DNA from: Erythrobacter sp. EC-HK427
GTDB lineage: Bacteria; Pseudomonadota; Alphaproteobacteria; Sphingomonadales; Sphingomonadaceae
Reading direction: 5' to 3'
DNA length: 64,000 nt
Assembly (NCBI RefSeq): GCF_902498745.1
Contig: NZ_LR701479.1
Coordinates: 996,292-1,060,291, forward strand
Shown: piece by piece, positions 1 through 64,000 of the stretch
Numbering within the stretch: the stretch's first letter is position 1
How the letters are laid out: each line of letters starts with the position of its first letter
Notes under the pieces: model-generated
What the model was told of the DNA's origin: nothing
Seen by the model: the letters and a program-made list of their open reading frames with translations, nothing else
Databases searched by the model: none
Translations under genes and position numbers: made by a program

Positions 1-493
1 GCGCGCCTATGTCGACGCGATGGATAATCCCCAATGCACCCTGCTCGATACGCGCAAGACCATTCCGGGCCTGCGGCATCTCGAAAAATACGCGGTGCGC
101 ATGGGCGGCGCGGCCAATCACCGGATGGGCTTGTGGGACGCGGCGATGATCAAGGACAACCACGTGCTCGTCGCGGGCAATGTCGGCGAAGCGGTGCGCC
201 GCGCGCGCGCGGCGGGGGTGAAGGACATTATCTGCGAAGTCGACCGGATCGACCAGATCGAACCCGCTTTGGAGGCCGGAGCAACCCGCCTGCTGCTCGA
301 CAATATGCCGCCCGATACTCTGCGCGAAGCCGTCGCGCTGGTGGCGGGCCGCGTGCCGACCGAAGCGAGCGGCGGGATCAATCTCGACACGATCAAGGCG
401 AAGGCGGCAACAGGCGTCAACTACGTCTCGGTCGGCCGCCTGACGCAAAGCGCGCCTGCCGCCGATATCGGGCTCGACTTTACCCCGCTCTAG
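1..493 (+). CDS. nadC: Nicotinate-nucleotide pyrophosphorylase, C-terminal part (cut by window start)
   Basis: Quinolinate phosphoribosyltransferase of de novo NAD synthesis: it converts quinolinate and PRPP to nicotinate mononucleotide. The reading frame is open from base 2, so the gene begins outside the window; about 163 C-terminal residues are visible. The stretch LLDTRKTIPGLR, then EKYAVRMGG and NHRMGLWDAAMIKDNH, is the family core with the substrate-binding Arg, His and Lys residues. The end (ASGGINLDTI, then YVSVGRLTQSAPAADIGLDF) is the usual phosphate-binding end of the barrel. The internal ATG at 20 is not the real start because conserved sequence continues upstream of it. Confidence 0.95.
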   Translation, partial: RAYVDAMDNPQCTLLDTRKTIPGLRHLEKYAVRMGGAANHRMGLWDAAMIKDNHVLVAGNVGEAVRRARAAGVKDIICEVDRIDQIEPALEAGATRLLLDNMPPDTLREAVALVAGRVPTEASGGINLDTIKAKAATGVNYVSVGRLTQSAPAADIGLDFTPL

Positions 494-533
494 CCATCTG
501 TCATCAGAGCCACTCCGTTTCAGGGGAAACATC

Positions 534-962
534 ATGCGGCCCGAATCGCTGCGCAAATTCGATTTGTTCTACATCGCCGCCATCGGCATCGGGGTGGCGA
601 GCGGGTTGCTCAATTACGATACGCAGGTGAGGATGCTGGAAAGCCAGCTTGCGCCCAGCGGAATGCAAGGTTCGGCCGAAGTCGCGGCGCTTACAAGTGT
701 TGGCGTGGCCTTCCTTTTCAATCTCATTCTGTGGTTTCTAGCCTCACGGATGCGCGTGGGGCTGGCAAAGTGGCTGATCGTGGCACTCGTCGCCTTTTCG
801 CTGCTCATGCTGGTCGTAGGTCTGACTTCATCAGTTGGCATTGCCGGAATGCGGGCTTCGGTCAGCATTACCGGCCTTATCACCGTGCTGCTGAAGGCGA
901 TTGCCGTCTCCTTCCTGTTCCGGCCGGATGCGAAAGCGTGGTTTGCGGGCAGGGCTGAGTGA
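534..962 (+). CDS. Small four-helix membrane protein, unknown function
   Basis: 142-residue protein with about four hydrophobic segments (roughly residues 9-25, 48-70, 78-100 and 108-130) and a short polar tail, so it is probably in the inner membrane. Fairly well supported as a gene by an AGGGGA ribosome-binding sequence just upstream of the ATG and by its stop codon overlapping the start of the following RNase T2 gene (TGATG), which suggests co-translation. I do not recognise the family and no catalytic motif is visible. Confidence 0.7.
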   Translation: MRPESLRKFDLFYIAAIGIGVASGLLNYDTQVRMLESQLAPSGMQGSAEVAALTSVGVAFLFNLILWFLASRMRVGLAKWLIVALVAFSLLMLVVGLTSSVGIAGMRASVSITGLITVLLKAIAVSFLFRPDAKAWFAGRAE

Positions 963-1672
963 TGCGCGGCGCTGCTTGGGGTGTTGCCCTTGCTGTTGCC
1001 TTGCTGTCCTCCCCCGCCGCCGCGCAGGCGTACCAATGCCGCATTCCGCAAGGGCCGATAAGCGTCCCCGCTATCGAGCGCGACGGGCCGGTGCGCGAAA
1101 TGCGCGTCACCGGCTACACGCTGGCCCTCAGCTGGAGCCCCGAATTCTGCCGCTTCCGCGATGACGAACCGCGCCATGCCCGCCAGTGCTCGGGCCGGGC
1201 GGGGCGCTTCGCCTTTGTCGTCCACGGCCTCTGGCCCAACGGCCCGGGCAATAGCTGGCCGCAATGGTGCCCCACACGGCGCGCGCCTTCGCCGCTGGAA
1301 ATGGCGCAGGCCATGTGTATGTCCCCCGACCCCGCGCTGGTCTCCCGCCAATGGTTCAAGCACGGTGCCTGCATGACGCCCGATCCCGGCGCGTATTTGC
1401 GCATCACGCAAATCCTGTGGGACAGCCTGCGCTGGCCCGATTTCGACCGCCTCAGCCGCCAGCGCGATCTGACCGCCGGGGACATCCGCCAGACCTTCGC
1501 CGATGCCAATCCCTATTGGGAGGCGGAGGATGTCGGGCTGGAGGTGAACGAGCGCGGGTGGCTGCGCGAAATGCGGCTCTGTTACGGCGATGATTTCATG
1601 CCGCAGGCCTGCAACCGCCAGCGTTACGGCCCCGATGACGACGAGGACGTGCGCATCTGGCGGGGGCTGTAA
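962..1672 (+). CDS. RNase T2 family protein, secreted, with altered second active-site motif
   Basis: 236-residue exported protein: a signal peptide ends near AAAQA (about residue 22) and the protein is rich in cysteines, as in periplasmic T2 ribonucleases. The first conserved active-site segment HGLWP is present (His88), preceded by LALSWSPEFC. The second segment, normally HEWxKHG, reads RQWFKHGAC (129-137): the second catalytic His is kept (H134), but the first His and the Glu are Arg and Gln. Activity is therefore uncertain. The start is ATG 962, overlapping the upstream stop; a GTG at 959 is also possible. The family cleaves single-stranded RNA through 2',3'-cyclic phosphates. Confidence 0.85.
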   Translation: MRGAAWGVALAVALLSSPAAAQAYQCRIPQGPISVPAIERDGPVREMRVTGYTLALSWSPEFCRFRDDEPRHARQCSGRAGRFAFVVHGLWPNGPGNSWPQWCPTRRAPSPLEMAQAMCMSPDPALVSRQWFKHGACMTPDPGAYLRITQILWDSLRWPDFDRLSRQRDLTAGDIRQTFADANPYWEAEDVGLEVNERGWLREMRLCYGDDFMPQACNRQRYGPDDDEDVRIWRGL

Positions 1673-1754
1673 TCCGGCTACCGGCCTTTGCCCGTGTAAA
1701 CCCCGCGCAACAATTGCCGCACATGAACCGCCAAACCGCACGAAAGAGCCCAGC

Positions 1755-3347
1755 ATGAGCCAAGACCTTCTCCTCCGCCGCCTTGAACTCAACCGCCGCA
1801 ATCTCTTGCGCAGCTTCGGAGCGAGCGCCGTCGGCCTGTTCGGCCTTACGCTCTCCAAGCCGATCCTCGCGCAGGTCGCCTTCCCCGATTACCCGTTCCA
1901 GCTGGGCGTTGCTTCGGGTGAAGCGGCACCCGATGGCTTTGTCATTTGGACACGCCTCGCCCCGCGCCCGCTCGAACAGGGCTACGGAATGCCCGCCGCC
2001 GCAGTCGAAGTGCGCTGGGAAATCGGCACGGCGGGCAATATGCGCGAGATCGTGCAATCTGGCACCGCCATCGCGCATCCCGAGCTGGGCCACAGCGTCC
2101 ATGTCGAAGTCAGCGGGCTGGAGCCCGGTCGTCCCTATTGGTACCGCTTTATCGCTGGCGGAGAGCGTTCGGCGCATGGCCGCTCGGTCACTGCGCCCGC
2201 CGCTGGCAGCGCGGTGCAGAATCTGCGCTTCGGCATCGCCGGATGCCAGAATTACGAGCAGGGCTTTTTCACCGCGCACCGCCATTTGTCGCAAACCGAG
2301 CTCGATTTCGTGTTCTGTTATGGCGACTATATTTACGAAGGGCGCGGCCGCCGCATCTGGAACTCGCCGCGCGGCCCGGTGGAAAATCCGCGCCAGCACC
2401 ATGGCGACGAGACCTATACGCTGGAAGATTACCGCCGCCGCTACGCGCAGTACAAGATGGACGCCGATTTGCAGGCCGCCCACGCCGCCGCGCCGTGGTT
2501 CGTGACGTGGGACGATCACGAGATCGACAACAACTGGGTGGACGATATCGATCAGGACGGCACCAGTCCCGCCGTGTTCCGCCTGCGCCAGCAATCGGCG
2601 ATGCAGGCCTATTACGAGAATATGCCGCTGCGCGCCTCCTCGCTGCCCACCGGCCCACGGATGCAGCTCTACCGGCAGGCGAAATACGGCAATCTGCTCG
2701 ATCTGAACCTGCTCGATACCCGCCAATACCGCTCCGATCAGGCCTGCGGCGACAGTTGGGAGCCCAATTGCAACGATTTGGGCCGCGAGGCCGAAGTGCT
2801 GGGCCAGCAGCAAAGCGCTTGGCTGGAGCGGAACCTGCGCGAAAGCCGCGCCACCTGGCAGGTGCTGGCGCAGCAGATCATGGTGATGGATCTCGACCGG
2901 ATGCCGGGCGATGGCTCCATTGTGAACCCCGATAGCTGGGGCGGCTACCGCTCGCCCCGCCAGCGGATGCTGCAAGCGCTGGACCGCCACGCCGCCAATC
3001 CCATCGTGCTGACGGGAGACGAGCACCAGAATTATGCGGGCGAACTGCATATTGACGGGCAAAACCCCGGCGCGGAGCCGCTGGCGGCGGAATTCGTCAC
3101 CACCTCGATCACCTCCAACGGCGACGGCGAAGTCGCCCGCGCCGACACCGCCCGCATCGCGGCAGAGAACGACCAATTGAAGTGGCACAACGCCCAGCGC
3201 GGCTTCGTGGTGTGCGATGTGACGCCCGAGCGGTGGCTGACCGAATACCGCGTGGTCGACCGCGTAACGGCCCGTGGCGGCGAAATCAGCACCGCCGCGC
3301 GGATGGCGGTGGAAGCAGGAAGCTCAAGGGTGCAGCGGGATATCTAG
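1755..3347 (+). CDS. phoD: PhoD-type alkaline phosphatase / phosphodiesterase, Tat exported
   Basis: 530-residue metallo-phosphoesterase. The N-terminus carries a twin-arginine signal (NRRNLLRSFGASAVG, ending near ILAQ), so it is probably exported folded. The N-terminal Fn3-like domain (GVASGEAAPDGFVIWTRLA) and the phosphatase core follow. Metal-binding motifs are visible: GDYIYE (about 193), WDDHEIDNNW (about 252) and GDEHQNYAG (about 422). PhoD enzymes release phosphate from mono- and diesters, typically with Ca and Fe cofactors. The ATG at 1755 is chosen because the frame upstream has no signal-like sequence, and GAAAGAG lies just before it. Confidence 0.93.
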   Translation: MSQDLLLRRLELNRRNLLRSFGASAVGLFGLTLSKPILAQVAFPDYPFQLGVASGEAAPDGFVIWTRLAPRPLEQGYGMPAAAVEVRWEIGTAGNMREIVQSGTAIAHPELGHSVHVEVSGLEPGRPYWYRFIAGGERSAHGRSVTAPAAGSAVQNLRFGIAGCQNYEQGFFTAHRHLSQTELDFVFCYGDYIYEGRGRRIWNSPRGPVENPRQHHGDETYTLEDYRRRYAQYKMDADLQAAHAAAPWFVTWDDHEIDNNWVDDIDQDGTSPAVFRLRQQSAMQAYYENMPLRASSLPTGPRMQLYRQAKYGNLLDLNLLDTRQYRSDQACGDSWEPNCNDLGREAEVLGQQQSAWLERNLRESRATWQVLAQQIMVMDLDRMPGDGSIVNPDSWGGYRSPRQRMLQALDRHAANPIVLTGDEHQNYAGELHIDGQNPGAEPLAAEFVTTSITSNGDGEVARADTARIAAENDQLKWHNAQRGFVVCDVTPERWLTEYRVVDRVTARGGEISTAARMAVEAGSSRVQRDI

Positions 3348-3358
3348 TCCCTTCGTCA

Positions 3359-3377
3359 CCCCGCACTTGATGCGGGG
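3359..3377. repeat. Short dispersed palindrome, copy 1
   Basis: CCCCGCACTTGATGCGGGG, a 7-base stem around a CTTGA loop, preceded by GTCA. A second version with G and C swapped in the stem lies at 31967-31985. Such CCGGACTTGATCCGG hairpins are familiar dispersed repeats in alphaproteobacterial genomes. There is no T tract, so it is not an obvious terminator for phoD. Confidence 0.7.
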
Positions 3378-3404
3378 CAAGGCTCTCTTCGATAAAGTTT
3401 GAAG

Positions 3405-3620
3405 GGTTCACACGAAGACCACAAAGACCACGAAGAGGTTTTGTCATCCAGCGGCGAAGCCGCATGAACATTTTTCGCGCAGAGAACGCAAAGATCGCAG
3501 AGGGTAGCGTGGATTGCCCACTTCTCTGTGACCTCTGCGAACTCTGCGCGAATTCAATCAAAGCGCCTCCGGCGCGAAGGAAGACTGACCTCTTCGTGTC
3601 TTTGTGGCTTTGTGTGAACC
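3405..3620. repeat. Concentric inverted-repeat element (MITE- or REP-like)
   Basis: Outer arms 3405-3439 and 3588-3620 are inverted copies built from CACGAAGACC / ACAAAGACC units; they align over their whole length with one mismatch and two one-base gaps. Inner arms 3474-3503 and 3524-3552 are inverted copies built from CGCAGAGAACGCAAAG, with about 5 mismatches over 29 bases. Between outer and inner arms each side has a small hairpin (3451-3463 GCGGC-gaa-GCCGC; 3563-3575 GCGCC-tcc-GGCGC). No coding sequence fits inside. Function unknown; non-autonomous mobile repeat or structured RNA are both possible. Confidence 0.75.
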
Positions 3621-3688
3621 AAAAAGCTGGCTTTCGACCGGAGCGGGAATGGCGATATCAAGGGCGTGAAATTGCCTCGTTCCTCTTC

Positions 3689-4291
3689 ATGGGCTACACA
3701 TGCCTTATGCTCTTATCGCTTTTGCTCGCAGCTGCGACGCCGATGGCCGCCATCGAGGCCGCTGACCCCAATTGCGCATACGATCGCGACGCGATGCTTG
3801 CGCTCGATTTCCAGACATTTGATCAGGATCCAAACGGCGGGTGGCGAGCGCTTGCAAATGAAGGCTGCTACATCGAAGCGGCGGAGCTGATACGGGAATG
3901 GCGGTATGTAAACCGCTCGAACCGCTCCACGCTCTTTTTGCACGAAGGTCAGATGCGGGCATTCGCAGGACAGACAATGGAAGCTGTCGAGCTATTTCAG
4001 GTTTCGTACAAATCGCCGATTATCAATGCCGAATCCGGCTTCAACCACTATGTCGACGCGACGATCTTCTTCCTTGTCCAGGACAGGGAATTGTTCGATT
4101 CCGCGCTGGAATCGCTGGCCGCTACGCCTGTGCCGGAAGAATCGGGCATAGCGCTCGAAGAGGGAGGAGAGTGGCCGCCCAACATCCGTGTTGTGCGGGC
4201 GATGGAGCGGTGCTGGGAGCGCAGCTATCTGGAAGCCTATATGAGCCCTCAATGCTATCCGCATCTTGATGAGAACCAAGCGGCCGATTGA
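3689..4291 (+). CDS. Hypothetical exported protein
   Basis: About 200 residues with an N-terminal signal-like segment (MLLSLLLAAATPMAAIEA) followed by a soluble, acidic domain with regularly spaced Cys (NCAYDRDAM, NEGCYIEA, MERCWERS, SPQCYPH) that could form disulfides in the periplasm. The middle (CYIEAAELIREWR, then HEGQMRAFAGQTMEAVELF) looks helical and TPR-like, but I cannot assign a family. Start is ATG 3689 or ATG 3707; a longer frame starting inside the upstream repeat is not credible. Base composition looks less GC-rich than its neighbours. Confidence 0.65.
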   Translation: MGYTCLMLLSLLLAAATPMAAIEAADPNCAYDRDAMLALDFQTFDQDPNGGWRALANEGCYIEAAELIREWRYVNRSNRSTLFLHEGQMRAFAGQTMEAVELFQVSYKSPIINAESGFNHYVDATIFFLVQDRELFDSALESLAATPVPEESGIALEEGGEWPPNIRVVRAMERCWERSYLEAYMSPQCYPHLDENQAAD

Positions 4292-4321
4292 ACTCTGCTT
4301 GGCGACATCCTGCTTATGTTT

Positions 4322-4777
4322 TCAGCGCCGCTCCCGAAAAAACCCGCGCAGCAAATCGCCCGCCGCCACCTCGCCCATGCCCGAATACACCTCCGGCGCG
4401 TGGAGGCATTGTTCCTGTGCGAACACCCGCGCGCCGTGATCGACTGCACCGCCTTTGGGGTCGCTAGCGGCGTAGTAGACCCTTGCGATTCGCGCATGGC
4501 TGATCGCGCCGGCGCACATCGCGCACGGCTCCAGCGTTACGTAGAGATCGCAAGCACTCAGGCGTTCGACGCCCAGCGCCTTCGCGGCAGCACGAATCGC
4601 TTCCACTTCGGCATGGGCGGTGGGATCGTGGCGGGTGCGGGTAAGGTTGAAACCTTCGCCCACCACCACGCCATCCTTGACCACGACCGCGCCCACGGGC
4701 ACTTCGCCTGCACGCGCGGCCTCCTCCGCCAGAGCGAGCGCGCGCTGCATATGCTCGGAAAGGGGCCAGCGGGTCAT
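4322..4777 (-). CDS. tadA: tRNA-specific adenosine deaminase
   Basis: 151-residue cytidine-deaminase-fold enzyme that converts adenosine 34 of tRNA-Arg(ACG) to inosine. The zinc site is complete: HAE (His55, proton-shuttle Glu57) and PCAMC (Cys85, Cys88). The segment EVPVGAVVVKDG is also typical, and length matches the family. It is transcribed away from rpmB, so the gap 4778-4887 holds the promoters of both. Confidence 0.95.
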   Translation of the reverse strand: MTRWPLSEHMQRALALAEEAARAGEVPVGAVVVKDGVVVGEGFNLTRTRHDPTAHAEVEAIRAAAKALGVERLSACDLYVTLEPCAMCAGAISHARIARVYYAASDPKGGAVDHGARVFAQEQCLHAPEVYSGMGEVAAGDLLRGFFRERR

Positions 4778-4799
4778 TGCGACAGAGCTAGCTGTTCGC

Positions 4800-4826
4800 T
4801 TGACGAATCTCCACCCCCGCTATAAG
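4800..4826 (+). promoter_or_regulatory. Putative promoter of rpmB
   Basis: TTGACG (4800-4805) and TATAAG (4821-4826) resemble -35 and -10 boxes on the strand of rpmB and would give a leader of about 55 bases. The spacing of 15 bases is shorter than the preferred 17, so this is a moderate call. Confidence 0.45.
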
Positions 4827-4887
4827 AGCGCGCCTTTCCCAGCATAGTGCTGCACCCATTCAACCGTTTCGAACGAGAGATTTCGTC

Positions 4888-5181
4888 ATGTCGCGCATTT
4901 GCGAACTTACCGGCAAGGGCCGCCAGGTCGGCCACAATGTGAGCCACGCCAACAACAAGACTAAGCGGGTGTTCCTGCCCAATCTGCAGAACGTCACCCT
5001 GCTCAGCGAAAAGCTGGACCGGGCGTATAAGTTCCGCGTGTCGACCAACGGCTTGCGCTCGGTCGAGCACAATGGCGGTCTCGACAACTGGCTGCTCAAG
5101 ACCCGTGACGAAAAGCTTTCGGCGCGCGCGCTCAAGGTGAAGCGCGAGCTGAAGAAGGCTGGCGCGGCGGACGCTGCCTAA
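4888..5181 (+). CDS. rpmB: 50S ribosomal protein L28
   Basis: 97-residue basic protein of the large ribosomal subunit. The N-terminus [20 protein letters not shown] is the family signature, followed by [17 protein letters not shown] and the conserved [12 protein letters not shown] segment. The alphaproteobacterial form carries a longer C-terminal helix ([13 protein letters not shown]), as here. It is a single-gene unit with a promoter upstream and a strong hairpin terminator downstream. Confidence 0.97.
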
Positions 5182-5210
5182 GACTTTCTGACTTTTGTTA
5201 ACGCACAAAA

Positions 5211-5243
5211 GGCGCGCGGGGTTCGCTCTCCGCGCGCTTTTTC
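5211..5243 (+). terminator. Rho-independent terminator of rpmB
   Basis: GCGCGCGG (5212-5219) pairs with CCGCGCGC (5230-5237), followed directly by TTTTT. It lies about 30 bases after the rpmB stop and just before the convergent phytase-like gene. Confidence 0.85.
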
Positions 5244-5253
5244 GTGTCTGTGG

Positions 5254-6237
5254 CTAGCCCGAATCGGGCGTCCAGCGCAGCTTCGCTAGCAAAGTCCGCT
5301 GGAAGCTGGCGATATTGTCGTCGGCGATGATCCATATTGTGATGGCACCGTCCTCGCCTTCCGAAATGGTGAGTCCCTCGTAATTCTCGTTCGGGATCAT
5401 GGCATCGAGATCGAGCAGCAGCGCAATCTCCAGCTCCTCATCCTCTGCGATATCTACCGGATCGAAAATGCCCAGCGAAGCGGTAAAGGGCGGGTAGGCC
5501 AGCGTGACATCGCGCAGCAGCACCAGCACGCGGCCATCGGGAAGCGCCGCCATATCGGTGGGCGCGAAATCGCCCGGTGTGGTGAAAGCAAAGCTGCGCG
5601 AATCGCCTTCGCGCGCCGGATCGCCTGTATGCAGCACGCCGGTGCTCTCGGTCTCGGGCAGGATGATGAAGCGCCCGTCGGCCAGCCGCGCCATCGCTTC
5701 GGGGCCGGAATTGGCGCTCCAACCGGCCCATTCCTCCGGCACGCGCTGCCACATCAGCACATCGCGCGAGGAATAGCGCGCCACGGCATTGCTGCCTTCA
5801 AACGCCAGCCAGAAATCGCCGCTCGCCGGATCATGCGCTGCCGATTCGATATCGGTGACGAAATCCTCCAGATTGCCGCGATGGGGGAGCCGCGCGATTC
5901 GCGCCTCGCCGGTGCGATCGGGCATGGGGAAGGTCAGCATCACGCCGCGATCGGAGAAGGCGCGGAACAGGCCTTGCTCCGGCAGCACAAACAGCGCGGA
6001 GACGCCGCCGAAATCCATATTGGGGCTGGTGAGTTCCCACACCCCTTCGCGGGTGAAGCCTTCCAGCTCCGCATTTCCGGGAAAGTCGGCGACTGCAACG
6101 ATGTCGATCTGCTCGATATGCCGGTCAGGCAGCGCGGTGCGCACGAAAGTCCCCGGCGCGGCGGCAAGCGCTATTGCCAGACCGGCAGCCAGGCGGCGCT
6201 TGCGGCTGGTGGAAATGGGGCGGAGCAGCGACAGCAT
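5254..6237 (-). CDS. Esterase-like/phytase-like beta-propeller protein, exported
   Basis: 327-residue protein with an N-terminal hydrophobic signal (MLSLLRPIS, then RRLAAGLAIALAAAPG) and a beta-propeller-like body. Motifs such as ELEGFTREG, GGVSALFVL, FSDRGVMLTFP, DIESAAHDPASGDFWLAFE and PNENYEGLTI match the 'esterase-like activity of phytase' family (Phytase-like, PF13449), whose members lie in the periplasm or on the surface and whose substrates are mostly unknown. Start ATG 6237 is preferred over 6315 because it gives a clean signal peptide and avoids overlap with the M23 gene. It is the last gene of the xseA operon. Confidence 0.8.
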   Translation of the reverse strand: MLSLLRPISTSRKRRLAAGLAIALAAAPGTFVRTALPDRHIEQIDIVAVADFPGNAELEGFTREGVWELTSPNMDFGGVSALFVLPEQGLFRAFSDRGVMLTFPMPDRTGEARIARLPHRGNLEDFVTDIESAAHDPASGDFWLAFEGSNAVARYSSRDVLMWQRVPEEWAGWSANSGPEAMARLADGRFIILPETESTGVLHTGDPAREGDSRSFAFTTPGDFAPTDMAALPDGRVLVLLRDVTLAYPPFTASLGIFDPVDIAEDEELEIALLLDLDAMIPNENYEGLTISEGEDGAITIWIIADDNIASFQRTLLAKLRWTPDSG

Positions 6238-6263
6238 CGCGCGCCCGCTAACACGCAGCAGGG

Positions 6264-7175
6264 TCAGGGCATAGGCCCGACAAAGAGCAGTGGATCGAGC
6301 CGCGCCAGGTGCCACTTGATGCTCCAGTGCAAATGCGGCCCGGTCGAACGCCCGGTCGTGCCGATGGCGCCCAGCGTCTGCCCCTGCACCACGCGGTCAC
6401 CCTCGGCCACATCGATGCGCGACAGGTGCAGGAAGGCGCTGTTAAGTCCTTGCCCGTGATCGATAATCAGCAGATTGCCTTCGATGCTGAAGGGAGCGGC
6501 GGTCGCCAGCGTCACCACGCCCGACGCCGGGGCGACAATCGCCGTGCCGGTGGGCCGCGCAATGTCGAGTCCCGAATGATAGCTCCCCGGCTCCCCGCGA
6601 TAAATGCGCTGCGAACCGAACCGGCCCGAGATGCGCCCGGTCACCGGCCAGATCCAGTCCTCTTGCCAGCCGGTCGCGGGCATATTGGCGGTGCGCGCAT
6701 TCCAGATCGCGTCGAGCTCGGGCTGGCGGCGGCGCTGGAAATCCGCGCTCGACCCGCCGCCGGGGCGCAAAGCGGTGTTCACATATTCGAGCTCCCAAGC
6801 GCGCGGGCTGACCGGGATGATCGCGTTGACCGTGTCGCCATTGGCAAGGATTGCCACCAATTGCGCCGTAGTGCCCGCATCGCGGTCGAACGCGGCGAAG
6901 AAGCGGCCTTGCAAATCGAACGCGATCTCCTGATCGCCCAAACGCGCGCTGACTGTCCCGCTTGGCACCGTGCCGCGAATCCATCCACCCTGCGTCAGTT
7001 CACCCGCATAGGTGAAATCGGCACGGATGGGCGCGTCTGGAGGCGGGGCCGGTGTTGGTACCGGTGTGGCAACCGCAACAGGCGGCGCGACCTCTGCCTG
7101 CCGCGCCGCGTCTGCGGGAGGCACCACCGCACATCCGGCGAGCAGCGCGGCGATCCCGCAAATCCGTGCGATCAC
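6264..7175 (-). CDS. M23 family metallopeptidase, lipoprotein
   Basis: 303-residue LytM-type peptidoglycan endopeptidase homologue. Start is GTG 7175, which overlaps the stop of the DUF2093 gene (GTGA) and gives a lipoprotein signal with lipobox LLAGC. A proline-rich linker follows, then a beta-rich region (FTYAGELTQGGWIRG). The C-terminal M23 domain starts near RFGSQRIYRGEPGSYHSGLD (zinc His about 200, Asp in HSGLD) and ends with GPHLHW (about 280), so the metal ligands are present. It is expected to sit on a periplasmic membrane face and act on cell wall. Confidence 0.9.
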   Translation of the reverse strand: MIARICGIAALLAGCAVVPPADAARQAEVAPPVAVATPVPTPAPPPDAPIRADFTYAGELTQGGWIRGTVPSGTVSARLGDQEIAFDLQGRFFAAFDRDAGTTAQLVAILANGDTVNAIIPVSPRAWELEYVNTALRPGGGSSADFQRRRQPELDAIWNARTANMPATGWQEDWIWPVTGRISGRFGSQRIYRGEPGSYHSGLDIARPTGTAIVAPASGVVTLATAAPFSIEGNLLIIDHGQGLNSAFLHLSRIDVAEGDRVVQGQTLGAIGTTGRSTGPHLHWSIKWHLARLDPLLFVGPMP

Positions 7176-7375
7176 AGCTCTTCCAGCGCCCGCTTGGTGC
7201 TGAGTTCTGCGCTGGCATAGGGCTCTTGCAGCTCGACGCTCCAATAGCGCAGCTCGTCCAGCGGAACGGGCACGCCGCTGGCGGCACAGAGCACAAAGTG
7301 GCCGGGCTTGATCACGCGAAAGCCGTTGGGGCCATACATTAGCGTGGCGGCGTTTTCTGACGAGTTCATCAACAT
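7172..7375 (-). CDS. DUF2093 family protein
   Basis: 67-residue protein matching the small DUF2093 family of alphaproteobacteria: FRVIKPGHFVLCAASGVPVPLDELRYWSVELQEPYAS is close to the family core. Function is unknown. It lies 27 bases after the xseA stop and overlaps the M23 gene by 4 bases, so it belongs to the xseA operon. Start is ATG 7375 or 7369. Confidence 0.88.
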   Translation of the reverse strand: MLMNSSENAATLMYGPNGFRVIKPGHFVLCAASGVPVPLDELRYWSVELQEPYASAELSTKRALEEL

Positions 7376-7402
7376 GGCGCTGCTTGTAATGCCTTGTGCG
7401 CG

Positions 7403-8869
7403 TCAAAGCAATTTGGGCTGGCCGCTATCGCCGGGCGGCCTGGAGGGTTTTTGAGTCGGTTTTTGAGCGCGCTTGGGACTGCGCGGCGCATCCGAGGGGA
7501 CGGCGTTCACCTCGCCATCGGCGAATTTTATCGCCAGCAGGCTTTCCGCTTGGGCCTTCGCCGCGCTGGTGATCGCGCTGCCTGCTGTATCGAGCACCAT
7601 GGCATAGCCACGGCTGAGCGGCTTTTCGGGATGCAGCTGCTCCGCCAGCCGCGCGAGAGCGTCAAGACGCTGCTTGCGCTCGGCCATCGGGCGCTGGACG
7701 AGTGCGGGGGTCAGCCGGACGCCCTGCAACCGCTGCCCCGCCTCGCGCAGAGTGCCGCGCAGGATGGCGGGCCAAAGCCGCGCCTGCGCCAGCCGCTCGC
7801 GCCCCTTGGCTGCCCGGTCGACAAGCCCCCGCCGCAACCGCTCGCCCAGATCGTCGAGCCTTTGCGTGTGGGGTTGCAGCAATTGCTCCGCATTGGGCAG
7901 GCGCTGCGCCCGCGCGGCCAGCCGTTCGCGCCCCAGCTCGACCGGACGCAGCACCACTTTGCGCTGGCGCAGGGCGAGATCATCGACGGTGGCCGCAAGC
8001 TCACGCAGCACCGGCACCGCGATTTCCGCTGCCGCGGTGGGCGTTGGCGCGCGCTTGTCTGCGGCGAAATCGCACAAGGTCGTGTCGGTCTCGTGCCCCA
8101 CCGCGCTGATCACGGGGATCGGCGATTCGGCGACTGCGCGCACCACCGCTTCCTCGTTGAAGGCCCACAGGTCTTCGATCGACCCGCCGCCGCGTGCCAC
8201 GATCAGCAGATCGGGCCGGGGTATCGCGCCGCCCTTCTCCAGTGCGCCAAACCCGCGCACCGCGCTCGCCACCTGCTCCGCCGCGCCATTGCCCTGCACC
8301 AGCACCGGCCAGACCAGCACATGGGTGGGAAAGCGGTCTGCCAACCGGTGGAGAATATCGCGGATCACCGCGCCGGTGGGTGACGTCACCACGCCAATCA
8401 CTCGTGGCGCAAAGGGCAGGCGGCGGACATTGCCAAACAGCCCTTCTGCCTCGAACCGTTTACGGTTCTTCTCCAGCAGCGCCAGCAGCGCGCCCTCGCC
8501 CGCGATTTCCATCCGTTCGACCACGATCTGGTATTTCGAACGCCCGGGAAAGGTCGTCAGCTTGCCGCTGGCGACGACTTCGACCCCGTCCTCGGGGCGA
8601 AAAGGCAGCCGGTCGGCCTGCCCGCGCCACATCACCGCATCGAGCACAGAGCTCTCGTCTTTCAGGCTCATGTAGAGATGGCCGGACGCCGCCCGCTTCA
8701 CCCCCGACAGCTCGCCACGCAGCCGCACGAAGCCGAACTGGTCTTCCACCGTGCGTTTGAGCGCCTGCGAAATCTCGGTAATGGTGAACGGCGCGGCATT
8801 GTCGCCGGTGCGCGACGCCGCTACCAGTCCGCCATCCTCGCCATCGCCAAACGGAGTAGTGCTCGCCAT
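7403..8869 (-). CDS. xseA: Exodeoxyribonuclease VII large subunit
   Basis: 488-residue subunit of the single-strand-specific exonuclease that degrades DNA to oligonucleotides and joins in recombination and mismatch repair. The N-terminal OB fold is clear ([29 protein letters not shown]), then the catalytic core ([55 protein letters not shown]). The C-terminus is long and Lys/Arg/Pro-rich. The start ATG at 8869 shares two bases with the divergent purD start; an AAGGA lies six bases upstream, inside purD. Confidence 0.95.
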
Positions 8870-10151
8870 GAATATCCTTGTGCTCGGTTCGGGTGGCCGC
8901 GAACATGCCCTGTGCTGGAAGCTGGCGCAATCCAAGGCCATCGAAAGCGAAGGCGGCACGCTTTACGTATCCCCCGGAAATCCCGGCATGGAAAGCGTGG
9001 CGCGGATCGCGATGGTTGATGCCAAGAAGCATGACGAAGTGATCGCTTTCGCCAAAAAGCACGATATCGGCCTTGTCGTCATCGGCCCCGAAGCGCCACT
9101 GGTGGACGGGCTGGCGGATTCCCTGCGCGATGCAGGCGTGCCAGTGTTCGGCCCCTCGAAGGAAGCGGCGCAATTGGAAGGCTCCAAGGCCTTTACCAAG
9201 GAATTGTGCGACCGCGCAGGGATCCCCACCGCAGGGTATGTCCGCTGCACGTCGCTCGAACAGGCGAAGGCCGCGCTCAGCACCTTTGCGCCGCCCTTCG
9301 TGCTGAAGGCCGACGGGCTCGCGGCGGGCAAGGGCGTGGTGATCGTCGACAATGTCGATCACGCCGAGGAAGCGCTCAAAGATATGTTCGGCGGCAAATT
9401 CGGGGAAGCGGGCGCGGAAGTCGTGATCGAGGAATTCATGCATGGCGAGGAGGCGAGCTTCTTCGCGCTGACCGATGGCACCAGTGTGGTCCCCTTCGGC
9501 ACCGCGCAGGATCACAAGCGCGTGGGCGACGGCGATACCGGCCCCAATACCGGCGGCATGGGCGCCTACTCGCCCGCCCGCGTCATGACCGAGGAACTGG
9601 TGGCCGAGACCTTGGAGCGCATCGTCTTCCCCACCGTGCGGCAGATGCGGTTGGACGGCACACCCTATCGCGGGGTGCTTTATGCGGGGCTGATGCTGAC
9701 CGATGAGGGCGTCAAACTGGTCGAATACAATGCCCGCTTCGGCGATCCCGAATGCCAGGTGCTGATGATGCGGCTGGAAAGCGATCTGGTCGACTACATG
9801 ATGGCCTGCGCCCACGGCACTTTGGGCGAGCTGATGGAACCGCGCTTCGACGACGCGACCGCGATGACGGTGGTGATGGCCGCAAAGGGCTATCCCGATA
9901 CGCCGGAGACGGGCGGGGCGATTGACCTGTCAGGTGTGGCAGAGAGCGACAATGTGAAGGTCTTCCACGCGGGCACCAAGCTGGTCGGCGGCATACTGGT
10001 AGCCAGCGGCGGGCGGGTGCTGAATGTCACCGCGTTGGGCGCCGATGTGCGCGAGGCGCGCGACCGTGCCTATGTAGCCGTGGACGCGGTAGACTTCCCG
10101 AGCGGCTTCTGCCGGAGCGATATCGGCTGGAGGGAGTTGGAGCGGGGTTAA
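8868..10151 (+). CDS. purD: Phosphoribosylamine-glycine ligase (GARS)
   Basis: 427-residue ATP-grasp ligase that makes glycinamide ribonucleotide, second step of purine synthesis. [15 protein letters not shown] is the standard N-terminus, fixing the start at 8868; [37 protein letters not shown] and [12 protein letters not shown] are the family ATP-grasp motifs. A GGAG lies 11 bases before the start, within xseA. Start codons of purD and xseA overlap in the palindrome CATG (8867-8870). Confidence 0.97.
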
Positions 10152-10183
10152 ATAGGATCAAGCAGTTTCCAAAGCGCCGAAGT

Positions 10184-10753
10184 CTAGGTGCGGTTCCTAT
10201 AAATCGCAGGCGGGCCATATCGACCTGGATCGGGAGCAGCAGGGCAGACATTCTGCGTCACCTCAAGTTTCAAGATATTGCTTCCGTCGTGCCAAATGCG
10301 AACCGCAGATCGCGGCCCAATCGGACCTCCGTGAGATCGCGTGTTGTTAAATGCTGTTGTTAGATCGAAATCGGAGTATCGAAAAACTTCGCCGCCAATT
10401 GCTACGATCTCCTTTTCATTTCCACTCCTTGGCATCGGATGGAAGTAATCCAAGCAGCCTTCGACCAATCTTGCTTCCTCCGAATTGAGCAGCCGGTGCC
10501 ACTCGGAATATTTGTGCACACGATCAGTCACCACCAGCAGGACAATTGCGCCAGCAAAAACACAAGCGAATGCGCCAAACGCTCGGCGCAAACTTGTTGA
10601 CTGTGGGCTGACGAAGCTCGGAAGCTTGTGCGGAAAAATCAGCAGCACGACACCAAGCGCGACAAAAATCAGCGGAATGCCAATTCCCGAAAACCACATG
10701 ATCGGATTTTCGGGAACAACATAGGCCAACTGGTAATCGTGCTCAGCTAGCAA
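10184..10753 (-). CDS. Hypothetical membrane protein
   Basis: 189-residue protein with two N-terminal membrane helices (about residues 18-40 and 60-78), followed by a soluble domain of about 110 residues with two Cys (GCLDYF, NVCPAAP) likely outside the cytoplasm. I do not recognise the family. Base composition is visibly richer in A+T than the purD and kinase genes around it, and codon choice is less biased, hinting at later acquisition or low expression. Confidence 0.6.
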   Translation of the reverse strand: MLAEHDYQLAYVVPENPIMWFSGIGIPLIFVALGVVLLIFPHKLPSFVSPQSTSLRRAFGAFACVFAGAIVLLVVTDRVHKYSEWHRLLNSEEARLVEGCLDYFHPMPRSGNEKEIVAIGGEVFRYSDFDLTTAFNNTRSHGGPIGPRSAVRIWHDGSNILKLEVTQNVCPAAPDPGRYGPPAIYRNRT

Positions 10754-10793
10754 AGCTTCCTATCCTCCTCGTTTGCGATTCTGGAAGCGAATC

Positions 10794-11792
10794 TTACCCC
10801 AACTTCTCCGCCATCAGTGCTTTCATATCAGCTTCGGGGCGCGGGCCGTAGTGAGCGATGACTTCGGCGGCGGCGATTGCGCCGCGCTTCAGGCACACAT
10901 CAATCGGCTCGCCGCGCGCGTGGCCTGAGAGGAAACCCGCCGCGAATTGGTCGCCTGCGCCGGTGGTGTCGACGACCTTGTCGATAGGTTCGGCAGCGAC
11001 TTCGTAGCGGGTGCCGCCGGTCACGCACACCGCGCCCTTGGCGCTGCGGGTGGCGACCAGCACCGGGACTTTGCCCGCTACCGCAGCCAGACCGGTGTCG
11101 AAATCCGGTTCGCCGGTCAGCGTTGCCAGCTCGCTTTCATTGACGAACAGGATGTCGATCACCCCGTCCTCGATCATGCTACGGAAATCGTCTCCGTGGC
11201 GGTCGATCACGAAGCTTTCGCTCGCGGTGAAAGCGACTTTGCGGCCCGCCTTCTTCGCCACATCAATCGCGCGGCGCATCGCCTTGCGCGGCTCTTCGGG
11301 ATCCCACAGATAGCCTTCGAGATAGAGGATCGCGCCGCTCGCGATCAGCTCTTCGTCCAACGCTTCGGCGGGCAGCGATTGGCCCGCGCCGAGGAAGGTA
11401 TTCATCGTACGCTCGCCATCGGGCGTCACGAAAATCAGGCAGCGGCCGGTGGGGGCGGAACCTTTGGGCAAAGGCGGCGTGTCGAAATCGATCCCGGTGG
11501 CGCGCATATCGTGGGTGAAGACTTCGCCCAGCTGATCGTCACAGACCTGCCCGACAAAGGCGCATTGCAGGCCGAGCATACTCGCGCCCGCCAGCGTGTT
11601 CGCTGCCGAGCCGCCCGAAATCTCGCGCGCTTGCCCCATCGCGGCGTAGAGCGTCGTCGCACCCTCGGCATCGATCAACGTCATCCCGCCGCGATTGAGG
11701 CCGAGCTCTTCGATCAGCTCGTCTTCGCAAGAGGCAATCACGTCCACCACGGCATTGCCGATGGCGATAACGTCGTAACGGGGTTCGGTCAT
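10794..11792 (-). CDS. Adenosine kinase / PfkB-family carbohydrate kinase
   Basis: 332-residue ribokinase-fold enzyme. The N-terminus YDVIAIGNAVVDVIA, then GGSAANTLAGASMLG, and the C-terminal PfkB signature DTTGAGDQFAAGFLSG with the catalytic Asp are complete. In sphingomonads this gene is usually annotated adenosine kinase (ATP + adenosine to AMP); sequence alone cannot exclude another nucleoside or sugar. Start ATG 11792 follows a GGAG-like sequence. Divergent from the EI24 gene. Confidence 0.88.
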   Translation of the reverse strand: MTEPRYDVIAIGNAVVDVIASCEDELIEELGLNRGGMTLIDAEGATTLYAAMGQAREISGGSAANTLAGASMLGLQCAFVGQVCDDQLGEVFTHDMRATGIDFDTPPLPKGSAPTGRCLIFVTPDGERTMNTFLGAGQSLPAEALDEELIASGAILYLEGYLWDPEEPRKAMRRAIDVAKKAGRKVAFTASESFVIDRHGDDFRSMIEDGVIDILFVNESELATLTGEPDFDTGLAAVAGKVPVLVATRSAKGAVCVTGGTRYEVAAEPIDKVVDTTGAGDQFAAGFLSGHARGEPIDVCLKRGAIAAAEVIAHYGPRPEADMKALMAEKLG

Positions 11793-11877
11793 GAAAACTC
11801 CTGAAAGTCTGAATATCTGGCGGGCGGCGCCCGTGCGGGCGTTGACTTGGCGAAAAGGGCGCGCAATCGCAAGCACT

Positions 11878-12585
11878 ATGGGCGGTTTGGCGAATTCACT
11901 GGTGCTGGGCTTCGGGCAGCTGTTCGATGTCGCGGTTCTGCGCATTGTCCTGAAGAGCCTGTTTGTGACGCTGGTGCTCTTCGTCATCGTGGCCTTTGCC
12001 GGATGGTATGCGCTCGATTGGGTGCTGGCATCGGGCGGGCTGGGGGACAGCGCCTTTGCCGGGGCCGAGGGTGTGCGCGAGGCGCTGTCGCTGCTGCTGG
12101 CCTTGCTGGGCCTGTGGCTCACCTGGCGAATCGTGGCGATGGCGGTGATCCAGTTCTTCGCCGAGGAAGTGGTGGTAGCGGTGGAGCGCAAGCACTACCC
12201 GCACGCCGCCAGCGTGGCGCGCGATGTGCCCTTTGCCGAAGCGCTGGGCAATGCGCTGAGAGCTGCAGGCCGCGCGCTGCTGTTCAACCTGCTCGCAGCA
12301 CCCGTCGCGCTGGTGTTGCTCTTTACCGGTGTCGGCACTTTCGCCGTGTTCTGGATCGTCAATGCGGTGCTGCTTGGGCGCGAATTGCAGGACATGGTGT
12401 GGCTGCGGCACCGCCAGGGCGCCAGCGAGCCAGCGCCGGTGGGCGGCGGCCAGCGCTTCGCACTGGGCGGCGCGATTGCGGCTCTGCTCGCCGTGCCTTT
12501 TGCCAATTTCCTTGCTCCCGTGCTGGGGGCCGCTAGTGCGACACATCTGGTTCACCGGACACGCTCCAAGGGATTGCCCGACTGA
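11878..12585 (+). CDS. EI24 domain-containing (CysZ-like) membrane protein
   Basis: 235-residue integral membrane protein with four or more long hydrophobic segments. The N-terminus (MGGLANSLVLGFGQLFDVAVLRIVLKS) and the paired helix region match the EI24/CysZ family; CysZ takes up sulfate in some bacteria, but the role here is not known. Start ATG 11878 is preferred: the in-frame ATG at 11791 adds 29 polar residues unlike the family. The following lipoprotein gene begins 2 bases after the stop. Confidence 0.8.
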   Translation: MGGLANSLVLGFGQLFDVAVLRIVLKSLFVTLVLFVIVAFAGWYALDWVLASGGLGDSAFAGAEGVREALSLLLALLGLWLTWRIVAMAVIQFFAEEVVVAVERKHYPHAASVARDVPFAEALGNALRAAGRALLFNLLAAPVALVLLFTGVGTFAVFWIVNAVLLGRELQDMVWLRHRQGASEPAPVGGGQRFALGGAIAALLAVPFANFLAPVLGAASATHLVHRTRSKGLPD

Positions 12586-12587
12586 CT

Positions 12588-13025
12588 ATGCGTTTTTTTG
12601 CCCCGCTCCTTTGTGCCAGCCTGCTCGCCGCCTGCGCTACCACGCCCCCGCCGGTGCAGACGCAGGCTCCGCCGCCGCCCGCGCGCCCCGATACGCAGAC
12701 GCAGGTTCCGCCCACGCGCGCTTTGCCGCAACCGGTGCCGGTTGCCGGGCGTCCGGTGCCGCAAATCATGGAAGGGCCGGGGCTCGCCGGGATCATCCGT
12801 GAGGAAGCGCCGGTGCTGATCCGGCGCTTTGGCGAGCCGCGCCTGAACGTGGTCGAAGGCGATATGCGCAAGCTGCAATTCCGCGGCGAGGCCTGCGTGC
12901 TCGACATCTTCCTCTACCCGCTGCGTCCCGATGCCGAGCCGGTGGCGACGTGGATCGAGGCACGGCGTGCATCCGATGGCGCGGCGGTGGACCGCTTCGC
13001 TTGCATCCAGGCGCTCTCGCTCTAG
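12588..13025 (+). CDS. Hypothetical lipoprotein, proline-rich
   Basis: 145 residues. The N-terminus has a lipoprotein signal with lipobox LLAAC, a proline-rich linker (about residues 21-50), and a C-terminal domain of about 80 residues containing IIREEAPVLIRRFGEPRLNVVEGDMRKLQF and two Cys. The phrase RFGEPRL-x-EG-x-x-R-x-QF resembles small alphaproteobacterial lipoproteins of unknown role. Translationally linked to the EI24 protein, with only two bases between them. Confidence 0.75.
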   Translation: MRFFAPLLCASLLAACATTPPPVQTQAPPPPARPDTQTQVPPTRALPQPVPVAGRPVPQIMEGPGLAGIIREEAPVLIRRFGEPRLNVVEGDMRKLQFRGEACVLDIFLYPLRPDAEPVATWIEARRASDGAAVDRFACIQALSL

Positions 13026-13106
13026 TGCGCAAGGTAACGCGAATTTAAGGCTGTTTGGGCATAGCATCCGGCAAATCAGCACCCGCCATTGGGGAATTTG
13101 TCAGAG

Positions 13107-14048
13107 ATGAGCATCCACTTCGCCGATATCGCCCGTCACGCCGCGCAGGATGGCGCTGTTTCGCCCGAGGAAATCCTCGCCATGCGGCAGGCTGGCTGGG
13201 CCAACGGCAAAATGACCCGCGCCGAAGCCGAAGCGGTTTTCGCGGCGCAGAATGCTGCGGGCGAGCACAGCAAAGAATGGAGCGATTTCTTCGTCGAGGC
13301 GATCCAGCACTATGTGCTCGAAGGCAGCGAACCGCGCGGTCACGCCGGTGAAGACGAGGCGCGCTGGCTGGTCGATCAGGTGCAGCGCGATGGCAAGGTC
13401 TGCTCGATGACCGAACTTGAAGTGCTTACCCGCATCATCGAGAAGGCGCAGAACGTGCCCGAGAGCCTGAAGGCCTTCGTCCTCCGTGTGCTGGAAGACG
13501 AAGTAATGACCGGCACCGGCCCGACGCGCTGCGGCGGCGAATTGTCAGACACCCACGTATCAGAGGCCGAATGCACGCTCATCCGCCGCGTGATTTTCGG
13601 GGCAGGCGGTGATCGTCCCGCCGGGGTCAGCCGCGCCGAGGCGGAAATGCTGTTCCGCATCAAGGACGCGACCGAACACGCGGCGAATGCGCCCGAATTC
13701 AAGCGCCTGTTCGTGCAAGGCGTGGGCAATTACCTCATGGGCTTTGCATCTTCCAGCGCGCAACTCACCCGCGAGCGCCAGCTGGAGCTGGACGCCTTTG
13801 TCGCCGACAACACAGCGAGCGTCGGGCGCTTTATGGGCGAAATGGCGGTGGCCACGCCCAATATTTTCGGCATGGTGTTCGGGCGGAAGCCCGCCGCGCC
13901 CAGCCGCGAGGAACGCGTTGCCGCCGAGGCTGAACTCACCGGCGGCGAACAGGATTGGCTCGACGCGCAGATCGCCGTCAACGGCAAGGTCGACGCCTAC
14001 GATCAGGCGCTGCTGAAGTTTCTGGCGGAAGAGGCCGCGCGGGTTTAG
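13107..14048 (+). CDS. Hypothetical protein built of about four related helical units
   Basis: 313 residues, soluble, acidic, no signal peptide. The same layout recurs: an Asp/Asn-Gly-Lys turn, then AEAExxF or TExExL, then a helix ending in FxxxxxxxY. Units lie near residues 14-76 (NGKMTRAEAEAVF, then DFFVEAIQHYV), 80-140 (DGKVCSMTELEVLTRI, then LKAFVLRVL), 148-212 (GVSRAEAEMLF, then EFKRLFVQGVGNYL), and a partial one at the end (NGKVDAYDQALLKFL). The repeated DGK turns recall EF-hand loops but lack full calcium-ligand sets. Start ATG 13107; a TTG at 13089 is less likely. Confidence 0.7.
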   Translation: MSIHFADIARHAAQDGAVSPEEILAMRQAGWANGKMTRAEAEAVFAAQNAAGEHSKEWSDFFVEAIQHYVLEGSEPRGHAGEDEARWLVDQVQRDGKVCSMTELEVLTRIIEKAQNVPESLKAFVLRVLEDEVMTGTGPTRCGGELSDTHVSEAECTLIRRVIFGAGGDRPAGVSRAEAEMLFRIKDATEHAANAPEFKRLFVQGVGNYLMGFASSSAQLTRERQLELDAFVADNTASVGRFMGEMAVATPNIFGMVFGRKPAAPSREERVAAEAELTGGEQDWLDAQIAVNGKVDAYDQALLKFLAEEAARV

Positions 14049-14269
14049 CCCTGATCGAACTCTAACGGTGCAGCAGCCCCGCCCTGCATCGGCAGCGGGC
14101 CTTTGGGTGGTTCGACGAGCGCAGGTGCCATACCGGGCGGGCGTTTGCGGCTGTTGCGACGGGTTTTGCCCTCAACATCCTCCCCGCGATAACGCGCAAG
14201 CACGCGCTCGATAAAGCTGTTTCGACGTTCGGCACGCTTGCGGCGCGGTGGGAGGTCAGGTGACGGCAT
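14045..14269 (-). CDS. Small basic hypothetical protein
   Basis: 74 residues, very basic at the N-terminus (RRKRAERRN) with the segment FIERVLARYRGEDVEGKTRRNSRKR, then Pro-rich. Its stop overlaps the stop of the convergent repeat protein by four bases. No family recognised. The composed basic helix suggests a real nucleic-acid-associated peptide rather than a chance frame, but support is limited. Confidence 0.4.
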   Translation of the reverse strand: MPSPDLPPRRKRAERRNSFIERVLARYRGEDVEGKTRRNSRKRPPGMAPALVEPPKGPLPMQGGAAAPLEFDQG

Positions 14270-14334
14270 TGCGCTGCCTTACCAGAATAACACACCCAAA
14301 GCCAGAGGTCTGGCAATGCGGCAATGCAAGCGGG

Positions 14335-14691
14335 TCAGACCATAAAGCTTTCGCCGCAGCCACACGCGCCCTTGGCGTTGGGGTTCTCGAACACAAAACC
14401 GGCGGTGAAGTCGTCCTCCACCCAGTCCATCACGCTGCCGACAAGGTAGAGCACGCTCGCCCCGTCGATGTAGAACACCCCGCCCGGCGTCGTGATCTTC
14501 TCGTCGAATTTCACTTCCTCGGTGACGTAATCGACCGAATAGGCGAGGCCCGAACAGCCCCGGCGCGGGGTCGAGAGCTTGACGCCAATCGCATCGGCAG
14601 GGGCCTTCGCCATCAGCTCGGCCACACGCGCCTCGGCGGCGGGCGTCAGCGTGACGGCGGCGGGCAGCGTGCGGGTTTTGGTTTCGGTCAT
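14335..14691 (-). CDS. sufA: Iron-sulfur cluster assembly protein, A-type (SufA-like)
   Basis: 118-residue HesB/IscA-family carrier. The three conserved cysteines are present: Cys46 in RRGCSGLAY, and Cys110 and Cys112 in the C-terminal CGCGESF. It is the last gene of the suf operon, so it probably receives clusters from the SufBCD scaffold and delivers them to target proteins. A separate ErpA-type paralogue lies at 47099. Separated from sufT by 40 bases holding a GC-rich palindrome. Confidence 0.93.
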   Translation of the reverse strand: MTETKTRTLPAAVTLTPAAEARVAELMAKAPADAIGVKLSTPRRGCSGLAYSVDYVTEEVKFDEKITTPGGVFYIDGASVLYLVGSVMDWVEDDFTAGFVFENPNAKGACGCGESFMV

Positions 14692-14705
14692 TTCTCTTCT
14701 CCAAG

Positions 14706-14725
14706 CCCTCCTCTCCAGAGGAGGG
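14706..14725. repeat. GC-rich palindrome between sufT and sufA
   Basis: CCCTCCTCT (14706-14714) and AGAGGAGGG (14717-14725) form a perfect 9-base stem. It resembles the CCCCTCCCC/GGGGAGGGG palindromes that bound the DUF559 gene at 19129 and 19521, so it may be the same dispersed family or an RNA stem setting sufA expression. Confidence 0.6.
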
Positions 14726-14731
14726 GAGACA

Positions 14732-15211
14732 CTACAGCATCCCCAGTTCGAGCCGCGCTTCGTCGCTCATTTTCGAGGGATCCCACGGCGGATCCCAGGT
14801 GATCACGACTTCGGCATCGCGTATGCCGGGCAGGCCCATCACACGTGCTTCGACTTCGCCCGGCATCGTCTCGGCCACCGGACAATGCGGAGTGGTGAGC
14901 GTCATGGTGACGATCACATCCGCCTCGTCCGACACCTCGACATTGTAGATCAGGCCAAGGTCATAAATGTTCACCGGAATCTCCGGATCGAAAATGTCCT
15001 TCAGCGCGTCGATCACGCTCTGGTGCAATTCGCCGCCCGGTTCGCCGCGGGCAACGCTGTCGGGCTTCTTCGCCAGAAAGCCTTCAAGATAGTCGCGCTT
15101 GCGCTCCAGCTTTGCGCCAGCGGTCTCCATGGCAGCCTCTTCGGGCAGCGGCGCGTCCTCGACACGGGCGCGGGGCGGTTTGGTGGTCATATCGTCAGTC
15201 TGATTATCCAT
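14732..15211 (-). CDS. sufT: SUF-associated DUF59 (MIP18) protein, SufT
   Basis: 159-residue protein with the DUF59 core IFDPEIPVNIYDLGLIYNV, MTLTTPHCP (conserved Cys110) and ITWDPPWDPSKMS, preceded by an acidic, probably disordered N-terminal extension of about 60 residues. SufT/DUF59 proteins help mature Fe-S proteins. Its ATG overlaps the sufS stop (TGATG), so it is translated together with the desulfurase. Confidence 0.92.
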   Translation of the reverse strand: MDNQTDDMTTKPPRARVEDAPLPEEAAMETAGAKLERKRDYLEGFLAKKPDSVARGEPGGELHQSVIDALKDIFDPEIPVNIYDLGLIYNVEVSDEADVIVTMTLTTPHCPVAETMPGEVEARVMGLPGIRDAEVVITWDPPWDPSKMSDEARLELGML

Positions 15212-16413
15212 CAGCCGAAAATCCTTCTGGTGCGTTCAATGCCGCTCAGCAAAGCGGCCACATCGTCTTCGTCGGAGTAAATGCCAAAACTGGCGCGAGC
15301 GGTGGCGGGAATGCCCAGCTTCGCCATCAGCGGCTGCGCGCAGTGGTGGCCGGCGCGGATCGCGACATTCGCTTCATCCAATATAGTGCCGAGATCGTGC
15401 GGATGAATACCGTCTATCAGGAAACTGACGATTCCGGCGGAATCCTCCGGCCCGAACAGCGTCACATCGTTCATTGCGCCCAGCGCCGCGCGGGTCTGCG
15501 CCACCAGCCGCGCCTCGTGCGCATGGATCGCGTCCAGCCCGATGGCGGAGACAAAATCAAACGCCGCGCCGAACGCGATCGCTTCGACAATCGCGGGCGT
15601 GCCTGCCTCAAACCGCTGCGGGGGCGGGGCGTAGGTGGTGCGCGCGAACCCCACCTGGTCGATCATCGCGCCGCCGCCTTGCCATGGCGGCATCATATCG
15701 AGCAGCTCCGCCTTGCCCCACAGCGCGCCGATGCCGGTCGGGCCGTAGAGCTTGTGCGCGCTGAAGGCGTAGAAATCGCAGTCGAGCGCGGCAACATCAA
15801 CGGGCAGGCGCGGCACCGCCTGACACCCGTCGAGCAGCAGCTTCGCGCCGACCGAATGTGCGAGTTCAGCGGCGCGCTTGGCGTCGAGCACCGAGCCAAG
15901 GACGTTCGAAACGTGCGCAAAGCTGACCATGGTGTGCTCGCGCGTCAGCATGGCCTCGGCGACATCAAGATCGATCCGCCCGTCTGCGGTGAGCGGGCAG
16001 ACGTCGACCTGCCAACCGGCGAGTTGCCACGGCACGATATTCGAGTGATGCTCCAGCTCGCTCAGCAGCACACGGCCTTTGTCGGGATAGCTGTAGGCCA
16101 CGAGATTGATCGCCTCGGTCGCGCCGCGGGTGAACACGACTTCGGCCTCGCTTCCGCCAATCAGGCGAGCGATTTTCCGGCGCGCGTCCTCGTAGGCCAG
16201 CGTCATCTCCGCCGAGCGCGCATAGACGCCGCGATGGACGGTCGCGTAGTCCGCCCCCATGGCGCGGCTCATCGCGTCGATCACCGCCTGCGGCTTTTGC
16301 GCGGTCGCGGCGCTATCGAGATAGTGCCACGGCGCGCCATCGGCGGTGAGCAGGCCGGGGAAGTCGGCCTTGCGCGAGAGCGTATCGGCTACGGACACAG
16401 CGCCGCTCTCCAT
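15211..16413 (-). CDS. sufS: Cysteine desulfurase, SufS type
   Basis: 400-residue PLP enzyme that takes sulfur from cysteine for Fe-S cluster building. PLP Lys221 lies in FSAHKLYGPTG; the active Cys358 lies in RAGHHCAQPL, the class II (SufS) form; HHSNIVPW is also typical. The ATG at 16413 overlaps the upstream lipoprotein gene by 25 bases; a GTG at 16398 would cut that overlap. No sufE is seen in the window, so the sulfur acceptor is either elsewhere or replaced. Confidence 0.96.
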   Translation of the reverse strand: MESGAVSVADTLSRKADFPGLLTADGAPWHYLDSAATAQKPQAVIDAMSRAMGADYATVHRGVYARSAEMTLAYEDARRKIARLIGGSEAEVVFTRGATEAINLVAYSYPDKGRVLLSELEHHSNIVPWQLAGWQVDVCPLTADGRIDLDVAEAMLTREHTMVSFAHVSNVLGSVLDAKRAAELAHSVGAKLLLDGCQAVPRLPVDVAALDCDFYAFSAHKLYGPTGIGALWGKAELLDMMPPWQGGGAMIDQVGFARTTYAPPPQRFEAGTPAIVEAIAFGAAFDFVSAIGLDAIHAHEARLVAQTRAALGAMNDVTLFGPEDSAGIVSFLIDGIHPHDLGTILDEANVAIRAGHHCAQPLMAKLGIPATARASFGIYSDEDDVAALLSGIERTRRIFG

Positions 16414-16793
16414 TCATCCGGATTTTCGCTGCGATAGCATTTGTAACGCACGCCAAGCTCGGTGACGCGCCACGATCCGTTGGCCGACTGTTCGAGGATG
16501 GCGCGCCAGCCCGTCATGCGCACCGAATCGTCCAGCATCGGCCCGGCCACACCGATCATTTCAAGGCGCGAGGGATCGCTCGCCAAGGGCCGCATTTGCA
16601 CGTCCAGCGTCGGCGCGCCTTCCATGCTTTCCGGATAGCGCCCGATAATGTTCGTGATCGCTTCGGCAGGCGAGCGGGCGTCGAGCGGCGGGGGCGGGAC
16701 GCGCAGATATTCCGCTTCGGGCACGGCATCGGGCGTGGTCGCACAGGCGGCAAGGCCTAGGCTGGCGGCGGCGAGCAATAGGGGGCGGATCAT
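16389..16793 (-). CDS. Hypothetical lipoprotein inside the suf operon
   Basis: 134 residues with a clear lipoprotein signal (lipobox LAAC) and a C-terminal domain with PAEAITNIIGRYPESMEG, MIGVAGPMLDDSVRMTGWRA and a Cys pair (YKCYRS, ALCP). Its ATG overlaps the sufD stop (ATGA) and its end overlaps the sufS start. A secreted lipoprotein has no known place in Fe-S assembly, so it may be only a rider in the operon. Family not recognised. Confidence 0.75.
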   Translation of the reverse strand: MIRPLLLAAASLGLAACATTPDAVPEAEYLRVPPPPLDARSPAEAITNIIGRYPESMEGAPTLDVQMRPLASDPSRLEMIGVAGPMLDDSVRMTGWRAILEQSANGSWRVTELGVRYKCYRSENPDEWRAALCP

Positions 16794-17543
16794 AGCCTGT
16801 CCTCCAGCTGGTCGAGCGCGTTTTCGAGCAATTGCGCACGCAGCGTTTCGTCGCCCAGTTCGACAAAAGCATCGGCGATGAAGGCCTGGATCAGCAGCCG
16901 CTTGGCCACATCGGGCGCAATCCCGCGGCTCGCCATGTAATAGCGCGCCATGTCGTCGAGCTGGCCAATCGCCGCGCCGTGGGCGCATTGCACATCGTCG
17001 GCGAAGATTTCGAGCTCGGGCTTGGTGTTCGCGCTCGCGCCCTTGTTGAGCAGGATCGCGCGGAAGTTCTGCGCGGCATCGGTCTTCTGCGCATCGCGCG
17101 CGACTTCGATGCGTCCGAGGAAATTGCCGGTCGAACGGCCCCATTGCACGGCGCGCACGGTCTGGTTGCTGGTGCCGTTGGGATGCGCGTGGATGGTACG
17201 GGTGACGAATTCCTGCACCTTCTCCCCGCCGCCAATCGTCACGCCGCCAAATTCGAAATGCGCGCCGTCTTCCAGCGTGACTTCGATCTCCACCCGCGCA
17301 AACGGGCCTGCGGCGAGCACTGTGAACGCTTCGAACCGCCCGCCCGCGCCGACATGGACGCGGAGGCGATCGAGCACGCCGTCACTCCCGTTGTGGAAGC
17401 CGGTTTCGATATGCGTCTCGCCCGCAGGCACCCGGATTTCGCGCCAGTGGTGGATGATTTCCGCATCGGCGCGCGCCAGCCACGCGCCATCCGCGTAACG
17501 CCAGTCCTCGTCGCGCGTTGTCGGGAGCGGGAGAGTCGCAGCC

Positions 17544-17551
<8 letters not shown>
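16790..17551 (-). CDS. sufD: Fe-S cluster assembly protein SufD
   Basis: 253-residue SufD of the SufBCD scaffold. The beta-helix core is shorter than the roughly 420 residues of E. coli SufD, as is common in sphingomonads. The C-terminal SufBD region shows EIFADDVQCAHGAAIGQLDDMARYYMASRGI, including the conserved His of the SufB-SufD interface. It overlaps sufC by 8 bases and the downstream lipoprotein gene by 4. Confidence 0.92.
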
Positions 17552-18304
<753 letters not shown>

Positions 18305-18305
<1 letters not shown>

Positions 18306-18850
18306 TAGTCTTTCCGTGTTGGGCGGGGCGGGCCATTGCCGTCGCGGTCGTAGCGGGGCTTGCTCTGGCGCGGGTTTTCGGCGTTGTGCTTGCGGCGCGC
18401 TTCGGCCTTGTCGGCGATGCGCAAGCGCATTCCGGCGGTGATGCGCGCGAGCACTTCATCCATGTTTTCGAGGATATCGGCGGCCTTTAGATGCATCACG
18501 CGGATGCCGACGCTTTCGAGGCTCTTGTCGCGGCGGCGATTGAGCGCCTCGTCATCGCCTTCCTCGTCGATCACGATAGCCATGCCGAGATTGTGGCAAT
18601 TGAAATCGACAATCGCGCTGCCGACTACGGCGAAGCGCTTGAAGGTGTAGCGGCCCAGATCGGCCTTGGCGAACCGCTCGGCCAGCGCCTTGTGCGCAGG
18701 CGAAGCGTGCCGCTTCCGGTCGCGCGCCTGATCGTGCAGCACATCGAGCCGCTTGTCGGAAATCTCCCAACCACGCCCACGCTTTTTGAGAGCGGGGGCT
18801 TCGGCGGTGGCAGCCTCGGGGTTGAGGGCGAGGGTTTTGCGTTCGGTCAT
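18305..18850 (-). CDS. DUF559/Vsr-like hypothetical protein in the suf operon
   Basis: 181 residues. The middle (IVDFNCHNLGMAIVIDEEGDDEALNRRRDKSLESVGIRVM, about 80-119) has the layout of the DUF559 very-short-patch-repair-like nuclease fold: VDF with Asp82, an acidic strand (Asp95, Glu96), then RRDxxL and GIxV. The N- and C-terminal tails are long, basic and low-complexity. Translationally overlapped on both sides (ATGA with the upstream gene, TAATG with sufC). A structural or DNA-repair role in this operon is not known. Confidence 0.6.
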
Positions 18851-19095
18851 TGAGACCTCCGGAAAGCGATGGCCAATGAGGCCGCATCATCAATGAAGCC
18901 TTCGTCAGCAGGATTGTGCGGCGTCGCGTCGGAAGAGAAATAGCGCAGACACGCATCGGCATTCCCAACCGCGCGCAGACCATCCGGCATAGACATGTCA
19001 AACCACCAGACATCTGACTGTGACCACTGCGAGAACTCACCAATTCCGCCGGATTGTTCAGCAAGCCCGATAAGACCTTTGATAGCTTTGCTCAT
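18847..19095 (-). CDS. Small hypothetical protein in the suf operon
   Basis: 82 residues, soluble; [23 protein letters not shown] then SDVWWFDMSMPDGLRAVG. No family recognised. Its ATG overlaps the preceding stop (ATGA, 19092-19095), and its own stop overlaps the next gene. If the DUF559 cassette upstream is an insertion, this gene would originally have overlapped sufB directly. Confidence 0.6.
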   Translation of the reverse strand: MSKAIKGLIGLAEQSGGIGEFSQWSQSDVWWFDMSMPDGLRAVGNADACLRYFSSDATPHNPADEGFIDDAASLAIAFRRSQ

Positions 19096-19122
19096 CCAAC
19101 CGACCCTTCAAGCGAAATCGCC
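19092..19122. repeat. Direct repeat copying the sufB tail, distal copy
   Basis: Matches 19589-19619 at 25 of 31 positions, including 15 identical bases (19108-19122 = 19605-19619, TCAAGCGAAATCGCC). Both copies encode AISLEGSVG plus stop on the minus strand, and all six differences are synonymous. The copies are exactly 497 bases apart and bound the DUF559 cassette. Confidence 0.85.
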
Positions 19123-19592
19123 CCAAAAAGCCCCTCCCCTTCAGGGGAGGGGTTGGGGTGGGGGCTGTGGCGAGAAACGCGGCCAGCGGCGGCCAGCCGG
19201 ATCACGTCCAAAACCCCCTCAGCGTTGTTCATCACTTCAAGATTGGTCACCCGCACCACCATAAATCCAAACTGCGCCAATTCATCGTCTCGCAGGCGGT
19301 CCTTGCCCGCATCGTGCGTATCGCCATCGACTTCGACGATCAGCGCCCGCGCCGGACACATGAAATCAGCGATGAACGGGCCGATTACTTCCTGACGGCG
19401 GAACTTTAGGCCATCAAGCTGGCTGTTCGACAGGTTGCGCCAAAGCCGCATTTCCGGCTCGGTCGGATTGCGTCGCATGTCTCGTGCGCGCTTCCTGAGC
19501 GTTTCGAGCTGTTCGACTGACAGCCCCCACCCCAAACCCCTCCCCTGAAGGGGAGGGGCCTTCTTGGCCCAGCCCTTGTCTTGCACAATCAC
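19092..19592 (-). CDS. DUF559 endonuclease-domain protein carried by a repeat-bounded cassette
   Basis: 166 residues in the longest reading. The core ([61 protein letters not shown]) is a full DUF559 domain with the Vsr-like acidic residues Asp76, Glu87 and Asp89. Both ends are translated repeat: [14 protein letters not shown] at the N-side and [11 protein letters not shown] at the C-side. The last nine residues AISLEGSVG are identical to those of SufB. The GTG start overlaps the sufB stop (GTGA); ATG 19478 is an alternative start. Probable mobile cargo; activity untested. Confidence 0.8.
19129..19167. repeat. Inverted repeat, left copy, around DUF559 core
   Basis: Contains a palindrome of CCCCTCCCC and GGGGAGGGG arms followed by TTGGGGTGGGGGCTG. 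It is a near-perfect inverted copy of 19521-19560, with about one gap and one mismatch. The two copies face each other across the DUF559 core. Confidence 0.9.
19521..19560. repeat. Inverted repeat, right copy, around DUF559 core
   Basis: CAGCCCCCACCCC followed by a CCCCTCCCC/GGGGAGGGG palindrome; inverted partner of 19129-19167. Read on the minus strand it is translated as the proline/glycine-rich N-terminal stretch of the DUF559 protein. Confidence 0.9.
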
Positions 19593-21085
19593 CCCACACT
19601 CCCCTCAAGCGAAATCGCCAGCAGCTTCTGCGCTTCCACCGCAAACTCCATCGGCAGCTCTTTCAGTACTTCCTTGGCAAAGCCGTTCACGATCAGCGCC
19701 ACGGCCTCTTCCTGCGGCAGGCCGCGTTGCATCGCGTAGAACAGCTGGTCGTCGGAAATCTTGGAGGTCGTCGCCTCGTGCTCGATCTGCGCAGTGGGGT
19801 TCTTCACTTCGATATAGGGCACGGTATGCGCGCCGCATTCGCTGCCGAGCAGCAGCGAATCGCACTGGGTGAAGTTGCGCACATTGTCCGCATTGGCGCC
19901 CACGCGCACCAGGCCGCGATAGGTGTTGTTGCTCTTGCCCGCCGAAATCCCCTTGGAGATGATTGTCGAGCGGCTGCCCTTCCCGTTGTGAACCATCTTG
20001 GTTCCCGTGTCGGCCTGCTGATGGTTATTCGTAACCGCAACCGAGTAAAACTCGCCGACGCTGTCTTCGCCATTGAGCACGCAGGACGGGTACTTCCACG
20101 TCACCGCAGAGCCGGTTTCCACCTGTGTCCAGCTGATTTTGCTGCGATCACCCTGGCACAGCCCGCGCTTGGTGACGAAATTGTAGATCCCGCCCAGCCC
20201 TTCGGCATTGCCCGGATACCAGTTCTGCACGGTGGAATATTTGATCTCCGCATCTTCCATCGCCACCAGTTCCACCACCGCGGCGTGGAGCTGGTTTTCA
20301 TCGCGCATCGGCGCGGTGCAGCCTTCGAGGTAGGAGACGTAAGACCCCTTCTCGGCAATGATCAGCGTGCGTTCGAATTGCCCCGTATTCTCCGCATTGA
20401 TGCGGAAATAGGTGGAAAGCTCCATCGGGCAGCGCACGCCTTCGGGGATGTAGACAAAGGTGCCGTCCGAGAAGACCGCGCAGTTCAACGTCGCGAAGAA
20501 ATTGTCGCGCATCGGCACGACCTTGCCGAGCCACTTTTTCACCAGCTCCGGATATTCGCGGATCGCCTCGCTGATGGAGAGGAAGATGACGCCCGCCTTC
20601 TTCAATTCCTCGCGGAAGGTGGTGGCGACGCTGACGCTGTCGAACACCGCATCCACCGCCACCTTGCGCGCGCCCTCGACGCCCGCGAGCACTTCCTGCT
20701 CGGCAATCGGAATGCCCAGCTTGTCGTAAATCGCCTTGATCTCGGGATCGAGTTCATCGAGCGATTCGAGCTTTGGCTTCTTCTTCGGTTCGGCGAAGTA
20801 ATAGGCGTCCTGATAATCGATTGCGGGATAGCCGACCTTGGCCCAATCGGGCTCTTCCATGGTCTGCCACAGGCGGAAGGCTTTCAGCCGCCAGTCGAGC
20901 ATCCATTCGGGCTCGTTCTTCTTCGCCGAGATGAAGCGCACCGTATCTTCGGTGAGGCCCTTCTCGGCAAATTCGGTTTCGATGTCGGACGACCAGCCGT
21001 GCTCGTAATCGGCAGCTTTCGCCGCCGCGGCCTTGGCTTCCGCGTCCATTTCTGAACGGTCTTTGAGATCGAGCTGATCGGTCAT
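19589..21085 (-). CDS. sufB: Fe-S cluster assembly protein SufB
   Basis: 498-residue scaffold component on which the cluster forms, with SufC and SufD. Recognised by [42 protein letters not shown], the C-terminal [17 protein letters not shown] and the end [17 protein letters not shown]. Length is usual for the family. Its ATG overlaps the Rrf2 regulator stop. The final nine codons are repeated, with synonymous changes, 497 bases downstream at the end of the DUF559 gene. Confidence 0.97.
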
Positions 21086-21534
21086 GCGACTTCCTGTTCG
21101 TGTGCCACCGGCGCTTGCACCGGCTCATCTGTGGGTGTTCGCGCCAGTTGCACCAACGAAATGCCTGCCAACGCGCCGCGCAGTGCGGAATTCACCAGCG
21201 GCCAATGCGGCTTGACCGCGCAATTGCGTTCCACCGCGCATTCCCCGCCGCCTTCGATACAGCTGGTGAGCGCGATGGGGCCTTCAACGGCCTCGACAAT
21301 GTCCGCCAGGCTGATAGCCGCGGCGGGCCGGGCAAGCTGCAACCCGCCCCCCGCGCCGCGCGTCGAGCGGAGCAGACCTGCGGCAGAGAGCTTGCTGACG
21401 ACCTTCTGCACCGTTGGCACGGGCAGGCCGGTTTCGCTCGCCAATTCCGCCGCAGACGTGCGCCCGCCACCGCAATGGCGCGCGGCGGCGCTCATGGTGA
21501 CGACCGCATAGTCGGCGAGGTTGGAGAGGCGCAT
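21082..21534 (-). CDS. Rrf2-family Fe-S regulator of the suf operon
   Basis: 150-residue winged-helix regulator. The N-terminal [19 protein letters not shown] is the Rrf2 start, which fixes ATG 21534. The three cysteines of the cluster-binding loop are present (Cys92, Cys99, Cys105 in [15 protein letters not shown]), so it probably binds a [2Fe-2S] cluster like IscR/SufR and lowers suf expression when clusters are plentiful. First gene of the operon, overlapping sufB by 4 bases. The promoter and operator should lie in 21535-21636. Confidence 0.92.
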
Positions 21535-21636
21535 AGCTAATTCAGACCAAATTGTTCCGATTATCCATTTGAGCATCCTCGCCACAGAATCAAGCGATTC
21601 CCGTTTGTTGCGAGTCGTTAGCATTTTCTCGGTTGC

Positions 21637-21658
21637 GCTCGCCCATCCGGGCGAGCGT
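21637..21658. repeat. Hairpin repeat between AraC gene and suf operon
   Basis: GCTCGCCC and GGGCGAGC arms with an ATCC loop (9-base stem counting the flanking C and G). The same hairpin, with a compensating A-T for G-C change in the stem, occurs at 31789-31810. It may end the AraC transcript, but no T tract follows. Confidence 0.65.
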
Positions 21659-21664
21659 AACCAA

Positions 21665-22531
21665 TCATAAGGCGCGGAATTCGCGCAGGCGTTCGAAATT
21701 CTTGAGCTGCAGCAATGTCTTCATAATCGGCTGCCCCGCCCCGCCAAGCCGCGACGGAGTATAGCCGCAGAAGCGTTTGATCTCACGCACCATATGCGGC
21801 TGGTCGTGGAAGGCGTCGGCCAAGACGGCCTCCTCTGCCCCGCTCAGCACATCGCGTGACAGGATGGCGGCGGCGCGGATGGCGCGGAATTTCCGGGCGA
21901 GCGCGGCGGGCGGCAGGCCGAAATACCGCTCGACCAGCCGCTCCGATTGGCGGCGCGAATAGGGCAATTGCGGGAAAAGCAGGTCAAGATCAGGGCAAAT
22001 CGCGCCGCCAAGCCAGTGGATCGTGGTTTCGATCAGCTTCTCGTGAACGGCAGGAATTTGGCCAAGGCGCGGCGCAATCCAGTCGGCCAGCGCGTTGCAA
22101 GCCGCCTCTCCGCCCAGCTGGCCCGCCAGATACTGCGCGCCCAATTGTCCGGCAAACTGCTCGACATCACCGCCCACCAATTGGCTGGCAGGCAGGAAGC
22201 GGTCGACATGGTCGCGGGCCGGACTTCCCGTAAGCGCGGCCCAGCCCAGCGGAGACAGCGAAGCGCCAATCGTCCGCCACGGCCCGCGCATTTCAAAGCG
22301 GGCGGCGCGGGAAAAGCCGCTCATCAAATAGGCCTTGCCCCGCACCGGATCGGTGTGCCCGGCAAAGTGCATCTCGCCCTCGCCCTGCGCAAACAACACA
22401 AGCTGCCCCAGCCCGCCGGGTTGCAGATCGCTGAACAGCGGATCGTCAGTGGCGAAATGGAACAGCACCAGAATATGGCGGCGCAGCGCCTCCGGCGGAT
22501 CGAAATATTCGAGCGAGAAGCGGGGCTGCAT
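21665..22531 (-). CDS. AraC-family transcriptional regulator
   Basis: 288 residues. The C-terminal 90 or so residues hold the AraC double helix-turn-helix (YSRRQSERLVERYFGLPPAALARKFRAIRAA, then DQPHMVREIKRFCGYTPS). The N-terminal half is a sensor domain of the type FSLEYFDPPEALRRHI, LFHFATDDP. The ligand and targets are unknown. The neighbours (suf operon and DUF885 gene) give no clear clue. Confidence 0.9.
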   Translation of the reverse strand: MQPRFSLEYFDPPEALRRHILVLFHFATDDPLFSDLQPGGLGQLVLFAQGEGEMHFAGHTDPVRGKAYLMSGFSRAARFEMRGPWRTIGASLSPLGWAALTGSPARDHVDRFLPASQLVGGDVEQFAGQLGAQYLAGQLGGEAACNALADWIAPRLGQIPAVHEKLIETTIHWLGGAICPDLDLLFPQLPYSRRQSERLVERYFGLPPAALARKFRAIRAAAILSRDVLSGAEEAVLADAFHDQPHMVREIKRFCGYTPSRLGGAGQPIMKTLLQLKNFERLREFRAL

Positions 22532-22662
22532 GGCTAGCCGATTGCGACCCGCCCGCCATACAGCCCCGAAGCCCGCCCCGGTGACCCGGCGGATGGGGCA
22601 CGCATAGCCGCGCGCGCTGCTGATCCATTGTATCCTAGCGACATTTTGTCGATTTCGTAGGA

Positions 22663-24462
22663 CTACTGCTGTTCCGACGCAATCCAGGCGTCGACCTGCT
22701 CTTCCAGAATATCCAGCGGCACCGGCCCGTTGGTCAGCACGACCTCGTGGAACATCCGGATATCGAAATCCTCGCCCAGCCGGCTGCGCGCCCGCTCGCG
22801 CAGTTCCATGATTTTGAGCTTGCCGATCATGTAGGCGGTCGCCTGCCCGGGATAGACGGTGTAGCGCTCAATCGCCTTGCGGATATCGCCGTCGGGATTG
22901 GGCGTATTCTCGGTGAGATAGGCAATCGCTTCCTCGCGGCTCCAGCGTTGCGAGTGGATACCGGTATCCACCACCAGCCGCGTGGCGCGCCACAATTCCA
23001 TGCCCAGCCGCCCGAAATCCGAATAGGGATCGGTGTAGAAGCCCATGTCCTTCGCCAGTTCTTCCGAATAGAGGCCCCAGCCCTCGGTATAGGCCGTAAA
23101 GCCGCCAAACCGACGGAAGGGCGGCAAATCGCCGAGGGCCGTCTGGATCGAACGCTGCATATGGTGGCCGGGCACCGCCTCGTGATAGGCCAGCGCTTCC
23201 AGCTCGTTCCGGCTCATATCATTGAGATTGAACAGGTTTACATAGTATGTGCCAGGGCGCGATCCGTCGGGTGCGGGGCTTTGGTAAAAGGCCTTGCCCG
23301 CGCTTTGTTCGCGGAAGGCTTCCACCGGCTGCACGCGTAATTCGTATTGCGGCAGGGTGATGAAATAGTCGGGCAGCCGCGCTTCCATCTGCGCGACCAC
23401 AGCATCCACTTCGGCCAGATAGTCTTCGCGGCTGGTGTGGAAAAAGCGCGGATCGCTGCGGGTGAAGGCGAAAAACTCCTGCAGCGTCCCCTCGAACCCG
23501 ACCTGCGCCATGATCGCGCGCATTTCGCCGTGAATGCGCTCGACCTCGCGCAGGCCAATCGCGTGCACTTCGTCTGCCGATAGATCGGTGGAAGTGTAAT
23601 AGCTCAGCAGCGCGTCGTAATAGGCAGCGCCATCGGGGAAGCGCCAGATCCCGTCCTCGGTGGGCGCCATCGCTTGCTGGCGCAGCATTTCGGTGCGCAG
23701 CCGGGCATAAGCGGGGGCGGCGTAATCACGCCAAGCGGCTTCGGCAGCGGTGATCATGCTGCCCGATTCGTCTTCCGACACTTGCAGCGCGGCCACTTCG
23801 GCGCGGAAATCTTCCAGCACGGCATTGTCCATGCCTGCCGCAAGCAGATTGTCGATATCGCTCAGCACATAGGGATAGACCCAGTCGGGTGGCATGATGC
23901 CGCGATCCGCGCGCGCGGCCGATTGCGCCACCAGCGTATCGAGATGCGGCCCGATCCCGGCGATGCGCTCGATATAGGCGCGGGCGTGCGCAGGCTCGGT
24001 CACGGTGTGGGTGTTGATCAGAAACGCCGGAATTCCGCTCTGCGCGCCGTTCATCTGGTCGAAGATGTAGCCATAATCGCGATAGGGTTCGAGCAGTTCG
24101 GATCGATCCGACACCGCTTCGAAGAGGCGATAAGAGAGCGCATCCTGTCCCTCCAGCGCCGCCAGATCGTACTCGCGCTGCATCCGCGCGACATAGCTGC
24201 GGCGCAGATCGCGGCGGGCATCTTCGGCAGCCTCGGAAGGATCGGTCCAAAGACCATAATCCGCGTCACGAATGCCGCGATAGGTCTTGCCTTGCGGCGA
24301 CATGGCGAGCGTGGCGGCGTCATATTCCTCGAAGAAGGTGTTGATATCGGCGGGCACGGGAACGGTGACGTTTGCAGGCACCTCGGTCTGGCTTGCGGCA
24401 CAAGCGGAGAGTGTTAACGCAGCCGAAGCCAGCAAAGCGGCGCGCAGAAACGGCGATGTCAT
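22663..24462 (-). CDS. DUF885 family lipoprotein, probable metallopeptidase-like
   Basis: 599 residues with an N-terminal lipoprotein signal (LTLSAC). DUF885 proteins have a gluzincin-like fold; here the motif LAYHEAVPGHHMQ (about residue 430) gives HExxxGHH, and GFTAYTEGWGLYSEELAKDMG follows with the downstream Glu. The C-terminal AYMIGKLKIMELRERA is also typical. Probably a periplasmic peptidase-like enzyme; substrate unknown. Confidence 0.9.
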   Translation of the reverse strand: MTSPFLRAALLASAALTLSACAASQTEVPANVTVPVPADINTFFEEYDAATLAMSPQGKTYRGIRDADYGLWTDPSEAAEDARRDLRRSYVARMQREYDLAALEGQDALSYRLFEAVSDRSELLEPYRDYGYIFDQMNGAQSGIPAFLINTHTVTEPAHARAYIERIAGIGPHLDTLVAQSAARADRGIMPPDWVYPYVLSDIDNLLAAGMDNAVLEDFRAEVAALQVSEDESGSMITAAEAAWRDYAAPAYARLRTEMLRQQAMAPTEDGIWRFPDGAAYYDALLSYYTSTDLSADEVHAIGLREVERIHGEMRAIMAQVGFEGTLQEFFAFTRSDPRFFHTSREDYLAEVDAVVAQMEARLPDYFITLPQYELRVQPVEAFREQSAGKAFYQSPAPDGSRPGTYYVNLFNLNDMSRNELEALAYHEAVPGHHMQRSIQTALGDLPPFRRFGGFTAYTEGWGLYSEELAKDMGFYTDPYSDFGRLGMELWRATRLVVDTGIHSQRWSREEAIAYLTENTPNPDGDIRKAIERYTVYPGQATAYMIGKLKIMELRERARSRLGEDFDIRMFHEVVLTNGPVPLDILEEQVDAWIASEQQ

Positions 24463-24529
24463 ACAGGCGATCCTTCCCTCGATTATTTTCGCATTTGCCT
24501 AAGCCAATGCGCAAAGGAGGGGAAGGGGG

Positions 24530-24568
24530 CCGAAAAAAAGGGCGGCAACCCGTAGGATTGCCGCCCGT
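24530..24568 (-). terminator. Rho-independent terminator with no obvious upstream gene
   Basis: Read on the minus strand, GGGCGGCAA and TTGCCGCCC form a perfect 9-base stem followed by TTTTTTT. The 295-base region 24463-24757 has no minus-strand gene upstream of it, only the divergent promoters of the DUF885 gene and pyrD. A -10-like TACAAT lies at 24653-24648 on the same strand, so a short RNA of about 110 bases is possible. Confidence 0.8.
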
Positions 24569-24757
24569 AAAGTGGAGAACTCGTTACGCCTTGCGTGCCG
24601 AGCCCTTCGGGTCGCAAGTATTGGGTAGTCGATTCGTATGACAGGCTATTGTATGAAGGCGACAAAACGTGCCGCACGTGCGATTTTTCGCGTTTTGTTT
24701 TGCAACTGCATCGCAAGGGCGTTGCGCCGGTTGGGCTTGTCCTGCCAAAGGCGGGCG

Positions 24758-25789
24758 ATGCTGTTCCAGACTCTCCGCCCCGCCATCCACGCCCTCGATC
24801 CGGAGCGCGCGCACCGGCTGACCATCGCCGCGCTCAAGGCCATGCCCGGGAAGGGCAGGCCGGACTATCCGGCAGGCTTGGGCGTTGATCTGGCAGGGCT
24901 GCATTTTCCTACGCCGCTGGGGCTCGCACCGGGCTTTGACAAGGACGCGGAAGTGCCGCGCGCGATGCTCGCGCTGGGCTTCGGCCATGTCGAGGTCGGC
25001 ACGCTCACCCCGCGCCCGCAGGCAGGCAATCCCAAGCCGCGCCTGTTCCGCTTGGTCGAAGACCGCGCGGTCATCAACCGCATGGGGTTCAACAATGGCG
25101 GGATGGAAGCCGCGCATCGCTGCTTGTTAAAGCGCGGGCGTGAACAGGGGCTGGTCGGCGTCAATGTCGGGGCGAACAAGGATACCGATGACCGGATTGC
25201 CGATTACTGCATGGGCGTTGCCGCCATGGCCAATGTGGCGGATTACATCACCGTCAATATCAGCTCGCCCAACACGCCGGGCCTGCGCAATCTGCAAGCC
25301 AAGGGCGAGCTGGAGGCCTTGCTGGAGGCGCTCGCCGCGCAGCGGCGCGAAGGCCAGCCGCCGGTCTTCCTCAAAGTCGCACCCGATCTGGAGGAGGGCG
25401 ATCACGAGCGGATCGTGCGCGCGGCGCTGGACAATGGCATTGCCGCGCTGATCGTCTCCAACACCACCATCTCGCGCCCCCCGCTGGCCTCGCGCCAAGC
25501 GGGTGAGGCAGGCGGATTGTCGGGCGCACCGCTCAAGCCGCTCGCTCTGGCACAATTGCGGCGCTTCTATGCGGTGGCGAAAGGCGCATTGCCTCTGATC
25601 GGCGTGGGCGGCATCGCCAATGCAGAGGATGCGTGGGAACGTATCCGCGCCGGGGCACATCTGGTGCAGCTCTACAGCGCGCTGGTGTATGAAGGGCCGG
25701 GCCTCGCGAAGCGGATCAACCGCGATCTGGCGGAGCTGATGCAGCGCGATGGCTTTGCCACCATTGCCGAAGCGGTCGGAAGCGAATAG
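24758..25789 (+). CDS. pyrD: Dihydroorotate dehydrogenase (quinone), class 2
   Basis: 343-residue FMN enzyme of the inner membrane that oxidises dihydroorotate with ubiquinone in pyrimidine synthesis. Class 2 features: the N-terminal membrane-contact helix (PAIHALDPERAHRLTI), GLAPGFDKDAEVP, GTLTPRPQAGNPKPRLFR, NRMGFNNGG, ITVNISSPNTPGLR and GVGGIANAEDAWERI. Start ATG 24758 with AAAGGCGG before it; the frame stays open upstream but is not conserved in type. Confidence 0.96.
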   Translation: MLFQTLRPAIHALDPERAHRLTIAALKAMPGKGRPDYPAGLGVDLAGLHFPTPLGLAPGFDKDAEVPRAMLALGFGHVEVGTLTPRPQAGNPKPRLFRLVEDRAVINRMGFNNGGMEAAHRCLLKRGREQGLVGVNVGANKDTDDRIADYCMGVAAMANVADYITVNISSPNTPGLRNLQAKGELEALLEALAAQRREGQPPVFLKVAPDLEEGDHERIVRAALDNGIAALIVSNTTISRPPLASRQAGEAGGLSGAPLKPLALAQLRRFYAVAKGALPLIGVGGIANAEDAWERIRAGAHLVQLYSALVYEGPGLAKRINRDLAELMQRDGFATIAEAVGSE

Positions 25790-25800
25790 CAATCGGTGGT

Positions 25801-27531
25801 ATGACACCGCTTCGCCTTATCCTCGCCGCGCCCGTGCTCTTCGCGCTGGCTGCTTGCCAGACCACTGCGCAAACCGCGCCCGAACCCGTCACCGCGCTCC
25901 AGCCCGCCAGCCAGAGCGGAGCCGTCAGCGCCGCCGATCCGCGTGCGACCGAGGCGGGAGCGGAAATCCTGCGGCAGGGCGGCAGTTCCACCGATGCGGC
26001 GATTGCCGTGATGCTGGCGCTGACGGTGGTCGAACCGCAAAGTTCCGGAATCGGCGGCGGCGGCTTCTTCGTCCGCAGCGATGCCGCAGGCGGGCTCGTC
26101 ACGCTCGACGGGCGCGAATATGCCCCGCTTGCCGCCGGGCCGAACTGGTTTCTGGACGAAAACGGCGAACCGCTCGGCTTCCGCGAGGCGGTGATCAGCG
26201 GGCGCTCGGTCGGGGTGCCGGGCAATATCGCGCTGGCGGCAGAGGCCCATGCGCGCTTCGGCGTGCTCGATTGGGAAGACCTGTTCCAGCCCGCCATCCG
26301 GCTGGCGCGCGACGGCTGGGTGCTGAGCGAGCGCGGGGCCGCCTTCGCCGCCCGCGTCCCCGAACGCGCCGCGCATGAAGCGGCAGGCCGCGCGCTGTTC
26401 TTCGACAGCGAAGGCAATGCCTTGCCCGCCGGAACGCGGCTCACCAATCCGGAACTGGCGCAAACGCTTGCAAATATCGCCGCAGCAGGGCCTGACTATT
26501 TCTACCGCACAATCGCCGCGCCGCTGGCCGGCCATGTCGCCGCCAATACGCCGGGCGAGGCGGACATGACGGCAGAGGACATCACCAGCTACACCGTGAG
26601 CGAGCGCGATGCGTTGTGCGGGCCGTATCGCGAATACACGATCTGCTCGATGGGGCCGCCATCTTCGGGGGCGACCACGGTGCTGGCGATTCTCGGCCAG
26701 CTCGAACGCTTCGATATCGCCGGCATGGGCGCCAACAGCCCGGTCGCGTGGCACCTTTTCGCCGAGAGCCAGCGCCTCGCCTATGCCGACCGCGAGCTCT
26801 ACCTTGCCGATGCCGATTTCGTGCAGGTGCCCGCGCGCGGGCTGGTCGATCCGGCCTATCTGGCGCAGCGCAGTCTGTTGCTGTCCCCCGATGCGCGGAT
26901 GGCCAGTGTGGCGCCGGGTACGCCCGCAGGCGCAAGCATGGCGCTCGCCGACGGGGACGAGCCGGTGGAGAACGGCACCAGCCACTTCTCCGTTGCCGAC
27001 AGCAGCGGCAATGTCGTCTCCTGGACATCCACCATCGAAGGGCCGTTCGGATCGGGCCTGATGTTCGGCGGGTTCTATCTCAACAACGAGCTGACCGATT
27101 TCAGCTTCCGCCCCGAAGTGAACGGCTTGCCCGTCGCCAACCGGGTCGAAGGGCGCAAGCGTCCGCGCAGCTCGATGTCGCCCACCATCGTCTTCGATGC
27201 CGACGGCAATGTGGTGCTCGCAATCGGAGCAGCGGGCGGGCCGACCATTCCGGTTCAGGTCGCCAAGGCGCTGATGGGCTATATCGACTGGGGCATGAGC
27301 GCGCAGGACGCCATCGCCATGCCGATGCTGTTTTCCCCCGGCGAAACCATTGCAGTGGAACAGGACAATGTCGTGCCGGGCCTGATCGAAGCCCTGCAAG
27401 CAATGGGCCACACCGTCACCCAGCGCGATCTGCCTTTGAAGGCCAATGCCGTCGAATGGCGCGACGGGAGGTGGATCGGCGCGGCCGACCCGCGCAGCGA
27501 AGGCATCGCCACCGGCCTCACCATTCCATAG
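25801..27531 (+). CDS. ggt: Gamma-glutamyltransferase, lipoprotein form
   Basis: 576-residue Ntn-hydrolase that transfers or hydrolyses the gamma-glutamyl group of glutathione in the periplasm. The N-terminus is a lipoprotein signal (lipobox LAAC). ILRQGGSSTDAAIAVMLALTVVEPQSSGIGGGGFF is the family start. The precursor is cut before the catalytic Thr393 in ENGTSHFSVAD. SMSPTIVF and GAAGGPTIP are also standard. It starts 12 bases after pyrD. Confidence 0.95.
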   Translation: MTPLRLILAAPVLFALAACQTTAQTAPEPVTALQPASQSGAVSAADPRATEAGAEILRQGGSSTDAAIAVMLALTVVEPQSSGIGGGGFFVRSDAAGGLVTLDGREYAPLAAGPNWFLDENGEPLGFREAVISGRSVGVPGNIALAAEAHARFGVLDWEDLFQPAIRLARDGWVLSERGAAFAARVPERAAHEAAGRALFFDSEGNALPAGTRLTNPELAQTLANIAAAGPDYFYRTIAAPLAGHVAANTPGEADMTAEDITSYTVSERDALCGPYREYTICSMGPPSSGATTVLAILGQLERFDIAGMGANSPVAWHLFAESQRLAYADRELYLADADFVQVPARGLVDPAYLAQRSLLLSPDARMASVAPGTPAGASMALADGDEPVENGTSHFSVADSSGNVVSWTSTIEGPFGSGLMFGGFYLNNELTDFSFRPEVNGLPVANRVEGRKRPRSSMSPTIVFDADGNVVLAIGAAGGPTIPVQVAKALMGYIDWGMSAQDAIAMPMLFSPGETIAVEQDNVVPGLIEALQAMGHTVTQRDLPLKANAVEWRDGRWIGAADPRSEGIATGLTIP

Positions 27532-27623
27532 GCGAACCCTTGCCCACCGGCCTCATGCGCCCTAATTCGCCAGTGTAACGAAAAGCCGCCGGGCCAACCG
27601 GCGCATTCGGGAAGGACATTTGC

Positions 27624-29420
27624 GTGCTGCAGGACATCGAAAACGCCCAGAATCTGGTCGAGCTGTTTCTGAAACGGGCGGACGCCATGGGCGATGCGCC
27701 GTTTCTCGGCTTCAAGCATGACGGTGCATGGCAAACCATTAGCTGGGCCGAGGTCGCCCGGCGGGTCTGCCTGATGGCGGAAAACCTGCGCGCCATCGGT
27801 CTGCGCGATGGCGACCGGGTGGTGATCGTCTCCGAAAACCGGCCCGAATGGTGCATTTCCGATCTCGCCATCATGGCAGCGGGCTGCATCACGACCCCCG
27901 CCTACACCACCAATACCGAGCGCGATCACAGCCACATCCTCGACGATTCGGGCGCGAGCGCGGTGATCGTCTCCAACGCGAAGCTCGCCAAGCCGCTTTT
28001 CGCCGCGATCATGGCCACCGGCAAGGTGAGCCATGTCGTGGTGATGGAAGGCGTTTCCACGGCGCAGTCGGGGTCGTTCGACCTGTATGGCTGGGACGCG
28101 ATGATGGCGGGCGATACCGCTGCCGCACGCGCGGCTGTCGAGGCGCGCATCGCCAACATCAAACGGCCGGACACCGCCTGCATCATCTACACCAGCGGTA
28201 CCAGCGGTGCCCCGCGCGGCGTGATGCAGCCGCACGCCGCGATCCTTTGCAATGTCGAAGGCGCGGCGGAAATCCTGACCGAGGATTTCGGCATCAAGGA
28301 CGAACGCTTCCTCTCTTTCCTGCCGCTAAGCCATGCTTACGAGCATTCGGGCGGGCAGTTCCTGCCCATCGGCGTGGGGGCGGAAATCTACTATTCCGAA
28401 GGCCTCGAAAAGCTCGCCAGCAATATCGAGGAAACGCGGCCCACCATCATGGTGGTTGTCCCGCGCCTGTTCGAAGTGCTGCGCACGCGCATCATGAAGC
28501 AGATCGAGAAGGAAGGTAAGATTGCCAATTACCTGATGTCCCGCGCGCTTGCGATCACTGCGCATGAAAGCGAACATGGTTCCAAGCGGCTGATCGACCG
28601 GCCGATGGATCTGATCCTCGAAAAGACACTGCGCCCCAAGATCCGCGCCAAGTTCGGCGGGCGGATGAAAGCGATGGTATCGGGCGGCGCGCCGCTCAAT
28701 CCCGAAGTCGGCAATTTCTTCGAAGCGATGGGCCTCACCATGCTGCAAGGTTATGGCCAGACCGAAAGCGGCCCGGTGCTCAGTTGCAACCGGCCCAAGG
28801 TCGGGCTGAAGATGGACACGGTCGGCCCGCCGATGCGCGGGGTCGAAGTGAAGATCGCCGAGGATGGCGAAATCCTCGTGCGCGGCGAGCTGGTGATGAC
28901 CGGATACTGGCAGCGCCCCGAAGATACCGAGCGGACGCTGGCGGGCGGCTGGCTGCATACCGGCGATGTCGGCCATCTCGACGAGAAAGGCCGGATCAAG
29001 ATCACCGACCGCAAGAAGGACATCATCGTCAACGATAAGGGCGACAATGTCGCGCCGCAAAAGCTCGAAGGGATGCTGACGCTCCAGCCCGAAATCAGCC
29101 AAGCGATGATTGTGGGCGACAAGAAGCCCTATATGGTCGCGCTGATTGTGCCCGATGCCGAATGGGCGCTAGGCTGGGCGCGCGAGAACGACATACCGTT
29201 CGACTTGAAGGCGCTGCAAGACTTGCCCGCCTTCCGCAGCGCGATCAAGGCGGCGATCGAGCGGACGAATGGCGATCTTTCGGTGATCGAGAAGGTGCGC
29301 AAATTCGAATTCGCCGACGAGCCGTTCTCGGTCGACAACGACCAGATGACGCCGACGATGAAGATCCGCCGCAGCTTCATCAAGGAAGCCTATGGCGAGC
29401 GGCTGGAAGCGCTGTACTGA
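27624..29420 (+). CDS. AMP-dependent long-chain acyl-CoA synthetase
   Basis: 598-residue adenylate-forming enzyme. The P-loop IIYTSGTSGAPRGVM (about 187), the A5-type motif GLTMLQGYGQTESGPV and the A7-A8 segment GWLHTGDVGHLDEKGRIKITDRKKDIIV are clear. Architecture (EHSGGQFLPIG, then RVFGGRMKAMVSGGAPLN-like) is that of the FadD15-type long-chain ligases used in fatty acid degradation or lipid synthesis. Start is GTG 27624 with GGGAAGGA upstream. Confidence 0.93.
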   Translation: MLQDIENAQNLVELFLKRADAMGDAPFLGFKHDGAWQTISWAEVARRVCLMAENLRAIGLRDGDRVVIVSENRPEWCISDLAIMAAGCITTPAYTTNTERDHSHILDDSGASAVIVSNAKLAKPLFAAIMATGKVSHVVVMEGVSTAQSGSFDLYGWDAMMAGDTAAARAAVEARIANIKRPDTACIIYTSGTSGAPRGVMQPHAAILCNVEGAAEILTEDFGIKDERFLSFLPLSHAYEHSGGQFLPIGVGAEIYYSEGLEKLASNIEETRPTIMVVVPRLFEVLRTRIMKQIEKEGKIANYLMSRALAITAHESEHGSKRLIDRPMDLILEKTLRPKIRAKFGGRMKAMVSGGAPLNPEVGNFFEAMGLTMLQGYGQTESGPVLSCNRPKVGLKMDTVGPPMRGVEVKIAEDGEILVRGELVMTGYWQRPEDTERTLAGGWLHTGDVGHLDEKGRIKITDRKKDIIVNDKGDNVAPQKLEGMLTLQPEISQAMIVGDKKPYMVALIVPDAEWALGWARENDIPFDLKALQDLPAFRSAIKAAIERTNGDLSVIEKVRKFEFADEPFSVDNDQMTPTMKIRRSFIKEAYGERLEALY

Positions 29421-29566
29421 CGCGGCGCGCCGCCAGCCCGAAGTTCTGTCGAACGCGGTGAACCGAATCTTCACCCTGTTGCGGCATATCCACTGATCAC
29501 AATCCCCATCAGCGCGTGGCCGCATGGCTGCGCGGCGGGGCCATTTGATCAGGGATATTGTTTCCA

Positions 29567-31150
29567 ATGCGTGCATTTGCCGCGGGGTCTGCCCGCAATG
29601 CTGTTCTGTCCGGCCTGTTCGCGTCTGTCGCGGGCATGGCGCTGGTTCCCACCGCTGCGGCGGCGCAGGATACGGGCGATATCGACGCGCGGCTGGCCGC
29701 GATGGAAGCGCGGTTGAATGCGCTGGCTGACGAGAATGCCGCCTTGCGCGAACAGGTGGAAGAGCTGGAAAGCGACCAGCACGCGCAGCCGCCGCGCCTG
29801 CCGCCGCCTCCGCCGCCGCCCGTGATGCATGCGCGTTCGCAGCCTGCCGCACCGCAGGCGCAGACAAGCCACGGCAATGACGATCCGCATCGCGCATCGG
29901 GCTTTATCGGCACCAATAGCGAATATGCCTTTGCCATCCTCGATCACACCGAGAATATCACCACCCGGCCGCTGGTGCTGCTCGAAGCGCAGCAGGATGG
30001 CTTGCTCGACAATAGGGTGACGATTTCGGGGCAGGTGACGGCAATTGCAAATTACCAATGGACCGATACGGACAGCCAGTTCGGCTACCTGATGCGCCAC
30101 CCGACCAGCAACAACCAGCTCGGCAGCCATGTCTCGGAGGCGGTGCTGCATTCGGTCTCGGCGGCAGTCACCGCGCAAGTTGCGCCGCGAGTCACCGCCT
30201 TTGCCGAGGTGCTGTACGATCCGCAGCAGAGCTTTGGTGCAGGCACGATTACCGCGCTCAGCCGCAACCAGCTGCAATTGCGGCGCGGCTGGGTGATGTA
30301 TGGCGATCTCGACGAAACGCCCGTCTATGCGCTGATCGGCAAGATGGACGTGCCCTTCGGCCTCAACGACACGCTCAACCCTTTCACCAATTCGACCAAC
30401 TGGCACGCCTTCGCCCCGCTCGCCTATGGTGCGCAGGTCGGTTTCTATTCGGACGGGTTCCATGTCCGCGCGATGGCGGTGCAAGGCGGCGCGCAGTTCC
30501 GCTCGGCCAATGTGCCGGTGGAAGGCAGTTCTGTCCCCTCGCGGCTCAACAATTTCGCGGTCGATGCGCGCTACACGCTCGATCTGGGCGGAGTGGGCAA
30601 CAGCCTGATGGTGGGCGGCAGCTACATCCACGGCACCGCCTATTGCCAGGGCTATCCGATTTTCCACTTCAACCCCTGCGCGGACAACAATCCGGGCGTG
30701 GCGGCCTATGCGCGGCTTGATTATGGCGACCTCGATCTGCTGGCCGAATATGCGCAAACGACGCAAGTGTGGGCGGGGACGCAGGTTCCCGACCCGACCA
30801 ATCCGCTCAGCCAGTTCGAAGCCTTTGCGCCGTCTTCGCTGACGCTGGGCGGACGCTACGGCTTTGGCCAGCGGCTGGCGAATGGCGAGCGGTCGATCCA
30901 CATCTCGGGTGAATTCAGCCGCTTCTTCGCCGGGCCAGAGGGCGCGCCGTGGCGGCGCCAGACGCAATGGGTGCTCGGCGCATCGTGGCAGGTCGTGCCG
31001 AATGTGAACCTGTTCGGCGAATTCGTCCATGTGGACGGCTTTGCCCCGCTGAACTTCCTCACCGGCGGCAATTTCCCCGATGGCAGCACTTGGTCCGATC
31101 CTGATGTCGACACCAATGTGGTGGTCGCGGGCGCGCAGGTCGCGTTCTAG
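29567..31150 (+). CDS. Porin-like outer membrane protein with coiled coil and Pro-rich linker
   Basis: 527 residues. A signal peptide ends near TAAAAQ (about 35), then an N-terminal coiled coil (IDARLAAMEARLNALADENAALREQVEELE) and a run of prolines (PPPPPPP). The rest is a beta-strand-rich barrel-like domain ending in VVVAGAQVAF, with the terminal Phe expected for outer membrane insertion. The N-terminal helix may trimerise or bind peptidoglycan, as in LbtU/OprP-like porins. Substrate unknown. A TTG at 29558 is an alternative start. Confidence 0.8.
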   Translation: MRAFAAGSARNAVLSGLFASVAGMALVPTAAAAQDTGDIDARLAAMEARLNALADENAALREQVEELESDQHAQPPRLPPPPPPPVMHARSQPAAPQAQTSHGNDDPHRASGFIGTNSEYAFAILDHTENITTRPLVLLEAQQDGLLDNRVTISGQVTAIANYQWTDTDSQFGYLMRHPTSNNQLGSHVSEAVLHSVSAAVTAQVAPRVTAFAEVLYDPQQSFGAGTITALSRNQLQLRRGWVMYGDLDETPVYALIGKMDVPFGLNDTLNPFTNSTNWHAFAPLAYGAQVGFYSDGFHVRAMAVQGGAQFRSANVPVEGSSVPSRLNNFAVDARYTLDLGGVGNSLMVGGSYIHGTAYCQGYPIFHFNPCADNNPGVAAYARLDYGDLDLLAEYAQTTQVWAGTQVPDPTNPLSQFEAFAPSSLTLGGRYGFGQRLANGERSIHISGEFSRFFAGPEGAPWRRQTQWVLGASWQVVPNVNLFGEFVHVDGFAPLNFLTGGNFPDGSTWSDPDVDTNVVVAGAQVAF

Positions 31151-31190
31151 GGCATTCGGTTGAGAATTGGCGAAGCGGTTTGCCTGACGC

Positions 31191-31715
31191 TCAGGCGGCC
31201 GCTTCGACCTTTTCGGGATAGAAGCCGGGCTCGCGCTTGGACCAGCCGGGGGCGGTTGCGGCGGACTCGCTCAGCGATTGCAGCAATTGCTTACGCCGCT
31301 CGGGCCGGATTTGCGGCAGGGCAGCCGCCGCGCAGAAGGCTGCGGGCAGAAACGGCCGCGCCGCCGCGCCGAGCAGGCGTTCATACAGAAAGCGATAGGC
31401 AGAAAAGCCGTCGAGCTGTTCCTGCGCCAGATCCTGCGCACTGATCCGCGCCAGCGTGCCGATAAAGCGGTCGATTCCCTCAAAGCCGCTGTCGGCGGGA
31501 ATGGCATCGCGCATCTGCCGCAGCTCGCGGTAAGCGATATACTGCCCGCGAATGGCGCGCTGGTCATCCGCACACCGGCTCCAGCTTTTGAAGGCGTCTC
31601 CCCGGCCCATGGCAATATCCAGCGAGCGCTCGATAAACTCCTGCTCATGCGCGGCGAAACCCGCGAATTCGCGCATTTCGGAAATGGTCATGGACGCAGT
31701 GCGCGCGCTGGGCAT
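31191..31715 (-). CDS. Hypothetical helical protein
   Basis: 174 residues, all-alpha by appearance, no signal peptide: AAHEQEFIERSLDIAMGRG, IAYRELRQMRDAIPADSGFEGIDRFIGTLARISAQDLAQEQLDGF, then AARPFLPAAF. Start is ATG 31715 or ATG 31691. No family recognised. It converges on the porin-like gene with only 40 bases between stops. Confidence 0.6.
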   Translation of the reverse strand: MPSARTASMTISEMREFAGFAAHEQEFIERSLDIAMGRGDAFKSWSRCADDQRAIRGQYIAYRELRQMRDAIPADSGFEGIDRFIGTLARISAQDLAQEQLDGFSAYRFLYERLLGAAARPFLPAAFCAAAALPQIRPERRKQLLQSLSESAATAPGWSKREPGFYPEKVEAAA

Positions 31716-31788
31716 TTTGAAGGACTCCGCCTGTTATGGAGCCGGTATCGCGCAACGTGGTTAATATATTGTGGATTGTTTGTCTCAT

Positions 31789-32026
31789 GCTCACCCATCC
31801 GCGTGAGCGTCCTCGGTGCTATTCGCTCCGCTGCGCTGCGCGGCACCTGCGGTCGGGCGGTCGCCCTCTGTCGGTCGCTTGTAGCGACCGAGACCGATGC
31901 GACTGGCAGAGCGCGGCGCTCGGCTGCGACCAGCAGCCGACCGAGCGCGACCGCAGCGGGCGCGTACCCCGGACTTGATCCGGGGGGAGCGCGTCTAGCG
32001 AGGATGTGAGCGCGGATGCGCTTACA
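31789..32026. repeat. Palindrome-rich element with terminal inverted repeats
   Basis: Ends: CATCCGCG (31796-31803) plus TCCTCG (31810-31815) are repeated in inverse order as CGAGGA (31999-32004) plus CGCGGATG (32011-32018), each pair separated by six bases. Inside are further hairpins: CGGTCGCT-tgt-AGCGACCG (31872-31890) and CCCCGGACTTGATCCGGGG (31967-31985). The left end hairpin is shared with 21637. Looks like a small non-autonomous repeat unit; function unknown. Confidence 0.6.
31967..31985. repeat. Short dispersed palindrome, copy 2
   Basis: CCCCGGACTTGATCCGGGG; same 19-base hairpin as 3359-3377 with C-G swapped to G-C at one stem position. It lies inside the palindrome-rich element. Confidence 0.7.
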
Positions 32027-32030
32027 CAAA

Positions 32031-33044
32031 TCAAATCAATCCCGCGAGCGGGCTGCTGGGATCGGCATATTTGCGCCGTCCCATCCGGCCGGCCATATAG
32101 GCCTCACGGCCCGCTTCTACGGCGAGTTTCATCGCCCGCGCCATGCGGATCGGGTCTTTCGCCTCGGCAATCGCGGTGTTCATCAGCACGCCGTCGCAGC
32201 CCAGCTCCATCGCCACTGCGGCATCCGAGGCCGTGCCCACACCGGCATCGACCAGCACCGGCACATTCGCGCCTTCAACGATCAGGCGGATCGTTACCTG
32301 GTTCTGGATGCCGAGGCCCGACCCGATCGGCGCGCCCAAAGGCATGATCGCCACCGCGCCGACATCTTCCAATTGCTTCGCCGCAATCGGATCGTCGGTG
32401 CAATAGACCATCGGCTTGAAGCCTTCCTTCGCCAGCACTTCGCAGGCGCGGATGGTTTCGACCATATTGGGATAGAGCGTCTTGGCCTCGCCCAGCACTT
32501 CCAGCTTGACCAGATCCCAGCCCCCCGCCTCGCGCGCCAGCCGCAGCGTGCGGATCGCGTCCTCGGCGGTAAAGCACCCAGCAGTGTTGGGCAGGTAAGT
32601 GATCTTCTTGGGGTCGATATAATCCATCAGCACCGGCTGGCCGGGATCGGTGACGTTGACGCGGCGCACCGCCACGGTGACGATTTGCGCCCCCGAGGCG
32701 TCCACCGCTGCTGCATTCTGCGCGAAGTCCTTGTATTTGCCGGTACCGACAATCAGGCGGGAGGTGAAGCGGTGCCCCGCCACTTCCCATGAGTCTGTTG
32801 GCCAGCTATCGTCATGTTCTCCCGAACCGCCGCCCACGAAATGCACGATTTCGAGGCGGTCGCCGTCGGTGAGCGCGATTGCGCCAAGCTGCGAGCGCGG
32901 GGCGATGGCGCCATTATGCTCCACCGCGACCTTTTCCGGCGCAAGACCGATTTCGCGCACGAGGTCGGCGATAGTGGAGGCGGTCGTCTGGCGCGGATCG
33001 CCATTGACGGTGAGAGAGAGCGGCTGGGTCATCATCCCCGCCAT
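32031..33044 (-). CDS. thiSG: ThiS-ThiG fusion: sulfur carrier and thiazole synthase
   Basis: 337 residues making the thiazole phosphate of thiamine. Residues 1-75 are a ThiS-like ubiquitin-fold domain ([12 protein letters not shown], then [14 protein letters not shown]); the rest is ThiG ([75 protein letters not shown]). Because ThiS needs a free C-terminal Gly-Gly for thiocarboxylation, the fusion must be cleaved or work differently. Start ATG 33044, 33035 or 33032. It follows the MerC-like gene by about 10 bases. Confidence 0.93.
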
Positions 33045-33054
33045 GTAGAGCCTG

Positions 33055-33423
33055 TCAGGCGTGACGCAAGTTGAGGATGTGCCCGCCCGCGACCAGTCCG
33101 ACGCCGATCACGGTCAGCACCGCCTCTTCATACCCATGCCCGACGGCCAGCGCGCCGCCCATGAATGTGAGGCCGGTCATCGCCACTACGAACGGCGCTC
33201 TGCGGCGATGGCGCACCGCGCCGATGCCGATGGCCACCCCCGCCACCAGCGTTGCCAGCAAAAGGCCGATTTTGTGAATGACCGGATCGAGCAACCAGCC
33301 GACGCCGAGACCAAACCCGGCGACCAGCACGATACCCAGCACGCAATGCAGCAGGCACAGCGCCGACAAGGCTACGCCAACGCGGTCAAGCCTGCCGCGA
33401 ATCCAAGGTGCTAACTGTGCCAC
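33055..33423 (-). CDS. MerC domain membrane protein
   Basis: About 122 residues with four membrane helices. The segment [17 protein letters not shown] holds the Cys-x3-Cys pair of MerC-type metal transport proteins, and the end GHILNLRHA is typical of the chromosomal MerC-like family; the second Cys pair of mercury MerC is absent. Such proteins are often zinc-linked. Start GTG 33423 fits the family N-terminus, with GGAGG close by. A Zur-like palindrome lies right upstream. Confidence 0.8.
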
Positions 33424-33436
33424 GACCTCCAGATAT

Positions 33437-33454
33437 GTGATGCTGTAACATTGC
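33437..33454 (-). promoter_or_regulatory. Possible Zur box upstream of MerC-like gene
   Basis: GTGATGCTGTAACATTGC matches the alphaproteobacterial Zur pattern GTAATGTTATAACATTAC at 14 of 18 positions (pattern from memory), 14-31 bases before the GTG start. The dyad symmetry is imperfect. Zinc control would fit a MerC-like protein. Confidence 0.35.
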
Positions 33455-33539
33455 GCAAGGGGGAGCTGCGCGATTGTGTCGCAGCCATGGCCCAACGTGC
33501 CGCTTGCGTAAGGGCGGGTGAAGGGGCATCTGGCCCGCC

Positions 33540-34601
33540 ATGGCTACGAATGCTGACATGATGATGGGCGAAGACAAGGCGACCCCGCGCATCCGCCCGC
33601 TCGCGCTGGCGAACTGGCTTTTCGGCGTCGCGCTGCTGGTATTGGTGATGATTGCCGTGGGCGGCATTACCCGTCTCACCGAAAGCGGGCTGTCGATCAC
33701 CGAATGGAAACCGGTCACCGGAGCCATCCCGCCGCTGACCGAAGCGCAGTGGGAAGCGGAATTCGCGCTTTACCAGACGACCGGCGAGTACCAGCTCGAA
33801 AGCGGGCCTGCGGGCATCGACCTTCAATCGTTCAAGTTCATCTATTTCTGGGAGTGGTTCCACCGCCTGCTCGGGCGGATCATCGGCCTCGCCTTCGCGC
33901 TGCCGCTGGCGTGGTTCTGGGTCAAGCAGGCGATCCCGCAGGGTTACAAGCCGCGCCTGCTCGCGCTGCTGGCGCTAGGCGGGCTGCAAGGCGCGTTCGG
34001 CTGGTTCATGGTGCGTTCGGGCCTCAATACCGAGATGACCGATGTGTCGCATTTCTGGCTATCGATCCATTTGCTCACCGCATTTGTCACGTTGGGCGGA
34101 CTGGTCTGGACCGCGCTCGATCTGCGCCAGCTGGCCACGGGCAACACAAAACCCGCGCGGCTGACCGGCCTTGCCGCAGGCGTGCTCGGCATCCTCTTCC
34201 TGCAAATGCTGCTTGGTGCGTGGGTGGCAGGGCTCAATGCGGGGCACGCCGCGAACAGCTGGCCGAACATGACCGGCGGCTTCTGGCCCGATGTCGACTG
34301 GTCGAAAGGCGCGCTCTGGGCGTTCACGCATGACCCTTTCCTGTTGCACTTTATCCATCGCTGGTGGGCTTTTGTGGCGGTGGGCGCGCTGATCGTGCTC
34401 GCTGCCCATGTGAAGCCGTTGCTGCGCCCGGCTTCGGTTTCGCTGCATATGGCCTATGGCGTGCAGATCCTGCTCGGCATCGCCACCGTGGTGAGCGGTG
34501 TTGCCCTGTGGCTGGCGGTTGCGCACCAGTTTGTCGGCGCCTTGCTGGTCGCCAGCTTTGCCTGGTGCGCGCACGTTGCCGGGCGGGCGCGGCAGGGTTG
34601 A
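33540..34601 (+). CDS. ctaA: Heme A synthase, COX15/CtaA family
   Basis: 353-residue inner-membrane enzyme that oxidises the heme O methyl group to make heme A for cytochrome aa3 oxidase. Eight hydrophobic segments; conserved histidines lie in EWFHRLLGRIIGL, HFWLSIHLLTAF, FIHRWWAFVAV and VAHQFVGALLV. GGITRLTESGLSITEWKPVTG is the family N-terminal signature. The stop overlaps the TTG start of cutA by four bases. Confidence 0.95.
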   Translation: MATNADMMMGEDKATPRIRPLALANWLFGVALLVLVMIAVGGITRLTESGLSITEWKPVTGAIPPLTEAQWEAEFALYQTTGEYQLESGPAGIDLQSFKFIYFWEWFHRLLGRIIGLAFALPLAWFWVKQAIPQGYKPRLLALLALGGLQGAFGWFMVRSGLNTEMTDVSHFWLSIHLLTAFVTLGGLVWTALDLRQLATGNTKPARLTGLAAGVLGILFLQMLLGAWVAGLNAGHAANSWPNMTGGFWPDVDWSKGALWAFTHDPFLLHFIHRWWAFVAVGALIVLAAHVKPLLRPASVSLHMAYGVQILLGIATVVSGVALWLAVAHQFVGALLVASFAWCAHVAGRARQG

Positions 34602-34927
34602 GCGACGGGGCAGCCCTGATCTGGTCTCCGTTTGGCGACCGGCAGAGCGCGGAAGCTGTGGCGGAAGTCTTGCTCGCCGAAAAGCTGATCGCCTGCGCCA
34701 ATATTCTCCCCGGCGTGACCGCGCTGTTCCAATGGCACGGCAAGGTTGATCGTGCGGAGGAAGTCGGCGTCCTCTTCAAAACCACGCAAAACCTGCTAGA
34801 CAAGGCGACGGTTCGCATTGCGGAACTGCATCCCTACGATACGCCCGCCGTGATCGGCTGGCATTGCGAGGCTGCGCCGCCTGCGACATTGGGGTGGTTG
34901 GAGCAAAGCCTCGCTCCGCCGGAGTAG
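34598..34927 (+). CDS. cutA: Divalent cation tolerance protein CutA
   Basis: 109-residue trimeric ferredoxin-fold protein. Recognised by LIWSPFGD, EVLLAEKLIACANILPGVTALFQWHGKV and ELHPYDTPAVIGW. The only start in frame near the family N-terminus is TTG 34598, overlapping the heme A synthase stop (TTGA), which supports coupled translation. Its molecular function is still debated, with copper tolerance suggested by E. coli genetics. Confidence 0.92.
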   Translation: MSDGAALIWSPFGDRQSAEAVAEVLLAEKLIACANILPGVTALFQWHGKVDRAEEVGVLFKTTQNLLDKATVRIAELHPYDTPAVIGWHCEAAPPATLGWLEQSLAPPE

Positions 34928-34946
34928 GGCTAAACGGGGAAGTGGC

Positions 34947-35675
34947 GTGAAGCGCAGGGATGCCTTGGGTGCGATACTGGTGGCAAGCATCGCTCCTGTC
35001 CTGGGCACCCGGACGGCCTTCGCCGCTCCCTTCTCTCGTGGCCTGATCAATCCGCCGACAGAACCGATGCGGTTTTCGCGGGTGTTACGGCGCGGGCTCG
35101 GCGACGGGCGCGAAATCACCATTGCACGCAGCTTTTCGGTGCACTTCGCTCCGGCGCAGGAGGGCTTTGACCTTGCCGGTAGGCAGGCCGAAGTGGAAGT
35201 CGATCTGCCCGAGCAGCTGGCCGCTTTCGCCGAACTGGAGCGCGCGCGTGATGACAGCGCGATGTTCCCGATCAGCCTCGATCCATTCGGACAGATCGCC
35301 GTGAGCCGGGCTCCGGCGCCGATGAGCGCGCAGGTCGAAGCGGCCGTGGCGCAGGCGCTTGCAGCGATTGACCGGCAGGGCCACGCACCGGGCGACCGCG
35401 AACGGCTGCGGCAATTCGCGCTGGCGGTGCATAATGGTGGCGGGGCGATCACCGCGCATATGCCGGTTGACCTGTTTGCGCCTGCGGGCGGACAGCAGGA
35501 ATTCCGCCAGACGCTGGCGCTGGAAGACGGGATGGCGGGTGAAGTGCGCACGCTGTTCGATGGCGAGACGGATGCCGAAACCGGGCTGATGCAAACAGCC
35601 TGGCGCGAGATCGTGACCGAGGTCGAAGGCGACCGGCGCACGAGCCGTGAGGAATGGACGCTGGGCCTGGCCTGA
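34947..35675 (+). CDS. Hypothetical exported protein
   Basis: 242 residues with an N-terminal signal peptide (MKRRDALGAILVASIAPVLG, cut near AFA), then a soluble domain (FSRVLRRGLGDGREITIARSFSVHF, AEVEVDLPEQLAAFAELERAR, QFALAVHNGGGAITAHMPVDLF). An RR pair suggests possible Tat export, but the motif is incomplete. Lies 20 bases after cutA. Family not recognised. Confidence 0.7.
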   Translation: MKRRDALGAILVASIAPVLGTRTAFAAPFSRGLINPPTEPMRFSRVLRRGLGDGREITIARSFSVHFAPAQEGFDLAGRQAEVEVDLPEQLAAFAELERARDDSAMFPISLDPFGQIAVSRAPAPMSAQVEAAVAQALAAIDRQGHAPGDRERLRQFALAVHNGGGAITAHMPVDLFAPAGGQQEFRQTLALEDGMAGEVRTLFDGETDAETGLMQTAWREIVTEVEGDRRTSREEWTLGLA

Positions 35676-35741
35676 GCGGCTTAGGCCGCTCGTTATTTGC
35701 CGAAGGTATTATTTTACCTCCCCGCAATCCCCCGGATTTGC

Positions 35742-35772
35742 TTGACTTGTAGGCCTTCGGGCGACAAAGGCC
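35742..35772 (+). promoter_or_regulatory. Possible rplM leader: -35 box and hairpin
   Basis: TTGACT (35742-35747) is a good -35 match in the 170-base gap before rplM, but no clear -10 follows at 17 bases. GGCCTT (35752-35757) pairs with AAGGCC (35767-35772), giving a short stem in what may be the leader RNA. Ribosomal protein feedback on this operon is possible but not shown. Confidence 0.3.
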
Positions 35773-35844
35773 CGCATCCACAGTGACGCGAGGCCATGAT
35801 TCTCGCCACACGTCACACGTATGAAGTTCAAGAAGGAAAAAGCC

Positions 35845-36324
35845 ATGAAGGCGCTGAGCAGGACCACCCGGTCGATCAAGCCGGCCGAGGTCGAAAAGAA
35901 ATGGCACGTGATCGATGCCGAAGGTCTGGTCGTTGGCCGCCTCGCCGCGATCATCGCCAACATTCTGCGCGGCAAGCACAAGCCGAGCTACACGCCCCAC
36001 GTCGATTGTGGTGACCATGTCATCGTCATCAATGCCGACAAGGTGCAGTTCACTGGCGGCAAAGCGGCGAAGAAGCATTATTACAAGCACACCGGCTATG
36101 CCGGCGGCATCAAGGATATCACCGCAGACAAGGTTCTGGCCGGTCGTTTCCCCGAGCGCGTGCTGGAAAAGGCAGTCGAGCGCATGATCCCGCGCGGCCC
36201 CCTTGGCCGCGACCAGATGCGCAATCTGCACCTCTACAACGGCACCGAGCATCCGCATAACGGCCAGCAGCCCGAAGTGCTCGACGTCGCCTCGATGAAC
36301 CGCAAGAACAAGGTGACCGCATAA
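35845..36324 (+). CDS. rplM: 50S ribosomal protein L13
   Basis: 159-residue large-subunit protein. [47 protein letters not shown] is the family N-terminal half; the C-terminal part has [32 protein letters not shown]. Start ATG 35845 with AAGGA upstream matches sphingomonad L13; an in-frame ATG at 35821 would add eight residues. Its stop overlaps the rpsI start (TAATG). Confidence 0.97.
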
Positions 36325-36866
36325 TGGCTACCGAAGACACCAAAACCGCAACCGATCTGGCCGATCTGAAGGACATCGTGAACGATGCTCCCTCTGCCGA
36401 CGCCGAAACCGGTGAAACCGTTGCCCCTGCCGTCCCCGCTACGCCTGCCATGCCGCTGCGCGAGCAGGAGTTGGACGCACAGGGCCGCGCCTACGCCACT
36501 GGCCGCCGCAAGGATGCGACCGCCCGCGTGTGGCTGAAGCCCGGCACCGGCAAGGTCACCGTCAATGGCCGCGATCAGGAAGTGTATTTCGCCCGTCCGA
36601 CGCTGCGTCTGGTCATCAACCAGCCGTTCGCCATTTCGGAGCGTGAAGGCCAGTATGATGTGGTCTGCACCGTATCCGGCGGCGGCCTTTCGGGCCAGGC
36701 GGGCGCGGTCAAGCATGGCATCAGCCAGGCGCTGACCAAGTACGAACCCGCCCTGCGCTCGACGATCAAGGCCGCAGGCTTCCTCACCCGCGACAGCCGC
36801 GTGGTGGAGCGCAAGAAGTACGGCAAGGCGAAGGCCCGCCGCAGCTTCCAGTTCTCGAAGCGTTAA
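36324..36866 (+). CDS. rpsI: 30S ribosomal protein S9, with acidic N-terminal extension
   Basis: 180-residue small-subunit protein, longer than the usual 130 or so. The first 50 residues are acidic and Ala/Thr-rich ([20 protein letters not shown]), then the S9 body starts at [18 protein letters not shown]. The C-terminal tail [18 protein letters not shown] is the part that reaches the P-site tRNA, ending in the essential Lys-Arg. Overlaps rplM by one base. A hairpin terminator follows. Confidence 0.97.
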
Positions 36867-36915
36867 TCTTCCGAGGCTTCGGCCTCACACAAGTTTCCTC
36901 GACGGAGGAAAATGC

Positions 36916-36953
36916 GAAGGGCGGCTCCCCACGAGGGGGTCGCCCTTTTGCAT
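36916..36953 (+). terminator. Rho-independent terminator of rplM-rpsI
   Basis: AAGGGCG-CTCCCC on the left and GGGG-CGCCCTT on the right form a stem around ACGA, followed by TTTT, about 55 bases after the rpsI stop and just before the convergent gene. Confidence 0.8.
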
Positions 36954-36958
36954 CATGC

Positions 36959-37894
36959 CTACCAGTCCTTCACGGCAAGGCGACACCAGCGCCTGCCATC
37001 CACCAAGTGCAGAACGCCGTCCCGGCCCTGAATATGCGAGCGCGCATTACTGGACATCAGCGCAGTGCCGATCACAACAGCGTCTTTATGGCGTAGCTCC
37101 AGCAGCGCGATGCGGTCTGCATCATCGCCATATCCGCCTGCCAGCAAAACGCGGTTCCCGCTAACGGCAATCGCACTGCCGCCTTTGACCGGCGAGTCCC
37201 AGTGGCGCACCGTTTCGTCAGCGATCCGCACAATCGGAAAGTTCGTATAGTAGCAGGCCCACAAGGCCCCATCCTGCAAACCCATGGCATAACAATCAGA
37301 AATGTCCTGCTCTGGAAGGCAGTGATCGTTAAACCGCCAGAGATCGCGGCCCTGATCGTCAAAGCGTGTGATCCCACCCGATGCAACCGGCCAGCGGCCA
37401 CTGGCATCCGGCCAGCCGCCATAGATGCCTTCGTCAAAATATCCGCAATAGATCCCGCCACGGCCATGGCAGGCCATATGCGCGATCCCGTCGCCGAGAT
37501 GGAACCGCCCCGTCACACTGCCTTGGTTATCGAGGCGAACAGCGTTCTGCGTGTCGTCCGAACACCTGCTGTCAACTAGAAGCCATGATCCATCGGCGAA
37601 TCGGTCAATCAGCGGAGTGAATGTAAATCCAAGACCCGCCAGCTCCAATTGTGCGCTTTCCGCGTGTCCATCGAAGGTCGAGAGATAGAGCGTGCCAACG
37701 CGCGGAATCTTTCGCTTCTTTGCGCGCGGATTCGCCAGCAGGCGCTCGAACGACTCCAATCGGCGATGAAACCCTGACGCCGTCCTGAGTATCGCAAGCT
37801 CGCCGTTGGCGAGAACGTGGTAAGCCAGATCCTCTTGCCCGAATGGAGGATGCGGCAATTCGGACACGTTGGCGGAGGGGTGGTCGATCAGCAT
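36959..37894 (-). CDS. Hypothetical beta-propeller-like protein
   Basis: 311 residues, no signal peptide. Short repeated strands of the type FADGSWLLVDSRC, GSVTGRFHLGDGIAHMACHGRGGIYCGYFDEGIYGG, GGITRFDDQGRDLWRFND, GLQDGALWACYY and GNRVLLAGG suggest a beta-propeller. The gene has lower GC than its neighbours, like the hypothetical at 10184. Its ATG overlaps the stop of the phosphoesterase gene (TGATG), so the two are co-translated. Family not recognised. Confidence 0.65.
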   Translation of the reverse strand: MLIDHPSANVSELPHPPFGQEDLAYHVLANGELAILRTASGFHRRLESFERLLANPRAKKRKIPRVGTLYLSTFDGHAESAQLELAGLGFTFTPLIDRFADGSWLLVDSRCSDDTQNAVRLDNQGSVTGRFHLGDGIAHMACHGRGGIYCGYFDEGIYGGWPDASGRWPVASGGITRFDDQGRDLWRFNDHCLPEQDISDCYAMGLQDGALWACYYTNFPIVRIADETVRHWDSPVKGGSAIAVSGNRVLLAGGYGDDADRIALLELRHKDAVVIGTALMSSNARSHIQGRDGVLHLVDGRRWCRLAVKDW

Positions 37895-38661
37895 CAGACG
37901 CGCAGTGCCGCTCCGTCCACGCTATCCCCCATGCTTCGCACCCGCACAGCCAGCGTCTCGCCATCCCAGTGCAGCTCGTTAAAGCTGGGCGGGGTTGTGC
38001 GCAGCCGTTGTGATAGCGTGCCTGCGCCGATCATGCGGACGGGGCCGTGTGGCGTCTCTTCCATAATGTCGAAGGCATCATGCACATGGCCCGAGAGCAC
38101 GCCCAGAACCCCGCGCTGCGCCAGTTCGGCGAGTGCTTTTGCGCCGTTGCGGGTCAACGCGGTGCCTTGCGTCCCCGTCTCGCGCAGCGGATGATGTACG
38201 CAGACGAGCGCGCGCGTTCCAGCCGGCAGCGCGTCAATCCGCGCAAGGCACCCGGCAAGCTCTGCATCGCTGACCCAGCCCTTCGACCAGTTCATGCGCG
38301 GCTGCGCGGCCACATTCGAATTGAGCGGCACCAGCGCGAGGCCGGGAATCTCCACACTGCCTTCCGCTTGGGCCTTGAACGTGCGGAAGCGCGCCAGCGG
38401 GGCGAGATAGCGCTCGGGCAGGATGTAAGACGGGATATCGTGATTGCCCGGCTCGATCGTCACAGGAATGTCCAAACCCCCGATCCACTCCTGCGCAGCG
38501 GCAAATTCACGGCGGCGCGCGCGCATCGTCAGGTCACCCGTGATGATCATCGCATCGGGCTGGCGCGCGGCAATCTCGCGCTCGACCCAAGCCAGCGCCG
38601 CGCGGTCTTCATTGCCGAAATGGATATCCGACAGGTGGAAAAGCAGTGTGCCGTCCGCCAT
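37894..38661 (-). CDS. Calcineurin-type metallophosphoesterase
   Basis: 255 residues with the full metal site: DIHFG (Asp and His), GDLT, GNHD, and the C-terminal HVHD. Together with TLLFHLSDIHFGN and HHPL this is a class III-like phosphoesterase of unknown substrate (cAMP-type or nucleotide diesters are typical). Start ATG 38661 overlaps the stop of the upstream membrane protein by one base. Confidence 0.92.
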   Translation of the reverse strand: MADGTLLFHLSDIHFGNEDRAALAWVEREIAARQPDAMIITGDLTMRARRREFAAAQEWIGGLDIPVTIEPGNHDIPSYILPERYLAPLARFRTFKAQAEGSVEIPGLALVPLNSNVAAQPRMNWSKGWVSDAELAGCLARIDALPAGTRALVCVHHPLRETGTQGTALTRNGAKALAELAQRGVLGVLSGHVHDAFDIMEETPHGPVRMIGAGTLSQRLRTTPPSFNELHWDGETLAVRVRSMGDSVDGAALRV

Positions 38662-39029
38662 CACACCCGCCGCGTCACGATCAGCCATGCTGCCGAGCCA
38701 TTGATCAGCGAATAGGCGGCATAAAGTCCGACCCAATAGGCAGCGCCCGCAAACGCCATGAACAGGGCGGCGCAGAGCAGCGTGAATTCGAAGGCCAGCG
38801 TGCCCATGCGCATGATGCGCAAATGCGCAGGCGGCATTTCGGCAACCATGGCGTGTCCGCTTTCGATCACGGCGCGGTGCCACGCGAAATTTCCGATGCC
38901 GAGCAGGAAGGCGACAAGAATGGCCATGCAAGAGGCAATGCCAAAGCGCAGCCGCCAACGCAATGCGCGGTTGGTGGAGCGGGCTATGCCGTTCGTCGGG
39001 CGTATGACTCGCTCGTCGACATGTGACAC
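38661..39029 (-). CDS. Hypothetical membrane protein
   Basis: About 122 residues with three hydrophobic segments (IASCMAILVAFLLGIGNFA, MGTLAFEFTLLCAALFMAFAG, YAAYSLINGSAAWLIV). The end overlaps the phosphoesterase start, so it is the first gene of a three-gene unit. The start is uncertain: GTG 39029 is chosen; GTG 39107 would run into the GC-rich palindrome region before urcA. Confidence 0.6.
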   Translation of the reverse strand: MSHVDERVIRPTNGIARSTNRALRWRLRFGIASCMAILVAFLLGIGNFAWHRAVIESGHAMVAEMPPAHLRIMRMGTLAFEFTLLCAALFMAFAGAAYWVGLYAAYSLINGSAAWLIVTRRV

Positions 39030-39180
39030 CCGCCAATCGAGCTTGGGAGGCGAATCGCCAGCGAGCGGCCTACATCCGTAATCGCACCGCAGCCGTTCCA
39101 GTCCCACCGGCTGCGGTGCGACCCTCCCCCGGGACAGGGAGGGGTGCGCTTACCAAGCAACCCCAAGGAGGAACCCCCCG

Positions 39181-39495
39181 ATGAAGACCCGTATTTCCGC
39201 ATTTGCCGTGGCGCTTGCCGCCAGCACCCTCACCCTCTCGCCGGCCATGGCTGCCGAGGGGCAGGAGCGCAGCGCCAGCGTCGCCTATGCCGACCTGAAC
39301 CTTGCCAGCGAAGCCGGGCTCGCAGAACTGGACCGCCGGATCGATATCGCCTCGCGGCGCGTATGCGCTTACGATGCGCATCAGGTCGGTTCCCGCATCC
39401 GCAGCGCCGAAGCCCGCGCCTGCTACGCCGATGCGCGGCGCAGCTTCGAAGAGCGGTTTGCCGCGATTGTCACGCGGACGAATTACGGCGGCTAG
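39181..39495 (+). CDS. urcA: UrcA family protein, exported
   Basis: 104 residues with a signal peptide ending near AMAAEG, then the UrcA core: VAYADLNLASEAGLAELDRRIDIASRRVCA and ACYADARRSFEERFAAIV, with two Cys likely forming a disulfide. The family is common in sphingomonads and Caulobacter and its role is unknown. A strong AAGGAGG lies 8 bases before the ATG, and a hairpin terminator follows, so it is a well expressed single-gene unit. Confidence 0.92.
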   Translation: MKTRISAFAVALAASTLTLSPAMAAEGQERSASVAYADLNLASEAGLAELDRRIDIASRRVCAYDAHQVGSRIRSAEARACYADARRSFEERFAAIVTRTNYGG

Positions 39496-39520
39496 GCCAA
39501 CCAACAGGCTGACCCCCCTG

Positions 39521-39556
39521 AAAGGGCGCTTCCATCCGGAGGCGCCCTTTCTTTTG
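39521..39556 (+). terminator. Rho-independent terminator of urcA
   Basis: A 13-base stem (39521-39533 with 39538-39550) containing GGGCGCTTCC/GGAGGCGCCC around an ATCC loop, followed by TTTCTTTT. It also separates urcA from the convergent response-regulator gene and may act in both directions. Confidence 0.88.
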
Positions 39557-39581
39557 GTCAGGATGCCAGCAGTCAAGCGGC

Positions 39582-40328
39582 TCAGCGGCCCGCCATTGCC
39601 TTTACGCGCTTCAAATAGGTGCGGCCGATGCGCAGCGCCTCACCATCGTCCAGCTCCGCGCACCAGACGCCCAGCCCTTCATGCTTGAGCCCGCGAATGG
39701 TATCGCGGCGCAGAATGGCAGAGCGGTGGATGCGGATGAAGCGTTCGGGATCGAGCTTTTCTTCAAGACCGGCGATGGTCTGCAAAAGCAGATAGCTGGT
39801 GTCCCCGACATAGAGCCGGACATAGTCGCGCTCGGCATCGATGCGGAACACTTGGGCGGCTTCGATCCGCAGCAATTCCGAACGGTGCGGCACCCAGAAT
39901 TCGTTCAACCAGCGATCATCTGTTGCGGCAGAGACCGATGCCTCCCCGCGCCGGGCCAGCGCGCGTTCGATCGCGCGCTCCAGCCGGTCGGAGGCGACGG
40001 GTTTCAGCACATAGTCGATCGCTTCGAGATCGAAGGCTTCGACCGCGAAGTTCTCGTGCGCGGTGACGAAGATGACTGCGGGCTTGGGTGACTGTTCGCG
40101 CGCGGCCCGCGCCACGGCGAGCCCGTCCATGCCCGGCATGGTCATATCGAGCAGCAGCAGATCGGGGCCGAGCTTTTCAGTGAGACGCAGCGCGGCCTCC
40201 CCGTCGCTCGCGGTGCCGATGACAGTCAGCTGCGGGATTTCCGCGCAAAGCACCTGCATCCGCTCGATGGCCAGCGGCTCGTCATCCACGATCAGCGTGC
40301 GCAAGGTTTCCGTATTCGCCTGTGTCAT
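39582..40328 (-). CDS. LytTR-type response regulator
   Basis: 248 residues: an N-terminal receiver with acidic pocket (Asp15, Asp16), phosphoacceptor Asp61 in LLLLDMTMPGMDG and Lys in DYVLKP, then a C-terminal LytTR DNA-binding domain (VFRIDAERDYVRLYVGDTSYLLLQTI, RFIRIHRSAILRRDTI, GRTYLKRVKAM). Its ATG overlaps the stop of the sensor kinase (ATGA), so the two form one system. Targets unknown. Confidence 0.93.
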   Translation of the reverse strand: MTQANTETLRTLIVDDEPLAIERMQVLCAEIPQLTVIGTASDGEAALRLTEKLGPDLLLLDMTMPGMDGLAVARAAREQSPKPAVIFVTAHENFAVEAFDLEAIDYVLKPVASDRLERAIERALARRGEASVSAATDDRWLNEFWVPHRSELLRIEAAQVFRIDAERDYVRLYVGDTSYLLLQTIAGLEEKLDPERFIRIHRSAILRRDTIRGLKHEGLGVWCAELDDGEALRIGRTYLKRVKAMAGR

Positions 40329-41521
40329 GCCGCAACCACCTCTGCCATGCGCAGCAAAGGCAGGCGCAAATGCGTGGTGAATCCTTCCGCCGAATGGCCC
40401 GACACGATGCTCGCTTCATTGCCAAACCGCGCCTGCAACCGCTCGCGCACATTGGTGAGGCCAATGCCGAAGCCCGGGCGGACATCATCGGGCACCTGGC
40501 GCGAATTGCCATTGTCCGAAACGCTCACCACCAGCCGCCCGTATTCCTCGCGCGCGGAAATCCGGATGGTGACTTGCCCGCTCGACGGAGCGACCGCGTG
40601 TTTCACCGAATTCTCCACCAAAGGTTGCAGGATCATACCGGGAATCAGCGCATTTTCGAGGTCGGCAGGCACATCATACTCGGCCACCAGACGCAGCGGA
40701 AAGCGTACCGCCTCGATTTCGAGATACAACCTTTGCAGCGCCACTTCCTCGCGCAGCGGCACGTCTGCCGTCGTATCCTCGGCCAAGCTGCGACGATAGA
40801 AAGTGCTCAGCATCTGGATCATTTTCTCAGCCGCCTGCGTCCTGCTGGTGAGCACCAGCGCGGAGAGTGAATTGAGCGTGTTAAACAGGAAATGCGGGTT
40901 CACCTGATAACGCAAGCTGCGCAGTTCGGCTGCCTTGGCCGCGTTGCGAAATTCCTGTTCGCGCCGCTCCGCCGCGCGCGCCTTTTCGCCCGTTAGCAGG
41001 GCCAGATACAGCGCACACCAAGCGAGCATCATGAAATAGCGGCTCATGGTGATTTCGATGGCGTATTGCACATTGCCGCGCGCGAGGAATTGCGAGAATC
41101 CCTCCAGCTGCTCGTCGTCGACTTCTTCCTGCGGCACACCGCTGGTCTGCACGAATTCCTGCAATATGCGCTCGTCCAGCTCCGATTGCAGCTCGGCAAA
41201 AACCACGCGGTTCGCTTGCATACTGAGGAATGCGGCGGGCAGCGCGAACACCAGCGCAGCGGCAATCTTGGCCCATAACGGGCGCGCATCGAAGATTCGC
41301 AGGAAGACCCACAGGCCCAGCGTGATGAGCATTCCTGCCAGACAGGTCAGCATGCGCGGCAGCACCATGTCCTGCGCGATATCCATGCCGAGCAATTCTG
41401 CCCGCAGGGTCATCAGCAGGAAATAGGCGAGCCACAGGCCTGCGACCGAAAACAGCACCGTCTTGAACGGCACGCGCGCGATCACGCCGGTCGAATTGCT
41501 GTTGGAATTCGTCTCTTCCAT
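40325..41521 (-). CDS. LytS-type sensor histidine kinase
   Basis: 398 residues. About four N-terminal membrane helices enclose a periplasmic loop with an acidic stretch (QTSGVPQEEVDDEQLEGF). The kinase is the His_kinase (PF06580) type: LRYQVNPHFLFNTLNSLSAL with the phosphoacceptor His (about 209), then PGMILQPLVENSVKHAV (N box) and VSDNGN, GFGIGLTNVRERLQARF. Partner of the LytTR regulator. Confidence 0.93.
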   Translation of the reverse strand: MEETNSNSNSTGVIARVPFKTVLFSVAGLWLAYFLLMTLRAELLGMDIAQDMVLPRMLTCLAGMLITLGLWVFLRIFDARPLWAKIAAALVFALPAAFLSMQANRVVFAELQSELDERILQEFVQTSGVPQEEVDDEQLEGFSQFLARGNVQYAIEITMSRYFMMLAWCALYLALLTGEKARAAERREQEFRNAAKAAELRSLRYQVNPHFLFNTLNSLSALVLTSRTQAAEKMIQMLSTFYRRSLAEDTTADVPLREEVALQRLYLEIEAVRFPLRLVAEYDVPADLENALIPGMILQPLVENSVKHAVAPSSGQVTIRISAREEYGRLVVSVSDNGNSRQVPDDVRPGFGIGLTNVRERLQARFGNEASIVSGHSAEGFTTHLRLPLLRMAEVVAA

Positions 41522-41628
41522 CCTGCCCGTTTAGCCCGCCCGGCCCGAATTGCACCAGCCACCTACACCGGTTTCCATCGAAACGGGTGCGACGCTGGTC
41601 GATCAATCGTGCTTTGCGGGCGACAGAA

Positions 41629-43152
41629 TCAGGCCTTGAGCAGCCCTTCCTCGCGGATTTTCTCGCGCCAGTGCAGCGGGGCGAGCGTGTGGACATTGTT
41701 GCCCGCGCTATCGACCGCCACCGTTACCGGCATATCTTTCACGGTAAATTCGTAGATCGCTTCCATGCCCAGATCCTCGAACGCGACGACCTTCGCTTCC
41801 TTGATCGCCCGCGCCACCAGATAGGCCGCGCCGCCTGTTGCCATCAGATAGGCGACTTTGAACCGGCTGATGACGTCCACCGCATCCGCGCCGCGCTCGG
41901 CCTTGCCGATCATCGCGAGGAGGCCGAGATCGAGCATCATCTCGGTGAACTTGTCCATGCGGGTGGCCGTGGTCGGGCCGGCGGGGCCGACGACTTCGCC
42001 CATCACCGGATCCACCGGGCCGACATAGTAGATCGCGCGGCCTTTGAATTCGACGGGCAGTTCCTCGCCGCGATCGAGCATATCCTTGATCCGCTTATGC
42101 GCCGCATCGCGCCCGGTCAGCATCCCGCCATTGAGCAGCAGCCGGTCGCCATGTTTCCAGCTGGCCACTTCCTCCGGCGTGAGATTGTCGAGATCGACGC
42201 GCTTTGCTTCCGCATCGGGCTCCCAATGCACATCGGGCCATTTGTCGAGATCGGGCTGCGGCAAATAGGCCGGGCCGCTGCCGTCCAGCGTCACATGGGC
42301 GTGGCGGGTGGCGGCGCAATTGGGGATCATCGCCACCGGCTTGCCTGCGGCGTGACACGGCCAGTCGAGGATTTTGACATCAAGCACAGTCGACAGTCCG
42401 CCCAGCCCCTGCGCGCCGACACCCATCGCATTGACCGCGTCGAAAATGTCGATGCGCAACTGCTCGATATCGCTCTGCGCCCCACGCGCTTTCAGTTGCG
42501 CCATATCGATGGGCTCCATGAGCGATAGCTTGGCGAGCTTCATGCAGTGTTCCGCCGTGCCGCCAATCCCGATGCCGAGCATCCCCGGCGGGCACCAGCC
42601 CGCACCCATGGACGGGATCTGTTCGATCACCCAGTCGACGATATTGTCCGACGGGTTCATCATCTTGAACTTGCTCTTGTTTTCGCTGCCGCCACCCTTC
42701 GCGGCAACATCGATGCTCACCGTATCGCCGGGCACCATCTCCACGCTAAGGACACAGGGCGTGTTGTCGCGCGTATTGCGGCGGGTGAAGGCGGGATCGG
42801 CCAGAATGCTGGCGCGCAGCTTGTTCTCGGTGTGGTTATACGCGCGGCGCACCCCTTCATCGACAACCTCTTGCAAACATGAGGTCGATTCCAGCCGGCA
42901 ATTCTGCCCCCATTTGATGAACACATTGACGATGCCGGTGTCCTGACAGATCGGGCGATGGCCTTCCGCGCACATCCGGCTGTTCGTCAGAATTTGCGCA
43001 ATCGCATCCTTGGCTGCCGGGCCTTGCTCCACCTTATACGCCTCCCCCAGCGCCTGGATGTAATCCATCGGGTGGTAGTAGGAGATAAATTGCAGCGCAT
43101 CGGCGACCGTTTCAATCAGATCGGCTTCGCGGATGGTAATCATGTCGCTCAT
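41629..43152 (-). CDS. Fumarate hydratase, class I (4Fe-4S)
   Basis: 507-residue iron-sulfur fumarase of the TCA cycle, hydrating fumarate to malate. Cluster and active-site segments: GHRPICQDTGIVNVFIKWG, GGSENKSKFKMMNPSDN, GWCPPGMLGIGIGG and the C-terminal VGPAGPTTATRMDK. Start ATG 43152 with AAGGGAG upstream. As a [4Fe-4S] enzyme it is an expected client of the suf and ErpA proteins in the window. Confidence 0.94.
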   Translation of the reverse strand: MSDMITIREADLIETVADALQFISYYHPMDYIQALGEAYKVEQGPAAKDAIAQILTNSRMCAEGHRPICQDTGIVNVFIKWGQNCRLESTSCLQEVVDEGVRRAYNHTENKLRASILADPAFTRRNTRDNTPCVLSVEMVPGDTVSIDVAAKGGGSENKSKFKMMNPSDNIVDWVIEQIPSMGAGWCPPGMLGIGIGGTAEHCMKLAKLSLMEPIDMAQLKARGAQSDIEQLRIDIFDAVNAMGVGAQGLGGLSTVLDVKILDWPCHAAGKPVAMIPNCAATRHAHVTLDGSGPAYLPQPDLDKWPDVHWEPDAEAKRVDLDNLTPEEVASWKHGDRLLLNGGMLTGRDAAHKRIKDMLDRGEELPVEFKGRAIYYVGPVDPVMGEVVGPAGPTTATRMDKFTEMMLDLGLLAMIGKAERGADAVDVISRFKVAYLMATGGAAYLVARAIKEAKVVAFEDLGMEAIYEFTVKDMPVTVAVDSAGNNVHTLAPLHWREKIREEGLLKA

Positions 43153-43281
43153 CGGTGACTCGCTCCCTTTGGTCGAGTGGCCCATAGGCATTCAGCCCTG
43201 TTGCGGTCAAAGGCCTTGGCGCAGGCCAATGCAAGTCTTAAGGACGTGCCGGATTTGAATTTGGACGAAAGTATAGCAGAC

Positions 43282-43902
43282 GTGACCACGCTCAACCCGC
43301 TCGACGCTGCCGAAGCCGCAAACATTGCGCCCAATCCTGCCCGCCGTGCGATGATCGACAGCCAGCTGCGCACCAGCGGCGTGAATGCGCCTTTCGTGCT
43401 GAAGCGCATGGGCGAGGTCGCGCGCGAGCTCTTCGTGCCGGCGAAATCGCGCAACCTTGCCTATGTCGACCGGGCGATCCGTCTGGACGATGGAAACTGG
43501 CTGCCCGCCCCGCTGGTGCAGGGCAAAATGCTCGAAGAAGCCGCGCCGCGTGGTGACGAGAAGGCGATTATCGTCGATGCCGGGTCGGGCTATTTGGCAG
43601 AGCTGTTCAAGCCGCTGGTGGCCGAGCTGACCGTGCTTTCTCCCGAGGACGCGGCGGGCAAGGGCACCAAGGGCAAGGGCGCGGATCTGCTGGTGATCGA
43701 TGGTGCGGTGGAGGAGATCCCCGCCAATCTCGCCAAGCGTCTGGCCGATGGCGCGCGCATTGTCACGGGCGTCGCCACCAACGGTGTCACCCGCATCGCC
43801 GTGGGCCGCAAGAGCGGTGACAGCATCGCTCTGCTGCCCGTTTTCGATATCGGCATCCCGCAGCTCGCTGCCTTCGATAAGCCGAAAAGCTGGGCGTTCT
43901 GA
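43282..43902 (+). CDS. Protein-L-isoaspartate O-methyltransferase-like protein
   Basis: About 206 residues. The N-terminus RRAMIDSQLRTSGVNAPFVLKRMGEVARELFVP and the SAM-binding IIVDAGSGYLAELFKPL resemble PCMT enzymes, but the rest is shorter and divergent, so repair activity is not certain. Start is GTG 43282; a TTG at 43258 is possible. It lies directly before tolC, only two bases separating them, as in many sphingomonads. Confidence 0.75.
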   Translation: MTTLNPLDAAEAANIAPNPARRAMIDSQLRTSGVNAPFVLKRMGEVARELFVPAKSRNLAYVDRAIRLDDGNWLPAPLVQGKMLEEAAPRGDEKAIIVDAGSGYLAELFKPLVAELTVLSPEDAAGKGTKGKGADLLVIDGAVEEIPANLAKRLADGARIVTGVATNGVTRIAVGRKSGDSIALLPVFDIGIPQLAAFDKPKSWAF

Positions 43903-43904
43903 TC

Positions 43905-45350
43905 ATGGGAATAGGACGCAAGGCTCTCGGCTTGCTCACCAGTGCAAGCCTGCTGACGGGTACGGTTGATCCCGAGACTCTGAAAGACGCTTTGCTGCGC
44001 GCCTATGAAACCAATCCCACGCTGGCCGCCGCGCGCGCGCAGCAGCGGGCGACGGACGAGACGGTGACGATCCAGCGCGCCCAAGGGCTTCCCTCCGCCG
44101 GGATTTCGGGCCGCTATTCGGAGCTGATCCAGCAAAGCTCGCCCGCGATTGTTTCGCCCGAACGCATCTTCAACGGCAATCTCAACGCCTCGGTGCCGAT
44201 TTATAGTGGCGGAGCGGTGCGCAACGGCGTGCTTGCTGCGGAGAACCGTGTCGAGGCAGGCCGTGCCGATTTGCGCGGCACCGAAAGCGCGATCTTCTCG
44301 GCGGTGGTTGCCGCCTATATGGACGTTATCCTGAACGAGGCGCTGGTCGATCTGTCGCTGAACAATGTCGCGGTGCTCGAAGTCAATCTCGAAGCCACCC
44401 GTGACCGGTTCGAGATTGGCGATCTCACCCGCACCGATATCGCCCAGTCCGAAAGCCGCCTCGCGCTTGCCAGAGGGTCGCTCGAATCCGCAGAGGCGGG
44501 GCTGATCCAGGCGCGGGAGAACTATATCGCCCTGACCGGCGCCGCGCCGGTTGATTTGCAGGCGCCTCCGCCGCTCCCCGGCCTCCCGGCAAGCGCCGAT
44601 GACGCGGTGGATGTCGCGCTGGTACACAATCCCGACCTGATCGCCGCGCGCGAGCGGGCAGAGGCGTCTGGCTTTGACATCGCAGTGGCCGGTTCGGGCC
44701 GCTTGCCCAGTGTAAGCGCGTTCAGCCAGGTCGATTACACCAATTTCCTCGGCACGCTTGGCGCGGGCAGCAATAGCGGCACCGATGTGACCGCAGGCGT
44801 TTCGGTCAGCATTCCGCTGTTCCAGGGCGGCCAAGTCGCGGCACGGCAGCGGCAAGCCACTGCGCAGGCGCAGGCCGCGCTGGAAAATGTCTATGCCGTC
44901 GAGCGCGGCGTTATCGCGCAGGTGCGCGCGGCCTTTTCCAGCTGGCGCGCATCGCTGCGAATCATCGAATCGAGCGAGATTGCGGTTGATGCGGCCGAGC
45001 TGAGCCTCGAAGGCGTGCGCGCGGAGAACTCGGTCGGCAACCGCACCGTGCTCGATATTCTCGACGCACAGCAGGAATTGCTGCGGGCGCAGGTGCAATT
45101 GGTTACCGCGCGCCGCAACGCTTATGTCGCGGGTTTCACTCTGCTTGCCGCGATGGGCCGCGCGGAAGCGCGCGATCTCGGGCTGGAGGAAGAGGGCGTA
45201 CTGTACGATCCGCTCGACAATGCCGAGCGGGTGAACGGCATCATCTGGGATTGGCAACGCGACCCGGCGCCTCAGCCCGAAAGCACGCGCACCGTTGACA
45301 TTCCGGCGCAAGATGCGGAGATATCGCGCTCCACAGCATCGGGGGATTGA
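43905..45350 (+). CDS. tolC: TolC-type outer membrane channel
   Basis: 481 residues with two TolC/OEP halves: ETLKDALLRAYETNPTLAAARAQQRATDE, PRLPSAGISGRY-like strands, YMDVILNEALVDLSLNN, DRFEIGDLTRTDIAQSESRLALARGSL, and the second half with ERAEASGFDIAVAGSGRLPSVSAF, QAALENVYAVERGVIAQVRAAFSSW. It makes the trans-envelope tunnel of type I secretion and efflux pumps. The signal peptide is short and lacks an obvious AxA cleavage site. Confidence 0.93.
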   Translation: MGIGRKALGLLTSASLLTGTVDPETLKDALLRAYETNPTLAAARAQQRATDETVTIQRAQGLPSAGISGRYSELIQQSSPAIVSPERIFNGNLNASVPIYSGGAVRNGVLAAENRVEAGRADLRGTESAIFSAVVAAYMDVILNEALVDLSLNNVAVLEVNLEATRDRFEIGDLTRTDIAQSESRLALARGSLESAEAGLIQARENYIALTGAAPVDLQAPPPLPGLPASADDAVDVALVHNPDLIAARERAEASGFDIAVAGSGRLPSVSAFSQVDYTNFLGTLGAGSNSGTDVTAGVSVSIPLFQGGQVAARQRQATAQAQAALENVYAVERGVIAQVRAAFSSWRASLRIIESSEIAVDAAELSLEGVRAENSVGNRTVLDILDAQQELLRAQVQLVTARRNAYVAGFTLLAAMGRAEARDLGLEEEGVLYDPLDNAERVNGIIWDWQRDPAPQPESTRTVDIPAQDAEISRSTASGD

Positions 45351-45803
45351 ATGCGGCAGCAAGGCGAACCGTCGGTCGAGGAAATCCTCGAATCGATCAA
45401 GCGCGTGATGGAACGCGATGATCGCGATCTGGGCGAGTTTTTGCCCCGGCGCTCCGCCAGCGCGATCCCCTTGGACACCGCCACTGCCGCCGAACCCGAG
45501 GATGTGCTCGATCTCGCCGAAGCCGGATCGCCGCTGGAGGACGAGGACGACACCGCTTCCGAAGGTCCGCTGACGACCGATGAGGCCGCCGAGGCGATGC
45601 GCAAATCGCTCGCCGCGCTGGCCATGCTGTCCGAACCGCCCGCGCGCCCGCAAATCGTGCGGTCGGGCGAAACCTCGCTCGAAGGGATGGTGCGCGAAAT
45701 GCTCCGCCCGATGATGGCCCAATGGCTTGATACGCATCTTCCCGCGATTGTGGAGCGGATGGTCAAGGCCGAGATTGCCCGGATCGCGGGCAAGAAGCGC
45801 TGA
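45351..45803 (+). CDS. PopZ-like polar organising protein (DUF2497)
   Basis: 150 residues with the two ends of PopZ: N-terminal [14 protein letters not shown] and C-terminal [32 protein letters not shown], joined by a very acidic, low-complexity middle ([24 protein letters not shown]). In Caulobacter, PopZ forms a polar matrix that holds ParB-parS. ParA and parS sites lie about 15-18 kb away in this window. The ATG directly follows the tolC stop codon. Confidence 0.88.
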
Positions 45804-46182
45804 TCCGCTGACCGGGGACACCGACAAAGCCGTTCTGGCCGAAAAGGCGCTCGCCCGCATCGGCGGGGATGCTATCGGGCAGCAAATCTTCCTGTGCGCC
45901 ATGTCGGAAAAGCAGTGCTGCTGCGATCGCGGCACGGGCGAGCTGTCGTGGGCCTATCTCAAAACGCGGCTGAAAGAGCTCGGGCTGGTCGGGAAAGGCG
46001 GCATCCAGCGCACCAAGGCCGATTGCCTGCAAATCTGTGTTGCTGGCCCCATCGCGGTCGTCTGGCCCGACAAGGTCTGGTACCATTCCTGCACGCCCGA
46101 AGTGCTGGAGCGGATCATTCAGGAGCATCTGATCGGCGGCGTGCCCGTGGAAGACTTCCGCATCGCGCCGCCGCAAGACTAA
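45727..46182 (+). CDS. (2Fe-2S) ferredoxin-domain protein
   Basis: Thioredoxin-like [2Fe-2S] ferredoxin: [75 protein letters not shown]. Cluster cysteines lie in the first segment and in CLQIC. The start is uncertain: the first in-frame start is TTG 45727, overlapping the popZ-like gene, while the conserved region begins near 45870. Probably an electron carrier or Fe-S-related factor. Confidence 0.8.
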
Positions 46183-46192
46183 CGCCTAAGCG

Positions 46193-46531
46193 CTAATCCT
46201 CTTCGCGCCAGCCGAGCCTGCGCCGGTCGCGCGGAGGATTGGCCGGATCGAGGCTGTCGAGCGAATTGTCGACCGAGGCATCGTGCCCGGTGCCGTTGGA
46301 GAGAAACACCAAGCCCATCAGCGCGCTCATCAGCAGCATCGACGCGCCGATCCCCAGCGCGACCGCGATGAAGAAGTGCGGCGAGACATTGTCCGCCTGC
46401 GTGTAAATCACCAGCATGGCAATCGCCACGACCGCCACGGTGATGGTCAACATCAGCCGCATCAGCCAGCGATAGCGGGCCCAGGCATGGGCCGCGTTGA
46501 CAGGGTCTTCCAAGGGCGACTTGCCGTTCAT
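46193..46531 (-). CDS. Small two-helix membrane protein
   Basis: 112 residues with the segment EDPVNAAHAWARYRWLMRLMLTITVAVVAIAMLVIY, a second helix (FFIAVALGIGASMLLMSALMGLVFL) and a short polar C-tail. The AHAWARYRxLM segment recurs in unnamed sphingomonad membrane proteins. Start is ATG 46531 or ATG 46543. Function unknown. Confidence 0.65.
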   Translation of the reverse strand: MNGKSPLEDPVNAAHAWARYRWLMRLMLTITVAVVAIAMLVIYTQADNVSPHFFIAVALGIGASMLLMSALMGLVFLSNGTGHDASVDNSLDSLDPANPPRDRRRLGWREED

Positions 46532-46639
46532 GCGCGCGGCCATGAACCCGGCGGCCACGATTGGCAACCGGACAAAAGGGTGGGGATTTGCACAGACTCG
46601 GCAAATCGTGGCATTCTTCGCCCGAAGGGAGTTTGCCGT

Positions 46640-47068
46640 ATGACCATCGCCAGCATGATGGAGGGCCGCGATGAAGCGGTCGTCTCCTGTTCGCCCACCG
46701 ATACTGTGCAACACGCCGCCGCCCTGCTTGCCGAAATGCGCATCGGTGCCTTGCCGGTGATGGACGGGGACGCGGTGGCAGGCGTCTTTTCCGAGCGCGA
46801 CCTGCTCTATTGCATCGCCAAAGAAGGGGCAGCGGTTTTGACCCGCAATGTCGGCGAAGTGATGACCGCGCCCGCGATCACCATCGAACGCGGCGAGAAT
46901 GTCCTCACCGCCTTATCGATGATGACCCGCCGCCGAATCCGTCACCTCCCTGTGATGCATGGCGGAGGGATGGTGGGATTCGTCTCGATTGGCGATCTGG
47001 TGAAGTACCGGATGGATATGATCGAGGCCGAAGCGCAGCAGATGCGCGAATATATCACCACCGCCTGA
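46640..47068 (+). CDS. CBS domain pair protein
   Basis: 142 residues with two CBS motifs (SCSPTDTVQHAAALLAEMRIGALPVMDGD, AGVFSERDLLY; then GENVLTALSMMTRRRIRHLPVMHGGGMVGFVSIGDLVKYRM). Such stand-alone pairs bind adenine nucleotides and regulate partner proteins. Start ATG 46640 with AAGGGAG at a good distance. Divergent from the two-helix membrane protein. Confidence 0.93.
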   Translation: MTIASMMEGRDEAVVSCSPTDTVQHAAALLAEMRIGALPVMDGDAVAGVFSERDLLYCIAKEGAAVLTRNVGEVMTAPAITIERGENVLTALSMMTRRRIRHLPVMHGGGMVGFVSIGDLVKYRMDMIEAEAQQMREYITTA

Positions 47069-47098
47069 CTTGAGCGCGGGCAACGTGCGCACTACATC

Positions 47099-47431
47099 AT
47101 GGGAATGAACAACACCCTGACCCTCAGCGAATCTGCGGCTGCGCGGATTGCGAAAATCGCGGAAAAGCAGGGCAAGCCGGCTGTGCTGCGGCTGTCGGTC
47201 GAAGGCGGCGGCTGCTCGGGCTTCCAGTACAAGTTCGATCTGGGCGCGCCCGAAAGCGACGACATGGTGAGCGAAACCGCCGGGGTGAAGCTGGTGGTCG
47301 ATCCGGTCAGCCTTGATCTGGTGGCGGGCAGCGTGGTCGATTTCGTCGAGTCGCTCAGCGGCGCGGCGTTCCGCGTCGAAAACCCCAACGCCGCCGCAGG
47401 TTGCGGTTGCGGTTCCAGCTTCGGCATCTAA
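47099..47431 (+). CDS. erpA: Iron-sulfur insertion protein ErpA
   Basis: 110-residue A-type carrier, second in the window after SufA. Cysteines: GGGCSGFQYKF and the C-terminal CGCGSSFGI. The form LTLSESAAARIAKIAEKQGKPAVLRLSVEGGGCSG is that of ErpA, which delivers clusters to respiratory and isoprenoid enzymes. It lies just upstream of xthA, with 11 bases between. Confidence 0.92.
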   Translation: MGMNNTLTLSESAAARIAKIAEKQGKPAVLRLSVEGGGCSGFQYKFDLGAPESDDMVSETAGVKLVVDPVSLDLVAGSVVDFVESLSGAAFRVENPNAAAGCGCGSSFGI

Positions 47432-47442
47432 AGTCTTCGGCG

Positions 47443-48228
47443 ATGAAAATCGCCAGCTTCAATATCAACGGGATCAAGGCACGCCTGCCGCGCCTTAAGG
47501 AATGGCTCGCCGAAACGCGGCCCACGGTCGCTTGCCTGCAAGAGATCAAGACGCAGGATGACGGCTTTCCCACGAGCGAGTTCGAGGAACTCGGCTATCA
47601 GGCGATCTGGCACGGGCAGAAGAGCTTCAACGGCGTTGCCATTCTGGTTGACGGCGCAAAGCCGGTGGAAATGCGGCGCGGGCTTGGCATTGATGGCCCG
47701 AAGGACGGCGAAGGCGAGCAGGCGCGCTATCTCGAAGCCGATGTGAACGGCGTGCGCGTGGTCAATCTCTACCTGCCCAATGGCAATCCGCATCCGGGGC
47801 CGAAATTCGACTACAAACTCGCCTGGATGGAGATACTCCGCGCGCGGTTGCAGGACATCCTCGCCAGCGAGCAGCCAGCGGTTGTGGTCGGCGATTTCAA
47901 TGTGATCCCGCATGACCGTGATGTCTGGTCGGTCAAGGCGATGGCGTCTGACGCGCTGATGCAGCCTGCATCGCGCGACGCCTATTTCCGCATCCTCGGC
48001 GATGGCTGGACCGATGCGCTCGCCACCCGCAATCCGCGCGGTGGGGTGTGGACGTATTGGGATTACCAGGCGGGCGCGTGGCAGCGCGATCATGGCTTCC
48101 GCATCGATCACGCGCTGTTGTCACCCGAATGCGCGGACCGGCTGCTGGCAGCAGGCGTCGACAAAGACCACCGGGCGCGCGAAAAGGCCAGCGACCACGC
48201 GCCGGTGTGGGTGGAACTGCGCGACTAG
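47443..48228 (+). CDS. xthA: Exodeoxyribonuclease III
   Basis: 261-residue AP endonuclease / 3'-phosphodiesterase of base excision repair. MKIASFNINGIKARLPRL, CLQEIKTQDDGFP (catalytic Glu), VGDFNVIPHDRDVW (Asp, Asn), WTYWDYQAGAWQRDHGFRIDHAL and ASDHAPVW (catalytic His) are all present. Start ATG 47443 gives the usual N-terminus. Probably read together with erpA. Confidence 0.95.
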   Translation: MKIASFNINGIKARLPRLKEWLAETRPTVACLQEIKTQDDGFPTSEFEELGYQAIWHGQKSFNGVAILVDGAKPVEMRRGLGIDGPKDGEGEQARYLEADVNGVRVVNLYLPNGNPHPGPKFDYKLAWMEILRARLQDILASEQPAVVVGDFNVIPHDRDVWSVKAMASDALMQPASRDAYFRILGDGWTDALATRNPRGGVWTYWDYQAGAWQRDHGFRIDHALLSPECADRLLAAGVDKDHRAREKASDHAPVWVELRD

Positions 48229-48273
48229 GGGGCCGTTGGCGAACCCGCATCCGCAGGCTCGCCCGGCCACCCC

Positions 48274-48957
48274 TCAGCGATAGAAAATGTGATTGTCGAT
48301 CTGCGCGCGGCGCGACAACCGCCCGGCCCAGCTTGGGCGGACATGGGTCGCGTGGAAATACAGCGCGTCGCCCACCGGGCTTTCCCACAAATCGCCATGC
48401 GCAATGCGGGCAATCGCCTTGGCGCGCGTCCACGCGGCGGAGCCGGTGTTGGGCGAAGGGATGCTGCCGCCGCGCACGAAGGAGAATTGCGAAGGCTGGG
48501 TGACAACTGCGCAATAATCATCGGGAAAGCGGTTGCTTTCCGCCCGGTTGATGATGACACGGGCCACTGCGAGCTGGCCTTCGAGCGGTTCGCCGCGCGA
48601 TTCGAAATAGATTGCCTGGGCCAGGCACATCATCTCGCGCGACATGTCTTCGCTGGTGTCGATCTGCGCAACCAGCTGGCGCAGGCTTTCGGCGCTATAG
48701 GTGGCTTCTTCAGCCGCGGGCGTTTCCGGCGAATCCGGAATATCCTGCACCACTTCGCGCGGAACAAAGCGAATCTCCGGATCGGCTTCGGTTTGCGCGG
48801 TTTGAATCCGGGTGGATGCCGTTTCGGCCTGCTGCTGTTCGGCGGCGGCCAGCGCTCGGTCCTGCGCTGTAGCTCCACTGCTCACGGCGCCAAAGCTGCC
48901 GGCGAACAGGGTTGTTGCCAGGGCAATCGCCCCGACGCGTTTGGTAACAATTGTCAT
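48274..48957 (-). CDS. SleB-type cell wall hydrolase, exported
   Basis: 227 residues with a signal peptide ending near ATAQ, an acidic Gln/Glu-rich spacer, then the Hydrolase_2 (SleB) domain: CLAQAIYFESRGEPLEGQLAV, ARVIINRAESNRFPDDYCAVVTQPSQFSF, ALYFHATHVRPSW. The catalytic Glu is in FESRGE. Probably a lytic enzyme acting on peptidoglycan during growth. The 220-base gap upstream has no gene and probably holds its promoter. Confidence 0.9.
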   Translation of the reverse strand: MTIVTKRVGAIALATTLFAGSFGAVSSGATAQDRALAAAEQQQAETASTRIQTAQTEADPEIRFVPREVVQDIPDSPETPAAEEATYSAESLRQLVAQIDTSEDMSREMMCLAQAIYFESRGEPLEGQLAVARVIINRAESNRFPDDYCAVVTQPSQFSFVRGGSIPSPNTGSAAWTRAKAIARIAHGDLWESPVGDALYFHATHVRPSWAGRLSRRAQIDNHIFYR

Positions 48958-49180
48958 CGATCCCGTAACTCACGGCGGTGAGATGCCCGGCAAGTCTGCG
49001 GTCGCGGCCTGTTTGTGAGCCGTCTGTCTACCCGCGATCCGTCCCCAATGGACTTGCCTGCATTCTCCCCGTCTGCGCGCTGTCAAGCACCGCCGGAATG
49101 CGGAGCGAGACAACATACGCTTCTGTCGGAAAGTTGCGCGGCAGATAGCCGTGATGGTTTCACAGTCAACTAACGAAGAG

Positions 49181-49516
49181 TTAAAGCCCGATGAAACGTT
49201 CGGGATTTGCGACGTCCAGTTCGAGCTGCCACAGATCCGGGTCCTGCGCACTGCGGCGAGCGCAATATTGGGCAAATTCATATGGATTTTCAATGTCTTG
49301 CGTCTTGGAGAGGGTCCATCGACGGGACCCGTCCAATTGCGGCATCCGCTCATATGCGCGCAATTTTGTTCCATTCTCGCAACATATAAGCATTATGGTG
49401 CCCGCCTGCTTTTCACCTCTTGCGAGCACGGTGGCAAAGCCGCCTGCGGCCTGGACAGCGCGGATCAGGCCCTGCACTTCGAGTTGGGCGGGGAGCCGGT
49501 CATCCATGGTGCTCAC
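49181..49516 (-). CDS. DUF1491 family protein
   Basis: 111 residues. DDRLPAQLEVQGLIRAVQAAGGFATVLARGEKQAGTIMLICCENGTKLRAYERM matches the alphaproteobacterial DUF1491 family of unknown function. Its ATG overlaps the thioesterase stop by four bases, so it is translated after that gene. No cofactor or active-site motif is visible. Confidence 0.88.
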   Translation of the reverse strand: MSTMDDRLPAQLEVQGLIRAVQAAGGFATVLARGEKQAGTIMLICCENGTKLRAYERMPQLDGSRRWTLSKTQDIENPYEFAQYCARRSAQDPDLWQLELDVANPERFIGL

Positions 49517-50004
49517 TCCGGAACGCGGTATCCGGCAAGGCCGGACAGCGCGATATGGGAGCGCATGAAAGTGCCCGTGCCGCGCCCGATCTCCTCGCCT
49601 TCTTCATCCTGCAAATGCGCCTCTGCCACGAAAACACGGCGCTTGCCGCTGACCCAGCGGCCCTCGGCGATCACCTTCCCCTTACGCAGCGGCTTGGTGA
49701 AATGCAGGTTGAAACCAGTGGTGAGCAGGAAACGGTCGGATACCAGCGAATTGGCGGCGTAGAAGGCCGCATCGTCGAGCATTTTGAAATAGAGTGTGCC
49801 GTGCGTTGCGCCAGCGGCGTGGAAATACTCCTCGCCTGTCTCGAAAGTGATCCGCGCATGGCCGGGCGCAAGAATATCGAGCCGGGATGCAAACAGGCGG
49901 TTGATCGGCGCACCCGCGTAAAGCTGTTCCAGCGCCCGGAAATGCGCCGCTTCGCCCGTACCCGCCGCGCTCTCGGCCTCAGGCAGCGTCACGATCCGTC
50001 GCAT
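49513..50004 (-). CDS. PaaI-type hotdog thioesterase
   Basis: 163 residues with a hotdog domain: ARITFETGEEYFHAAGATHGTLYFKMLDDAAFYAANSL (long helix) and the strand pair LLTTGFNLHFTKPLRKGKVIAEGRWV. It is expected to hydrolyse acyl-CoA thioesters; substrate unknown. The start ATG 50004 overlaps the end of ptsN by 26 bases. Confidence 0.85.
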   Translation of the reverse strand: MRRIVTLPEAESAAGTGEAAHFRALEQLYAGAPINRLFASRLDILAPGHARITFETGEEYFHAAGATHGTLYFKMLDDAAFYAANSLVSDRFLLTTGFNLHFTKPLRKGKVIAEGRWVSGKRRVFVAEAHLQDEEGEEIGRGTGTFMRSHIALSGLAGYRVPE

Positions 50005-50440
50005 TGGAGAGCATGGCGTAAATCGCTTCGGGATTGGACATTTCGGTCAGCGCATCGTGGATCCGCTCGTCACGCACCAGCCGCGAAATCGCTGCGAGCG
50101 CGTGCAAATGCGTGGCCCCGCAATTTTCCGGCGACAGCAGCCCGATCACAAGATCCACCGGCAGCCCGTCCGCCGCGCCGAAATCGACCGGTTTGTGCGG
50201 CTTCAGCAGCGCGATGATCGGGCGCGAAATCCCCTCGATCCGGGCGTGGGGAATGGCCACGCCGCGGCCAAAGCCGGTGCTGCCGAGTTTTTCCCGCTCT
50301 TCCAGCTTTTCCTGCACGGTTTCTGCGTCAAGCTCCCACGCCCGGGCAAAGACCTGTGCCAGTTCGGCCAGAATCTCCGCCTTCGTCGCGGCGGCAACGA
50401 TGGCCACCGATTCGGGTTTGAGAAGATATTCAGCAGTCAT
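49979..50440 (-). CDS. ptsN: Nitrogen-regulatory PTS EIIA protein
   Basis: 153-residue EIIA-Ntr. The phosphorylated His65 is in FGRGVAIPHARIEG; LVIGLLSPENCGATHLHALAAISRLVRD is also typical. In alphaproteobacteria it is the last acceptor of the PTS-Ntr chain and regulates potassium uptake and kinases. Start ATG 50440 is the family N-terminus. It follows hpf, the usual hpf-ptsN order, though rpoN is not in front here. Confidence 0.93.
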   Translation of the reverse strand: MTAEYLLKPESVAIVAAATKAEILAELAQVFARAWELDAETVQEKLEEREKLGSTGFGRGVAIPHARIEGISRPIIALLKPHKPVDFGAADGLPVDLVIGLLSPENCGATHLHALAAISRLVRDERIHDALTEMSNPEAIYAMLSNATDRDAA

Positions 50441-50562
50441 TCTTCGTGTCTTCGGACGTTTTCGCACACTCGCACGACATCCCTTAGGATGTGTGAACCG
50501 CACCAAAACAAGGGTTTTTGGAACCGGTCGCGGCGCCCGTTAGCGGGCAGCGAGCGGCGCAG

Positions 50563-51132
50563 TCAGGACGGTTCGACCCACCCGATCGATCCGTCATCGC
50601 GGCGATAAACCATATTATGCCGCCCGGTTCCAGCATTTTTGAAGAACAGTGCACTGGTGTGCCGCAGATCGAGCAGCATCACCGCGTCCGAAACGCTGAC
50701 TTCGGGCACGTCGATCCGCGTTTCCGCAATTACCGGCGGCGCGTCGGCCACTTCGAGCTCTTCGACATCGGACTCTTCCGCAGCGAAGATCGTATAGGCG
50801 GCCTCTTCCTCGCGCGCGGCATATTGCGCCTGTTCGTGCCGGTCTTTCAACCGGCGCTTGTAGCGGCGCAGCTGCTTTTCGATTTTTTCCGCCGCCTGAT
50901 CGAACGCCAGATGCGCATCCTGCGCCTGGCCGTGGCTCTTGAGGATCAGCCCATGATTGACGTGCAGGACAATATCGGCGGCAAAGGCGCTCGCCGGAGC
51001 CTTGCCGAAAGTCACCGAAGATGAAAGCGCCCGACTGAAGTGCTTGTCGACAATGCTGGTCAGCCGTTCGGCGGCGTGTTCCTGCAAAGCGGTTCCGGTA
51101 TCGACCTGATGTCCCGACACGCGAATATCCAT
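50563..51132 (-). CDS. hpf: Ribosome hibernation promoting factor, long form
   Basis: 189 residues: N-terminal ribosome-binding domain (MDIRVSGHQVDTGTALQEHAAERL, then FGKAPASAFAADIVLHVNHGLILKSHGQAQDAHLAFDQAAEKIEKQLRRYKRRL) and C-terminal dimerisation domain (VSDAVMLLDLRHTSALFFKNAGTGRHNMVYRRDDGSIGWVEP). The long form pairs idle ribosomes into 100S particles. AAGGAG lies upstream of ATG 51132. Confidence 0.94.
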   Translation of the reverse strand: MDIRVSGHQVDTGTALQEHAAERLTSIVDKHFSRALSSSVTFGKAPASAFAADIVLHVNHGLILKSHGQAQDAHLAFDQAAEKIEKQLRRYKRRLKDRHEQAQYAAREEEAAYTIFAAEESDVEELEVADAPPVIAETRIDVPEVSVSDAVMLLDLRHTSALFFKNAGTGRHNMVYRRDDGSIGWVEPS

Positions 51133-51187
51133 GGGCGGCTTCTCCTTCTTGTTATCGTTGTGCTCACGCTGACATGGTGAGTGCGAC

Positions 51188-51874
51188 TCACGAGTTCCAG
51201 AGCGGGCTTTGGAGAGTTTCGAGAAAAGCGCGGTGCCGCGCAAGCTCTTCCGCGCTGGGCGCGTGGGGGCGCGGCGCGCGATACTCGCCAAGTTTGGGGA
51301 TGAAGACGGCGGTTTCGCTGCGCTGTTCCACGGTATTGTCTACCGCCAGCTGCAAGCCGATCTGCCGCCCGCCGGTCAGCTCAACATAGACCTGCGCCAA
51401 CAATTCGGCGTCGAGCAGCGCGCCGTGCAGCACGCGGTGCGAGCGATCGACACCGTAGCGGGTACACAAGGCGTCGAGCGAATGCTTCGCGCCGGGATGC
51501 CGCCGCCGGGCAATGGCGAGCGTATCGACCATGCGGTCATCGCCGATTCTGTAGTAGCCGCAGGCATCGAGCTCGGCATTGAGAAAGCCGAAATCGAACT
51601 GCGCATTATGCGCCACCAGCGGGGCATCACCGAGGAAGGCGAGCAAGTCTTCCGCCCGGTCGCGGAACAGCGGCTTGTCGGCGAGGAATTGCGCGGAGAG
51701 GCCGTGCACCCGCTCCGCCTCTACCGGCATATCGCGTTCGGGATTGAAATAGGCGTGAAAAGTCGCGCCCGTCAGCACGCGGTTGACCATTTCGATGCAG
51801 CCGATCTCCACCATCCGGTCGCCCGTGGCGGGATCGAGGCCGGTAGTTTCGGTGTCGAAGATGATTTCACGCAT
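51188..51874 (-). CDS. dnaQ: DNA polymerase III epsilon subunit (3'-5' proofreading)
   Basis: 228 residues with the DEDDh exonuclease residues: FDTETTGLDP, then HNAQFDFGFLNAELD, then HRVLHGALLDAELLAQVYVEL (His and Asp). Proofreading subunit of the replicase. Followed by no tau-type partner. It belongs to the maf-aroE-coaE-dnaQ block that usually lies near the chromosome origin in this class. Confidence 0.95.
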   Translation of the reverse strand: MREIIFDTETTGLDPATGDRMVEIGCIEMVNRVLTGATFHAYFNPERDMPVEAERVHGLSAQFLADKPLFRDRAEDLLAFLGDAPLVAHNAQFDFGFLNAELDACGYYRIGDDRMVDTLAIARRRHPGAKHSLDALCTRYGVDRSHRVLHGALLDAELLAQVYVELTGGRQIGLQLAVDNTVEQRSETAVFIPKLGEYRAPRPHAPSAEELARHRAFLETLQSPLWNS

Positions 51875-51893
51875 AAGCTACCCTATCGGCCTA

Positions 51894-52511
51894 TCAGCGT
51901 GCCGCATTCAAGTCGGCGCGGAGCTTCTCCACCAGAGTTTCGACCTGCTGGCGCGTTTTATCCAGAGTGCCGCCAGTATCTATGACATAATCGGCGCGGG
52001 CGCGCTTCGCCGCATCGGGCAATTGCAGCGCGAGAATATCGGCGAGCTTTTCCGGCGTCATCCCCTCGCGCGCCAGGGCACGGGCGCGCTGCACGTTCGC
52101 AGGGGCGGAGACGACGATGACCGCATCAATGCCCTGTGTGCCGGTCTTTTCGAACAACAGCGGAATATCGAACAGCACGAAGGGCGCGCTTTCGTGGGCG
52201 CGGAGGAAGGCTTCGCGCTGGCGGGCCACCGCCGGGTGAATCAGCGCTTCGAGCCGGGCGAGCTTGTCGCGGTCGCCGAACACGATGGCCCCAAGCACGC
52301 CGCGATTGACACCTTCGGGCCCGGTCGATCCAGGAAACATCGCTTCGATTTCGTCGACCAAAGCGCCGCCCGGCCCTTGCATCGCGCGCACCTGCGCATC
52401 GGCATCGAAAAGCGGCACGCCGACCTCGGCAAACATCGCCGCGACGGTGCTTTTGCCCATCGCAATCGAGCCGGTGAGGCCGAGAATGAAGGGGTGCGCG
52501 GCCTCGGTCAT
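51894..52511 (-). CDS. coaE: Dephospho-CoA kinase
   Basis: 205-residue P-loop kinase making coenzyme A from dephospho-CoA. P-loop GLTGSIAMGKSTVA, then FDADAQVRAMQGPGG and VLFDIPLLFEKTG are family motifs. Its ATG overlaps the aroE stop by four bases, so the whole block is translationally chained. Confidence 0.95.
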   Translation of the reverse strand: MTEAAHPFILGLTGSIAMGKSTVAAMFAEVGVPLFDADAQVRAMQGPGGALVDEIEAMFPGSTGPEGVNRGVLGAIVFGDRDKLARLEALIHPAVARQREAFLRAHESAPFVLFDIPLLFEKTGTQGIDAVIVVSAPANVQRARALAREGMTPEKLADILALQLPDAAKRARADYVIDTGGTLDKTRQQVETLVEKLRADLNAAR

Positions 52512-53392
52512 GACGTCAGGATGGCGCGCAGGGCCACATCCCCGTCGCTCCTTGGAGGAGCCTTGCCGAAGAACCGCTCGAACGCGGTCGCCGCTTGCCC
52601 GATCAGCATCGCCAGCCCGTCAATCGTCCGGAACCCCTGCTCGCGCGCTGCTGCCAAGAGCGGGGTTTCGCGCGGATCGGTGACGATATCATACACGATG
52701 CTGCGCGGCGGCACGTGGCTGAGATCGAATGCGAGCGGCGGTTGGCCGCGCATTCCCAGCGGGCTCGCATTGACCACCAGATCGCAGCACCCCTCTCGGT
52801 CGTCGAAGGGAAAATCCGTGGGCTGCGCGAAATGCTCGAGCGGCGCGACATGGTGCTCGCCATCGGGATCAATCGCATCGAGCAGCGCCTGCGCCTTGGC
52901 CGTATCGCGCCCGGCGACCACCAGCGTAAAGCCGCGATCTGCCAGTCCCGCAATAATCGCCCGCGCCGCGCCGCCCGTGCCGATTATGCGCGCCATACGG
53001 AAGTAATGCGTCTCTCCCAGTTCGGCCTCAAGCGGTTCGAGAAAGCCTTCGACATCGGTGTTCGAGCCGATCAGCGCGCCATTGTGCCGCCGCGTCACTG
53101 TGTTGACCGCGCCGACCAGCTCCGCGCCGATTTCCATCCGATCGAGCAGCGGAATGATCGCCTGCTTGTGCGGCATGGTGACATTGCAGCCCCGCCAGTC
53201 GGGATCGTGACGGCGCGTGGCAAGGTAATCGCCTAGCTGATCGGGCGTGACGTGCTGCGCGCGGTAAGTGGCGTCGAGGCCCAGCTGCCCCAGCCAGTGA
53301 TTGTGGATCGCGGGCGATTTCGAGTGCGCAATCGGATCGCCGATCACTTCGGCATAGGGCATTGCGGGTGAGGGGGTGAAGGCTGCGCTCAT
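52508..53392 (-). CDS. aroE: Shikimate dehydrogenase
   Basis: 294-residue NADP-linked enzyme reducing 3-dehydroshikimate in aromatic amino acid synthesis. [37 protein letters not shown] (catalytic Lys), [19 protein letters not shown] and the C-terminal [15 protein letters not shown] match the family. Start ATG 53392 overlaps the maf stop (ATGA). Confidence 0.95.
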
Positions 53393-53967
53393 GTGTCCAG
53401 CACACCCAGTTGGCGCAAGGCACCCAGAACCGGGATCAGCGGCATTCCTAGCACGGTGAATGTATCGCCCTCGATCCGTTCGAACAGCTGGACGCCCATC
53501 GCTTCGATGCGGAAGACACCCACACAATAGCCGACTTCGGGCCATTCGGCGTTGAGATAATGCGCGATGAAATCCTCCGACAGTTCCCGCACGTGCAGGC
53601 GGGCGAGCGAGCCGCCGCGCCACGCAATCGCGCCATCAACCGCCAGCGCCGCAGCCGCGTGAAGCTCCATCACCTTGCCGGAGAAAAACCGCAGATGCGC
53701 TGCTGCATTGGCACGGTCGGTCGGCTTGTCGAACCTGCGACCATCGACAACCACGAGTGAATCGCTCCCCAGCACCGGAATGCCGGGCGCGGCAAGCGCC
53801 AGAGCTTTGGCCTCTGCCAACGCCAGTGCGATCTCTGCGGCGGGAGCCCCTGCGATGCGGGACTCGATCGCACGCTCGTCCAGATCGGCAGGGCGCGCTT
53901 CGAAGGGCACTCCGGCATCGCGCAGCATCGTCTGGCGCGAAGCGGATTTGGAAGCGAGAACAATCAT
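53389..53967 (-). CDS. maf: Maf-type nucleoside triphosphate pyrophosphatase
   Basis: 192 residues. [22 protein letters not shown] is the Maf N-terminus; [32 protein letters not shown] and [12 protein letters not shown] are also typical. Removes modified or non-canonical nucleotides and affects cell division. Overlaps ppsR upstream by 4 bases and aroE downstream by 4. Confidence 0.94.
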
Positions 53968-54800
53968 CGCAAACCTTTGGGCGCGGCAGGTTTGGCTTCG
54001 CGCTCCTGATACAGGCGGATCACCGCCGCCGCTGTCTCCTCGATCGAGCGGCGGGTGACATCGATCACCGGCCAGCCATTATCGGCGAACATCCGGCGCG
54101 CGAAGGCGACTTCCTTTTTCACCCGCTCGCCATCGATATAATCGGTTTCCTTCGTTTCGTTGAGCGACAGGAGCCGGTTGCGGCGGATTTGCACCAGCCG
54201 GTCGGGCGCGGTAGTGAGGCCGACCACCATCGGCTTTTTGAGGCGGAACAGCAGATCGGGCGGAGGGGCCTCGACAACCAGCGGGATATTCGCCGTCTTG
54301 AAACCGCGATTGGCGAGATAAATGCTGGTGGGGGTTTTGGACGTGCGCGAGACACCCGCCAGCACGATATCCGCCGCTTCCCAGTTTTCCCAGCCGATCC
54401 CGTCATCATGCGCGATGGTGAACTGGATCGCATCGACGCGCGCGAAATAGGCCTCGTCCATCGCATGCTGGCGGCCGGGTTTGCCCTTGGCTTCCTGCCC
54501 CAGCCGTTCCTCCAGCGCCAATGTCACCGCTTCCAGCGCATCGACATGCTTGAGGCCAAGCGCGCGCGCCCGCTCTTCCAGCCGTTCGCGGATTTCGGGG
54601 TTCACCAGCGTGTAGAGCACAAGCCCCGGCTTGGCCTTGAACTCTTCGACAATGCGATCAAGATGCTGGCGTGATCGCACCATCGGCCAGAAATGCCGCA
54701 CGACATCCTGATCCTCGAACTGCGCCAGCGCAGCCTTGGCGATCATTTCCAGCGTCTCACCGGTGGAATCGGACAGGAGATGAAGGTTCAATCGGGTCAT
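53964..54800 (-). CDS. ppsR: PEP synthase / PPDK regulatory protein
   Basis: 278-residue bifunctional kinase and pyrophosphorylase that switches PEP synthase or pyruvate phosphate dikinase on and off. [20 protein letters not shown] and the P-loop-like [18 protein letters not shown] define the DUF299 family. Start ATG 54800 is preferred; the upstream ATG would place a DnaA-box-like sequence inside the gene. First gene of the leftward block. Confidence 0.94.
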
Positions 54801-55117
54801 GGGCGGGTCATGTGGATATGTAGCGGCATAAACCACGGGAGAGGATGGCGGACAAGAGAGGGACAGAATTTCACCCCCGCTGCCAGCCGATTCGTGCGCA
54901 GGGAAATACCGCGATGCAAATATTTCTACCCTCGCTTGTGGGAATCGGGGAGAACCTTTGCTTGACGACAGGAATCAACGAGTCGATGCCTGCACACACA
55001 CCTTGCCCGGTGGGGACAAAGGGACTCACAGCCCGGTATCCCCACTATCCACAGGGCCAACAAACAACAAAATTTATATATAAATATAATTATTTATTGG
55101 ATTGGACGTAATTCTCG
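54801..55117. other. oriC: Candidate chromosomal replication origin (oriC)
   Basis: 317 bases between ppsR and hemE, with no reading frame worth keeping. A 30-base run without any G or C (55069-55098) lies in an otherwise GC-rich genome, a likely unwinding site. DnaA-box-like sequences: TGTGGATAT (54811-54819) and CTATCCACA (55045-55053), each one mismatch from TGTGGATAA/TTATCCACA; GTATCCCCA (55036-55044) is weaker. Genes diverge away on both sides. The hemE-adjacent position matches the origin of Caulobacter and other alphaproteobacteria. Confidence 0.72.
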
Positions 55118-56134
55118 ATGGCTGGACCTCTTCTCGAAAACCTGCGCGGCACCCGAACCGAAAGGCGTCCGGTGTGGTTGATGCGGCAGGCCGGGCGCTA
55201 TCTCGCAGAGTATCGCGCCTTGCGGGCCGAGAAGGGCGGATTTCTCGAACTGGTTTACGATAGCGAGTCGGCGGCCGAGATTACCTTGCAGCCCTTGCGC
55301 CGCTTCGGCTTTGATGGCGCGATCCTGTTTTCCGACATTCTGATCGTGCCGCACGCCATGGGGCAGGATCTGTGGTTCGAAGCAGGCGAAGGGCCGCGGC
55401 TGGCTCCGCAACTCGTGGATGGCGCATGGCAATCGTTGGAGACGGCGCGGCACCATTTCGAACCGGTTTATGAAACCGTCCGGCTGACCAAGGCGCAGCT
55501 TTCCGATGATGTGACGATGCTGGGCTTTATCGGCTCGCCATGGACCATCGCGACCTACATGATCGCCGGGCAAGGTTCGAAGGATCACGGCATGGCCCGT
55601 GCGCTCGCCTATCGCGATCCTGGGGCGTTCCAGTCGCTGGTGGATGCGATTACCGAGGCGAGCCTTGAATATCTGATCGGCCAGATCGATGCGGGCGCCG
55701 AAGCGGTGCAATTGTTCGATAGCTGGGCCGGATCGTTAAGCCCCGACCAGTTCGAACGCTGGGTGATCGCACCCAACACGCGGATTGCGGCTGCTATCCA
55801 CGAAGCGCGCCCCGGCGTGCCGGTGATCGGCTTCCCCAAGGGCGCTGGCGCGAAATTGCCAGCCTATGCCCGCGAGACCGGAGTCGACGGCATCGGGATT
55901 GATGAGACGACCGATCCGGTCTGGATCGCTTCGCAATTGCCTTCCGGAATGCCGGTGCAGGGCAATCTCGATCCGATGCTGCTGCTGGCGGGCGGGGACG
56001 CGCTTGATGCGGCAGCGCGGCGCATCCTTGACGCCTTCGCCGACCGCCCCCACATTTTCAATCTCGGCCACGGGATCGACAAGGAAACGCCAGTGGAACA
56101 CGTCCATCAGCTGCTCAAAGTGGTGCGGGGATAG
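55118..56134 (+). CDS. hemE: Uroporphyrinogen decarboxylase
   Basis: 338 residues converting uroporphyrinogen III to coproporphyrinogen III in heme synthesis. RPVWLMRQAGRYLAEYRALR is the family signature; GPRLAPQLVDG, FIGSPWTIATYMIAG, QLFDSWAGSLSP and NLGHGIDKETPVEHVHQL follow. No strong ribosome-binding sequence is seen before the ATG. It borders the candidate origin, a classic alphaproteobacterial arrangement. Confidence 0.97.
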   Translation: MAGPLLENLRGTRTERRPVWLMRQAGRYLAEYRALRAEKGGFLELVYDSESAAEITLQPLRRFGFDGAILFSDILIVPHAMGQDLWFEAGEGPRLAPQLVDGAWQSLETARHHFEPVYETVRLTKAQLSDDVTMLGFIGSPWTIATYMIAGQGSKDHGMARALAYRDPGAFQSLVDAITEASLEYLIGQIDAGAEAVQLFDSWAGSLSPDQFERWVIAPNTRIAAAIHEARPGVPVIGFPKGAGAKLPAYARETGVDGIGIDETTDPVWIASQLPSGMPVQGNLDPMLLLAGGDALDAAARRILDAFADRPHIFNLGHGIDKETPVEHVHQLLKVVRG

Positions 56135-56167
56135 ACGCAAGGCCAAGGCATCTCTACACACCCCGTC

Positions 56168-56611
56168 ATGCAGGAATTTCTCTCGCTCACCTATTTCTGG
56201 CTGAAGGCCGGGCACATCATTTTCATGGTGTTCTGGATGGCTGGGCTGTTCATCCTGCCACGGCAAATGCTCTATTTGCACCCCTACGGTGCCGATGCGC
56301 CGGAAACCGCGATCTGGGCCGACCGGATGGGCAAATTGCGCAAGATCATCCTCACGCCGAGCCTGATCGTCGTCTGGGTGCTCGGCCTGCTGCTGATGAG
56401 CGCGATTGACGCGCATACGCAGGGCTGGTTCCACGCCAAGCTGCTGTGCGTTCTGCTGCTGACCGGCTTCCACGGCTTCATGGTCGCCAAGGCCAAGAAG
56501 ATGCTCACCGGTGAGCGCCCGCTGAGCGAGAAGCAATTGCGGCTGTATGGCGAGATCCCGGGCGTGCTGCTGGCGCTCATCGTCGTGCTGGTGGTGGTCA
56601 AGCCGTTCTGA
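56168..56611 (+). CDS. hemJ: Protoporphyrinogen oxidase HemJ
   Basis: 147-residue four-helix membrane protein oxidising protoporphyrinogen IX. FWLKAGHIIFMVFWMAGLFILPRQMLYLHPYG, RMGKLRKIILTPSL, and GWFHAKLLCVLLLTGFHGFMV with conserved His are the HemJ (UPF0093) motifs. Follows hemE by 33 bases, so two heme-synthesis genes are likely transcribed together. Confidence 0.94.
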   Translation: MQEFLSLTYFWLKAGHIIFMVFWMAGLFILPRQMLYLHPYGADAPETAIWADRMGKLRKIILTPSLIVVWVLGLLLMSAIDAHTQGWFHAKLLCVLLLTGFHGFMVAKAKKMLTGERPLSEKQLRLYGEIPGVLLALIVVLVVVKPF

Positions 56612-56770
56612 TCCGCGGATCGATCGTGCGCTGGCTTCAGCGCCACCATTCCCCAATTGACCGCGCCACCGCCGTGGCATATTGAAACCCTATTCCGGCA
56701 TTACAGGTCGCTGCGCAAAGGCGGCCGGGTCTGCTTTCTCCAAGCCCCTATGGCCCGCCGGCTTCCCCAA

Positions 56771-56786
56771 CGTATACGGATATACG
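56771..56786. promoter_or_regulatory. Short inverted repeat right before rho
   Basis: CGTATA-CGGA-TATACG, a perfect 6-base dyad ending four bases before the rho start codon, where a ribosome-binding sequence would be expected and none is seen. It could fold into a short RNA stem or be a protein site. Confidence 0.35.
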
Positions 56787-56790
56787 AACC

Positions 56791-58047
<1,257 letters not shown>

Positions 58048-58178
58048 GGTCGCTACGCAGCGGCGAACGCGTTCGGATTGGACAGAGTGATTATCGCTTG
58101 ATTGCAGCGGGTTAGAGCGGCAGTAAATTGGCCGGATCAAGCGCGGATCGAGCAAGCAAGGCAGGGTGCACAGCGGGT

Positions 58179-58568
58179 ATGCGGCAGGTTTTGTACATTA
58201 GCAGTGCACCGGGGTTGGGTGGCGACGATGTCGCGGCCATTCTCGATGTGTGCCGGAGCAACAATGAGCAGCGCGGGATTACCGGTTTCCTGCTCTATAA
58301 CGGGCGCAATTTCATGCAATTGCTCGAAGGCGCCGAGGCTGATCTGCAATGGCTGCTGGAGCGGCTTGGCAAGGATCCCCGCCATAGCGGCATGGTGATG
58401 TTGGCGGACAACATCGTTGATGCGACGGTCTGCCCCGATTGGTCGATGCAGGAAATCCGCCTTGTCGAGGACGTGGCGCAGCGGCGCGAGCGACTGGCTG
58501 GCGAATTGCCCGAGGGTCTTGCCCCCGAAATCCGCCAACTGGTGATGAATTTCGCCGCCCTCAACTAG
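58179..58568 (+). CDS. BLUF blue-light photoreceptor protein
   Basis: 129 residues, essentially one BLUF domain plus a short helical cap. The flavin-binding residues are present: Tyr6 (VLYISSA), Asn28/Asn29 (CRSNNEQRGITGFLLYNG) and Gln47 (FMQLLEG), then RLGKDPRHSGMVML and PDWSMQE with the conserved Trp/Met strand. It would sense blue light through FAD. No output domain is fused, so it likely acts by protein contact. Start ATG 58179. Confidence 0.92.
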   Translation: MRQVLYISSAPGLGGDDVAAILDVCRSNNEQRGITGFLLYNGRNFMQLLEGAEADLQWLLERLGKDPRHSGMVMLADNIVDATVCPDWSMQEIRLVEDVAQRRERLAGELPEGLAPEIRQLVMNFAALN

Positions 58569-58584
58569 CCTTTAGGTTGGGCTC

Positions 58585-59283
58585 TTAGCCGAGATTCCGC
58601 GCGAAGAAGTCGGCAGTGCGCGCATCAGCGAGGTTCGCCGCTTCATCGTTGCGCCGTTTGCCGGTCTCGGTCGCGAAGCCGTGGTCGAGCCCGTCGTAAT
58701 CGTGCAGCACCGCCTTCGGGTGGTCGTCCAATCCCTCATGCATCGCCTGCTGGGTTTCCGGCCCGACAAAGCCGTCAGCCGTGGGGATGTGCAGCATCAC
58801 CGGATGGGCGATGGCGTGCTTCTCCCCCAGCAAACCGTCGATTCCGACGCCGTAATAGCAGACGCTGGCATCGATATCGGTGCGCGCCGCGGTCATGAAG
58901 GCGAGCCGCCCGCCGAGGCAATAGCCGACCGCGCCCACCTTGCCCCCTGACACTTCGGCGCGGGCGAAGTTGATCGTCGCCTGGAGATCGCGGACACCTG
59001 CATCCTGGTTGAACTTGCCCATCAGTCCCAGCGCTTGCTGGAATTCGGGCTCGACATCGGGATCAAGCTCTACGCCCGGTTCCAGCCGCCAGAACAGATC
59101 GGGCGCGATGGCGAGGTAGCCGTCTTCGGCCAGCCGGTCGCATTTGCGGCGAATGCCCGCATTGACACCGAAAATCTCCTGAATGACGATGATCGCCGCT
59201 TTCGCAGGCTGCGCGGGCCGCGCGCAATAGGCGGCAAAGCTGCCATCACCGTCCAGAGTGGAAATCGTCACTGTCTCGCCCAT
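58585..59283 (-). CDS. Dienelactone hydrolase family protein
   Basis: 232-residue alpha/beta hydrolase. Nucleophile Cys122 in VGAVGYCLGGRL, an Asp in IPTADGFVGP and His in YDGLDHGF complete the triad; VIQEIFGVNAGIRRKCDRLAEDGYLAIAPDLF is the family N-terminal half. Substrate is unknown; chloroaromatic lactone hydrolysis is only one possibility. Start ATG 59283 with AGGAGG upstream. Convergent with the BLUF gene. Confidence 0.92.
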   Translation of the reverse strand: MGETVTISTLDGDGSFAAYCARPAQPAKAAIIVIQEIFGVNAGIRRKCDRLAEDGYLAIAPDLFWRLEPGVELDPDVEPEFQQALGLMGKFNQDAGVRDLQATINFARAEVSGGKVGAVGYCLGGRLAFMTAARTDIDASVCYYGVGIDGLLGEKHAIAHPVMLHIPTADGFVGPETQQAMHEGLDDHPKAVLHDYDGLDHGFATETGKRRNDEAANLADARTADFFARNLG

Positions 59284-59355
59284 GAAAGCCTCCTGCTGGC
59301 ACAATCTGTGTTTCACCTGTAACCTACGCTGCAAGGCAGAAAAGGTGTCCGCGAA

Positions 59356-59616
59356 ATGAAAGTCCATATCGAGATCGATTGCACGCCCGAAGAGGCACGG
59401 CAATTCATGGGACTGCCCGATGTCGAGCAGGCCAATGCGATCTATATCGAAAGCATCACCAAGGCGATGCAGGGTGCCTCCAGCACTGAGCAATTGGAGC
59501 AATATGCCAAGCAATTGGCGCCGATGGGGCAAATGGGGTTGCAGATGTTCCAGAGCTTTATGGAAGGCGCAGCGCGCGGTGCCAATCGCTCGGCTGGCGG
59601 AGGCGAAGACAAGTAA
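59356..59616 (+). CDS. DUF6489 family protein
   Basis: 86 residues. MKVHIEIDCTPEEARQFMGLPDV is the family start, followed by helices (IYIESITKAMQGASSTEQLEQYAKQLAPM) and a Met/Gln-rich end. Common next to mnmE in sphingomonads; function unknown. Eleven bases before mnmE, so probably read as one unit. Confidence 0.85.
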   Translation: MKVHIEIDCTPEEARQFMGLPDVEQANAIYIESITKAMQGASSTEQLEQYAKQLAPMGQMGLQMFQSFMEGAARGANRSAGGGEDK

Positions 59617-59627
59617 CGTACTGATAT

Positions 59628-60908
59628 ATGGACACGATCTATGCTCTGTCGAGCGGCAAACCGCCTGCCGGAATTGGCGTGATCCGTGTGACCGGCCCGC
59701 AGGTGCAGGCCGTGCTGGAGGCGCTGGCGGGGCGCGTGCCGCGTGCTCGCCTCGCCACGCGGGCGGTCTTCCGCGATGCTTCCAGGGCGATGGTGGACGA
59801 TGGCCTGGTGCTGTTCTTCCCCGGCCCGCGCTCGGTGACGGGCGAGGATTTGGCGGAGTTCCACTGCCACGGCGGCAAGGCGGTAGTCGCGGCGGTCGAG
59901 CGGGCTATCGGTGGGGTGCCCGGATGCCGCGCGGCGCAGGCGGGCGAATTTACCCGCCGCGCTTTCGCCAATGGCCGGATCGACCTGGCCGAGGCCGAAG
60001 GGTTGGGCGACCTGCTAGAAGCGGAAACCGAATTGCAACGGCAAAGCGCGGTGCAGCTCGCCACCGGCGCTTTCTCTCGCCAGATCGAGGATTGGCGGGA
60101 GCGGCTCTTGCGCTTGTCGGCGCAAGTCGAGGCAGTGCTGGACTTTGACGATGAGGATGATGTTGGCGGGCTGTCAGACAGCTTTGCTGAGGAGGTTCGG
60201 CGGCTTGCCGGGGAGCTTGGAACAGTGCTCGAAGCACCGCGTGCTGAGGTGCTCAAAGAAGGCTACCGCGTTGCCCTTGCCGGGCCGCCCAATGCCGGAA
60301 AATCAACACTTTTCAACGCTCTGACTGAAAGCGAGGCCGCCATTACAGCGGACATTGCCGGGACGACGCGCGATGTGCTGACGCAATCGGTTGCGCTGGC
60401 CGGAATACCCTTCACTTTTGTCGATATGGCGGGCTTGCGCGATGAGGCTGCTGCGAGTGACACCATCGAGGCCATCGGTATCCAGCGCGCAGGCGCAGAG
60501 ATTGCGCGCGCGGACCGCGTGCTTTGGCTCGGTGCGGAGGGCGAGGGGCCGCATGGCGCGTGGGAGATCGCCGCGCAATGTGACCGGGACGACAACCCGC
60601 CCAAGCGCGCACCGGATTTCCGCGTCTCGGCGGTGACGGGGGAGGGGCTAGCCGAACTGCGCGAGGCTCTGATCGCGGACGCCCGCACCGCTATGCCCAA
60701 GCCGGGGCAGGCCGCACTCAATGCACGGCAACGCGCGCTGCTCGCCAATGCACTCGCCGCAATCGAAGGGTTGGGCCACCAGACCGACCCGCTGCTCGTC
60801 GGCGAACACCTGCGCCTAACCCGCACCGCCTTCGACGCCCTCACCGGCCGCACTTCGACCGAGGATGTTCTCGACACGCTGTTTGGTCGTTTCTGTATCG
60901 GGAAGTAG
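59628..60908 (+). CDS. mnmE: tRNA modification GTPase MnmE
   Basis: 426 residues. With MnmG it adds the aminomethyl/carboxymethylaminomethyl group to wobble uridine 34 of tRNAs. N-terminal THF-binding domain (DTIYALSSGKPPAGIGVIRVTG), G domain inserted in the helical domain (GPPNAGKSTLFNALTESEAAITADIAGTTRDVL) and the C-terminal FCIGK with the catalytic Cys. Directly upstream of the first parS site. Confidence 0.96.
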   Translation: MDTIYALSSGKPPAGIGVIRVTGPQVQAVLEALAGRVPRARLATRAVFRDASRAMVDDGLVLFFPGPRSVTGEDLAEFHCHGGKAVVAAVERAIGGVPGCRAAQAGEFTRRAFANGRIDLAEAEGLGDLLEAETELQRQSAVQLATGAFSRQIEDWRERLLRLSAQVEAVLDFDDEDDVGGLSDSFAEEVRRLAGELGTVLEAPRAEVLKEGYRVALAGPPNAGKSTLFNALTESEAAITADIAGTTRDVLTQSVALAGIPFTFVDMAGLRDEAAASDTIEAIGIQRAGAEIARADRVLWLGAEGEGPHGAWEIAAQCDRDDNPPKRAPDFRVSAVTGEGLAELREALIADARTAMPKPGQAALNARQRALLANALAAIEGLGHQTDPLLVGEHLRLTRTAFDALTGRTSTEDVLDTLFGRFCIGK

Positions 60909-60910
60909 CC

Positions 60911-60926
60911 TGTTTCACGTGAAACA
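60911..60926. other. parS: parS site 1
   Basis: TGTTTCACGTGAAACA, a perfect 16-base palindrome identical to the canonical ParB-binding consensus. It starts two bases after the mnmE stop, between mnmE and mnmG, about 5.9 kb from the candidate origin. Confidence 0.93.
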
Positions 60927-60995
60927 TCCTTGCCCAACGCGCGCTCCATCGCCAATGCTTTGACGCTCTGACCAACAGGCAGTATCTGGCTCCGC

Positions 60996-62867
60996 ATGGC
61001 GACATTCGATGTCATTGTTGTGGGCGGCGGGCACGCCGGGTGTGAGGCTGCGGCAGCTGCGGCGCGCATGGGTGTGCGCACGGCCTTGGTGACGTTCGAC
61101 GCCACGATGCTCGGGGCGATGAGCTGCAATCCGGCGATTGGCGGGCTGGGCAAAGGCCATCTGGTACGCGAGGTTGACGCTTTCGATGGGCTGCTCGGCC
61201 GTGCGGCGGATGCGGGGGCGATCCATTACCGGATGCTCAACCGGTCGAAGGGGAGCGCGGTGCAGGGGCCGCGTGTCCAGGCCGACCGCAAGCGTTTTCG
61301 CGCCAGTGTGCAGGCGATGCTGTGCGCGCAGGACAATCTGACTATCGTCGAAGGCGAAGTCGCGGCTCTTTCGATGCAGGGTGACATTGTGTTGGGTGTC
61401 GAGCTCGCCAGCGGCGATGTGCTCCACGCGGGCCAAGTGATCCTGTGCACCGGCACCTTCCTCGGCGGCACGCTGTTTCGCGGCGAGGAGCGGTTCGAGG
61501 GTGGGCGCATCGGGGAGAATTCGGCGCAGAAGCTGGCGCAGCAATTGCGCGGGGCGCAGCTGCCGATGGCGCGGCTCAAGACGGGCACGCCGCCACGGCT
61601 CGACGGGCGCACCATCGACTGGGCGCGGCTAGAGGAGCAGCCTTCGGATAGCGAGCACTGGACGATGTCTCCGCTCACTGCGCGCCGCGTCAACCCGCAG
61701 GTGTTCTGCGCGATCACCCGCACCAATGCGCAGGCGCATGACATTATCGCCGCCAATCTTGACCGATCGCCGCTGTTCACCGGTGCAATCGGTGCGGCCG
61801 GGCCGCGCTATTGTCCCTCGATCGAAGATAAGATCCACCGCTTTGCCGATCGCGACGGGCACCAGGTGTTTCTGGAGCCGGAGGGGCTCGACACGCATCT
61901 CGTCTACCCCAACGGCATCAGCACCTCGCTCCCGGTCGATGTGCAACTCGCCATGCTGCGGGCGATGGAGGGGCTGGAGCAGGTTGTGATGGAAGTGCCG
62001 GGGTATGCCGTGGAGTACGATCATATCGACCCGCGCGCGCTGGGAAGCGATTTGCAATTGCGCGCGATGCCCGGGCTTTATTGCGCAGGGCAAATCAACG
62101 GCACGACGGGATATGAAGAGGCGGCGGCGCAGGGCCTGATCGCAGGAATTAACGCGGCTTGTGCGGTGCTCGGCAAGGCTCCGCCCGCGATTGACCGGGC
62201 CAATTCTTACATGGCGGTGATGATCGACGACCTCACGCTGCACGGTGTGAGCGAGCCCTACCGGATGCTCACTGCGCGCGCCGAGTATCGCCTGCGCCTG
62301 CGGGCGAACAATGCGGGCAGTCGCCTTACCCCGCTGGCGATTGAACTCGGCTGCGTGGGAGGGGAACGGCTTGCTTGGCATGAGCAGCGCGAGGCGCAAC
62401 GTTCCACGTGGAACACTGCGCTCGATAGCGCGGCGAGCGCGGTTGAACTGGTGGAGGCAGGGCTGGCGGTGAAGCGCGATGCGGGGCGAAAGCCCTTGCG
62501 TGAGTGGCTGACCTTTCCGGCGGTGCCGCTGACGGCACTGACGCCATGGCTGCCCGAAGGGTGTGATCCCGAAAGCGAGCTCGCTGCGGAACTGGCCGAG
62601 GATGCCATTTACGCGCCCTATCTCGCGCGGCAGGAAGCGGAACTCCGCGATCTGCGCAGCAGCGAGGCGTTGTCGCTGGGCGCGGACTTCCCCTTTGCCG
62701 AGGTGCCCGGCCTGTCGAACGAGATGGTCGAGCGGCTCTCTGCCGCGCAGCCACCCAACCTCGCGGCGGCGGGGCGGGTGCGCGGGATTACCCCCGCTGC
62801 GCTGGCAGCGCTGCTCGTCCACGCCAAACGGCGGCAGCAGCTTGACCGCGTGAGCCTTAGCGCATGA
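60996..62867 (+). CDS. mnmG: tRNA uridine-5-carboxymethylaminomethyl modification enzyme MnmG
   Basis: 623-residue FAD protein, partner of MnmE. FAD site [19 protein letters not shown], then [66 protein letters not shown], and C-terminal [34 protein letters not shown]. The gene itself contains parS site 2. Its stop overlaps the rsmG start (ATGA). Confidence 0.96.
62400..62415. other. parS: parS site 2, inside mnmG
   Basis: CGTTCCACGTGGAACA: a 14-base palindrome GTTCCACGTGGAAC, differing from the site 1 sequence at three positions. It keeps the CACGTG core and the outer GTT/AAC, as in alphaproteobacterial parS variants. It lies within coding sequence. Confidence 0.75.
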
Positions 62868-63490
62868 TTGCCAATGAGGAGCAGGCGCGGGCTTTCTGCG
62901 CGGCGCGCTGCGATGCTGACGCGATGGCGCGGCTCGAACGCTTTGTCGGGATGCTGGCGGAGGAGAATGCGCAGCAGAACCTCGTATCCTCGACCAGCCT
63001 TGACGCGGTGTGGCAGCGGCATATTGCTGACAGTCTGCAGCTGCTCGATCATGTTCCGGAGGGCGCATCGCCGTGGCTCGATCTTGGATCGGGCGCGGGG
63101 ATGCCGGGACTGGTGCTTGCCATTGCGCGACCCGATCTGCGCATAGGGCTGGTGGAATCGCGCCGCAAACGGATCGAATGGCTGGAGCGCGTGGTGGAGG
63201 CTTTCGGCCTCTCGCGCTGCGCCGTTCATGGTGACCGGCTGGAGAATGTCGAGAGCCGTGATACGGCGGTCATCACCGCGCGCGCCTTTGCGCCGCTGAC
63301 CAAATTGCTCAGCTTATCCGCGCGCTTTTCCACACCGTCCACCACATGGCTGTTGCCGAAGGGGCGGTCGGGCGCGCAAGAATTGGCGGAGCAGCCAAAA
63401 GCGATTCGCGCAATGTTTCACGTGGAACAGTCGGCCACCGATGCCGAAGCGGGAATCCTCATTGGATCGGGGAGGCCAGCGAAGCTATGA
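62864..63490 (+). CDS. rsmG: 16S rRNA G527 N7-methyltransferase
   Basis: 208 residues. SAM site [37 protein letters not shown], then [10 protein letters not shown] and the end typical of RsmG/GidB. It methylates G527 of 16S rRNA, the change linked to streptomycin response. The C-terminal part contains parS site 3. Its stop overlaps the parA start (ATGA). Confidence 0.95.
63414..63429. other. parS: parS site 3, inside rsmG
   Basis: TGTTTCACGTGGAACA, the form of the ParB site known in Caulobacter; differs from site 1 at one position. It lies 58 bases before the parA start codon, inside the rsmG coding region. Confidence 0.88.
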
Positions 63491-64000
63491 TCGTGATTGC
63501 CATTGCCAACCAGAAGGGCGGAGTGGGCAAAACCACGTCCGCCATCAATATCGCAACCGCTATGGCGGCGAGCGGGTGGCGTACGCTGTTGGTCGATCTC
63601 GATCCGCAGGGTAATGCCTCCACCGGTGTGGGGCTGGGGGCCAGCCAGCGCGATATGTCGAGCTATGATCTGCTGGTGGACGATGTGCCGCTGGCCGAAT
63701 GCGTGACGCGCACCAATATTCCCGGACTCGATCTGGTTCCGGCGACGGTTGACCTCAGCGGAGCGGAGATCGAGCTGGTCAGCGTCGAGGGGCGCACCGA
63801 CCGGTTGCGCCGCGCCTTTGCCAACCACACGGCACACGATGTGTGCTTTATCGACTGCCCGCCATCGCTCGGTCTGCTGACGCTCAATGCCCTGTGCGCG
63901 GCGGATACCCTGCTGGTGCCGCTGCAATGCGAATTTTTCGCGCTGGAGGGGCTGAGCCAGCTCTTGCAGACGGTCGAGCAGGTGCAGCAGCGCTTCAATC
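63487..64000 (+). CDS. parA: Chromosome-partitioning ATPase ParA, N-terminal part (cut by window end)
   Basis: 171 residues visible of about 260. Deviant Walker A ANQKGGVGKTTSAINIA, then LLVDLDPQGNASTGVG (Walker A'), CFIDCPPSLGLLTLNALCAAD (Walker B) and LVPLQCEFFALEGLSQLL. ParA forms a DNA-bound gradient that pulls ParB-parS origins toward the pole. It overlaps rsmG by 4 bases; parB is expected just beyond the window. Confidence 0.96.
   Translation, partial: MIVIAIANQKGGVGKTTSAINIATAMAASGWRTLLVDLDPQGNASTGVGLGASQRDMSSYDLLVDDVPLAECVTRTNIPGLDLVPATVDLSGAEIELVSVEGRTDRLRRAFANHTAHDVCFIDCPPSLGLLTLNALCAADTLLVPLQCEFFALEGLSQLLQTVEQVQQRFN

Follow-up and report, generated by a model that had tools for sequence, protein, structure and literature searches.

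The closest described counterparts of the locus presented here are the RAYT-REP systems (REPtrons, REPINs). According to the available text of a 2013 survey, which treats GTAG and CGTC REPs, inverted palindromic repeats frame the gene in these systems, gene-less inverted dimers occur elsewhere and repeat types match gene subtypes (PMC3733652); in each of these respects the DUF559 genes described below are alike. However, the enzyme of the RAYT systems is a HUH tyrosine transposase, whereas here it is a DUF559 protein, and the palindromes here are C/G-rich with a TTGGGG-like inner stretch instead of being GTAG-tagged, mobilisation being a candidate property. Since no RAYT was found among the Pfam matches, we do not regard the locus as a RAYT system but as one organised like it. 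CGTC-tagged REPs are likewise inserted just after sufB in relatives and accompanied by copies of the sufB tail, but their sequence is different and they do not frame the DUF559 genes seen here. In the same part of the survey, this type is reported to have no dedicated transposase (PMC3733652).

Regarding the enzyme, the Caulobacter protein VsrA (CCNA_02930) is also a DUF559 protein and has an effect on DNA damage in vivo, being needed for the SOS response of a methyltransferase mutant. However, its proposed role is that of an endonuclease in mismatch repair, and the word stem 'palindrom' is absent from the available text of the paper (PMC12907096). The EDxHD homing endonucleases differ by extra DNA-binding regions and by serving introns or phages, as stated in the accessible part of PMC3943268. 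For phages, nuclease genes at the boundaries of exchanged DNA have been reported (PMC10448857, available part). Within the open-licence literature, no link between DUF559 (PF04480) and REP-like repeats was found in titles or abstract openings, and the available text of PMC12306157 contains neither 'endonuclease' nor 'DUF'.

The window analysed here is a stretch of 64,000 nucleotides from Erythrobacter sp. EC-HK427. On its minus strand, an operon runs in the order sufB, DUF559 gene (166 aa), 82-aa gene, divergent DUF559 gene (181 aa) and sufC, with the following features:

19589..21085, minus strand: sufB (SUFBD_core, E=6e-79)
19589..19619, minus strand: first sufB tail, i.e. sufB's own end, AGT form, overlapping the DUF559 start (GTGA)
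19525..19567: inverted-repeat arm on the 5' side of the 166-aa DUF559 gene, with a palindrome at 19537-19558
19092..19592, minus strand: DUF559 gene, 166 aa, palindrome-framed copy (PF04480, E=8.3e-31)
19122..19164: inverted-repeat arm on the 3' side of the 166-aa DUF559 gene, with a palindrome at 19131-19152
19092..19122, minus strand: second sufB tail copy, TCG form, forming the end of the DUF559 frame and the upstream region of the 82-aa gene (ATGA)
18847..19095, minus strand: 82-aa gene without Pfam match, present in 2 of 298 family genomes
18305..18850, minus strand: resident divergent DUF559 gene, 181 aa (E=1.4e-12), the first 78 nt of which resemble another genus
17544..18305, minus strand: open reading frame with visible ATPase motifs, which we take to be sufC from its translated sequence

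A sequence-only reading of the region had described a DUF559 gene of 166 aa between inverted repeats, and this discrete, repeat-bounded unit was recovered; the second DUF559 gene of the operon was absent from that reading. The 166-aa protein belongs to DUF559 with 106.5 bits against a curated cut-off of 20.6, and its Pfam matches comprise DUF559 and a weak MTES_1575 match, nothing else. Neither the list of open reading frames nor Pfam revealed a recombinase in the unit, as had been stated. The inverted repeats measure 43 nt with 86% complementarity and arms 360 nt apart, so that the earlier description as near-perfect 39-bp repeats is fair for part of the arm; each arm contains an exact palindrome-like block of 22 nt, and the arms encode parts of the N- and C-terminus of the protein. 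The direct repeats of 31 nt (81% identity, 497 nt from start to start) were confirmed, along with their coding for the same 13-residue peptide with six differences, all synonymous, and the GTGA and ATGA stop/start overlaps are as claimed. The last nine codons of the DUF559 frame are made up by the second sufB tail. Our preferred explanation, held with modest confidence, is that the suf unit consists of a DUF559 nuclease gene with its own REP-like palindromes in a REPtron-like arrangement, that it is old, and that one copy was domesticated while one was regained by recombination.

A frame of inverted REP-like palindromes is common around DUF559 genes in many Pseudomonadota. For each locus, the best inverted repeat between both flanks was scored, with windows shifted by 700 to 2000 nt as controls and a threshold of at least 16. 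This score was reached at 23 of 28 DUF559 loci of the genus, 30 of 35 of the named relatives and 17 of 29 of a phylum sample, compared to 0/111, 0/276 and 1/116 shifted windows, respectively (1/503 overall). The phylum sample comprises the loci at the best-scoring places in 61 of 249 matching genomes, excluding our own locus; when the flanks of each locus were shuffled 60 times, no shuffle scored above 15, and the same 17 of the 29 loci exceeded their shuffled maximum. A clear inverted repeat is missing at the other 12. The named set was collected by protein search (55 loci) and is biased, as PHPNPSPE, one of the search peptides, is encoded by the palindrome; 18 short-match loci (L136-L153) were left out of the flank test, and 35 of the 37 long-match loci were tested, L109 not being entered and L112 lying too near to a contig end. 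At the five named loci below the threshold (L100-L103, L105) the palindromes are partly inside the match, and wider windows gave scores of 29, 16, 22, 22 and 10. A DUF559 match was present in all 40 genus genomes searched. Other repeat-bounded DUF559 genes, proposed as a check by the sequence-only reading, do exist with repeats of the same kind. The repeat sequences vary by DUF559 subfamily, and many share a plan of a C/G-rich palindrome followed by a TTGGGG-like stretch toward the gene; the paired arms are subtype-specific in sequence and reach into the DUF559 reading frame.

The numbers of palindromes partly follow the matching DUF559 subtype, with exceptions. All 4 genus genomes with a subtype-A gene (at least 52% identity) contain palindrome A (CCCCTCCYCTTCAGRGGAGGGG), as do 6 of the 36 without, G013 with its split subtype-A gene being counted among the latter (Mann-Whitney P=1.9e-5, and 1.0e-3 after removal of the two own flanks, kinship ignored). 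For palindrome B the counts are 15/17 genomes with and 9/23 without a subtype-B gene (P=9.6e-4, and 0.043 without own flanks, kinship ignored), and the crossed comparisons between palindromes and subtypes gave P=0.49 and 0.12. The genome studied here carries 21 B sites although a close subtype-B gene is missing, and B sites without such a gene occur in several further genomes. This argues against strict pairing, unless there has been gene loss or activity across subtypes.

The same palindromes are also dispersed as gene-less inverted dimers in this genome, as in REPtrons: two are of the exact type (L078 and L081, 77 and 71 nt between starts) and four of close types (L085, L086, L088 and L090, 77-122 nt). 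At L078 (positions 1456-2054; C2, about 1397499) the window-type dimer lies between a dead copy of a 13-codon gene head and the live start of the gene, presumably encoding methylmalonyl-CoA epimerase. The two head copies show 7 differences in 39 nt with one amino-acid change, and this arrangement may reflect an event similar to the import into suf discussed below.

When a profile of 21 copies was compared with solved structures, the best agreement was with the DUF559 protein 3hrl ('Endonuclease-Like Protein', E=1.2e-35), followed by PvuRts1I (E=4e-5) and by PDB entry 3r3p ('Mobile intron protein', E=4e-4), which we take to be I-Bth0305I. The latter is a distant sequence match, in which the likeness to the EDxHD homing endonucleases consists. 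According to the preferred explanation, the PD-(D/E)XK/Vsr-like DUF559 protein would stand in the place of the HUH transposase and would nick or cut at or near the palindromes, and subsequent repair or recombination would spread and maintain them. Membership in an anti-phage defence system was considered and set aside, as no strong PADLOC match to a defence protein was obtained, the best being a partial one to DpdF (E=0.0066).

The strongest alternative is that DUF559 proteins are Vsr-like mismatch endonucleases and that the palindromes are mRNA-end or terminator hairpins around small mobile genes, with no functional tie between the two. It can draw on VsrA, which causes SOS in Caulobacter cells lacking the cytosine methyltransferase and for which mismatch repair was proposed in the available text (PMC12907096). 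One of our copies gave a weak match to the Vsr profile (E=0.021), and other kinds of REP-type hairpin are found after sufB as well. However, the arms are paired, subtype-specific in sequence and reach into the reading frame, the like of which occurs in the single shifted window mentioned above, and the correlation of palindrome numbers with DUF559 subtype speaks against the missing tie. We consider this alternative rather unlikely.

The preferred explanation further states that the palindrome-framed unit at sufB is an old lineage of the Sphingomonadales. In its own genus the unit is exceptional: among 38 sufB ends with a readable tail it occurs within 500 nt in our genome alone, so that the proposed comparison with close relatives yielded 37 sites without it. 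These are followed by the resident DUF559 gene directly, by a small gene beginning on the sufB stop codon or by other REP-like inserts (L042, L059, L061, L074). In relatives (L038-L074), the stretch from sufB to the resident DUF559 gene appears as a hypervariable slot, with small genes on the sufB stop that are different in most genomes; several of them resemble short secreted proteins.

Outside the genus, a sufB end lies just upstream at 13 of the 37 long-match named loci, in 12 cases with the unit directly after the sufB tail and in one (L102) with a small gene in between. Among the labels of the records with a suf-located unit are Sphingomonas, Sphingopyxis, Sphingobium and Novosphingobium. 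A tree of 64 proteins places 15 suf-located copies, three resident genes and L104, L112 and L121 on one side of a branch with support 98/93, a suf-like motif being nearby in the case of L112. Since the suf-located copies from several genera form one clade, the suf location is old. Of the 15 suf cassettes, 11 share an identical left 22-nt palindrome and 13 an identical right one, which is truncated by N in a further case; the nuclease core, by comparison, shows 65% nucleotide and 64% amino-acid identity and 44% at degenerate third positions. As a side observation, the suf DUF559 protein of L114, labelled Microvirga sp. SRT01, has as its sister (100/98) the protein of a Sphingomonas record, and the label looks doubtful. 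The sequence-only reading had named an old resident gene with ordinary divergence and without repeats as the finding that would speak against a cassette. Its first part was indeed found, as the same gene lies at sufB in several genera of Sphingomonadales, whereas the second was not, as the repeats are present there; together this points to an old resident that kept its repeats.

The divergent 181-aa DUF559 gene is present throughout the genus. None of the seven resident suf DUF559 genes has a flanking score of at least 16 (shifted windows 1/28). On the protein level, the resident gene lies on a long branch of the 64-protein tree and lacks residues that are invariant in the other aligned copies (E47, W51, Q67, E87 and H93). 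Its N-terminus APALKKRGRGWEIS aligns without gaps with a stretch of 14 residues that is encoded by the left palindrome in L100. Because active-site-like residues and palindromes were lost and the palindrome-encoded N-terminus was kept, the gene looks, from these alignments, like a domesticated descendant of the unit, in which catalysis was probably lost. Within the preferred explanation, one copy in the family would have been domesticated to become this 181-aa gene.

Homologous recombination with the suf region of another genus would then have given the genome studied here a palindrome-framed copy again. The 82-aa gene has its second occurrence in G153, a genome of another genus, where the order of DUF559 unit, tail copy, 82-aa gene, resident DUF559 gene and sufC matches the window; there the contig of the unit starts inside the unit, and sufB reaches its contig end before the tail. 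The left palindrome of G153 (L098:1-90) reads as long C and G runs at the contig start, perhaps a hairpin assembly error. Over its first 78 nt, the resident gene shows 86% and 82% identity with G071 and G153, both of genus g33, and 60-74% with 16 other genomes, 11 of them of the own genus. In later parts of the gene, identity reaches 85-92% for own-genus genomes and 68-87% for g33, the latter falling to about 50% in the final part. Over the final 150 nt of sufB, the 11 own-genus genomes show 86-92% identity, G071 shows 80% and one other-genus genome 90%. This mosaic suggests a foreign segment between the end of sufB and the start of the resident gene. With a genus-like first tail, a second tail similar to those at the sufB ends of other lineages and a resident start that matches another genus, the interval from sufB to the resident gene was probably imported by recombination from that genus. 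Homologous recombination, named by the sequence-only reading as one possible route, thus became the better account of the unit in this genome. The second tail of G153 has the AGC form, versus TCG in the window, so that the source of the window's TCG there is not explained by the import route.

The duplicated tail may be understood from its position. The last 30 nt of sufB would double as ribosome-binding site of the overlapping next gene, and at most loci an open frame begins on the sufB stop codon. Scoring of 143 sufB ends (L075 was dropped, having no tail) gave a serine codon AGY at 100 of 113 ends without a REP pattern in the next 45 nt and at 15 of 30 with one (P=1.6e-5); the REP pattern used here over-calls, e.g. 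at L045 and L047. AGY tails have a stronger predicted pairing with the anti-Shine-Dalgarno sequence (median -15.6 vs -9.2 kcal/mol). Complete second copies number 13, the window included; in 8 of them the last nine codons contain an amino-acid change or an indel, in 5 they contain neither (window, L074, L158, L100, L103), and the purine block GARGGG is kept in 12, the exception being L239. The tail copy is best read as being kept as a ribosome-binding site for the next gene. No tail copy was found where sufC directly follows the cassette (L105, L109, L114, L115); at L106, L107, L111 and L120 a gene other than sufC follows, likewise with no tail copy, which counts against a role in translation.

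Tail copies also occur downstream of other REP-type inserts (L042, L059, cut by N, L074, L158, L161 with two, and L239), in the named cassettes L099-L103 and in G153. L161 (G258) has three sufB tails with two different CGTC-type REP inserts between them, and at L219, a non-REP locus, a tail-like stretch matches at 23/30 positions. In the sequence-only reading, the cassette looked like an element of the kind that inserts at the 3' ends of genes, with a sufB tail of its own as attachment site. This was not supported, since unrelated REP-type inserts are flanked by tail copies as well, no recombinase is encoded and the copy is missing where sufC follows; integration by a site-specific recombinase at the end of sufB was rejected on the latter two grounds.

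A plain insertion with a long target-site duplication of about 30 nt, whose copies then diverged, is improbable. It would account for the tail copies that directly adjoin both ends of the insert, in this genome as well as at several further inserts. However, only one copy ends sufB, and a simulation put the probability that six random substitutions would all be synonymous at about 2e-4; the differences in the window include a serine switch between AGT and TCG. In addition, no identical pair occurs among the duplicated tails inspected, and the copy length varies from about 30 to about 54 nt among the named cassettes. The earlier remark that the pair is unlike a plain target duplication was thereby upheld, and a recent insertion of this kind was discarded. 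The order within the window is unusual, with AGT in the first and TCG in the second tail, whereas no other complete pair has TCN in its second copy. The second tail differs by 2 nt from those at the sufB ends of L059, L099 and L156; the first matches L159 exactly and differs from many others by a single nucleotide. According to the preferred explanation, the copies would differ because they derive from different suf alleles and not from one decayed target duplication, and the tail would be present twice because an insert between overlapping genes persists best with a copy on both sides. That the 30-nt tail is itself an exchange site, at which genes and repeats accrete as tail-headed cassettes, is very improbable, for although L161 has its three tails split by two different inserts and different small genes begin precisely at the tail in the majority of genus genomes, a search of this genome for further copies of the tail, at up to 3 mismatches, gave sufB as the sole hit, the interval has no recombinase gene and the ribosome-binding role would account for the conservation of the tail.

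Beyond the suf operon, we tentatively propose, at somewhat less than an even chance, that throughout the Pseudomonadota a large, as yet unnamed class of C/G-rich REP-like palindromes has its dedicated partners in the DUF559 proteins. The two together would form a second, independent arrangement of the RAYT-REPIN type, built on a Vsr/homing-type nuclease, with members that can be domesticated in place. The suf operon would then hold a before-and-after pair at one place, an intact palindrome-framed copy and its degenerate, palindrome-less descendant. REP and REPIN repeats are common in bacteria, and a partner is recognised for the RAYT-associated ones only. If true, the DUF559 partnership would provide a candidate mover for another class of repeats, as well as a function testable in vitro for a widespread protein family whose function is unsettled.
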